This document shows positions 1-36,330 of a stretch of 36,330 bases of DNA, piece by piece. The position numbers were made by a program, and so were the translations under genes. Numbering within the stretch: position 1 is the stretch's first letter; every line of letters starts with the position of its first letter. The stretch covers positions 1 through 36,330 of the forward strand of contig NZ_QGHD01000026.1 of the NCBI RefSeq assembly GCF_003148885.1. Reading direction: 5' to 3'. Source of the DNA: Hallerella porci. GTDB taxonomy: Bacteria; Fibrobacterota; Fibrobacteria; Fibrobacterales; Fibrobacteraceae. The notes beneath the pieces are model-generated. The model saw nothing but the letters and a program-made list of their open reading frames with translations. It searched no databases and was not told the DNA's origin.

Positions 1-120
1 GGGAAATATGTTCACCGGATTTTTGGAAATGACATTTCCCAGGGGAAATATGTTCACCGGATTTTTGGAAATGACATTTCCCAGGGGAAATATGTCCGCT
101 AGATTTTAAGAATGAGATTT
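1..120. repeat. 42-bp tandem repeat, cut by window start
   Basis: Two identical 42-bp units lie at 1-42 and 43-84, and a diverged third copy starts at 85 with the same GGGAAATATGT head. Each unit begins with GGGAAAT and ends near ATTTCCC, so every unit is itself a weak inverted repeat. The array may extend to the left, outside the window. The units have no stop in at least one frame on each strand (14 codons per unit), but there is no sign of a gene. They could be the end of a larger array or an insertion-sequence end; I cannot tell which. Confidence 0.85.
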
Positions 121-379
121 TGCGTTCCAGATTTGCCCAAAAATTTTCAAACGGACAAATTTTGAAGCAAAATAAAGTCAAAAATTTTGAATTCAAAAAT
201 TTCGTGCGAAATCTTCAAAAATTTACACCTTAACCTTCGCGCTTTCCCCTGCGGCGAAGCCACCCCAACATTCCTCACTCCTAATTCCTAATTTCTCATT
301 TTTCCCCTCCCCTCTCTTGCTCAAAAATTGTGTATTTTTTAGCTAGCGTCGCGTGACGCTCTAACAAAAGGTCGCAATT
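121..379. other. AT-rich intergenic region upstream of ilvE
   Basis: No plausible gene was seen in this stretch. It is rich in AAAATTT runs. Positions 269-303 show a clear 7-bp periodicity (CATTCCT, CACTCCT and further variants). The ilvE promoter must lie in the last 80 bases. A TTG at 318-320 followed after about 20 bases by TAGCTAGC is a possible Bacteroidetes-type promoter, but this is weak. An AAAAGG at 367-372 serves as ribosome binding site for ilvE. Confidence 0.5.
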
Positions 380-1414
380 ATGCAAGTCGATTTGAATACT
401 GTTGATTGGAAGACGCTCCCGTTCGGTTATTACGATACCGATTACAACGTCCGTTGCTACTACCGCAATGGTCAATGGGGAAAGATTGAAGTCTCTTCTT
501 CCAAAGACATTAGCATTCATATGGCCGCTACTTGCTTGCATTATGGTCAAGAAGGTTTTGAAGGACTGAAGGCTTACACAGGCAAAGACGGCAAAGTCCG
601 CGTTTTCCGCGTTGAAGAAAACGCAAAGCGCATGCAGAACACCGCAAATCGTGTTCTGATGGCAGTACCACCCGTAGAACTCTTCCGCGAAATGGTTTAC
701 ACCGTCGTCAAAGCTAATAAGCGTTTTGTTCCGCCTTATGGCTACGGCGCAACCCTTTACATTCGCCCGCTCCTCATCGGGATGAGCCCCGAAGTCGGCG
801 TGAAGCCCTCGGACGAATATCTGCTTTTGATGTTTGTGACTCCGGTGGGACCGTATTTCAAAGACGGATTTAAGCCGGTGGACATGATGCTCTGCCGTAA
901 CTTTGACCGCGCTGCTCCGCAAGGAACTGGCACCGTGAAAGTCGGCGGAAACTATGCGGCAAGTTTGCTTTCTCTCGCCGAAGCAAAGAAGCTCGGTTAC
1001 GCAAGCACGATTTACCTCGACGCCAAAGAAAAGAAGTACATTGATGAATGCGGTCCAGCAAACTTCTTCGGAATTAAAGGCAAGACCTACGTAACGCCGA
1101 AGTCCGAATCGATTCTTCCTTCGATCACGAACAAGAGCCTGCAGCAATTAGCAGAATACTTGGGCTACACCGTTGAACGCCGTCAAGTTCCGTTCGAGGA
1201 ACTCGCGGAATTTAGCGAAACCGCAGAATGCGGAACCGCAGCCGTGATTACCCCGATTAAGAAAATCGTGGATCCCGTGGCAAACAAAACGTTTACCTAC
1301 GGCGACGGCAAGAATCCGGGTCCGGTTTGCACGCAGCTTTTCAACACCTATACGGAAATTCAATTCGGCGAACGTCCGGATCCGTTTGGATGGACTGAAG
1401 TCATCGATCTCTAA
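380..1414 (+). CDS. ilvE: Branched-chain amino acid aminotransferase
   Basis: PLP-dependent class IV aminotransferase (344 aa) catalysing the last step of leucine, isoleucine and valine synthesis, transferring the amino group from glutamate to branched-chain 2-oxo acids in the cytoplasm. The catalytic lysine is Lys187 in the KVGGNYAAS motif, and the EcgpaNFF stretch at about 224-230 matches the family's conserved cofactor-binding loop. Motifs HYGQEGFEGLKAY (55-67) and the length place it in the long BCAT group (eukaryote/Bacteroidetes-like) rather than the shorter E. coli type. The ATG has an AAAAGG ribosome site 8 bases upstream. The gene is monocistronic, ending in a strong terminator. ilvD of the same pathway lies 18 kb away in this window, so the pathway genes are dispersed. 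Confidence 0.95.
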   Translation: MQVDLNTVDWKTLPFGYYDTDYNVRCYYRNGQWGKIEVSSSKDISIHMAATCLHYGQEGFEGLKAYTGKDGKVRVFRVEENAKRMQNTANRVLMAVPPVELFREMVYTVVKANKRFVPPYGYGATLYIRPLLIGMSPEVGVKPSDEYLLLMFVTPVGPYFKDGFKPVDMMLCRNFDRAAPQGTGTVKVGGNYAASLLSLAEAKKLGYASTIYLDAKEKKYIDECGPANFFGIKGKTYVTPKSESILPSITNKSLQQLAEYLGYTVERRQVPFEELAEFSETAECGTAAVITPIKKIVDPVANKTFTYGDGKNPGPVCTQLFNTYTEIQFGERPDPFGWTEVIDL

Positions 1415-1430
1415 TCGATTTTGGTAAATG

Positions 1431-1462
1431 AAAAAACTCCCCAAGCTTGGGGAGTTTTTTTT
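1431..1462. terminator. Bidirectional intrinsic terminator
   Basis: A perfect 20-nt palindrome (ACTCCCCAAGCTTGGGGAGT) at 1436-1455 is flanked by an A-tract on the left and a T-tract on the right, so it can end both ilvE (+) and the converging corC-like gene (-). Confidence 0.93.
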
Positions 1463-1491
1463 CATTTTCACGATAAAACGGCAATTCTCTT

Positions 1492-2775
1492 TTACGAGAA
1501 GAGCATTACTTTTGTCATGCGGGTGCCGTCCATTTTGAGAACGCGGAATTTGTGCCCGTCGAGAGTTACTTCGGCACCTGCCGAGGGAATCGTTCCGAGT
1601 TGTGCGAGAATCAAACCGGAAACCGTTTCGACGTGAATGTCTTCGGGCTCTTGTAATTCAATTCCCGTGGCATCTTCAAAATCCGAAAGCGTAATGAGCG
1701 GATTGAAAATATAACGGCCGTCTTTTAATTTTTGAATCATCGCATCGTCTTCTAAATCATCTTCGTCTTTGATTTCTCCGACGATTTCTTCGACAATATC
1801 TTCGACGGTAACAAGGCCTGCGACGCCGCCGTATTCATCGACAACGATAGCTAACTGATTTCCGTTTTCGCGGAGTTCGCGCAAAAGGTCATCGATTTGT
1901 TTTTGCTGCGGCACAAAGACGACGGGATTTACGAGAGATTGCAAATCGAAATTTTCTTTTCCGTGTTCCGTGTACCATTCCAAAAAATCCCGCGCCGAGA
2001 GAACGCCGACGATGTTATCAATCGATTCGCGGTAAACGGGAACGCGAGAATGGCGTTCTTCATTTAACACTTGAATGGTTTCTTCGAGAGTCGAAGTCAC
2101 ATCGAGAGAAACCATATCGACGCGAGGCGTCATAATTTCGCGGACTGGAGTTTCCACAAAATCAAAAATGTTGAGCACCATTTGACGTTCGTCTTCATCT
2201 AACGCATCGTCATCGTCTTCGGAAACATCGGAGCGAAGCGCGTCGCGTTTATCTTCCGAAAGAAAACTGAGCTTTGAATCGTAGCCCAACGCCTTGTGCA
2301 CATTTAAATACAAACGATTCGCAATTTTTGCTTCGAGCACAAACGGAATCCGCAGATATTTATAAATCGGGAGAAGAATGTGCGAAAGTGTTTCGGGTTT
2401 GATTGCGCCGAACATATTCGGAATTAAATAGACGACGCAATATTCCACGATAGCGGCGAGAATTGTATAAACGATAAGCCCGAGACGCGGACGTCCATAA
2501 AATCCTTGCGTGAGAAAATACGCGGCGACAAATCCCAAAACGCCGGCGAGTAAATTCAAAAATGTCCGCGCAATGGAAATGGATTCGTTGAATCCATGCG
2601 CATCGACGTATGCGTTTACGCGATTCACCAATTTTTCATTTTCTTCGTTATCGGTTGTTACCGAAAGCGCTAAAAAGACAATTTTAATGAGAGAAAAAAG
2701 TCCCGCGAGAACGACGCAAATAATTGCGAGAACAACAAAAGGGGTGACGTCTTGAATCCAAGAAAATATCGGCAT
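1492..2775 (-). CDS. CNNM/CorC-type membrane protein with CBS pair
   Basis: A 427-aa protein of the hemolysin C/CorC family, proposed in other bacteria to act in magnesium or cobalt export or its control. The N-terminal half (about 1-145) has three to four hydrophobic segments, a CNNM/DUF21-like membrane region. Around 215-335 lies a pair of CBS domains (EIMTPRVDMVSL... and VVDEYGGVAGLVTVEDIVEEIVGEI), which usually bind adenine nucleotides. The last 80 residues form the CorC_HlyC transporter-associated domain. The start codon overlaps the stop of ybeY (TAATG), indicating translational coupling; the ybeY-corC pairing is common in bacteria. Substrate cannot be read from sequence. Confidence 0.9.
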   Translation of the reverse strand: MPIFSWIQDVTPFVVLAIICVVLAGLFSLIKIVFLALSVTTDNEENEKLVNRVNAYVDAHGFNESISIARTFLNLLAGVLGFVAAYFLTQGFYGRPRLGLIVYTILAAIVEYCVVYLIPNMFGAIKPETLSHILLPIYKYLRIPFVLEAKIANRLYLNVHKALGYDSKLSFLSEDKRDALRSDVSEDDDDALDEDERQMVLNIFDFVETPVREIMTPRVDMVSLDVTSTLEETIQVLNEERHSRVPVYRESIDNIVGVLSARDFLEWYTEHGKENFDLQSLVNPVVFVPQQKQIDDLLRELRENGNQLAIVVDEYGGVAGLVTVEDIVEEIVGEIKDEDDLEDDAMIQKLKDGRYIFNPLITLSDFEDATGIELQEPEDIHVETVSGLILAQLGTIPSAGAEVTLDGHKFRVLKMDGTRMTKVMLFS

Positions 2776-3239
2776 TAGCGATTTTTCCCCTTGCCCGCAT
2801 TGTAAATATCCACGCCCAAAATTTCGCGTTCGCGGCGGCGCATCACGGTGCGTTCGGGAACAGTGTGATGATCATAACCTGAAAGATGTAAAATGCCGTG
2901 GACAATCATGCGCTTCAATTCTTGATAAAAGGAATTGCCAAATTTCGGCGCTTGACGCTTGACCTGATCTTTTGCAATGTAAATTTCACCGAGCAGATAA
3001 TCTTCGTGCCATTCAAAGCTTAAAACATCTGTGACTTTATCCAATTTACGATAGGCCGCATTGAGTTCGCGGACTGTCTTATCGGAACAGATGATAATAT
3101 TGACATTTTCTGGATGATTTTCTTCGATGAGAATTTTTCGGGCTAGCGGCTCTAGACGCGCTTTCCACGGAAAAGTTTCTTTTTCATCTTCGGAAAGAAA
3201 ATTGACTTGAAAGTCAGGTAATCGAGGTTCCTTCTTCAT
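2775..3239 (-). CDS. ybeY: Endoribonuclease YbeY
   Basis: A 154-aa metal-dependent RNase needed for 16S rRNA 3'-end maturation and 70S quality control. The zinc-binding signature HGILHLSGYDH (UPF0054 H-x3-H-x5-H) is intact near residue 115. The length is typical. It is the middle gene of a three-gene minus-strand operon: its ATG is one base after the stop of the upstream 96-aa gene and its stop overlaps the start of the CorC-like gene. No strong Shine-Dalgarno sequence is seen before it, so it is probably translated by coupling. Confidence 0.95.
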   Translation of the reverse strand: MKKEPRLPDFQVNFLSEDEKETFPWKARLEPLARKILIEENHPENVNIIICSDKTVRELNAAYRKLDKVTDVLSFEWHEDYLLGEIYIAKDQVKRQAPKFGNSFYQELKRMIVHGILHLSGYDHHTVPERTVMRRREREILGVDIYNAGKGKNR

Positions 3240-3240
3240 A

Positions 3241-3531
3241 TTAGAGTTCGTACCACTTATTTAAAATGGCGATCATCGCCTTCGCTTGTTCCTTGCTCGA
3301 AATGTTGAATTTACTTCTTTGCTTGAGCACGCCTTGCTGCTTTTGATAACGGCGAACAGAAACTTTCGGTTCTCCAAATTCACCGGTTTTTGCATTCTTT
3401 TCTTGATACAAAAACATAATCGTGGACCAAGCGCCTTTGCTCAAATATTCCTTGGCAAGTTCCTTGATGACAACTTCACCGGTTTCTTCGTCGGTAAATT
3501 CGATGGTCGGTTCTGTGTTTTCTGTATCCAT
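3241..3531 (-). CDS. Conserved small hypothetical protein (96 aa)
   Basis: First gene of the operon leading into ybeY. I chose the ATG at 3531 because GAGGTG lies just upstream (3535-3540); an in-frame upstream start at 3627 would overlap the divergent FecR gene and lacks such a site. The protein starts with an acidic 20-residue segment. A basic region follows with GAWSTIMFLYQEKN (33-46), VSVRRYQKQQG (57-67) and KFNISSKEQAKAMIAILNKWY (74-94). No domain is recognised with certainty. The alternating aromatic/basic middle suggests a small nucleic-acid-binding fold, but this is a guess. A promoter-like TATCTTTTG lies at 3562-3570. Confidence 0.8.
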   Translation of the reverse strand: MDTENTEPTIEFTDEETGEVVIKELAKEYLSKGAWSTIMFLYQEKNAKTGEFGEPKVSVRRYQKQQGVLKQRSKFNISSKEQAKAMIAILNKWYEL

Positions 3532-3561
3532 AATCACCTCGTAAAAATTATTCAGTCCAAA

Positions 3562-3618
3562 CAAAAGATAAAAAACGTATATTCCAAAGGACAGATTTCC
3601 GCCTTGAAGGAGGTCATT
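3562..3618. promoter_or_regulatory. Divergent promoter region, 96-aa gene / FecR gene
   Basis: The 87-bp gap between two divergent genes. On the minus strand TATCTTTTG (3570-3562) resembles a TAnnTTTG element, 31 bases before the ATG. On the plus strand an unusually strong AAGGAGG (3606-3612) precedes a TTG start at 3619 by 6 bases and decides that start. Confidence 0.5.
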
Positions 3619-5121
3619 TTGAAACATTTCCGCGTTCTTCTTTCAACTCTTCTCGCAAGTAGTTTTTTCTTCGTTCCCGCATGGGCTGCAAATTCCGCAG
3701 GTTCTATCGGTAAAGTGCGTTACATTCTCGGCGAAGTCACCGTGCAAAAGAAAGCGAAATCGAATTGGAATCCGTTGCGCGTCGGTTTAAAAGTCCGCGA
3801 AAACGATGTGATTCGCACTCTCGTCGAAAGCGAAGCGGGCATCGCTCTTTCGGATGGAAGTTTGATTACGATTGAAGAAAATACGACGATTCAATTTGAA
3901 ACCGCTGTAGAAAATCAATCGAAAACGGTGAATATTCAATCTGGCCGCGTTTTCTTCGATGTGCAAAAACAAAAAGAAGGCAGCCAATTTCAATTCAAAA
4001 CCGGAACGGCAACCGCTGCGATTCGCGGGACGAACGGCTTCGTCGAAAGCGGTTCCGATGGCATTATCGTTTCCTTGGAATCGGGGAAAATGATTGTGAC
4101 CGATGCCAAAGGGAAAGAGCTCGAAGTGAACGGCGGCGAAACTTTGGTGCAAGATCAATCAAAAGGTTTGCAAAAATTTAAAACGCCAAGTTCGGGCTCT
4201 AAAAAGTTGGCAAAAGAAATTTCGGCAGAGAAAAAATCTCATTCTTTGAAAGTGGAAAATTTGGAAAAGCGCGCCCGCGAATTAGACGAAAAAAATGCGA
4301 AGGCTGCGGACTCTTTGGCGAAAGCAAAACCGTGCGAATTTGAAGCGCTCCCGCAGAAAATTTCGGCAACCGAAATCAAGGTGAACGGCAAATGCGCAGC
4401 AAATGTCCAAGTGAGCATAAACAGTTTGGAGGTTCCTCTCACAAACGGAAAATTGAGCGCGCCTGTTTCTTGGGAAAAAGATTCTTACGGCACAAAACGC
4501 ATCCGCGTCAAATGCAAACGCGGCGAAGCCGAAACACTTTGCTTGGAAGCTTTCATCGAATATGTGAAGCCAACGACAAATGATGACAGCGCATTTATCC
4601 GCATTCAAAAAAGCTCTCCGATTTCGATGAACGGCACAAGCGGTTTAACAATTCAAGGCGAATTTTTCAGCGAAGATCCAAATGCGACGATTACCGTAAA
4701 AGTCGGCAAATCCGAATCCGAAAATTTGAATTCGAAAAATGCGAACGGACGATTCAGCGTTACATTTGCACCGAACGATCCGAATTTGAATTGGGATGAA
4801 AAATCTGCGATTGTCACTTTAAAATCGGCAAAAAAAGTGTTGACAGATTCTGTCGCCATTCAATTCCCGCCGAAAATTCGCATTACCGGTTCCGATGCGA
4901 ATCAATGCACATTCCAATTTAGTTTGACAGGAACGAACGGCAAAAAAATCCGCGTAGAAGAATCAGTCGACGGCATCCCCACTTCGAAAGCTGTTTTCGA
5001 AGCCGATGTGCCGCAGGCCAGTTTCCCCATGCTTCCGGGCAGACACGTTTACAAAATTTTTGCGAAAGACGAAAACGATAGTCAGTCCGAAGCGACAGAA
5101 ACATTTACTTGTAAACAATAA
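3619..5121 (+). CDS. Secreted FecR-domain protein
   Basis: A 500-aa exported protein. The start is a TTG at 3619 with AAGGAGG upstream; this places a clean signal peptide at the N-terminus (KHFR, hydrophobic core, cleavage after AWA at about residue 23). A FecR domain follows at about 30-180 (GKVRYILGEV, NDVIRTLVESEAGIALSDGSLITIEENT, ATAAIRGTNG). A lysine/glutamate-rich likely coiled segment lies at about 195-235, and the remainder looks like repeated beta-sandwich modules. In iron regulation FecR partners an ECF sigma factor and a TonB receptor, but neither is nearby. The FecR domain here lacks an inner-membrane anchor other than the signal peptide, so a structural or ligand-binding role in the periplasm or at the surface is more likely. 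Function is unknown. Confidence 0.85.
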   Translation: MKHFRVLLSTLLASSFFFVPAWAANSAGSIGKVRYILGEVTVQKKAKSNWNPLRVGLKVRENDVIRTLVESEAGIALSDGSLITIEENTTIQFETAVENQSKTVNIQSGRVFFDVQKQKEGSQFQFKTGTATAAIRGTNGFVESGSDGIIVSLESGKMIVTDAKGKELEVNGGETLVQDQSKGLQKFKTPSSGSKKLAKEISAEKKSHSLKVENLEKRARELDEKNAKAADSLAKAKPCEFEALPQKISATEIKVNGKCAANVQVSINSLEVPLTNGKLSAPVSWEKDSYGTKRIRVKCKRGEAETLCLEAFIEYVKPTTNDDSAFIRIQKSSPISMNGTSGLTIQGEFFSEDPNATITVKVGKSESENLNSKNANGRFSVTFAPNDPNLNWDEKSAIVTLKSAKKVLTDSVAIQFPPKIRITGSDANQCTFQFSLTGTNGKKIRVEESVDGIPTSKAVFEADVPQASFPMLPGRHVYKIFAKDENDSQSEATETFTCKQ

Positions 5122-5135
5122 AGTCGCGGATTTTC

Positions 5136-5143
5136 TAAATTGC
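5136..5143 (+). promoter_or_regulatory. TAnnTTTG-like promoter, FAD dehydrogenase gene
   Basis: TAAATTGC preceded by TTTTC, with its last base 5 nt before the ATG at 5149. No Shine-Dalgarno sequence lies between them. This is consistent with a leaderless transcript and supports ATG 5149 over the TTG at 5140, which falls inside the element. Confidence 0.5.
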
Positions 5144-5148
5144 AGGCG

Positions 5149-6720
5149 ATGTTAAACGCCTACCATTTCCGCGAACTTTCTCTCCCTCTGCAAAAAAAGG
5201 GCGAAGTGGCAAACGCTCTCGCCCACGCATTAAATTTACGCGAAGACGAAATTTTCAATTTGGAAGTTGAACGTTTTGCGCTCGATAGCCGCAAGCGCAG
5301 CGCTCCGCATTGGAGTTATAATGTGCGCTTTGAAACGGCGAAAAAACTTTCGCCGTCGCATTGGCTTGTTCCCGCGACCGAAAAAGCGGAAACTCTCGAT
5401 TCGGATGTTTTCAAAAATTCTATTCCGCTTTCAAAAAATGCGCACGTCGTCGGCGCAGGGCCTTCGGGACTTTGGGCGGCGCTTTCCCTTGCCCGCAAAG
5501 GTTTTTCCGTGGACTTGTATGAGCAAGGCTCCCCTGTCGAAGAACGCTTTCAAGACATTCACCGTTTTTTTGCAGACCGCAAATTTAATCCGCATTCCAA
5601 TATTCTTTTTGGCGAAGGTGGCGCAGGCGCTTATTCCGATGGAAAATTGAACACGCGGACACGCAATGTATTTTCTAGCGCTGTTCTCGCCGACATGGTT
5701 CATTTTGGCGTTTCCAAAGATGTGCTGACATTTGCAAAGCCGCATATCGGAACGGATCGTTTAGTGCTTTTGCTTCGGGCACTGCGCGCAGAATTTTTAT
5801 CGCTCGACGGACGCATTCATTTTCATACGGCTCTCGAAGATTTAGAAATTTCAAACAGTTCCATTTCGCGAGCAAAATTTAACGGCGAATGGAAAGCTAT
5901 CGACAATTTAATTTTAGCGCCCGGGCATTCGGCGCGGGCCATTTACGAGTTGCTCTACGAACGCGGCGTCACTCTCGAAAGCAAAGCGTTTGCGCTCGGC
6001 GTCCGCGTGGAACATCCGCAAAGTTTAATCAATTTACGACAGCTCGGTCCGAATGTCAACACCGAATTAACGGGAGCCGCAGAATATGCGCTCACCGCAA
6101 AAACTCTCGGCGGAACATCGGCGGCTTACAGCTTTTGTATGTGCCCCGGCGGCGTTCTCGTTCCCTGCGTTTCGGAAAACGAAACTCTTGCAACAAACGG
6201 AATGAGTTACAGCAAGCGCAACGGAAAACTGGCGAACGGCGCTATCGTCGTTCCCATTCCGAAAAGCGATTCTCTTTTTGGCGGTATCGAAATGCAACGC
6301 CGTTTTGAAAAAGCCGCCTTTGAACTCGGCGGAAAAAATTACAGTGCACCCGCGCAAACAATCCGCGCTTTTTTGGACGGACACATTGATAGTGCGCTAC
6401 CGAAGAGCACATTTTCGACGGGAATTGTCGCGGCACCAATCCGCGAAATTTTAGACGAGAATATCTGCGATTCTCTTGCCGATGGATTTGAACAATTTGA
6501 ACGAAAAATTCCTGGATTCATCGACGAAGGTTTAATCGTTGCGCCCGAAACCCGCACCAGTTCCCCGCTTCGCATTTTGCGAAATCCCGAAACTCTCGAA
6601 AGCGTTTCGACCAGCGGACTTTTTGTGCTCGGCGAAGGCGCAGGCTATACCGGCGGCATTGTGACAAGCGCTGCAGACGGCATTAAACTCGCCAATCGCG
6701 CAAAACGCATCGGCGACTAA
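5149..6720 (+). CDS. FAD-dependent dehydrogenase, COG2509 family
   Basis: A 523-aa flavoprotein of unknown substrate. A short N-terminal ACT/ferredoxin-like region (about 1-90) precedes a Rossmann FAD-binding motif (VVGAGPSGLWAALSLARKG, about 101-119). The conserved GEGGAGAYSDGKLNTR stretch (about 158-173) and the C-terminal GEGAGYTGGIVTSAADG (FAD closing motif) are typical of this group of uncharacterised dehydrogenases. It was given the ATG start at 5149 because a promoter-like element ends 5 nt upstream. The downstream rluA gene starts 20 bases later and has its own promoter-like element, so the two need not be an operon. Confidence 0.85.
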   Translation: MLNAYHFRELSLPLQKKGEVANALAHALNLREDEIFNLEVERFALDSRKRSAPHWSYNVRFETAKKLSPSHWLVPATEKAETLDSDVFKNSIPLSKNAHVVGAGPSGLWAALSLARKGFSVDLYEQGSPVEERFQDIHRFFADRKFNPHSNILFGEGGAGAYSDGKLNTRTRNVFSSAVLADMVHFGVSKDVLTFAKPHIGTDRLVLLLRALRAEFLSLDGRIHFHTALEDLEISNSSISRAKFNGEWKAIDNLILAPGHSARAIYELLYERGVTLESKAFALGVRVEHPQSLINLRQLGPNVNTELTGAAEYALTAKTLGGTSAAYSFCMCPGGVLVPCVSENETLATNGMSYSKRNGKLANGAIVVPIPKSDSLFGGIEMQRRFEKAAFELGGKNYSAPAQTIRAFLDGHIDSALPKSTFSTGIVAAPIREILDENICDSLADGFEQFERKIPGFIDEGLIVAPETRTSSPLRILRNPETLESVSTSGLFVLGEGAGYTGGIVTSAADGIKLANRAKRIGD

Positions 6721-6726
6721 ATTTTC

Positions 6727-6734
6727 TACATTTG
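6727..6734 (+). promoter_or_regulatory. TAnnTTTG promoter of RluA-type gene
   Basis: TACATTTG, an exact match to the Bacteroidetes -7 consensus, preceded by TTTTC, with its last base 5 nt before the ATG at 6740 and no ribosome binding site between. Confidence 0.55.
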
Positions 6735-6739
6735 CCTTT

Positions 6740-7714
6740 ATGATTACTCGCGTTATCGACCGCAATTTTGCCAATATGCGACTAGATCGCTTTTTACGTC
6801 AAGCGTTTCCGAATGAACCGCTCTCGACATTTTTTGCCATTCTGCGCAAGAAGAAAGTCCGCGTCAACGGCGTCCACGCCAAAGCCCCGCAAATTCTTCT
6901 CGAAGGCGATACCGTCGATATTTACGAAAATTTCAAAAGCGTTCCCGCGGGCGATTCCATTACCCCGACAAAAAAATCTTGGGGAACTTCTCCCGAATTT
7001 GCAGACCGCAATTTTGTGAAAGAAAATTTAGTCATCGCTCTCGAAAAAGAAGACTTCGTCGTCCTCGATAAACCTTCGGGAATTGCAAGCCAACCGGGAA
7101 CCGGAACGCGGAAAGGCGAAAGTCTCGTCGAAATGCTTTGGCAATGGGGCAAAGATCAACAGTTAGATTTTAAGCCAACTCTTGCGCACCGCTTAGACGA
7201 AGAAACTTCGGGCCTAATTATCGCAGCGCTTCACGGCGACACTCTCCGCGATTTAACGCGACTTCTCCGCGAACATAAAATTCAAAAGACTTACATCGCA
7301 CTCATCAAAGGCAATTTGAAAAAAGACGCGGGCACGATTAACGCTTCTCTCGAACGCACCGATTCGAAAGCGGGCTCCAAGATGAAAGCCGGCACAGAAA
7401 GCGGAAAAAAATCCGTGACGCATTACGTCGTGCAACAACATTTAAACGGCTACGATTTAGTCAAAGTCAATTTGGAAACGGGACGCATGCACCAAATCCG
7501 TGCGCACTTTGAAAGTATCGGGCACCCGCTTCTCGGCGACACTCGCTACGGCGACTTTGAACTCAACCGCGAATTCAAAAAGGAATTTGGTTTGAAGCGC
7601 CTCTTTTTGCACAGCACACGTTTGGAATTTGATTGGCAAGGAAAGCGCATTATCGTCGATTCCGCGCTTCCGAAAGAACTCCGCGATGTGGTGAAAGCGT
7701 TGAAGAAAAAATAA
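6740..7714 (+). CDS. RluA-family RNA pseudouridine synthase
   Basis: A 324-aa enzyme converting uridine to pseudouridine in rRNA or tRNA. An N-terminal S4 RNA-binding domain (about 12-65, RLDRFLRQAF ... KKKVRVNG) is followed by the catalytic domain with the invariant HRLDEETSGL motif (catalytic Asp153). Other family motifs are VVLDKPSGIASQPG at 107-120 and TGRMHQIRAH in the C-terminal half. The S4 domain and length fit the RluC/RluD branch; which 23S rRNA site it modifies cannot be decided. The ATG lacks a ribosome binding site and follows a promoter-like element by 5 nt. Confidence 0.92.
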   Translation: MITRVIDRNFANMRLDRFLRQAFPNEPLSTFFAILRKKKVRVNGVHAKAPQILLEGDTVDIYENFKSVPAGDSITPTKKSWGTSPEFADRNFVKENLVIALEKEDFVVLDKPSGIASQPGTGTRKGESLVEMLWQWGKDQQLDFKPTLAHRLDEETSGLIIAALHGDTLRDLTRLLREHKIQKTYIALIKGNLKKDAGTINASLERTDSKAGSKMKAGTESGKKSVTHYVVQQHLNGYDLVKVNLETGRMHQIRAHFESIGHPLLGDTRYGDFELNREFKKEFGLKRLFLHSTRLEFDWQGKRIIVDSALPKELRDVVKALKKK

Positions 7715-7719
7715 TTTTT

Positions 7720-7737
7720 TAGATTTAGCTAACTTTC
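7720..7737 (+). promoter_or_regulatory. Promoter region of slyD-like gene
   Basis: TAGATTTA (7720-7727) and TAACTTTC (7730-7737) both resemble TAnnTTTG. Unlike the two upstream genes there is a 25-nt leader after this element, carrying an AAGGAA ribosome site before the ATG at 7763. Confidence 0.4.
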
Positions 7738-7762
7738 TAACATTCAAAAATAAGGAAAACTC

Positions 7763-8410
7763 ATGCCTATTGCAGCAAACACAAAAGTCGCCATCCATTA
7801 CACTCTTACCGACGACGACGGAAAAGTCATCGATTCTTCCGCAGGCAAAGACCCGCTGAATTACATTCAAGGTCAAGGCATGATCGTGGTCGGTCTTGAA
7901 AAAGCGATGCTCGGCAAAGAAGTCGGCGATAAATTTAATGTCGACGTGATTCCGTCCGAAGGCTACGGCGAATACAACGAAGAATTGGTTCGTCCGATTC
8001 CGAAGTCTGCATTCCAAGCCGAAAAAATTGAACCGGGAATGACTTTTTACGCGAACACTCCCGCAGGTCCGATTCCTTTAACCGTTTCCCGCGTCGAAGA
8101 CGAAAATGTGATTATCGATATGAATCACGAACTCGCCGGAAAAACTCTCCATTTTGCCATCGAAGTCGTGAGCGCAGAACCGCTTTCGGCAGAAGAACTC
8201 AAAGCGATGGAAGAACATGCGCATCATTGCTGCTGCGGTAAGCACGAAGATGGCGAAGGCGAATGCTGCGGGAAGCATGAACACGGCGATGGCGAATGCT
8301 GCGGTAAGCACGAACACGGCGATGGCGAATGCTGTGGAAAGCATGAACACGGCGATGGCGAATGCTGCGGTAAGCACGAAGATGGTGAATGCTGCTGCAA
8401 AGACAAGTAA
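7763..8410 (+). CDS. slyD: SlyD-like FKBP peptidyl-prolyl isomerase
   Basis: A 215-aa peptidyl-prolyl cis-trans isomerase and chaperone. The FKBP fold (1-70 and 125-145, with VIDSSAGKDPLNYIQGQGMIVVGLEKAMLG split by an insert-in-flap domain at about 70-125) is typical of SlyD, which in E. coli also delivers nickel to hydrogenase. The C-terminal tail from 151 is very rich in metal ligands: I count 14 Cys and 11 His, mostly in an 11-residue repeat with core GECCGKHEHGD. E. coli SlyD has a Cys/His tail too, but it is not a clean tandem repeat like this one. The tail is probably a Ni/Zn/Cu buffer. The gene ends in a strong hairpin terminator. Confidence 0.92.
   Translation: MPIAANTKVAIHYTLTDDDGKVIDSSAGKDPLNYIQGQGMIVVGLEKAMLGKEVGDKFNVDVIPSEGYGEYNEELVRPIPKSAFQAEKIEPGMTFYANTPAGPIPLTVSRVEDENVIIDMNHELAGKTLHFAIEVVSAEPLSAEELKAMEEHAHHCCCGKHEDGEGECCGKHEHGDGECCGKHEHGDGECCGKHEHGDGECCGKHEDGECCCKDK
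8256..8398 (+). repeat. 33-bp tandem repeat in slyD tail
   Basis: About four copies of a 33-bp unit (11 codons, core GECCGKHEHGD) encode the metal-binding tail. The copies differ mostly at third codon positions (for example AAGCAC versus AAGCATG contexts), so the protein repeat is kept better than the DNA repeat. The last unit is shortened. Copy number could vary between strains by slippage. Confidence 0.9.
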
Positions 8411-8434
8411 ATTCTCTCGCAGATTTGAAACCGC

Positions 8435-8460
8435 AAACCGCGCCCGTTCGGGCGCGGTTT
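8435..8460 (+). terminator. Intrinsic terminator after slyD
   Basis: A perfect 12-bp stem (AAACCGCGCCCG and its complement) with a 2-nt centre, ending in TTT and followed by CATTTTAT. The A-rich left side allows some function for the converging yfcE-like gene as well. Confidence 0.85.
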
Positions 8461-8503
8461 CATTTTATAGTTTGAAAATTTTGCAGAAAATTTTTGAAAA
8501 AAT

Positions 8504-9058
8504 TTATTCTTTCTTCAATTCAATTTGCGCTAAAACTTTTCCCGTATCCAAATGAAGAACTTGAAATTTTCCCGATTCGTAAAATCCGAATGTCGGCGGA
8601 TTTCCGCCTTTGGGAAGTGAAATGGAACCGGGATTGAGCAAATAAACGCCGTCTTGATTTTGCGTCGCGGTAAAGATGTGCGTGTGCCCCGAGAAATATG
8701 CTTCGGCTTTGTAATGCAAGAAAAATTCCGGCGGAAATAAATGACCGTGCGACATAAACAATCGCATTTCGTTATCGTAAATCATGCTCGAATCCGAAAG
8801 GCACGGAAATTCTAACATCATTTGATCGACTTCGGCATCGCAATTTCCGCGGACTGCAACGATTTTATCTTTGAAAGAATTTAAGAGTTTTGCAACTCCT
8901 GCGGGATCGTGTCCGCCGGGAAGCGGATTCCGCGGACCGTGATACAGCAAATCGCCGAGAAGGAAAATGGATTGGCAATGCAATTTTTCAAAATAATTCA
9001 GCGCTTTTTCTGTCGCTTGCGATGAACCGTGAATGTCCGAGATGACAAGTGCCCGCAT
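8504..9058 (-). CDS. yfcE: YfcE-type metallophosphoesterase
   Basis: A 184-aa calcineurin-like phosphodiesterase; E. coli YfcE has the same length and hydrolyses artificial phosphodiesters, with its natural substrate unknown. All metal-binding motifs are visible: DIHG (8-11), GDLLYHGPRN (35-44), GNCD (about 75-78), SHGH (about 100) and GHTH (about 121). The ATG at 9058 was chosen because AAGGA lies about 7 bases upstream; the ATG at 9064 would be only 2 bases from that site. It follows murA by 8 bases and is the last gene of the RDD-murA-yfcE operon. Confidence 0.9.
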   Translation of the reverse strand: MRALVISDIHGSSQATEKALNYFEKLHCQSIFLLGDLLYHGPRNPLPGGHDPAGVAKLLNSFKDKIVAVRGNCDAEVDQMMLEFPCLSDSSMIYDNEMRLFMSHGHLFPPEFFLHYKAEAYFSGHTHIFTATQNQDGVYLLNPGSISLPKGGNPPTFGFYESGKFQVLHLDTGKVLAQIELKKE

Positions 9059-9066
9059 ATTCATCC

Positions 9067-10335
9067 TTAAGTTTGATCGTTTAACCGCGTCACGCAACCG
9101 CCGAGTTTCGCAATTTTCGCTTCGAAATCTTCGTAGCCGCGATCGAGATGATAAATGCGGCTGACGCGCGTTTCTCCGTCGGCGACAAGTCCTGCGATGA
9201 CCAAAGCCGCAGCAGCTCGCAAATCCGAAGCCATGACCGGAGCGCCTTGCAATTTTTCGACGCCTTTAATCGTTGCGGTATTCGCTTCGAGAGAAATGTT
9301 TGCGCCCAAGCGATTGAGTTCTGCGACATGCTTAAAGCGATCAAGGTAAACGGTATCGCGGATTTTGCTTTCGCCCGGAACCGTTGCAAGGACAGCCATT
9401 AACGGTGCCTGCAAATCCGTCGGGAATCCCGGATACGGAACTGCTTCGACGTGAACCGGTTTTAAATCGCGGCTTCCCGCATCGACTTCTGCCCAATCAT
9501 TTCCCGTGTGAACGATGCAGCCCATTTCTTCAAAAATATCCAAGAGCGCTTTAATATGCTCCGGATTGCAATGCGTCGCTTTGACCTTTCCGCGCGAAAT
9601 AACTGCGCCACAAAGGAATGAGCCCGCTTCAATCCGATCGGGAATCGTTTCGCTAAATCCCGGATGCATTTCGGGGACGCCGTGCACCACAAGAGAACGC
9701 GTGCCTTTGCCTTCGATTTTTGCGCCCATGCTCAAAAGTAAATCGATGAGAGAATCGATTTCCGGTTCAATCGCTGCGTTTTCGAGAACGCTTGTGCCCT
9801 TGGCAAGTGTCGCTGCCATGAGAACATTTACCGTAGCGCCCACCGACGAAATCGGGAAACGGAAATTTCCACCGGGAAGTGGTCCGTCCGAAGTCGCTTC
9901 GACATAACCGTGCGTCACTTCAATTTTTGCGCCAAGCGCTTCTAAACCTTTCAAGTGCAAATCGACAGGCCGCGGACCCCAAGCGCATCCGCCCGGAAGA
10001 GAAACGCGGCAACGTCCAAAGCGAGCGACGAGAGGCCCTAACACATAAAAACTTGCGCGCATTGTGCTCACGAGTTCATACGGAGCTTCTAAATGATTTG
10101 CGCCATGTGTATCGACTTTAAATTCGTGTGCACCGCCATCGATGCGGCATCCGATAATGCGAAGCACATTCGACATCGTTTTCGTATCGCGGAGATATGG
10201 GACATTCGTCAAAGTCGTAACACCGTCTGCGAGCATCGCCGCAGTCATCGTGGCAAGAACTGCATTCTTTGCGCCCGAAATTTCAACTTCACCCGAAAGC
10301 GGTTTTCCTGTGGGAGAAATGGAAAAGTAATCCAT
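9067..10335 (-). CDS. murA: UDP-GlcNAc 1-carboxyvinyltransferase MurA
   Basis: A 422-aa cytoplasmic enzyme that adds enolpyruvate from PEP to UDP-N-acetylglucosamine, the first committed step of peptidoglycan synthesis. The substrate-binding GAKNAVL is at 21-27 (Lys23, Asn24), and the active-site loop has PGGCAWGPRPVDLH with the catalytic Cys117. The Cys is the form inhibited by fosfomycin, so the organism would not be intrinsically resistant through this residue. Length and fold are normal. It is five bases downstream of the RDD gene and has AAAAGG as ribosome site, consistent with one operon. Confidence 0.96.
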   Translation of the reverse strand: MDYFSISPTGKPLSGEVEISGAKNAVLATMTAAMLADGVTTLTNVPYLRDTKTMSNVLRIIGCRIDGGAHEFKVDTHGANHLEAPYELVSTMRASFYVLGPLVARFGRCRVSLPGGCAWGPRPVDLHLKGLEALGAKIEVTHGYVEATSDGPLPGGNFRFPISSVGATVNVLMAATLAKGTSVLENAAIEPEIDSLIDLLLSMGAKIEGKGTRSLVVHGVPEMHPGFSETIPDRIEAGSFLCGAVISRGKVKATHCNPEHIKALLDIFEEMGCIVHTGNDWAEVDAGSRDLKPVHVEAVPYPGFPTDLQAPLMAVLATVPGESKIRDTVYLDRFKHVAELNRLGANISLEANTATIKGVEKLQGAPVMASDLRAAAALVIAGLVADGETRVSRIYHLDRGYEDFEAKIAKLGGCVTRLNDQT

Positions 10336-10340
10336 ACAAA

Positions 10341-11135
10341 TTAACCTTTTGAATTTTGATTGTTTTCCGCTGTATCTTTATGCACCCGAACGACGAAAGT
10401 TTTTGCAAAAAAATCGTGCAGAGTTCGCTTGCGAGGATCGATTATCGCTAAGATGTAGCCGATGCCGTAAAAGATGAGAGTCGCTTGCGTGAGCAAACTC
10501 AGCGCATACCGAATTATCGCACCCGACAATTTGAGAGGTTCACCATTTGCCCGTTCAATTTTCAAACGCAAAAGCATTTTCCCCGGCGTCGCAGAAAACG
10601 CAGCCGTAAAACCGATGAAATAAATCGTCTGAATGATAAACCATAAAATGCAAAGTTCCGACATTCCCGGAAGATTCATAAATTCTTCGGAAACTCCTAC
10701 GACAGTCGGATCTGCGGAATATGTCTCGATAAAAGCATTCGCCGCTTGCATCGTCGCGTTCAAATCGAATAAAGAAAGCCAATCTAAAATGTGCGTTGTG
10801 AGTTCCCAGCAAACGGTGATAATCACCCAATCGATGAGAAGCGCAAGCCCGCGAATCCAAAATCCCGCTGGCGTTTTTTTACGACTTTCTTCAACGCGTT
10901 CTTGGAGAATTGCGTTAATCGTTTCTTGAAGCAAACGATCGTTTTCCGCTTCGGCGAGCGCGGATTTTTCGAGTGCATCTTTCCACGAAATCCAATTTTC
11001 TAAACCTTTGTGCCAAACCAATGTAGTTTCGCAAATTTTATTTTGCTCTTGAAGGGCTTGCAAATCGGCAAAGCTCACCGGTCCTTGCCTGCGGTCGCCT
11101 TCTAGAATGCTTTCATCGATGTAAAACCAATTCAT
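10341..11135 (-). CDS. GYF_2 and RDD domain membrane protein
   Basis: A 264-aa inner-membrane protein. Residues 1-58 (MNWFYIDESILEGDRRQGPVSF ... WISWKDALE) form a GYF_2-like domain, which in bacteria often precedes membrane domains. Residues about 90-255 are an RDD domain with RGLALLIDWVIITVCW and at least three membrane segments, ending in a basic tail. RDD proteins are poorly understood; some are Na+/H+ antiporters. Between the domains lies a charged helical stretch. The gene is first in the operon with murA and yfcE, and diverges from rapA across a 40-bp gap containing a palindrome. Confidence 0.82.
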   Translation of the reverse strand: MNWFYIDESILEGDRRQGPVSFADLQALQEQNKICETTLVWHKGLENWISWKDALEKSALAEAENDRLLQETINAILQERVEESRKKTPAGFWIRGLALLIDWVIITVCWELTTHILDWLSLFDLNATMQAANAFIETYSADPTVVGVSEEFMNLPGMSELCILWFIIQTIYFIGFTAAFSATPGKMLLRLKIERANGEPLKLSGAIIRYALSLLTQATLIFYGIGYILAIIDPRKRTLHDFFAKTFVVRVHKDTAENNQNSKG

Positions 11136-11170
11136 AAGTTAGCCTCAAATCTATAAAAAAGCTAACTTGC
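11136..11170. promoter_or_regulatory. Divergent promoters with AAGTTAGC inverted repeat
   Basis: In the gap between the RDD gene and rapA, AAGTTAGC (11136-11143) and its complement GCTAACTT (11161-11168) form an 8-bp inverted repeat spaced by 17 bases. The minus strand has TAGATTTG (11153-11146), an exact TAnnTTTG match 10 nt before the RDD start. The plus strand has TAACTTGC (11163-11170), ending 5 nt before the rapA ATG. The inverted repeat overlaps the rapA element, so it could be an operator or just paired promoter sequence. Confidence 0.5.
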
Positions 11171-11175
11171 GCACC

Positions 11176-14115
11176 ATGAATACATTTCAAATCGGCCAAC
11201 GTTATCTCAGCGAACAAGAACCTGAACTCGGTGTAGGTCGGGTTCAACAAATCGAATTTAAAAATGTCACGATAGAATTTCCCGCGGTCAAACAAACCCG
11301 CATTTATCGGACAACTTCTGCGCCGATTAAGCGTTACCTTTTAGCCGTCGGCGAAAATGCAAAAAACGAAAAAGGCGTGAGCTTCGCCGTCGAAAATATT
11401 CGCATGGAAAATGGCCTCGCCATTTACTTGGGACGCGGTGGCCGAGAAATGAAAGAATCGGATTTGACGTCGAAAGCTTCTCCGCGCGCATCGGATATTT
11501 TTTCGCAACTGATCCGCGGCAACTGCGCCGAAAACAAAGAATTTGTGCGTCGGGAAACGGCGACAGAACTTTCGTGCGAATGGCAAAATTCTCCAGTCCG
11601 CGGCATGATTGGTCCGCGCGTCAATTTGATTCCGCATCAATATTATCTCTGCAAACGCGCGTGCTCGTCGAGCACGCTTCCGCGCTTAATGCTCGCTGAC
11701 GAAGTCGGTCTCGGCAAAACAATTGAAGCCGGTATGATTTGGCATTCGCTTTACAGCAGCGGACGCATCACGCGAACAATCATTCTCGTTCCCGAATCGT
11801 TAAAGCACCAATGGATGGCAGAAATGTATCGGCGCTTTAATCACGTTTTCACTCTCATCGATGAAGGATTTATCCGCGGACTCATGAGTTCTTATTCCGA
11901 TGTGAGCGAGATGCCGAATCCATTTGAACAAGAAAATAATGTCATCTGCACTTTGGAATTTGTGCGGAACCAGCCCGCAGTTTTACAAGACTTTTTGCGC
12001 ACGTCTTGGGATTTAGCAATCGTCGATGAAGCGCACCATTTAATTTGCGAAGATGATTTTGTGAGTCTCGAATATCGCGCCGTTAACGAACTCGCAAAAA
12101 ATACGAAAGGCCTTTTGCTCCTGACCGGAACGCCGCTTCAACTGCAACCGGAATCGCATTTTAACCGTTTAAAAATGCTCGATCCCGTACGCTTTAACGA
12201 TTACCAAGAATTTTTGAAAAACGAAGAATCGTATCGCAAAATTGTGCGCGATCTTTCGAAGCTCCCCATCGATTCGGATAAGCCGATGACTTGGGACGAT
12301 TTAAATAATGCGCTTCCCAAAAATTCTCCGATTCACGAATGGCTTTCGAAAGAAAATTCCCGCGAAATGACTGCGGGCGAATGGGTGCGCCGCATTGTCG
12401 ATGCTCTCGGCACCGGTTCTGTCGTTTTCCGCAACACGCGAAAAAGCGTCGGCGGATTCCCCGAAAGAAAACTTTTCCCCGTCGAATTAACTCCCGATTT
12501 AGAATACCGCGATTGGGTACAAAAAGCGAGCGATGCCGATCCCGATCATTCTTGCGATATTTTATCCGAAGGCCTTTTGATTACAAAGTACAGCAACACG
12601 TGGAAAAAGGACGAACGCATTCCGTGGCTGCTCGAATTTTTGAAAGAACACAGTCACGATAAAGTGCTTCTCATTTGCGAACATCCCGATGTGGTAAACG
12701 CACTCGCATTCGTTCTCACCGAAGCGGTTGGCGAAAAAGCTTTCGTCACTTTTACCGAAGACATGTCCATTCTCGCCCGCGACCGCGCTGCAGCAAACTT
12801 TGCCGACGAAAAAGGACCGATGCTTATGATTTCTTCGGAAATCGGATCCGAAGGCCGCAACTTTCAATTTAGCCACGACTTAATTCTCTTCGATTTGCCT
12901 TTGGACGCATCTCTTGTCGAACAACGCATCGGACGTTTGGATCGCATTGGACAAACCGAAGCGATTCGCATTCACGTTCCTTATGTGAAAGGAACTGCGC
13001 AAGAAGTCATCTATCGTTGGTATCACGAAGGCATCGGTTCACCGCTGATGAGCGGCGGCGAGCTCTTCCTCAAATACACCGAAGATTTAATGGCAGCGAT
13101 GTCCGAGCCAAAAGAAAAATTTGCGGAATTTATGGAAAAGACAATTCCGCAAGTGCGAAAAGACAGCGAAGTTATGCGCAAAAATATTGAAAAAGGCCGC
13201 GATAAATTATTGGAATATAATTCTCGCGATCCGCAAGTTTCCAAAGAAATCACCGACGAAATTCGTCGCGAAGATGCCGATGAACGTTTGCAATCGTTAA
13301 TGATTGAAACATTAACCAATGCCGGTGTCGAAGTGGAAAAAGGAAACGTCCCGACAAGTCTTGTCTTTAGCGCAGGTCCGCAAGTTGAAGCTGGATCCAT
13401 TCCTGGAATGCCGACGTCGACTCTCCTTTCGCAAACCGAATCGCAAAGCAAGAAAACCGAAGACGAAAAAGCCGCAGCCAATGCGGGCGCTCTCACCGGA
13501 ACCTTCGATAGAACCGTCGCCATGGTGCACGATGAAATCGCATTCCTCAGCATTGAACATCCGTTAGCGCAAGGCGTCTTAGACATGGCAACCGCCGCCG
13601 GGAAAGGCATTACCGCTTGCGTGATTTGGGATGACGCGGGTTCCAAAAATATGATGATGCAATACAACTTCGTCGTAGAGCCGTCAATTCCTGCGGCTTG
13701 GGGACTCGCCGATATCGCAGGTCCCAAGATGATTCGCGTCTTAATTGATTCTCAAGGAAATGATTGTTCGGATCGTTTAAACGATGCAGATCACGGGAAA
13801 ATGCGCAACGCGAATGTTCCGCAAAAAGTTCCTGCGGTCACAGCAACTCTCCGCTATTTTGCAAGCACAGGCCACGCTCTCGCCAAGCGCATCGCCACGC
13901 AAAAAATGGAAGCCTACGCAAATGACTCGGCGAAAAAAGTGGAAGAACGCTCCGAACGCGAATATCAGCGGATGAATCATTTATTCGCTCTCCGCGGACA
14001 ATCGCAAAACAATCCGATTTTGGATACACTCCGCAAAAATATCGCGACCCGCAAAAAGGCAGCGCAAACGCCACAAATCCGTTTGGATTCCATCCGACTT
14101 TTAGTGTGCCGTTAA
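11176..14115 (+). CDS. rapA: RNA polymerase recycling ATPase RapA
   Basis: A 979-aa Swi2/Snf2 ATPase that binds RNA polymerase and promotes its recycling after transcription. It aligns over its whole length with the E. coli protein (968 aa) as I recall it. The N-terminal Tudor-like domains (1-110, QIGQRYLSEQEPELGVGRV) come first. Walker A ADEVGLGKT is at 174-182, DEAHH at 284-288, LTGTPLQ at about 317, and the helicase C domain has SEIGSEGRNFQFS and EQRIGRLDRIGQ. The C-terminus ends RLDSIRLLV. The ATG at 11176 was preferred over the TTG at 11167 because the TTG lies inside the promoter-like element. A middle segment around 750-790 is Ser/Ala/Glu-rich and probably a flexible insert. Confidence 0.95.
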   Translation: MNTFQIGQRYLSEQEPELGVGRVQQIEFKNVTIEFPAVKQTRIYRTTSAPIKRYLLAVGENAKNEKGVSFAVENIRMENGLAIYLGRGGREMKESDLTSKASPRASDIFSQLIRGNCAENKEFVRRETATELSCEWQNSPVRGMIGPRVNLIPHQYYLCKRACSSSTLPRLMLADEVGLGKTIEAGMIWHSLYSSGRITRTIILVPESLKHQWMAEMYRRFNHVFTLIDEGFIRGLMSSYSDVSEMPNPFEQENNVICTLEFVRNQPAVLQDFLRTSWDLAIVDEAHHLICEDDFVSLEYRAVNELAKNTKGLLLLTGTPLQLQPESHFNRLKMLDPVRFNDYQEFLKNEESYRKIVRDLSKLPIDSDKPMTWDDLNNALPKNSPIHEWLSKENSREMTAGEWVRRIVDALGTGSVVFRNTRKSVGGFPERKLFPVELTPDLEYRDWVQKASDADPDHSCDILSEGLLITKYSNTWKKDERIPWLLEFLKEHSHDKVLLICEHPDVVNALAFVLTEAVGEKAFVTFTEDMSILARDRAAANFADEKGPMLMISSEIGSEGRNFQFSHDLILFDLPLDASLVEQRIGRLDRIGQTEAIRIHVPYVKGTAQEVIYRWYHEGIGSPLMSGGELFLKYTEDLMAAMSEPKEKFAEFMEKTIPQVRKDSEVMRKNIEKGRDKLLEYNSRDPQVSKEITDEIRREDADERLQSLMIETLTNAGVEVEKGNVPTSLVFSAGPQVEAGSIPGMPTSTLLSQTESQSKKTEDEKAAANAGALTGTFDRTVAMVHDEIAFLSIEHPLAQGVLDMATAAGKGITACVIWDDAGSKNMMMQYNFVVEPSIPAAWGLADIAGPKMIRVLIDSQGNDCSDRLNDADHGKMRNANVPQKVPAVTATLRYFASTGHALAKRIATQKMEAYANDSAKKVEERSEREYQRMNHLFALRGQSQNNPILDTLRKNIATRKKAAQTPQIRLDSIRLLVCR

Positions 14116-14135
14116 TTTGTATAGGTTAATTTGTA
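14111..14135 (+). repeat. 11-bp direct repeat before proB
   Basis: GTTAATTTGTA occurs at 14111-14121 and again at 14125-14135, spaced 14 bp start to start. The first copy contains the rapA stop codon, and the second ends 9 bases before the proB ATG. The same sequence, extended to GGTTAATTTGTA, also lies just before the murA start on the minus strand. Confidence 0.8.
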
Positions 14136-14144
14136 GGTAACAAA

Positions 14145-15287
14145 ATGAGTGAATTAAGAAAGAACATTCTCGGCGAAGCGAAACGCATCGTCATCAAAAT
14201 CGGCTCTCGCATTTTAGTCGATTCCGAACGCGGCGGCGTCCGCACCAAATTTATTCAGCGTCTCGCCCACTCCGTTTCCAAACTATTAGAAGACGGTAAA
14301 GAAGTTATCATCGTCACAAGTGGCGCAGTCGGAACCGGCATGGCAATTCTCGGCTACGATGAAAAGCCAAAGAACACCGCCGAAAAACAAGCGTGCGCAG
14401 CAGTGGGTCAAATCGATCTCATGTATGTTTACCGCGAAATGTTCCTCGGCAACGGATTTTCGGTCGGGCAAATTTTACTTTCAGCAGACGACTTTCGCAA
14501 TCGCACCCGTTACCGCAATTTGCAAAACACACTCAACACGATGATAGCGAAGCGCATTGTACCGCTCATCAACGAGAATGATTCTCTCGCCTTAAAAGAA
14601 TTAAATGCGATTGGCGATAACGATAAACTTTCTAGCGATGTAGCGCTCTTCTTCGACGCCGATTTGCTCATCATCTTCACCGATGAAGATGGACTTTTCG
14701 ATGACAATCCGAAGAAAAATCCCAACGCTCGATTACTCCGATTTGTTCCCGAAATCACGCCCGAAATTTTAGCGCTCACCGGAAAACCCGGCGAAGCCGG
14801 CTCTGCAGTAAGCACCGGCGGCATGCGATCCAAAATAGAATCCATTCGGGCAGTTGCCCGCAGCGGTTGCAACGCTTTCCTCGCCAACGGCGCAAAAGTC
14901 CTCCCCGACGAAATTATCTACGGCGATGCGATTGGCACCCTTTTCATCGGCAACCATAAAAAACTCGGCAGCCGCAGACGTTGGCTTTCTTTTGTGAGTA
15001 CGCCGAGCGGAAAAGTTATCGTGGACGATGGCTGCGTTTCGGCTCTGCGAAAAAAACATTCAAGCCTTCTCCCCGTCGGTGTAATCGCGGTGCAAAAAAA
15101 TTTCAAAGTCGGCGATTTAATCGAAGTCCTTTCGAGTTCGGGAGAACGCATTGCCCGCGGTATCGCCCAAATTGACAGCGCCAATTTAACACTCGTCCTT
15201 CACAAAAAATCTTCCGAAGTGCAATCCATCTTAGGGAAAGAAATTCCCGAGGAAGTCATTCACAAGAATAATTTAGTCGTCTTTTAA
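14145..15287 (+). CDS. proB: Glutamate 5-kinase
   Basis: A 380-aa enzyme phosphorylating glutamate to glutamyl 5-phosphate, the first and feedback-regulated step of proline synthesis. The amino-acid kinase domain spans about 1-260 (RIVIKIGSRILV at 14-25, VTSGAVGTGMAILGY at about 58-72, INENDS at about 141-146, STGGMRSK at about 224-231). A C-terminal PUA domain (about 280-365) is present as in E. coli ProB. proA is not in the window. AGGTAAC just before the ATG may act as ribosome site. It lies 29 bases after rapA, so co-transcription is possible. Confidence 0.95.
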   Translation: MSELRKNILGEAKRIVIKIGSRILVDSERGGVRTKFIQRLAHSVSKLLEDGKEVIIVTSGAVGTGMAILGYDEKPKNTAEKQACAAVGQIDLMYVYREMFLGNGFSVGQILLSADDFRNRTRYRNLQNTLNTMIAKRIVPLINENDSLALKELNAIGDNDKLSSDVALFFDADLLIIFTDEDGLFDDNPKKNPNARLLRFVPEITPEILALTGKPGEAGSAVSTGGMRSKIESIRAVARSGCNAFLANGAKVLPDEIIYGDAIGTLFIGNHKKLGSRRRWLSFVSTPSGKVIVDDGCVSALRKKHSSLLPVGVIAVQKNFKVGDLIEVLSSSGERIARGIAQIDSANLTLVLHKKSSEVQSILGKEIPEEVIHKNNLVVF

Positions 15288-15291
15288 CGCA

Positions 15292-15320
15292 AAACGCAAA
15301 GGCAAAACTTTGCGTTTTTC
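15292..15320 (+). terminator. Intrinsic terminator after proB
   Basis: Stem AAACGCAAAG (15292-15301) pairs with CTTTGCGTTT (15308-15317) around a 6-nt loop and is followed by TTC. Confidence 0.8.
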
Positions 15321-15335
15321 TTAGAAATTTACAGC

Positions 15336-15364
15336 AAAAAGGCTCGCCGTTGGCGAGCCTTTTT
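15336..15364. terminator. Bidirectional terminator between proB and frdB
   Basis: A 13-bp stem (AAAAAGGCTCGCC and complement) with a 3-nt loop, A-tract on the left and T-tract on the right. It serves the minus-strand frd operon and backs up the proB terminator. Nearly the same stem is found after efp. Confidence 0.9.
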
Positions 15365-15383
15365 TAAGCTTCATCGCTTACGC

Positions 15384-16163
15384 TTATTCCTTTCCGTAAA
15401 CCTTTTCCGCATACGAAACGGTAGCGCCGAGATATTCGCGATTCATCTTAGCGATGTAATCCACGGTGATACCCTTCGGGCAAGCCGCCTGGCATTCGTA
15501 AAGGTTCGTGCAGTTGCCGAAGCCTTCTTTGTCCATCTGAGCGACCATCGCGAGAACGCGCTTCTTCGCTTCAACCTTGCCCTGCGGCAAGTAAGAAAGA
15601 TGGCTGACCTTTGCCGAAACAAAGAGCATTGCAGAAGAGTTCTTACAAGCAGCGACGCAAGCACCGCAGCCAATGCAAGCTGCAGCATCAAATGCGCGGT
15701 CTGCTTTGTCTTTCGGAACTGGAATCGATGCAGCTTCCGGAGCAGCACCCGTATTCACGCTCACAAATCCGCCCGCTTGAATAATGCGGTCGAAAGCGCT
15801 ACGGTTCACAACGCAGTCCTTGATCACCGGGAAAGCCGAAGCACGCCACGGTTCAATCACAATGGTATCGCCATCTTTGAACTTACGCATGTGCAACTGG
15901 CAAGTGGTAATCGCATGGTCAGGACCGTGCGGCATCCCGTTAATCACCAAAGAGCACATACCGCAAATACCTTCGCGGCAGTCGTGGTCAAAAGCAAAGC
16001 CTTCTTTGCCCTGCTTCATTTCACGGTCATTGACGATATCGAGCATTTCCAAGAAAGACATATCCGGAGAAATGCCGTCGATTTTAACAGTTTCGAATTG
16101 ACCTTTGGTCTTAGCGTCCTTCTGACGCCAAATTTTGAGAGTCAAATGCATATTGTCGCTCAT
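15384..16163 (-). CDS. frdB: Fumarate reductase iron-sulfur subunit
   Basis: A 259-aa electron-transfer subunit of quinol:fumarate reductase (or succinate dehydrogenase). All three cluster motifs are intact. The [2Fe-2S] ligands are Cys62, Cys67, Cys70 and Cys88 ([10 protein letters not shown]). The [4Fe-4S] motif [11 protein letters not shown] uses Cys163, 166, 169 and 173. The [3Fe-4S] ligands include Cys218, 224 and 228. The sequence type matches B-type complexes of Bacteroidetes and relatives. The ATG overlaps the frdA stop (TAATG), so translation is coupled. In a Fibrobacter-like fermenter the complex would run as fumarate reductase to make succinate; the direction is inferred from lifestyle, not from sequence. 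Confidence 0.93.
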
Positions 16164-18076
16164 TATTTGTAACTCCGCGTCACGAGGTGAACATTTTCAA
16201 ATGTGAGAGGTTCCTTGGAAAGTTCCGGAAGTTGTCCGTCGCCCTTATATTCCCAAGCACCGACATAGCAGAAGTGTTCATCGTCGCGCAATGCTTCGCC
16301 TTCTGCAGTCTGATGTTCTTCACGGAAGTGACCACCGCAAGATTCTTCACGATGCAAAGCGTCGCGAGTGAGGAGTTCCGCAAATTCGAGGAAGTCCGCC
16401 ACGTGGCCCGCATTTTCCAAATTCTGGTTGAAGTCGCCTTCGGCACCGAGAACATTGGCATTTTCCCAGAAGTCCGCGCGGATTTCCGGAATGCGTTCCA
16501 AAGCCTTTTCCAAGCCAGCTTTGTTACGACCCATGCCGACATATTCCCACATCACGTGTCCGAGTTCGCGATGAATTTCGGAAACATTCTTCTTACCGTG
16601 AATGTTCAAAATCTTGTTCAAACGATCCATCGCATTCTTTTCCGCTTCCTTGAAAGCCGGATCCGAAGCGCTCACCTTTTCAAGCTTTGTGCCTGCGAAG
16701 TAACCGCCGATGGTGTAAGGAATCACAAAATAACCATCCGAAAGGCCCTGCATCAAAGCCGAAGCACCGAGACGGTTCGCACCGTGATCCGAGAAGTTTG
16801 CTTCACCGAGAACGAAGCAACCCGGAATCGTGCTCATCAAGTTGTAGTCCACCCAAAGACCGCCCATCGTATAGTGAGAAGCCGGGTAAATACGCATCGG
16901 AACCTTATACGGATCTTCGTCGGTAATCTTTTCATACATCTGGAAAAGGTTGCCGTACTTTGCCGAAACGCCCGCCACGCCCATACGCTTAATCGCATCG
17001 GCGAAGTCAAGGTAAACAGCACGCTTCGAAGCGCCCACGCCCATTCCATTGTCGCAGACCATCTTCGCATTACGCGAAGCCACGTCACGCGGAACGAGGT
17101 TACCGAAAGACGGATAACGTTCTTCGAGGTAGTAGTAACGTTCGCTTTCCGGAATTTCATTTGCCGGACGAGTATCGCCGACTTTCTTCGGCACCCAAAT
17201 ACGACCGTCGTTACGGAGAGATTCGCTCATCAAAGTGAGCTTCGACTGATGATCGCCAGTGACCGGGATGCAAGTCGGGTGAATTTGTGTGTAGCAAGGG
17301 TTCGCAAAGAGAGCGCCCTTCTTGTAAGCCTGCCAAGCCGGGCTCACGTTACAACCCTTCGCATTGGTCGAAAGGTAGAACACGTTGCCGTAGCCGCCAG
17401 TTGCCAAGCAAACTGCATCCGCTTCGTAGCTTTCGAGTGCACCGGTAATGAGGTTACGCACCACGATACCGCGAGCCTTACCATCGATGACGACCAAGTC
17501 CTGCATATCGCGACGCGGGAAAATCTTCACCGTGCCCTTCGAAACCTGACGCATCAACGCTTGATAAGCGCCGAGGAGAAGCTGCTGACCGGTCTGACCA
17601 CGAGCGTAGAATGTACGAGAAACCTGCGTACCGCCGAAAGAACGGTTTGCGAGAAGTCCACCGTAATCGCGGCCGAACGGAACGCCCTGAGCCACGCATT
17701 GGTCGATGATCAAATTGGAGTTTTCAGCAAGACGGTGCACGTTCGCTTCACGAGCGCGGAAGTCGCCGCCTTTCACTGTATCGTAGAACAAACGGTAAAC
17801 CGAGTCGCCGTCGTTCGTGTAATTTTTCGCAGCGTTGATACCGCCCTGAGCCGCAATGGAGTGTGCGCGACGCGGAGAATCTTGGTAGCAGAAAGCGAGA
17901 ACATTGTAACCGAGTTCGCCGAGAGATGCTGCAGCGCTTGCGCCCGCAAGACCGGTACCGACAACGATGACTTTGAATTTACGCTTGTTCGTCGGGTTCA
18001 CGAGTTTGAGTTCAAACTTGTGGCGGGTCCACTTTTCGGAGATATTTCCGCCAGGAATATGAGCATCTAATTGCAT
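16163..18076 (-). CDS. frdA: Fumarate reductase flavoprotein subunit
   Basis: A 637-aa catalytic subunit carrying covalent FAD. The FAD-binding Rossmann motif [19 protein letters not shown] starts at residue 38, and the flavin-linked histidine is His72 in [11 protein letters not shown]. The active-site PASHYTMGG motif lies in the second half, followed by [25 protein letters not shown]. The length matches long B-type FrdA/SdhA. A clear GGAGAT ribosome site lies 7 bases before the ATG, and the gene starts one base after the frdC stop. The order C-A-B and the single cytochrome subunit are typical of type-B complexes. Confidence 0.94.
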
Positions 18077-18077
18077 A

Positions 18078-18926
18078 TTAGCGATCTCCTTCTACGCTGT
18101 AAGAAACCTGAAATTCGTCTGCGGAAACAGCCCAAGAAATTTTCTTTGCCTTGAGAGCTTCATCTTGAGCTTGCTTCTTTTGTTCCAAAACCTGTTGGTT
18201 CTGATGAGCTGCATTGCGGAGCGCTTCTGTTGCCGGCTGATGAGCGATGTAGCAGCTAAAGCCAGCTTCCAAAGCAAAACCGAGAGCGACGACAACGCTA
18301 TAAACAACGCCGACGAAATCGATAATCGGAGTCCACTTCTGGTGAGCGATACCGAGAGTCTGGAACGCCGAAGCAATTGCGTGGAAAAGATGCATGCCGA
18401 TAACGAACATGCTCACGAGGTAGAAGACAGTCCAGATCGGGCTTGCGAACATATCGATTGTCGTGAGCCACATATCGCGGATGACTTCGCCCGCTTCGTT
18501 TTCATACAAATAATGCACACCGAACTTGAGGGTGAGCAAATGCTGAATCGCAAAACCGAGGATAATGAGACCAGACCAAATCATCGTAAAGCTTGCAAAA
18601 GTCTTCTTGCCTTTGCGAGCGTTCACTTCGTAAGCTTCCGGACCACGAGCCTTGCGGTTTTCGAGCTTGAGCTTAATCGCGAGGAAAATGTGGATGAGGA
18701 AGATGGCGACAAGACCGATTTCTACGAAGTAGATGATCGGCTTCATCCCGGTGAGGAGCTGCGTGTAAGCATTGTAATGCGCCTGAGCCGCAACTTGGTC
18801 CAAGTTGATTAACTGCAGGTTACCGATCATGTGCCCTAAGATAAAGAGCGCAATCGCAGCACCCGAGCAACCCATAATCTGCTTCTTACCAATGGAGGAA
18901 GTCAGATATTTGATTATCCATTGCAT
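18078..18926 (-). CDS. frdC: Fumarate reductase cytochrome b subunit
   Basis: A 282-aa membrane anchor with about five hydrophobic segments (near 18-40, 63-88, 110-130, 160-180 and 205-225), as in diheme type-B SdhC/FrdC. Histidines placed for heme binding include those in LGHMIGN (31), AIQHLL and [13 protein letters not shown]. The last 45 residues are a charged helical extension ([20 protein letters not shown]) that makes the protein longer than most family members; its role is unknown. GGAG lies 11 bases upstream of the ATG. ndk ends only 49 bases upstream on the same strand, so read-through from ndk is possible. Confidence 0.9.
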
Positions 18927-18975
18927 GAGGTTTGTGTCTCCTTGATTGTGATTTTAATTTGAAAACTTGAAACGC

Positions 18976-19431
18976 TTAGCCGAGGACTTTGCAAGCCTTT
19001 TCAGAAACCGGCGCGTAATCGTAAAGATCTTCTTTCTTGAACCAGAAAGCCACTTCGCGTTCGGCGCTAGCCGGACTATCGGAACTGTGGACGACGTTTT
19101 CGGTCATCGACGGGGCGAAGTCATAACGAAGAGTGCCCGGTTCTGCTTTTTCCGGATTTGTCGCACCGTTAATTGCGCGAACTTTTGCGACGGCATTTTC
19201 ACCAGCGAGAGCAATCATCACCGACGGTCCTTTCGTCATATAGGCTTCGAGTTCGGGGAAGAACGGCTTGTTTACGTGTTCTGCGTAAAAACCGCGAGCT
19301 TCTTCCGAAGTCATCTGGTGCAACTTGAGCCCGACGACAGCAAGACGTGCGCTCGTATAACGATCCAAAATGCGACCGATCAGGCCAGACTGGACGCCGT
19401 TGGGTTTGATCATAGCAAAAGTCATTTCCAT
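18976..19431 (-). CDS. ndk: Nucleoside diphosphate kinase
   Basis: A 151-aa enzyme moving the terminal phosphate between nucleoside triphosphates and diphosphates. The phosphorylated histidine is His115 in NVVHSSDSPASAEREVAFWF, with the family motif TFAMIKPNGVQ at the N-terminus. Two starts are possible six bases apart (MEMTF or MTF); the first has GGCGGTAA at a better distance. An exact TAnnTTTG element (TATATTTG, 19464-19457) lies 25 nt upstream. Confidence 0.95.
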   Translation of the reverse strand: MEMTFAMIKPNGVQSGLIGRILDRYTSARLAVVGLKLHQMTSEEARGFYAEHVNKPFFPELEAYMTKGPSVMIALAGENAVAKVRAINGATNPEKAEPGTLRYDFAPSMTENVVHSSDSPASAEREVAFWFKKEDLYDYAPVSEKACKVLG

Positions 19432-19456
19432 ATAGTTACCGCCTTAAATGGTAGTT

Positions 19457-19464
19457 CAAATATA
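19457..19464 (-). promoter_or_regulatory. TAnnTTTG promoter of ndk
   Basis: TATATTTG on the minus strand, an exact match to the Bacteroidetes -7 consensus, followed by a 25-nt leader before the ATG. Confidence 0.5.
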
Positions 19465-19531
19465 TAAAAAGACGCGCTTTCGCACGCAGTTTTTCCCCAC
19501 TTCCAAGCGGAAAAATTTTCCCATTTTACGC

Positions 19532-19555
19532 AAAAAGCCTCGCTTTCGCGAGGCT
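19532..19555 (-). terminator. Intrinsic terminator after ilvD
   Basis: On the minus strand AGCCTCGC, loop GAAA, GCGAGGCT, then TTTTTG. The GAAA tetraloop and 8-bp stem are strong, and the hairpin lies about 27 bases after the ilvD stop. Confidence 0.9.
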
Positions 19556-19581
19556 CTGGAAATTTTCCCGAAAGATTTTCC

Positions 19582-21432
19582 TTATTGCAAATTCGAAAGA
19601 TCGCGGACAGCACCCTTATCGGCGCTCGACGCCATCATCGCATAAGCTTGAAGCGCTTTCGACACGACGCGGTCGCGGTGTTCAGGCTTCCAAGCCTTAG
19701 CGCCACGCGCTTCCATTTCTTTGCGGCGTTCAGCGAGTTCGGTATCGGTAAGGCCCACGTTAATCGTGCGATTCGGAATATCGATTTCGATGATATCGCC
19801 CGTGCGGACAAGTCCGATGTTTCCTTTGCTTGCGGCTTCCGGAGAAGCGTGACCGATAGAAAGTCCGCTCGTTCCGCCCGAGAAACGACCATCGGTTAAG
19901 AGAGCGCAGCTCTTGCCCAAATGACGGCTCTTGAGGTAACTTGTCGGATAAAGCATTTCTTGCATTCCCGGACCGCCCTTCGGACCTTCGTAGCGAATCA
20001 CGACGACGTCGCCCGCTTTCACCTGATTGCCGAGGATTCCGTTCACCGCATCTTCTTGGCTTTCGAAGACAATTGCCGGGCCCGTGAATTTTAAAATCGA
20101 TTCATCGACGCCCGCGGTTTTCACAATGCAGCCATCGACGGCGAGGTTACCATAAAGAACGGCGAGGCCGCCATCTTTCGAGTAAGCGTGAGCTGCATCG
20201 CGGATAGCGCCATTTGCACGGTCCAAATCCAACGAATCGTAATGGAAATTCTGCGAGAATGCGGTAATGCTAAACTTGCCGCCCGGACCTGCGAGATAGC
20301 GAGACTTGACTTCTTCCGAAGGATTTTTCATCACATCGTTTTGGTCAATTGCTTCACCGATTGTTTTCGCGTGAACCGTTGCGCAATTCCGATGAATTAA
20401 ACCCATGCGATCCAATTCAGCGAGGATACCGATAATGCCACCAGCACGGTTAACATTTTCGACGTGAATGTTGTGCACCGTCGGCGCTACTTTACAAATG
20501 CAAGGCGTATTGCGAGAAAGTCTGTCGATATCTTTCATCGTAAAATCGACATGTGCTTCTTGAGCGACTGCGAGCAAATGCAAAACGGTATTTGAACTTC
20601 CACCCATCGCGATATCCAAGCGCATCGCATTTTCAAAAGCTTCTTTCGATACGATAGAACGCGGCAAAACCGATTCATCATCTTCGTCATAATAGCGGTG
20701 GCAAAGTTCCACAATGCGACGGCCAGCGGCTTCAAACAATTTTTTGCGTTCAGCGTTCGTTGCAACAATCGTGCCGTTTCCCGGAAGGCTTAAGCCGATT
20801 GCTTCGGTGAGAGAATTCATCGAGTTTGCAGTAAACATGCCCGAGCAGCTTCCGCAAGTGGGGCACGCGGATTTTTCAATCGCTGCCGATTCTTCGTCCG
20901 TCACCGAATTATCCGCCGAATCAATCATCGCATCAATTAAATCCAAAGCGCGATCCGAGCCATCTTTTTGCTTCACATGACCCGCTTCCATCGGACCGCC
21001 CGAAACAAAAATCGACGGAATGTTTAAACGCATCGAAGCCATAAGCATTCCCGGCGTCACCTTGTCGCAGTTGCTAATGCAAACAAGACCGTCGGCGCGG
21101 TGAGCGTTCGCCATATATTCGACGCTATCAGCGATTAAATCGCGCGAAGGCAAACTGTAAAGCATTCCATCGTGACCCATCGCAATGCCGTCATCGACTG
21201 CAATCGTATTCATCTCTTTCGGAATACCGCCGGCTTTACGAATTTCTTCGGCAACGATTTTTCCGACTTCGCGAAGATGTACGTGTCCCGGAACAAATTC
21301 GGTGAAGCTATTGACCACGGCAATTACCGGTCTGCCAAATTCTTCGGGCTTTGTGCCAGTCGCAATCCAAAGCGCACGAGCGCCCGCCATTTCGCGGCCT
21401 TCAATCGTCTTCTTAGAACGTAAATCTTTCAT
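19582..21432 (-). CDS. ilvD: Dihydroxy-acid dehydratase
   Basis: A 616-aa iron-sulfur enzyme that dehydrates 2,3-dihydroxy-isovalerate and -methylvalerate in valine, leucine and isoleucine synthesis. The length equals E. coli IlvD, and the cluster cysteines are in NCDKVTPG (Cys122) and [11 protein letters not shown] (190-200). The closing motifs [12 protein letters not shown] and [11 protein letters not shown] are present. Start at 21432: AGAGG lies 7 bases upstream; an in-frame start 72 bases further up would cross the terminator-like hairpin and is unlikely. The 180-bp leader contains two terminator-like hairpins and a short ORF. Confidence 0.96.
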
Positions 21433-21568
21433 CGTGTAACCTCTTGTAGATGATGCGAAAATGATAGAAAAAAAGCGCCTTTGGCGCTTTTGCAAATCTT
21501 TCAAATATCAAATGTTTTAATCTCTGCGTTGAAAAGCGCAGAGGCCGCAGCGCTTTTCATTCTTAACG
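21433..21568 (-). promoter_or_regulatory. ilvD leader with attenuator-like hairpins
   Basis: Read on the minus strand, the leader holds GAAAAGCGC followed after 10 nt by GCGCTTTTC (9-bp stem). An overlapping 7-bp stem (CTCTGCG with CGCAGAG) comes next. The last element is a terminator-like hairpin AAAAGCGCC-AAA-GGCGCTTTT followed by further T residues (21491-21468). Segments 1, 2, 3 and 4 can pair as 1:2, 2:3 or 3:4, as in an amino-acid operon attenuator. A 19-codon ORF starts at 21560 within the leader ([19 protein letters not shown]) but is not rich in branched-chain codons. A promoter-like TATCATTTTC (21466-21457) lies after the hairpin, so the hairpin could instead simply insulate ilvD. 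Confidence 0.45.
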
Positions 21569-21596
21569 AAAAAGGCTCGCCGAAGGCGAGCCTTTT
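21569..21596 (-). terminator. Intrinsic terminator after efp
   Basis: On the minus strand AAAAGGCTCGCC, loop TTC, GGCGAGCCTTTTT. It lies 18 bases after the efp stop and shares its stem sequence with the terminator at 15336-15364. Confidence 0.92.
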
Positions 21597-21613
21597 AGAT
21601 GAACTTTTTGAAA

Positions 21614-22180
21614 TTACTTGGCGCGTTCGACGTAAGAACCGTCGCGAGTGTCCACTTTAATCTTCATGCCTTCTGCGATGAAGAGCGGAATCATCACCTT
21701 TGCACCGGTTTCAAGTTCTGCTTCACGGAGAACGTTACCGCTCGTGTTGCCTTGAACTGCCGGAGGAGCAGAAGTAATCGTCATTTCTACGAAGGTCGGC
21801 GGAATGACTTCGATAGCCTTTCCATCCCACCAAGTGACCTGAACGGTTGCACCATCCAAGAGCCAAACTTCGGCGCCATTCATGGCTTCCTTCGGGATTT
21901 CCATCGTTTCGTTTGTGGTGTTGTCGAGGAAGAACCAAGTTTCACCATCGTTGTAGAGATAAGTCATTTCGGTATAAGTGACTTCGGCTTCTTCAACGGT
22001 ATCGCCACTCTTCCATGTGCGTTCGAGAGTGCGACCGGTGACTAAGTTCTTGATGCGGACGCGGTTAAAAGCTTGACCTTTACCCGGCTTCACAAACTGG
22101 TTTTCCACGATCATCCATGGTTGGCCATCGACGATAATTTTTAATTTTTTGCGGAACTCGTTAGTGCTGACTGTACCCAT
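21614..22180 (-). CDS. efp: Elongation factor P
   Basis: A 188-aa translation factor that rescues ribosomes stalled at polyproline. The three beta-barrel domains are normal in length. The tip of domain I is KPGKGQAF, with Lys34 at the position that receives beta-lysine in E. coli-type EF-P. The divergent neighbour is the lysine 2,3-aminomutase homologue that makes beta-lysine for this modification, so the lysyl-lysine type of activation is expected; the ligase EpmA is not in the window. A TATCTTTTTC promoter-like element lies 27 nt upstream on the minus strand. Confidence 0.96.
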   Translation of the reverse strand: MGTVSTNEFRKKLKIIVDGQPWMIVENQFVKPGKGQAFNRVRIKNLVTGRTLERTWKSGDTVEEAEVTYTEMTYLYNDGETWFFLDNTTNETMEIPKEAMNGAEVWLLDGATVQVTWWDGKAIEVIPPTFVEMTITSAPPAVQGNTSGNVLREAELETGAKVMIPLFIAEGMKIKVDTRDGSYVERAK

Positions 22181-22207
22181 AGATATGCCTCTTAAAAAAG
22201 ATTTTGG

Positions 22208-22216
22208 AAAAAGATA
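22208..22216 (-). promoter_or_regulatory. Promoter-like element of efp
   Basis: TATCTTTTT preceded by TTTTC on the minus strand, resembling the TTTTCTAnnTTTG pattern of other genes here. It shares the 43-bp gap with epmB. Confidence 0.4.
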
Positions 22217-22223
22217 GAAAATT

Positions 22224-23186
22224 ATGACTAAAGCATCACCGTTTTTTACCAGCTTAAAGGACCTTTTCGCCTTTCTGGAACTGCCGGAACCCGCTGTTCA
22301 GGTGGCAAATTCCCGTTTTTCCTTCTTGGTTTCGCGCCATTTTGCTTCGAAAATCGAGAAAAAGAACCCGAACGACCCGCTTTTACGGGAAATTTTACCG
22401 ACAGAAGCCGAAAATTTAATCGTCGAAGGATTTTCAGACGATCCGGTCGGCGATGCAGAAAGTGAACTTGAACCGGGAATTTTGCAAAAGTATCAAGGGC
22501 GAATGCTCATCGAGCCGACCTTTTCCTGCAGTCTGCATTGCCGTTTTTGTTTTCGTCGAGCCGAACCGCGAAAATCTCTCGGGGATTTTCTTTCGCGTTT
22601 CCGCGCCCGATTAAATTCTTCGCCGGATATTCAAGAAGTCATTTTCTCGGGAGGCGATCCGCTCATGCTTCCGCGGGCAAATTTCGATGCGCTTGTCGCC
22701 ACCATTTTGGAAAGCGCCCAAGTCAAAACCATCCGCATTCATACGCGGACTCCGGTGACATTTCCGCAGGTCTTAGACGCCGCCGATAAAAATTCGCTGT
22801 TTTCCATTTTGAAAAACGCTGCGCAAAAGAAAAAAGTCGTCCTCGTCGCGCACGTAGATCATCCGCACGAACTCGATAAAAAATCCGCAGAAATTTTCCG
22901 CGAGCTTTCGCAGGCGGGAATCACTCTTTTAAATCAATCCGCTCTGCTCCAAGGCGTGAACGATTCCGCCGAAATTCTCACCGAACTTTCTTTCAAACTT
23001 TTTGACCAAGGCGTTCTCCCCTACTATCTGCATCAGCTAGATCATGCGACAGGAGTTGCGCATTTTGAAGTTTCCGATGCGCGTGCGCTGCAACTGCTCC
23101 AAGAAATTCGAAACGCTCTCCCCGGCTATTTGGTTCCGCGCCTAGTCCGCGAAATCGCCGGCGAAAAATCGAAAACACCGATTTAA
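22224..23186 (+). CDS. epmB: EF-P (R)-beta-lysine mutase, radical SAM
   Basis: A 320-aa radical SAM and PLP enzyme of the lysine 2,3-aminomutase family. The iron-sulfur motif is Cys102-x3-Cys106-x2-Cys109 (CSLHCRFC), followed by FRRAEP, IFSGGDPLM and HTRTPVTFP. The C-terminal half has LLNQSALLQGVND, LPYYLHQLDHATGVAHF and the ending LVPRLVREIAGEKSKTPI, very close to E. coli EpmB. That similarity and its length (short, without the C-terminal oligomerisation region of clostridial lysine mutases) support the EF-P role over lysine catabolism. It lies head to head with efp. Confidence 0.92.
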   Translation: MTKASPFFTSLKDLFAFLELPEPAVQVANSRFSFLVSRHFASKIEKKNPNDPLLREILPTEAENLIVEGFSDDPVGDAESELEPGILQKYQGRMLIEPTFSCSLHCRFCFRRAEPRKSLGDFLSRFRARLNSSPDIQEVIFSGGDPLMLPRANFDALVATILESAQVKTIRIHTRTPVTFPQVLDAADKNSLFSILKNAAQKKKVVLVAHVDHPHELDKKSAEIFRELSQAGITLLNQSALLQGVNDSAEILTELSFKLFDQGVLPYYLHQLDHATGVAHFEVSDARALQLLQEIRNALPGYLVPRLVREIAGEKSKTPI

Positions 23187-23414
23187 ATGAGAAATGAGGA
23201 GGGAGAAATGTTGAGGCTCGCGGGGGAGGAGAGAACTTAGAGCTTAGAGCTGAGAGCTTAGAAAATTCTAAGCTCTAAAATCTAAGTTCTAAGATCTTGC
23301 ATTTCCTCGCACAAAGCGCCTAACTATCTAATTATGCATTGTTAATTATCAATTATGCATTGAATCCAAGCGGTCTTTCTCTTCTGCAAAAGTAAAAGGG
23401 AAATTCATTTCTCA
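23187..23414. repeat. Intergenic hairpin and 7-bp periodic DNA
   Basis: Three stretches repeat every 7 bases: 23187-23214 (ATGAGAA, ATGAGGA and variants), 23234-23295 (AACTTAG, AGCTTAG and so on, then the inverse CTAAGCT, CTAAAAT) and 23321-23362 (TGCATTG, TTAATTA and variants). The middle one forms a large hairpin: outer arms AGAACTTAGA (23232-23241) with 23281-23290, inner arms AGAGCTTAGAA (23253-23263) with 23266-23276. The hairpin may terminate epmB, though it lacks a T-tract. No gene was seen. Confidence 0.8.
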
Positions 23415-23422
23415 TTATAAAA

Positions 23423-23745
23423 GGTTCTCCGGGACGTCGCAGAAGGTGGTGATGACCGTCTCTAGGTTCTCCGACTCTCCGATGAGGCTAGCGACGACTG
23501 TCTCTAGGCTCTCCGACACTCCGATGAAGCTAGCGACGACTGTCTCTAGGCTCTCCGACACTCCGATGAAGCTAGCGACGACCGTCTCTAGGTTCTCCGA
23601 CTCTCCGATGAGGCTAGCGACGACCGTCTCTAGGCTCTCCGACACTCCGATGAAGCTAGCGACGACCGTCTCTAGGTTCTCCGACACTCCGATGAAGCTA
23701 GCGACGACCGTTTTTAGGCTCTCCGGAACATCGGAGATAACATTT
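23423..23745. repeat. 42-bp tandem repeat array, seven units
   Basis: Seven full 42-bp units start at 23423, 23465, 23507, 23549, 23591, 23633 and 23675, and a partial eighth starts at 23717. Inner units are about 90-95 percent identical, beginning GGYTCTCCGAC and ending CTCTA; the first and last units are diverged. There are no spacers, so this is not CRISPR. The array is open in a frame on both strands: on the minus strand it would encode a 14-residue repeat with core LETVVASFIG and alternating SES/SEN. No ATG with a ribosome site starts it, so coding is doubtful. Confidence 0.93.
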
Positions 23746-23787
23746 TACACATTTCTAACCACTGCCCACTAACCACTAACTCCTCAT

Positions 23788-25155
23788 TTAAAACAAGGCT
23801 TTCACCCCGAAGTGCAAAAGGCCTTCGAGCGGGTCGGTGCCGTTGCTTAATGCGTAAAAGAGCGAGAAACTCCAAAAGCCGCGATATTGTGAAATGCCGA
23901 TGCCATAGCTGAATGTGCGAATCCAGCCGTGAGCGGGAGCGAGACCGCGGTGTAATGCGGGTTCGAAGAAAAGATGAAACGCGGTATTTTCGACCGCTTG
24001 CCATTGCAAATCGGCTTCGGTGATGCCGTAAGCGCGGGTGCGGAAAAATCCAGGGCGAAATCCTTTGAGATTTGAAACGCCGCCGAGTTCATAAAGTTCT
24101 GTGTATTTAAAATCGCGGTCCGTCGGGAGAAGGGTTCCCGCCCACGCTGAGGTTTGCAAAACAAATGCGGAAACGATCGGCGTTAAAAGACGCGCGTCGG
24201 CGTGCAAATCCGTCGTGAACGCATGCGAAGAATCCTTCCTATCTTTTGTGACGCGGAATATCCCGTGAAATGTTACCCCATGCCGCGGAAGAATCACGCG
24301 GTCTTCATTTTTATATTGCGTTTCTAATGTGTAAATCCAGCGGTCATTCCCGACGCCGCCTAGGACTGCAAATTCAAAAAAGAATCCGATACTCCGCGAA
24401 ACTCCCGCTTCAATTTCTGCGCTGCGGAAGGAGGAATCTTCTTCGAAACTTCCGCGAACAATTCCATTCCAATCTGTTCCGAGAAGCCACGGTTCTTTAT
24501 ACGATGCGCTGAGAGAATGGCCAAAGTCTCCCGTTTCTCCCGATACCGCTAAATCGCGTCCCGTGCCACGCATATTGTAAAGATGCAAATCGATATTCCC
24601 CGCCCAACCCCCAGCATCGCCGCTCGCATACGAAAGCATTCCTTCGAAACTGTTGACCGAAAGATCCCGCATAAAAAAGACGGGCACGAGTTTATTGCGC
24701 AAAGAATCGCGGAAAAGTTTTGGCTCTGCGGTGGATTCAAAATAGCCCGAGTTAATGAGTTTGCGTTTCGCCCGTTCCAAATCCAAAAGCCTAACCAAAG
24801 AGCCCGCCGTTAATCCCGAAAGTTTTGCAAATGTTTCGTGCTTGCTGCGCGAATTTTCGGCGTTTTCTGCCGCTGCCCAAACGAATGCATTTCCGCGTTT
24901 TAATGTAACGGTTGCGTTTCCCAAAGAATCGACTTCAAAAGAAGCGTTCGCAAAAGGGAATCCATTTTCCGATAATTCATCGACAAATTCTTTTAAAACT
25001 TCATCGCCTTTTTCGCAATTTTCTTCTCGCAATTTTCCAAAAAATTGTTCCGCTTTTTCATCGACATCGCCGACGATGCGCACGCTTTGAATGACGCAAT
25101 GCGACGCTTGCGCTAAATTCAAAAAACAGAAAAATGCCAAAAGAAAATATTTCAT
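23788..25155 (-). CDS. Omp85/BamA-like outer-membrane protein
   Basis: A 455-aa exported protein. A signal peptide covers about 1-17 (MKYFLLAFFCFLNLAQA). Residues 22-150 look like one or two POTRA-type domains (VIQSVRIVGDV..., LDLERAKRKLINSGYFES). Residues about 165-455 form a beta-barrel with GGVSNLKGFRPG, comparable to the Omp85 (L)GG...(R)G(F/Y) element, and a C-terminal phenylalanine. It is much shorter than BamA and closer to TamA/surface-antigen types. It is the last gene of a five-gene operon, 3 bases after a giant outer-membrane protein, and could be its dedicated assembly factor. Confidence 0.8.
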   Translation of the reverse strand: MKYFLLAFFCFLNLAQASHCVIQSVRIVGDVDEKAEQFFGKLREENCEKGDEVLKEFVDELSENGFPFANASFEVDSLGNATVTLKRGNAFVWAAAENAENSRSKHETFAKLSGLTAGSLVRLLDLERAKRKLINSGYFESTAEPKLFRDSLRNKLVPVFFMRDLSVNSFEGMLSYASGDAGGWAGNIDLHLYNMRGTGRDLAVSGETGDFGHSLSASYKEPWLLGTDWNGIVRGSFEEDSSFRSAEIEAGVSRSIGFFFEFAVLGGVGNDRWIYTLETQYKNEDRVILPRHGVTFHGIFRVTKDRKDSSHAFTTDLHADARLLTPIVSAFVLQTSAWAGTLLPTDRDFKYTELYELGGVSNLKGFRPGFFRTRAYGITEADLQWQAVENTAFHLFFEPALHRGLAPAHGWIRTFSYGIGISQYRGFWSFSLFYALSNGTDPLEGLLHFGVKALF

Positions 25156-25158
25156 CGT

Positions 25159-28047
25159 TTAGAAATAAGCCCTCGCCTCCATCGACATTTTTTGGAAGAC
25201 GCCAGATTCTGCATTTCCAAAACGAATCACATACGAGAATCCGAGAGAAAGATATTCATTTGCATCGACCGTAATCGTTGCCGCATTGCGGAAAGTGGTT
25301 CCTTTGCCAAATCCCGAAACCATTTGATACGGAAGAATTTCATTATCGGTTGTCACGTAAGTAGCGCTGAATTCGTTTTCGGCGTGAATCATTTCTTCGT
25401 CGTCAAATCCTAAGACGAGCGCACCTTGGCGAAGGAATGCATCGAGAGAACCCATTTCATCTTTGCCGTCGCCTTTTCGAATCCAACCTTTCGGCATGAC
25501 ATAAAAATGCAGCGGGAGTTTCCGTTTCCACGATGCGGTCGCTTCGTAAATTTTCCAATCCATTTTTTGAAAGGTTTCGAGTTTTACAATTTCAAGCCCG
25601 GGAATGAGTTCCCACAGTTCATTTTTTCTACCCGCGTAAACGAAATCCAATCGATGCCAAATGCGATTTTCAAAATACCCTTGCGAGGTATTGCGTTTTT
25701 CACTTTCCGTTCCCACTTTATATTCGATGGAGCCGCGATTTTGCACTTCATTCCACAAGATGGAAAGTTCGCCATTAAAAAGTCCGCTCGTGAGTTCGCG
25801 CAATTTGCTATTCCAAAACGGCGGTAAGAATAAATTTTTTCCCGTCGTGTCGCGGCCTTCGCTTTCCCCGTCAAAAGAAAATTCCAAATCGCGCAAGACG
25901 CCGTGGCGAATGCCAAATGCCCGCGGAATTAACGAGAACGAAAGAGTCATCGCCGCAGAACTTGCTCGCACCGCATCTGCGGAATCGCTACGTCCCATGC
26001 CTTCGTAAACATAATCGCCGTTGTCTACGCCTTCGACAAATACGCCGGCGAGACTATCGAATTTGACATCGCCCGTTCCCGGCGCAACCGCTTTATAAAT
26101 CGGCACATAAGGCACTTCACGCGTTAAACCGAGCCGATACGAAGCCCGCCCCGAAAATGGTGAATTGGAATTTCCCCAATCCAACGATTCTTCCGAAATC
26201 CATGAATTGCTCGAGCCCGCAGTATCGAGAATCGTCCGCTTGTATTGCAAAATATGCGAGAACGAAAATGTTCGTAGCGAGATATTTGCCGAATGTTCAA
26301 AGCCCGCAATCTGTAACGAGTCCGAAAGATTTTTAAACGAAGTACCGGTCCGCGCTCGCGTTCCAAAAAGAGTTCCTTTGGTATTCCAATTTTCGCCGAC
26401 GATATTTAATCCGCTTTTCACATCCGCTTTTTCGGAATGATCGTTTTGAATTTCTTCGGAATCTTTTAACCAAACGCCGTAAGCCGCAGAACCAAAGGGA
26501 CGAAACATTCCCGTTTTCACTTCGGCGCGAGCCGTTCCTTGGTAACGCTCCATTTCGTAAGCGTTAAAAGAGACGACGCGGATGAAAGAAATTTCGCTTT
26601 CGGTAGCATTGTTTTTGTGCAAAAGAAATGCGCGCGCCCGCGAAGAATTCCAATTTTCTTCTTCGGTTAAACTGCGGCGATATCCCCATTCCATTCCGAG
26701 AAAATACGCCGCCGGTAATTTGAGGCGAAGTGAAATTTCGTCATAGCGTAACGAGCCCGCAATTTGCGCCGTGTCCAAATCCCAATTTTCTTTGAGCAAA
26801 TACGAATCCCAGTTGCGATCGGTTCCTTGATAATTTTTTTGGATAAATCCTTCTTGCAAATAATCGCCAGCAAATTCAACGCGAATGGGTGAATAACGCT
26901 GCATTTCCGTGCTATCGCTCGAAAGGAACCAGCGATAAGCTTTGCCCGAAGGCCCGCCGACTTGATGCGAAAGCGTATTCGTGTCCGCTTGACTTGCTCC
27001 GATTTCTAAGTCCGCGTAAGCGTGATTCCAAAGTTGTCCGCGAAGGCGTGCGCCCATACGCCGTAACATCCACGGGCGTTCTAATTCCCCAAGAGAATCG
27101 GGCCGTTCAAATTTTTTCCCTTTATCTTTTTTGAGAAGTTCGCGGTCTTCGTCCGTCCACGTATTGCGGCGAAGTCTCGCCGTATCGCTCGAAAGTTCAA
27201 AGCCCATGACATCTAACCATAAATGCTTTCCGCGATAGCTTCCATCCGCTGCTTTTAATATCTGCATGCCGCCCGAATTGTAAGCGTCAAATTCCACGCG
27301 AATTTCATCTTCTACGCCAGGGATAATGGCTCCCAAAAAATCCAAAACGCCGCCCGCATAATTGACGACGTAATCTTCATTGCGTTTGAGTTTTACCCCG
27401 TTCAAGAAAACCGTTTCGGAATTCGGTACGACTGCGACATAAGCTTCCGAAGTTCCCGTCGAAAGCAGATAACCTTTTTGCTGTCCATCTACGCCTTGAA
27501 ATGTCGAATGAATCGAATGCAATTCGTCAAATCCAAAGGCGCCACGCACCCGCGAATGCCCCGCCTTCACCCCTGCGGCAACTCCTAAAGTCGCCCGTTC
27601 CAATCCCGAAAGCCCAAGGGTCGATTCCTTCCACGTCATATCGCCCAAATGCAAAAACAAATGTTCCGTTTCCACGCGAAAGTGCACTTCATCGACTTCG
27701 CGGAGAGTGGCTGTGCGTTCCGAGCCCGCTTCCCGCCCGACATCCGAAAGGACTGCGTCAATATAAACGCCGTCCGTTGCTTCGCCCGAAACCGAAAGAT
27801 GCAATTCTTGTTCCACTTCGGTGCCGCCATCGCCCACGGTGACTTGAATCGTTTTCGAACCCGAAGTTTTGAGACGCAGTGTATCGCGCTCCGCTTTTTC
27901 GGCATCGGCTGCTTTTAATTTTTCCGCATTTTGTTTTAAGAATGGAACGCCGCGCCACGTCGGAATCGAATCTGCCGAAAGCTTGCAATAATTCCCCGCC
28001 CAAGCGCTTGCAGCCAAAAGAAAAATGAAGACGGCAAAAAATGGCAA
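25159..28047 (-). CDS. Large FCB-type outer-membrane protein (962 aa)
   Basis: A signal peptide (cleavage after SAWA, about residue 17) is followed by a mature region with no internal membrane helices and a C-terminal ARAYF, typical of outer-membrane beta-barrels. Residues about 65-125 (KTIQVTVGDGGTEVEQELHL, SGEATDGVYIDAVLSD) and about 210-260 (NSETVFLNGVKLKRNEDYVVNYAGGVLDFLG) resemble segments I know from long uncharacterised surface proteins of Bacteroidetes, Chlorobi and related phyla, some annotated as SprA-like. The remaining 650 residues show alternating aromatic/polar strands. It sits between a DUF2914-like membrane protein and an Omp85-like barrel. The function is unknown; transport or adhesion are both possible. 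Confidence 0.75.
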   Translation of the reverse strand: MPFFAVFIFLLAASAWAGNYCKLSADSIPTWRGVPFLKQNAEKLKAADAEKAERDTLRLKTSGSKTIQVTVGDGGTEVEQELHLSVSGEATDGVYIDAVLSDVGREAGSERTATLREVDEVHFRVETEHLFLHLGDMTWKESTLGLSGLERATLGVAAGVKAGHSRVRGAFGFDELHSIHSTFQGVDGQQKGYLLSTGTSEAYVAVVPNSETVFLNGVKLKRNEDYVVNYAGGVLDFLGAIIPGVEDEIRVEFDAYNSGGMQILKAADGSYRGKHLWLDVMGFELSSDTARLRRNTWTDEDRELLKKDKGKKFERPDSLGELERPWMLRRMGARLRGQLWNHAYADLEIGASQADTNTLSHQVGGPSGKAYRWFLSSDSTEMQRYSPIRVEFAGDYLQEGFIQKNYQGTDRNWDSYLLKENWDLDTAQIAGSLRYDEISLRLKLPAAYFLGMEWGYRRSLTEEENWNSSRARAFLLHKNNATESEISFIRVVSFNAYEMERYQGTARAEVKTGMFRPFGSAAYGVWLKDSEEIQNDHSEKADVKSGLNIVGENWNTKGTLFGTRARTGTSFKNLSDSLQIAGFEHSANISLRTFSFSHILQYKRTILDTAGSSNSWISEESLDWGNSNSPFSGRASYRLGLTREVPYVPIYKAVAPGTGDVKFDSLAGVFVEGVDNGDYVYEGMGRSDSADAVRASSAAMTLSFSLIPRAFGIRHGVLRDLEFSFDGESEGRDTTGKNLFLPPFWNSKLRELTSGLFNGELSILWNEVQNRGSIEYKVGTESEKRNTSQGYFENRIWHRLDFVYAGRKNELWELIPGLEIVKLETFQKMDWKIYEATASWKRKLPLHFYVMPKGWIRKGDGKDEMGSLDAFLRQGALVLGFDDEEMIHAENEFSATYVTTDNEILPYQMVSGFGKGTTFRNAATITVDANEYLSLGFSYVIRFGNAESGVFQKMSMEARAYF

Positions 28048-28050
28048 GGG

Positions 28051-28518
28051 TTATTCCCTAGCCGGTTCCACTTTGAACTGGCGGCTCGAAAGAAGTTTGC
28101 GTCCATTCACCGCATCCACACTCCATTCTCCCGGTCCCAAATTTTTGGGCGCAATCGAACTTTCGCACGCATCTTCAAGCATTGTACAATAGACGATTTG
28201 CACCGTATCCGCGCCATTATACCACACATGTCGAATCGTATTTTGCGGAATATCCCAACTGAGCTTCGGAAGCTCCGAATAAAAATGCAGCCGCGTATGC
28301 ACCGGGAAAATCGAATCAACGCCAAACGGAGCGCCGCCGACAATATTCCGACATACCGCGCTGAAAATCGGCGTTTTCTTTTCGTCTTTTGTCGCGTGCT
28401 GAAACTGTTCCATTCCGCTCACCGAAACAAAAATGCGATGGGCAATAAAACACAAAAAGACGACTAGGAAAACCAAAGTCGTCTTTCGAATGTAACGTAA
28501 AGGAGGAAGCCTTTGCAA
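28051..28518 (-). CDS. Single-pass membrane protein, DUF2914-like
   Basis: A 155-aa protein with one N-terminal membrane helix (about 13-30, TTLVFLVVFLCFIAHRIFV) and a periplasmic domain. The pattern SWDIPQNTIRHVWYNGADTV and GPGEWSVDAVNGRKLLSSRQFKVE resembles DUF2914 domains, whose function is not known. Three cysteines in the periplasmic part (CRNIV, YCTML, DACES) may form a disulfide. The gene is 8 bases after the LC7 gene and 3 bases before the large outer-membrane protein gene, so it is a candidate link between cytoplasm and envelope in this operon. Confidence 0.65.
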   Translation of the reverse strand: MQRLPPLRYIRKTTLVFLVVFLCFIAHRIFVSVSGMEQFQHATKDEKKTPIFSAVCRNIVGGAPFGVDSIFPVHTRLHFYSELPKLSWDIPQNTIRHVWYNGADTVQIVYCTMLEDACESSIAPKNLGPGEWSVDAVNGRKLLSSRQFKVEPARE

Positions 28519-28526
28519 AGGAACTC

Positions 28527-28946
28527 CTAGCGACGGATTTTGCTCGTATTCTGCGTGAATGCGGGCACAGCCTCAATCAATTTTTCAACCAATAATTTGT
28601 TGTAATCTTCAATGCGGTTCGGCAGTTTATTGCCCGAGAAAATTTGCACCAAAAGAAGTGCGCTTTCTACGGGAGCAATATAAATGGAACGCTTTTCGCC
28701 GGTATAAGAAACCGATTTGAATTCGCCTTCGCCGAGCATCACACCGATTTGCTTGGCGCTGCCAAAGGAAGCAGTACTTAGTACCGCAAGCGGTACCGTA
28801 TCCATTCCGATGGATCCAACTTCAGAAATCACAGAACCATCGCGGTGCACGAGCATAATATAATCCGCTTTGACATTCGTCAAATAGGCTTGCATTAAGC
28901 GACGCACGCGGTCGGCGTCATCCGTATAAACTGCAAAATCGCTCAT
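28527..28946 (-). CDS. Roadblock/LC7 domain protein, MglB-like
   Basis: A 139-aa small protein of the roadblock/LC7 superfamily. In Myxococcus the equivalent MglB dimer is the GTPase-activating partner of MglA. Visible features are the helix LMQAYLTNVKADYIMLVHRDGSVISEVG and the strand region SIYIAPVESALLLVQIFSG. It directly follows the MglA-like gene (12-bp gap), the same pairing seen in other phyla. GGGGT about 10 bases upstream of the ATG may act as ribosome site. Confidence 0.85.
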   Translation of the reverse strand: MSDFAVYTDDADRVRRLMQAYLTNVKADYIMLVHRDGSVISEVGSIGMDTVPLAVLSTASFGSAKQIGVMLGEGEFKSVSYTGEKRSIYIAPVESALLLVQIFSGNKLPNRIEDYNKLLVEKLIEAVPAFTQNTSKIRR

Positions 28947-28958
28947 AAAAATTTACCC

Positions 28959-29924
28959 CTACTTTTTCTTCGGAATATACGGGCGGAGTTCAATTTCGTC
29001 GTCCGAGATTCCTTCGTTTGAATCGAATGCAGGCTTGTTAAATGGCTTCGGAGCAGGTGCTGCCGGACGTCCAAAGGGCGAAGCGCTCTTTTGGAAAATG
29101 CCACCGCGGAACGGACTTGCCGCCATCGAAGGCATCGGACGCGGAGCTGAGGTTTCAAAAGGCTTCGGTGCTTCCACCGGTTTCGGCTGAACTTCGACCC
29201 GCGGTTCTTGCGTAGGAATTGGCTGAGCCGCCGGAGCGGGCTGTTCTTTCGAAGAAATCGAAACGCCATTTTGTCCGCCGAGAGTTACATCGTGAACTCC
29301 CGTATTGTGCACGCTATCTGCAGCCTTACGCAAAAATCCTTGTTTCACATTAAAGCGTTGAATCACAAGCATCGCAATCGCTTTTAAAGTCGTCACGACG
29401 CCTTTTCCATTATACGCTGTCGCCGGGAAAAATGGAATTTTATTCGGATTGAGAAGACGGTTCATTTCATCTAAGGTGAACACGTTTTCCATATCGCGCT
29501 TATTGTATTGTAAAACCAGCGGAATTTCGTCGAGGTTTACCCCATAATCTTCTAGGTTTTGGCGCAAATTCTGCAAACTTTCCAAATTTTCGGCTTCGCG
29601 AGAGCGTTGAGAGTCAGCGACAAAAACAATGCCATCCACCCCCCGCAGTACGATTTTACGCGTCGAGTTATAATAGACCTGACCAGGAACTGTATAAAGT
29701 TGAAACTTTGTCTTAAAGCCCTTGATGTCGCCTAAATTTAACGGGAGAAAGTCGAAAAATAAAGTTCTGTCGCCTTCAGTTTCGAGAGAAACCATGTCGG
29801 TTCTCTTATCCTGAGGCATCTTCTGATGAATCACCTGAAGATTAGTCGTCTTGCCGCTCAAACCAGGACCGTAATACACGACCTTGCAACTGATTTCACG
29901 AGTAGCGAAGTTAATCGATGACAT
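28959..29924 (-). CDS. mglA: MglA-like polarity GTPase with long tail
   Basis: A 321-aa small GTPase. Residues 1-195 closely follow Myxococcus xanthus MglA, which sets the leading pole in gliding and recruits motors. The P-loop GPGLSGKTTN is at 19-28, TVPGQ at 78-82 (Thr in place of the usual DxxG Asp, as in MglA), and NKRD at 141-144. Residues about 200-321 are a Pro/Ala/Ser-rich, probably disordered tail ending in a charged DDEIELRPYIPKKK. Ordinary MglA proteins end near residue 195, so the tail is unusual. AAGGAAG precedes the ATG. It is first in a five-gene operon with an LC7 protein and three envelope proteins. Confidence 0.9.
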   Translation of the reverse strand: MSSINFATREISCKVVYYGPGLSGKTTNLQVIHQKMPQDKRTDMVSLETEGDRTLFFDFLPLNLGDIKGFKTKFQLYTVPGQVYYNSTRKIVLRGVDGIVFVADSQRSREAENLESLQNLRQNLEDYGVNLDEIPLVLQYNKRDMENVFTLDEMNRLLNPNKIPFFPATAYNGKGVVTTLKAIAMLVIQRFNVKQGFLRKAADSVHNTGVHDVTLGGQNGVSISSKEQPAPAAQPIPTQEPRVEVQPKPVEAPKPFETSAPRPMPSMAASPFRGGIFQKSASPFGRPAAPAPKPFNKPAFDSNEGISDDEIELRPYIPKKK

Positions 29925-29947
29925 TTCTTCTTCCTTAAGTTTCTCTC

Positions 29948-29955
29948 TAATCTAA
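29948..29955 (-). promoter_or_regulatory. Promoter-like element of mglA operon
   Basis: TAGATTAG on the minus strand resembles TAnnTTTG, 23 nt upstream of the mglA ATG, with AAGGAAG as ribosome site in between. Confidence 0.4.
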
Positions 29956-29986
29956 CAAAAATACAGACAGTCGGCTCAATATTCCA

Positions 29987-30025
29987 TAAAAAAAGCAAAA
30001 CCGCAGGCCATTCGTCTGCGGTTTC
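29987..30025 (-). terminator. Intrinsic terminator after rpsT
   Basis: On the minus strand AAACCGCAG, a 9-nt loop, CTGCGGTTT, then TGCTTTTTTT. It lies 22 bases past the rpsT stop and isolates rpsT from the mglA operon. Confidence 0.9.
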
Positions 30026-30046
30026 AACTTCTAAGACAAAGCGAAA

Positions 30047-30316
30047 TTAAGCCTTGGCAGCAAGAGCGTTCACAACGCGAGCAACCTTAGCCTTATAATT
30101 GGCAGCACGGTTGGCGTTGAAACCTGCACGACCCTTAGCAGCAGCCTTATCGAGCATGCTGAAGAGGTTCGGCATTTCCTTGAGGGCTGCGTCCTTATCG
30201 CTTGCGGAACGAATCGTCTTGAGACTCGTACGGATTGCAGAACGGACGGAACGGTTAATTTCGGTCAGCTTCTTGGTCTGACGGATACGCTTTTTGCAAG
30301 ACTGATGATTAGGCAC
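30047..30316 (-). CDS. rpsT: Ribosomal protein S20
   Basis: An 89-aa small-subunit protein binding 16S rRNA. The start is a GTG at 30316 (mature PNHQSCKKRIRQTKK), with GGAG 8 bases upstream; the in-frame ATG at 30409 would add 31 residues not seen in S20 and lies upstream of the promoter. The sequence is rich in Lys, Arg and Ala helices (RSAIRTSLKTIRSA, LDKAAAKGRAGFNANRAANYKAKVARVV). Non-ATG starts are also known for rpsT in E. coli, where they limit translation. Confidence 0.95.
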   Translation of the reverse strand: MPNHQSCKKRIRQTKKLTEINRSVRSAIRTSLKTIRSASDKDAALKEMPNLFSMLDKAAAKGRAGFNANRAANYKAKVARVVNALAAKA

Positions 30317-30356
30317 CTTTTTATCTCCGGGTGAAAATCTTAAAAATGTTAGCACA

Positions 30357-30385
30357 ATATTAGTATAAATTGTGAATTTAGTCAA
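30357..30385 (-). promoter_or_regulatory. rpsT promoter, sigma70-like
   Basis: On the minus strand TTGACT (30385-30380) and TAATAT (30362-30357) are separated by exactly 17 bases, followed by TG, so the -10 also resembles TAnnTTTG (TAATATTG, one mismatch). It gives a leader of about 35 nt before the GTG start. Confidence 0.75.
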
Positions 30386-30414
30386 GTCCCCCCAGAACTT
30401 GCAGTCCATTTTTA

Positions 30415-30422
30415 TAGCTTTG
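30415..30422 (+). promoter_or_regulatory. TAnnTTTG promoter of aminotransferase gene
   Basis: TAGCTTTG, an exact consensus match, with its last base 4 nt before the ATG at 30427 and no ribosome binding site, so the mRNA would be leaderless. Confidence 0.55.
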
Positions 30423-30426
30423 GGCT

Positions 30427-31521
30427 ATGATTCCGTTCGTCAATTTGGGTGCACAATACCGAAAATATCAAGAAGAATTCCATTCCGCGACCGAAGAAGT
30501 CTTAAAAAGCGGAAATTTTATCGGCGGAAATGCAGTCAAAGAACTCGAAGAAAATTTACAGAGTGATGTCGGCGTCCGTTTTGCGATTTCTTGCGCAAGC
30601 GGAACAAGTGCTTTACAACTTTCTTTAAAAGCGCTCGGACTAAAACCCGGCGACGAAGTCATCGTTCCCGATTATACATTTATCGCAACCGCTGAAGCCG
30701 TCGCCTTAGAAGGCGGCGTTCCCCGCTTTGCCGATGTAAACGAGCATTTTTTAATTTCCCCAGAATCCGTTTTAGAACGCATTTCCGAAAAGACTGTGGG
30801 AATTATCGCCGTCGATTTATTTGGAGAATGCGCCGATTATCCGCGGTTAAAGGAAATTGCCGCAGAACATCATCTTTGGATTTTAGAAGATGCCGCACAA
30901 AGTTTTGGCGCTTTTCAGAACGGACGCGCAGCCGGTTCCCTTGCGACGATCGCTGCGACGAGCTTTTTCCCGACCAAGCCCTTCGGTTCATTTGGCGATG
31001 GCGGAGCGGTTTTTACCGACGACCCTAAACTCGCCGAAAAAGTCCGCCAATTTGCCAATCACGGAAAAGACGCAACCGATATTTACGCAGACCTCGGCAC
31101 AAACAGTCGATTAGACGCTGTCCAAGCAGCGGTTTTAAATGTCAAGCGGAAACATTTCGCAGAGGAACTCGCTCGCCGACGCGAGAACGCAGCCGCCTAC
31201 GATGCATTCTTTCGAGGACGTTCCGGTTTTCAAATTCCAGAAATTGCCTGCGGCAACACGAGCATTTATGCGCAATACGCTCTGCGGATTCAAGACCGCG
31301 ATGAATTTGTGCGCAAGATGAATTTGTGCGAAATTCCGACCCGCATTTATTACGAGCGAAATCTTTCTCTTGAGCCGTGCTTTGCCCGATTCCCTTCTGC
31401 TGCGAAAGATTTCTGCGGGAACAAAAACGCTTATCAATTAACCCAAAGCGTTTGCTGCCTTCCGATTTGCGCCTTCACCGACGTCGAAGAAATTCTGCAG
31501 CGCATTAAAACCGTTTTGTAA
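30427..31521 (+). CDS. DegT/DnrJ/EryC1 sugar aminotransferase
   Basis: A 364-aa PLP-dependent enzyme that aminates keto sugars bound to nucleotides. The PLP lysine is Lys184 in SFFPTKPFGSFGDGGA, and EDAAQSFGA (154-162) holds the ring-stacking and Asp155 residues. The sequence most resembles the WbpE/WlbC group, which makes amino sugars for O-antigen from UDP-2-acetamido-3-oxo-glucuronate, but other sugar substrates cannot be excluded. No other sugar-nucleotide gene is nearby. Its 3' end overlaps the converging outer-membrane gene by 17 bases. Confidence 0.88.
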   Translation: MIPFVNLGAQYRKYQEEFHSATEEVLKSGNFIGGNAVKELEENLQSDVGVRFAISCASGTSALQLSLKALGLKPGDEVIVPDYTFIATAEAVALEGGVPRFADVNEHFLISPESVLERISEKTVGIIAVDLFGECADYPRLKEIAAEHHLWILEDAAQSFGAFQNGRAAGSLATIAATSFFPTKPFGSFGDGGAVFTDDPKLAEKVRQFANHGKDATDIYADLGTNSRLDAVQAAVLNVKRKHFAEELARRRENAAAYDAFFRGRSGFQIPEIACGNTSIYAQYALRIQDRDEFVRKMNLCEIPTRIYYERNLSLEPCFARFPSAAKDFCGNKNAYQLTQSVCCLPICAFTDVEEILQRIKTVL

Positions 31522-32401
31522 TCGTAAATCCCGCGGACGCTTCAAGGAAAAAATCGCCGACTTTTCCATCGTTTTCATGAATCCAAAGTAAACTGAGAAT
31601 CAGCGGAAAATTGATGGACCAAGTGTGACTGTGATAACCGAGAACGCCTTTCGGGAAAATTTGATAAAATTGCATCCATTCATTTCGCGTCACATTTTTT
31701 CCGACGCTCGTCGTCCCCACGATTAATAAATTGCCAAACATTCCATTATCCCAAATCCAATTGTACGAATAACCCGCGCTCGGACCCGCGTGCACAAAGG
31801 ATTGCATTTCGGAATAAAATGAAAGCGCAGAATCTTTGGATTCAATTCCGTGATAATATGCGCCGATTCCTAAAATAAAACTGCCGTTACTTTTCCACTG
31901 CCTGCGATCCATATTGTAAACCGCCCGCAGAGAATGATCTTTATTCCAGATGTAATTGATAGAAAGACTCCCTTTGATAATCATCAGCTGATACGCTTCG
32001 GCTTTATCTTTTTCTTCGAATCTTTCCCGTTTATAAAATCCATCGTTCACACCGATTTCTGCGTCACCGAAAATGCGGTCGCTAAAATAATTGAATTGCA
32101 AATTCGCCGCTTTCGTTATCGGCAAATCTTCGTCTGCGCCAAAAGACATCGAAAGCATCGACGTCCACGAAAAAGGCCCATAACCGCCGCCAAAACCGAT
32201 ATGCACCGGAAGATTCGTTTTCAAATCTTTGTTGTCGGTACTTTCTCCCGAGAATGCTGCATAATTATATTGTGCGTAAAATTGAATGAAAAATTTCTCG
32301 GGAAACGCCGTCACCACCGAGTCCGTACTCGCCACCATTCCTTGCGCCTCTGCCCAAAGCAAACCCGCCAAAAGCCACAAACTGATGAGAAAAATTTTCA
32401 T
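31505..32401 (-). CDS. Predicted outer-membrane protein, DUF4421-like
   Basis: A 298-aa exported protein. The start at 32401 gives a good signal peptide (MKIFLISLWLLAGLLWAEA); an upstream in-frame start at 32506 would add a poor N-terminus and overlap another small ORF. The mature part alternates aromatic and polar residues with segments such as PVHIGFGGGYGPFSW, LSINYIWNKDHSLRAVYNMDRRQW, AGPSAGYSYNWIW and the C-terminus ASAGFTITKRF. This is typical of a beta-barrel and recalls the Bacteroidetes DUF4421 family; the match is from memory and tentative. TAAATTTC (32418-32411) ends 9 nt before the ATG. Function unknown. Confidence 0.7.
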   Translation of the reverse strand: MKIFLISLWLLAGLLWAEAQGMVASTDSVVTAFPEKFFIQFYAQYNYAAFSGESTDNKDLKTNLPVHIGFGGGYGPFSWTSMLSMSFGADEDLPITKAANLQFNYFSDRIFGDAEIGVNDGFYKRERFEEKDKAEAYQLMIIKGSLSINYIWNKDHSLRAVYNMDRRQWKSNGSFILGIGAYYHGIESKDSALSFYSEMQSFVHAGPSAGYSYNWIWDNGMFGNLLIVGTTSVGKNVTRNEWMQFYQIFPKGVLGYHSHTWSINFPLILSLLWIHENDGKVGDFFLEASAGFTITKRF

Positions 32402-32421
32402 GATGCGGGGGAAATTTAGAT

Positions 32422-32444
32422 AATTAGGAGGGAGGGAGAAAATG
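32422..32444. repeat. Short heptamer-periodic intergenic DNA
   Basis: AATTAGG, AGGGAGG and a diverged third unit form a 7-base period between the small ORF and the outer-membrane protein gene. It resembles the stretches at 269-303 and 23187-23214. Confidence 0.55.
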
Positions 32445-32624
32445 TTAACGATTCCAACCGTTATGGCCATCGCCATAAGAAATGGAATCGTCATCCTCGT
32501 CGCCAAAAGAATTTCCGCTGCTGATTCCTTGCCAAAGCCATTTGTGCTTTTTCGGAATGCGTTCCGTCTTTTTGGCTTTAAGATTTAAATTCGCTGAGTC
32601 ATTTAATTTTTTGAAATCATTCAT
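32445..32624 (-). CDS. Small hypothetical protein (59 aa)
   Basis: A 60-codon ORF from ATG 32624 to TAA 32447-32445. GAGGCGG lies 7 bases upstream of the ATG. The protein has a basic N-terminal half (KAKKTERIPKKHKWLWQG) and an acidic/glycine-rich end (GDEDDDS, GDGHNGWNR), with no membrane helix or signal peptide. Codon use (GCG, CGC, GAC) is like the neighbours. It is a plausible real gene, possibly an RNA- or protein-binding peptide, but I recognise no family. Confidence 0.55.
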   Translation of the reverse strand: MNDFKKLNDSANLNLKAKKTERIPKKHKWLWQGISSGNSFGDEDDDSISYGDGHNGWNR

Positions 32625-32704
32625 CGGTTTACCGCCTCAAAAAATCGGATACAAAAATAGACAATGGCACAGACTTTTTGATGATTTTTTTCGCTTTTGC
32701 ATCA

Positions 32705-32739
32705 TAACAAAAGAACCGCTTTTCGCAGTTCTTTTGTTA
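32705..32739 (-). terminator. Hairpin at end of restriction-gene remnant
   Basis: TAACAAAAGAAC (32705-32716) and its complement (32728-32739) form a 12-bp stem around an 11-nt loop. The stop codon of the minus-strand ORF is part of the stem. Its T-rich arm on the minus strand (TTCTTTTGTTA) is weak as a terminator tail. Confidence 0.6.
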
Positions 32740-34350
32740 CCCCTCCGCTTCCTTTTTCCAATCGATCTCTGGCAGGGCGTTTACAATTTCTACGCTCTGC
32801 ACGCTCAAAGCGATAACGCTTAAAAGCAAATCCAAAATATAGCGCGGTTTGCCGTGTTCCGTTGCCCAGTCGTTCGCGTTGTTGCGAATGCCCGTATCTT
32901 TGTTAGTGACATCGGCGTAGCGTTCCATAATCCATTCGATAGCGGACTTGCCGTTGACAATGTAATCGTAGGCTTTTTCTGGAATGCCCGAAACGGTAAT
33001 GCTCGGGTTATAAAGAATCGTCGACTTGTCCTTTTCTTTGCCGCTTTTGGCAAAAGACATTTTATCCACGGTAAAGTTCTCGCTTTCTAAACCCGTTACA
33101 GTTACGTTTTTTAACGGCGGAACGCTTTCGTAGTTTAAGTGGAGATGGCTAAGCTTTCTTCCGGCGTCGAGGAATGCACAAAAAGTTTCTTTGCTTTTAA
33201 CAAAAGGAATACGCGGAAGCTTTTTCTTTAAGTCGGATTCAAAAGTTGCGCGGTAACTTGAGCTATGGAGCAGACCATAAACGTAATAGAAGATATCTTC
33301 TTTAGTAACGGCGGCTCCGTATTTTTCTTTTGCCGCCTTTAAGGCAAAGTCCGTTACGGCATCGTGGCGGACATAGCCGCTGCCTGCATTCTGATTGAAC
33401 AACTCCTGCTGTGCATCTTCTGATTTTGAATACCAGTATAATGGGAAACATTGAGCAACGGCTGCAAGCATATTTAAATCTGGAATACAATCTGTCATTA
33501 AACTTGTAAAGCCTTTGGTTGAACCTAGACCATTAACACAGATTAAAAGATTTTCGTGTTCTGATGTTGGGAAAAAATCATCAAATTGACCACGTCGGTG
33601 TGTTAAATCTTCACCACGATAAAGAATTTGTTTACAGAAAGGTCTATAAAGTGATTTTGCATAGAAATCTTGATATTTTACTTTTTTGCCTTTTAACACT
33701 TTTGGAATTAAACTGCTGGACCATGCAATTTTTGTAGGGTCTGTAGTCAGTTCATTTTGTTTTCTTCCAATATTCCTTGTGTATTCTTCAATAAATCGTT
33801 TTACATTTCTTTCAACTTCTGGTTTGCTAAAATTATAAAGCCAAGGGTCACGATTTGTTCCTAAACCCAATGAATAAACGCTGAACACGCTCTTTGACTT
33901 TTCATTGAACTTCTTGTCTGCTTCTATATTCATAAAGCTGTCAAAATAATCGTTGCGCAGGCTTATCCAGTCGCCCTCTTCGTTGGGATGCAAAATTGTG
34001 GCGTTCTGCAAAAAGCCTTCACTTAAAACGCTTCTGTCTGCCTTTAAAAGTTCCAGCTTCTGTTCACGGGTCAAATAGTCTGCCACTTCTGCGTAGGTAA
34101 TTTTTGCCTTTTCTTTCTGTTCCTTAGTCTTTACTAAAATTGTAACGGCTACAGGAGTTCTGCTGCCAAGTCCAAAAACGTTTCCTCCTTCCTTACGGCG
34201 TAATTCGCCTTGAGTGCGGCAGTTTCCACGCAGGTTAAAGACATAGATTGCACTGAATTCTTCTTCTATGGTTTTCCTGAATCCGTCAAATGAATTGTTG
34301 TCCAGCCATGCACCGTTTGTAACAAAGCCGATTATTCCGCCGTCAAAGCA
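32737..34350 (-). pseudogene. 3' part of type ISP restriction-modification gene
   Basis: An open frame of about 537 codons with no start: it covers the end of the methyltransferase domain (GGIIGFVTNGAWLDNNSFDGFRKTIEEEF, FNLRGNCRTQGELRRKEGG) and the C-terminal target-recognition domain of single-polypeptide type ISP (LlaGI-like) enzymes. Those proteins are about 1500-1600 residues, with nuclease, helicase and methyltransferase parts upstream. Here the frame becomes unrelated at about 34345-34350, where it meets the YeiH gene, and all upstream domains are missing. A GTG at 34086 could start a 449-aa product, but this would lack catalysis. The stretch at 33400-34300 is more AT-rich than its surroundings, consistent with transfer. 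Confidence 0.8.
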
Positions 34351-35277
34351 TTGTCGCTCAGCCCGCTGATTGTCGGCCTCTTGTTTGGAATCATCTACGC
34401 CAACACCCTCCGAAAAGGAATGCCGGGAACATGGTCTCCGGGAGTCGCATTCTGCTCCAAAAAAATTTTGCGATTGGGCATTATTTTATACGGATTCCGC
34501 CTGACATTTTCCCAAATTGCCGAAGTGGGCGCGCCCGCGCTGATTATCGACGCCATCATCGTAACCGTAACTCTTGTCGGCGGTTATTTTTTGGGTTCCC
34601 GCCTTTTGAAAATGGACAAAGAAACCGCTATGCTCACGTCTGTCGGAAGTGCGATTTGCGGAGCAGCAGCCGTCCTTGGCGCAGAAGCCGCCCTCAAAGC
34701 AAAACCTTATAAAACAGCCGTCGCCGTTTCCACCGTCGTGCTGTTCGGAACTCTTTTAATGTTCCTGTATCCGATTTTGTATCGCAATGGAATAATCGCC
34801 CTTTCTCCCGAACAAACCGGTCTCTACATCGGATCGACCATTCACGAAGTCGCTCATGCAGTAGGCGCAGGAAACGCTACGGACACAGCAACTGTCGCCA
34901 TTATCGTCAAAATGATTCGAGTGATGTATCTGGTTCCTGTGCTGCTGGTTTTGGCATTTTTTGTCGTAGGAAAATTAGGAGACTCCGAAAGCAAAAGCGG
35001 AAAGAAAAAAATTGCCGTTCCCTGGTTCGCCTTTGGATTTTTGCTGGTCGTGATGTTCAACTCCTTGAATTTACTGCCCCAAAACCTTATTCATGGAATC
35101 GAAGTTTTGGACACCTTTCTGCTTTCAATGGCAATGACGGCTCTCGGCACAGAAACCAGCATGGACAAATTCAAGCAAGCAGGTCCCAAGCCATTTTTGC
35201 TGGCAGCCATTTTGTGCGTTTGGCTCGTTGGCGGCGGCTATGCGCTGGCAAAATACTTGGCTCCGGCTCTTGTGTAA
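34351..35277 (+). CDS. YeiH-family transporter, N-terminus missing
   Basis: A 308-aa membrane protein of the PF03601 family (YeiH; putative sulfate exporter, function unproven). At least eight hydrophobic segments are seen, with conserved stretches LSPLIVGLLFGIIYANT, LRLGIILYGFRLTFSQI, SVGSAICGAAAVLGAE and IHEVAHAVGAG. Family members usually have one more hydrophobic segment and about 30-40 residues before the LSPLIV stretch; these are absent, and the only starts are a TTG at 34351 or an internal ATG. Upstream sequence switches to the restriction gene on the other strand. It is therefore 5'-truncated and may be non-functional. A good terminator follows. Confidence 0.8.
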   Translation: MSLSPLIVGLLFGIIYANTLRKGMPGTWSPGVAFCSKKILRLGIILYGFRLTFSQIAEVGAPALIIDAIIVTVTLVGGYFLGSRLLKMDKETAMLTSVGSAICGAAAVLGAEAALKAKPYKTAVAVSTVVLFGTLLMFLYPILYRNGIIALSPEQTGLYIGSTIHEVAHAVGAGNATDTATVAIIVKMIRVMYLVPVLLVLAFFVVGKLGDSESKSGKKKIAVPWFAFGFLLVVMFNSLNLLPQNLIHGIEVLDTFLLSMAMTALGTETSMDKFKQAGPKPFLLAAILCVWLVGGGYALAKYLAPALV

Positions 35278-35303
35278 AAAGCAAAAAATAAATTCAGCAT
35301 TTT

Positions 35304-35332
35304 AAGATTTGCCCGCAACAGGCAAATCTTTT
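35304..35332 (+). terminator. Intrinsic terminator after YeiH gene
   Basis: AAGATTTGCC (35304-35313), a 7-nt loop and GGCAAATCTT (35321-35330), followed by TTC. Confidence 0.85.
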
Positions 35333-35402
35333 CATTTTGCGTTAGGGATGGCAAGCAACGCAAACCGATAACGCCACAACTCGACCCGGGCAAAACACGT
35401 TT

Positions 35403-36044
35403 TTAGTATCGAATTGTTTTGGATGTTTTCCTGTTTAGAAATTTTCCTGATGCGTCTCTATTGTGCTTTTTCATCGAAATATTTTTGCGATTATAATTAA
35501 AACGTTTAATTGAAGTGACGTCCGATGTCGGATTATTGGAAAAATTTCCCATAAAAAAAACATATGGAACAGTGTATTGTGATGAACAATCTAAAAAAAC
35601 AGATGCAGAATAATTATGTACTGAGATTGTGTCGCCTTTATTTGTACTAAAAGTCAGAGGAATGTATACATAGTTAGAATCAAAAACGTTTTTCATGGCG
35701 TTATCAGTAGAACTAATGCTCACCTGTTTAAGCTTTACAATTTTTGCGGCAATTTTAGAGGAATCTGCAAGAAGAATTGGAATCTTTTCATCTACAAAAA
35801 AAGTATCCAGACCAACAGAATCTACAATGCCATCTAAATCTATGGTGTTTCGATCCCAATTTATGATATAAGGCTTGTTGGGAATATACTTGGTCGTTTG
35901 CATCCCGTGGTATTCAATTTCAGGACAGCGAATTTGCGAATCTGCCGCCGATGAAGAACTTTTGCGCGCAGAACTGGAACTTGCCGCATCTTGGGCAAAA
36001 CAAACTGAAGATATAAAGAGTAATGTAAGAAAAAAACGCTTCAT
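35403..36044 (-). CDS. Small secreted protein with Ser-rich linker
   Basis: A 213-aa exported protein. The ATG at 36044 (MKRFFLTLLFISSVCFAQ) gives a clear signal peptide; an upstream in-frame start adds only six residues. After the cleavage site follows a serine-rich linker (AASSSSARKSSSSAAD), a style common in secreted Fibrobacter proteins. The rest has no recognised domain; beta-strand-like patterns (IRCPEIEYHGM, YVYIPLTFSTNKGDTISVHN) suggest a small sandwich, and the C-terminus is basic (KRFNYNRKNISMKKHNR). Its start is 4 bases past the stop of the LolA-like remnant, so the two may once have been one operon. Confidence 0.7.
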   Translation of the reverse strand: MKRFFLTLLFISSVCFAQDAASSSSARKSSSSAADSQIRCPEIEYHGMQTTKYIPNKPYIINWDRNTIDLDGIVDSVGLDTFFVDEKIPILLADSSKIAAKIVKLKQVSISSTDNAMKNVFDSNYVYIPLTFSTNKGDTISVHNYSASVFLDCSSQYTVPYVFFMGNFSNNPTSDVTSIKRFNYNRKNISMKKHNRDASGKFLNRKTSKTIRY

Positions 36045-36048
36045 AAAT

Positions 36049-36233
36049 TCAATATTGTACAATGTAGATGGAGATACTTTGAGAGGTTCCCATCACATTC
36101 ATGGTTGTTCGAATTTCCATTTCAATGGAATCCTTCGCAAAGGAACTTTTTTTAGGTCGTTTCTTACTTGATCAAGGGTAAGCGCAAACGACGAAATTGC
36201 AAGAATAAATGTAAATATGGCTGTTTTATACAT
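36049..36233 (-). pseudogene. Frameshifted LolA-like gene remnant
   Basis: The frame starts at ATG 36233 with a signal peptide (MYKTAIFTFILAISSFA) and LTLDQVRNDLKK, then shifts at a run of seven A residues. In the next frame the likely continuation reads SSFAKDSIEMEIRTTMNVMGTSQSISIYIVQY, then a TGA. Together these look like the N-terminus of LolA/outer-membrane lipoprotein-sorting-type proteins, which are about 200-250 residues; only about 60 remain. One extra A would restore the frame up to the stop. It is broken by both a frameshift and a truncation. Confidence 0.65.
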
Positions 36234-36275
36234 TTTTATTAGTGTCCGGTAAAAAATATAGCCAAAAATAAAAAT

Positions 36276-36315
36276 GGCAGGCTCCTCAGACGAAGAACCT
36301 GCCCGTTTTGTTTTT
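36276..36315. terminator. Hairpin with T-tracts on both sides
   Basis: GGCAGG (36276-36281) pairs with CCTGCC (36298-36303), with additional TC/GA pairs inside the loop, and is flanked by A-rich left and T-rich right sequence. It may end a gene beyond the window on the minus strand. The sequence AGTGTCCGG at 36241 is not explained. Confidence 0.65.
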
Positions 36316-36330
36316 ACCTTGTAATTACCA

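What the first reader, a model, noticed from the sequence alone, without database searches (positions are those of the whole stretch)
34339..34355. Type ISP restriction gene and YeiH gene cut at the same point
On the minus strand the methyltransferase domain stops at its FDGG/IIGFVTN region; on the plus strand YeiH begins abruptly at LSPLIV without its first membrane segment. Both losses meet within about 15 bases. Either a deletion or recombination joined two partial genes, or the assembly is chimeric here.
Basis: partly seen in the sequence, partly recalled or inferred. Interest (0 to 1): 0.5.

Follow-up and report, generated by a model that had tools for sequence, protein, structure and literature searches.

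The report
Two broken genes fused at junction
In a gut Fibrobacter genome, the tail of a dead restriction-enzyme gene and a recently exchanged transporter gene missing its first part appear to have been spliced together at a short stretch of DNA that both genes share, which is ordinary genome wear and tear rather than a new system.

Summary
On the minus strand only the C-terminal part of a Type ISP restriction-modification gene remains (32737-34341). On the plus strand a YeiH-family gene (34351-35277) is 34 residues short and lacks its first membrane segment. The two homologies overlap at 34327-34341, where the window matches intact yeiH of Fibrobacter intestinalis ATCC 43854 in 14 of 15 bases, the only same-orientation match that good between the two genes. 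The crossover lies in about 34335-34344.

This yeiH copy was recently exchanged between lineages: 4 differences in 943 bases, against 75% identity for a 6.3-kb block of the same contig. An intact paralogue lies on another contig. Of 80 named-genome relatives, 79 have at least 33 residues upstream. The lost yeiH 5' end, and the 193 missing ISP residues that were searched, were not found elsewhere in the assembly. This favours real short-homology recombination over a chimera, but no reads or second strain were available. An ISP front part lies on another contig, cut by an insertion-sequence end.

Ordinary: two pseudogene remnants joined in a rearranged region.

The parts
32737..34341 (-). C-terminal remnant of a Type ISP restriction-modification gene (end of the methyltransferase domain plus the target-recognition domain); pseudogene
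   Evidence: Pfam Type_ISP_C 2-342/342; LlaGI and LlaBIII matches from residues 912 and 1076; about 1110-1130 residues precede this point in two full-length relatives; first start codon GTG 34086
34327..34341 (.). 15-base stretch at the junction, 14 of 15 identical to intact F. intestinalis yeiH and at the same time ISP codons; crossover inside about 34335-34344
34335..35277 (+). 5'-truncated yeiH (putative sulfate exporter family), extra copy; first start codon TTG 34351; first membrane segment missing
   Evidence: TIGR00698 26-328/335; 4 differences in 943 aligned bases from F. intestinalis ATCC 43854; 79 of 80 named-genome relatives have at least 33 residues upstream of the test position, 4 here
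35403..36062 (-). convergent gene of unknown family, also beside yeiH in F. intestinalis
   Evidence: same arrangement in L056 (1591-2232 and 2359-3387); 34327-36055 is 95% identical overall and the part after yeiH 89.6%; no Pfam match
36243..36330 (.). end (TGTCCGGTAAAA) of an insertion-sequence-like repeat running off the contig; the same 88 bases start contig C44

Best explanation
A real illegitimate recombination joined two partial genes. (1) Shown: the genome holds, besides an intact yeiH on contig C8, a second yeiH with a convergent neighbour, nearly identical to the pair in F. intestinalis. (2) Shown: this copy is joined to the inside of a Type ISP restriction-modification gene at a place where the window matches intact yeiH in 14 of 15 bases while still encoding ISP residues. 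(3) Inferred: the join was made in the cell by short-homology strand exchange or break repair, and removed the yeiH 5' end on one side and the methyltransferase core of the ISP gene on the other. (4) Inferred: the ISP gene was also damaged elsewhere, since the only front part found lies on another contig and is cut off by an insertion-sequence end; that the two parts belonged to one gene is likely but not shown. The result is two pseudogene remnants. YeiH function can be kept by the intact paralogue; the ISP enzyme is lost.
For: The only same-orientation 15-mer match of 14/15 between ISP remnant and intact yeiH (1 of 1,651,545 pairs; 30 shuffles average 0.03) is at the junction. Intact yeiH in F. 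intestinalis (L056; L103 is the same record) with 4 differences in 943 bases, against 75% identity over window 25128-31392 and 67% over 31604-32305. Intact paralogue at G000:C8, in a neighbourhood whose proteins look by eye like those around yeiH in G002. The yeiH 5' end (apart from the diverged C8 paralogue) and the upstream DNA-alkylation-repair gene of F. intestinalis are not found elsewhere in the genome. A query of G009 ISP residues 1-1086 was found only as residues 10-893 on C21, next to an insertion-sequence end, so residues 894-1086 were not found.
Against: No read data, and only one assembly of this species could be searched, so the join is not independently confirmed. The missing pieces (about 0.1 and 0.65 kb) could lie in short contigs left out of the assembly; ISP residues 1087-1109 were not searched. 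Bases 34335-34341 could come from either parent: they are given to ISP because they encode Gly-Gly, which 7 of 15 aligned ISP loci have (the second Gly in 15 of 15; a 16th locus did not align); without them the overlap is 7 of 8 bases. At 13 of 15 matches the two genes show no excess over shuffles (2 same-orientation pairs, both at the junction, and 2 reverse; shuffle mean 1.8). Short homology also favours chimeras made in library preparation.
Confidence: 0.8

Rival explanations
1. Assembly, library or contamination chimera: two unrelated stretches were joined in vitro or by the assembler at a short shared string, so neither gene need be truncated in the cell.
For: Short shared sequence at the join. 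The junction is 2 kb from a contig end that runs into a repeat. Assembly listed with 1.73% contamination. The yeiH side is far closer to another species than a backbone block of the same contig is.
Against: The exact shared run is inferred to be only about 7-14 bases (left bound A34334; the ISP parent beyond 34341 is unknown), below usual assembly word sizes (general knowledge). The sequences that a false join would orphan were not found elsewhere in the assembly, as far as searched. The yeiH neighbour is only 89.6% identical to F. intestinalis, so this is not simply contamination by that strain.
Confidence: 0.17
2. An insertion sequence carried yeiH and its neighbour into the ISP gene (one-ended transposition): ISP front on C21, then IS, then neighbour and yeiH fragment, then ISP tail on C26. 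This is a variant of a real junction, so its odds overlap with those of the best explanation.
For: The ISP searches found one front part (C21) and one tail (C26) in the genome. Both contig ends run into sequence beginning TGTCCGGTAAAA.
Against: The two ends differ after the first 12 bases. A short copy with both ends visible (C1:9286-9657) pairs the C21-type end with an end unlike that of C26. Some 187 bases (36056-36242) with no match in L056 separate the yeiH block from the IS end. 20 kb of C21 share no detectable similarity with the 12 kb of G002 flanking the synteny break.
Confidence: 0.12
3. Short YeiH proteins starting at this point are normal, and the ISP gene simply begins here.
For: The frame is open from TTG 34351 and the rest of the YeiH profile scores above the family cut-off.
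Against: 79 of 80 named-genome relatives and 4 of 4 genus copies (one of these is the same gene as L103) have at least 33 in-frame residues from their furthest start codon to the test position, against 4 here. Two full-length ISP relatives have 1110-1130 further residues.
Confidence: 0.01

Closest known systems
YeiH family putative sulfate exporter (TIGR00698 / PF03601)
   Same: Profile match from position 26 to 328 of 335, above the curated cut-off; 4 differences in 943 bases from the F. intestinalis gene
   Different: 34 residues shorter than the F. intestinalis protein, without the first membrane segment; first start codon is TTG 34351
Type ISP restriction-modification enzymes (LlaGI, LlaBIII)
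   Same: C-terminal specificity domain complete; alignable with LlaGI and LlaBIII
   Different: Nuclease, helicase, coupler and methyltransferase core absent at this locus; a nuclease-helicase-coupler piece lies on another contig, cut by an insertion-sequence end
Short-homology (illegitimate) recombination junctions in bacterial genomes (general knowledge, recalled)
   Same: Breakpoint inside a short sequence common to both parents, with sequence lost on both sides
   Different: Nothing unusual seen; a near-identical parent is available only for the yeiH side

Membership tests
YeiH family (TIGR00698) | Score above the curated cut-off | tested here: met
   281.8 bits against a cut-off of 232.6
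YeiH family (TIGR00698) | Complete N-terminus with first membrane segment | tested here: not met
   Profile match starts at 26 of 335; 4 residues upstream of the test position against at least 33 in 83 of 84 rows (L013 and L103 are the same gene; L164 gave no upstream start); hydrophobic segment 8-32 of the intact gene missing
Type ISP restriction-modification enzyme | C-terminal specificity (target-recognition) domain | tested here: met
   PF18135 2-342/342, 362.5 bits
Type ISP restriction-modification enzyme | Mrr-family nuclease, helicase-like ATPase and coupler in the same chain | tested here: not met
   None in P0002; they are on contig C21 in a piece that ends at an insertion-sequence end
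Type ISP restriction-modification enzyme | Methyltransferase core (SAM-binding and NPPY motifs; motif names recalled, seen by eye in G009) | tested here: not met
   The remnant starts after these motifs; G009 residues 894-1086 were not found in the genome, 1087-1109 not searched
Insertion-sequence insertion at the junction | Terminal inverted repeat or direct repeat at the junction | tested here: not met
   No direct or inverted repeats of 10 bases or more in 34200-34500; the only TGTCCGGTAAAA match in the window (up to 1 mismatch) is at 36243

The most novel reading that the evidence does not exclude
The ISP restriction gene acted as an integration point for DNA arriving from another Fibrobacter lineage: incoming yeiH DNA was captured into the gene through a 15-base homology, so the event that brought the foreign segment also inactivated a barrier against foreign DNA.
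Probability: 0.12. Interest if true: 0.3.

Novelty: already known. Interest (0 to 1): 0.12.

Why it matters
It gives two odd-looking gene ends one ordinary cause, and it warns annotators not to call this YeiH or this restriction fragment functional. As a small case it documents a recent yeiH exchange between Fibrobacter lineages and the decay of a Type ISP gene.

Tried and rejected
Short YeiH as a normal form: rejected. That count uses the furthest in-frame ATG, GTG or TTG, so it is an upper bound for each true start; with ATG alone one locus falls to 28 (L165) and L178 has none. The 80 loci are the best of 114 found by peptide patterns, hence close relatives. L164 gave no upstream start and is counted as a miss.

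Insertion sequence at the junction: no repeat found. C21 as neighbour of C26 by synteny: no similarity between 20 kb of C21 and 12 kb of G002 beside the synteny break, nor with L185, L186 or L187; 6 kb of that G002 flank map to C6 and C32 in this genome. Junction string in viral contigs: no exact match (the tool may leave out records of this genome). Naming the strain: one paper search listing and passages of PMC6291624 gave no assignment; the window's organism is placed only as a genus-mate of F. intestinalis ATCC 43854, because the G005 contig and the named record have the same length, 22429, and the same match. The shuffle control used 30 single-base shuffles. In some searches I looked for one file per locus and the BLAST runs had no input; the files hold many records each, as found.

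Full report
What is there. The window is the whole contig C26 (36,330 bases) of a draft genome of 78 contigs and 2.85 Mb, listed with completeness 99.99 and contamination 1.73. It is a genus-mate of G005, which is Fibrobacter intestinalis ATCC 43854: G005 contig C78 (22,429 bases) has the length of the named record NZ_FUWU01000053.1 and gives the same 99% yeiH match. At 34.3 kb a minus-strand frame ends in the middle of a Type ISP methyltransferase, and a plus-strand yeiH begins without its start.

The ISP side. The remnant matches the Type_ISP_C domain completely. It aligns with LlaGI from residue 912 and LlaBIII from residue 1076, and with a 1029-residue adenine methyltransferase (7lo5) from residue 506. 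The nuclease, helicase, coupler and methyltransferase-core parts are therefore missing here. Type ISP enzymes are single chains of nuclease, helicase-like ATPase, coupler, methyltransferase and recognition domain (abstract of PMC4666363, seen). Long open frames with all these domains exist in G009 (1659 aa) and G005 (1762 aa). Searching the whole genome with residues 1-1086 of the G009 enzyme gave one match, residues 10-893, on contig C21. That piece carries nuclease, helicase and coupler. It then runs into an end beginning TGTCCGGTAAAA, at C21:44813, 170 bases before the contig stops. The last 179 bases of C21 recur at 7 other places in the genome at 97-99% identity, five of them over nearly the whole length. 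In the C43 copy, a frame overlapping the repeat matches a DDE transposase domain. In G009 numbering C21 stops at about 893 and C26 starts at 1110, a gap of about 216 residues. Of these, 193 (894-1086) were searched and not found, and 23 were not searched.

The yeiH side. F. intestinalis has the intact gene, 342 aa, with a first hydrophobic segment at residues 8-32. Over 34335-35277 the window differs from it at 4 of 943 aligned bases; the following 780 aligned columns are 89.6% identical. Window 25128-31392, on the same contig, is 75% identical to its counterpart in that genome, and 31604-32305 is 67% identical. The yeiH copy is therefore best read as recently exchanged between the lineages; the direction is not shown. 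The same genome has an intact yeiH on C8. Its neighbours look by eye like those around yeiH in G002 (SulP-, HAD-, RsmE- and RNase HII-like proteins, names by eye), so that one is probably the inherited copy. Among the 80 named-genome relatives kept out of 114 found, 79 have at least 33 in-frame residues from their furthest start codon to the test position, as do 4 of 4 genus copies, one of which is the same gene as L103. The window ORF has 4.

The junction. Intact F. intestinalis yeiH reads GCCGATTTTTCCGCC where the window reads GCCGATTATTCCGCC. On the other strand the same window bases are ISP codons for G-G-I-I-G. Of 16 ISP loci tried, 15 aligned here: 7 have Gly-Gly at the first two places, all 15 have the second Gly, and Ile, Val or Leu follow it. 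Of 1,651,545 same-orientation pairs of 15-base positions between the ISP remnant and intact yeiH, this is the only one with 14 or more matches; 30 shuffles average 0.03. At 13 or more matches there is no excess: two same-orientation pairs, both at the junction, and two in reverse, against a shuffle mean of 1.8. Caution: bases 34335-34341 could come from either parent, so the firm overlap is 7 of 8 bases (34327-34334) plus the glycine codons. The crossover lies between 34335 and about 34344. No repeat was found in 34200-34500.

Real or chimeric. A false join should leave the true continuations elsewhere in the assembly. The F. intestinalis yeiH 5' end and its upstream DNA-alkylation-repair gene are not found apart from the diverged C8 paralogue, and the searched part of the missing ISP middle is not found. 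The exact shared run, inferred as about 7-14 bases, is shorter than usual assembly words (general knowledge). Against this, both missing pieces could be small contigs left out of the assembly, this genome may never have had the F. intestinalis upstream gene, and no reads or second strain were available. I put a real junction at about 0.8.

Surroundings. Nucleotide similarity with G001-G005 ends near 32,305, and 6 kb of G002 on that side map to C6 and C32 here. The contig's right end, 36243-36330, is a repeat end shared with the start of C44. The region is thus rearranged and ends in a repeat. I considered that one insertion sequence links C21 and C26 across a split ISP gene. The two ends differ beyond their first 12 bases, and a short copy with both ends visible (C1:9286-9657) pairs the C21-type end with a different partner, so this stays a minor reading.

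Verdict. The best account is ordinary: short-homology recombination between a decaying restriction gene and a recently exchanged, redundant transporter gene, leaving two pseudogene remnants. The bolder reading, that the foreign segment entered through the restriction gene and disabled it in the same step, is not excluded.

Noticed in passing
window 34335-36055 versus L056 1580-3309: yeiH has 4 differences in 943 bases from the F. intestinalis copy, while a backbone block of the same contig is 75% identical and the part after yeiH 89.6%; the drop falls near the yeiH stop codon, which suggests exchange at gene level.
   Followed up: partly
L082 1516-4353 (G000:C21 42145-44982): Front two thirds of a Type ISP gene cut by an insertion-sequence end; a DUF6261 gene lies beside it, and by eye a similar gene sits upstream of the F. 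intestinalis ISP gene.
   Followed up: partly
window 32305-36330: Nucleotide similarity with five other Fibrobacter genomes (G001-G005) stops near 32,305 apart from the yeiH and ISP matches; the G002 flank expected there maps to contigs C6 and C32.
   Followed up: partly
window 36243-36330 and L189 1-88: Repeat end with a possible hairpin (GGCAGG...CCTGCC, by eye), shared by the end of contig C26 and the start of C44; insertion-sequence-like.
   Followed up: partly
window 1-95, 8231-8380 and 23454-23725: Tandem arrays: 42-base units (2.3 copies) at the contig's left end, 33-base units (4.5 copies), and 42-base units (6.5 copies).
   Followed up: no
L060 4936-5293: In-frame repeats (PQRCKDEFNVLNG-type units, by eye) open on both strands, just upstream of the intact yeiH on contig C8.
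   Followed up: no
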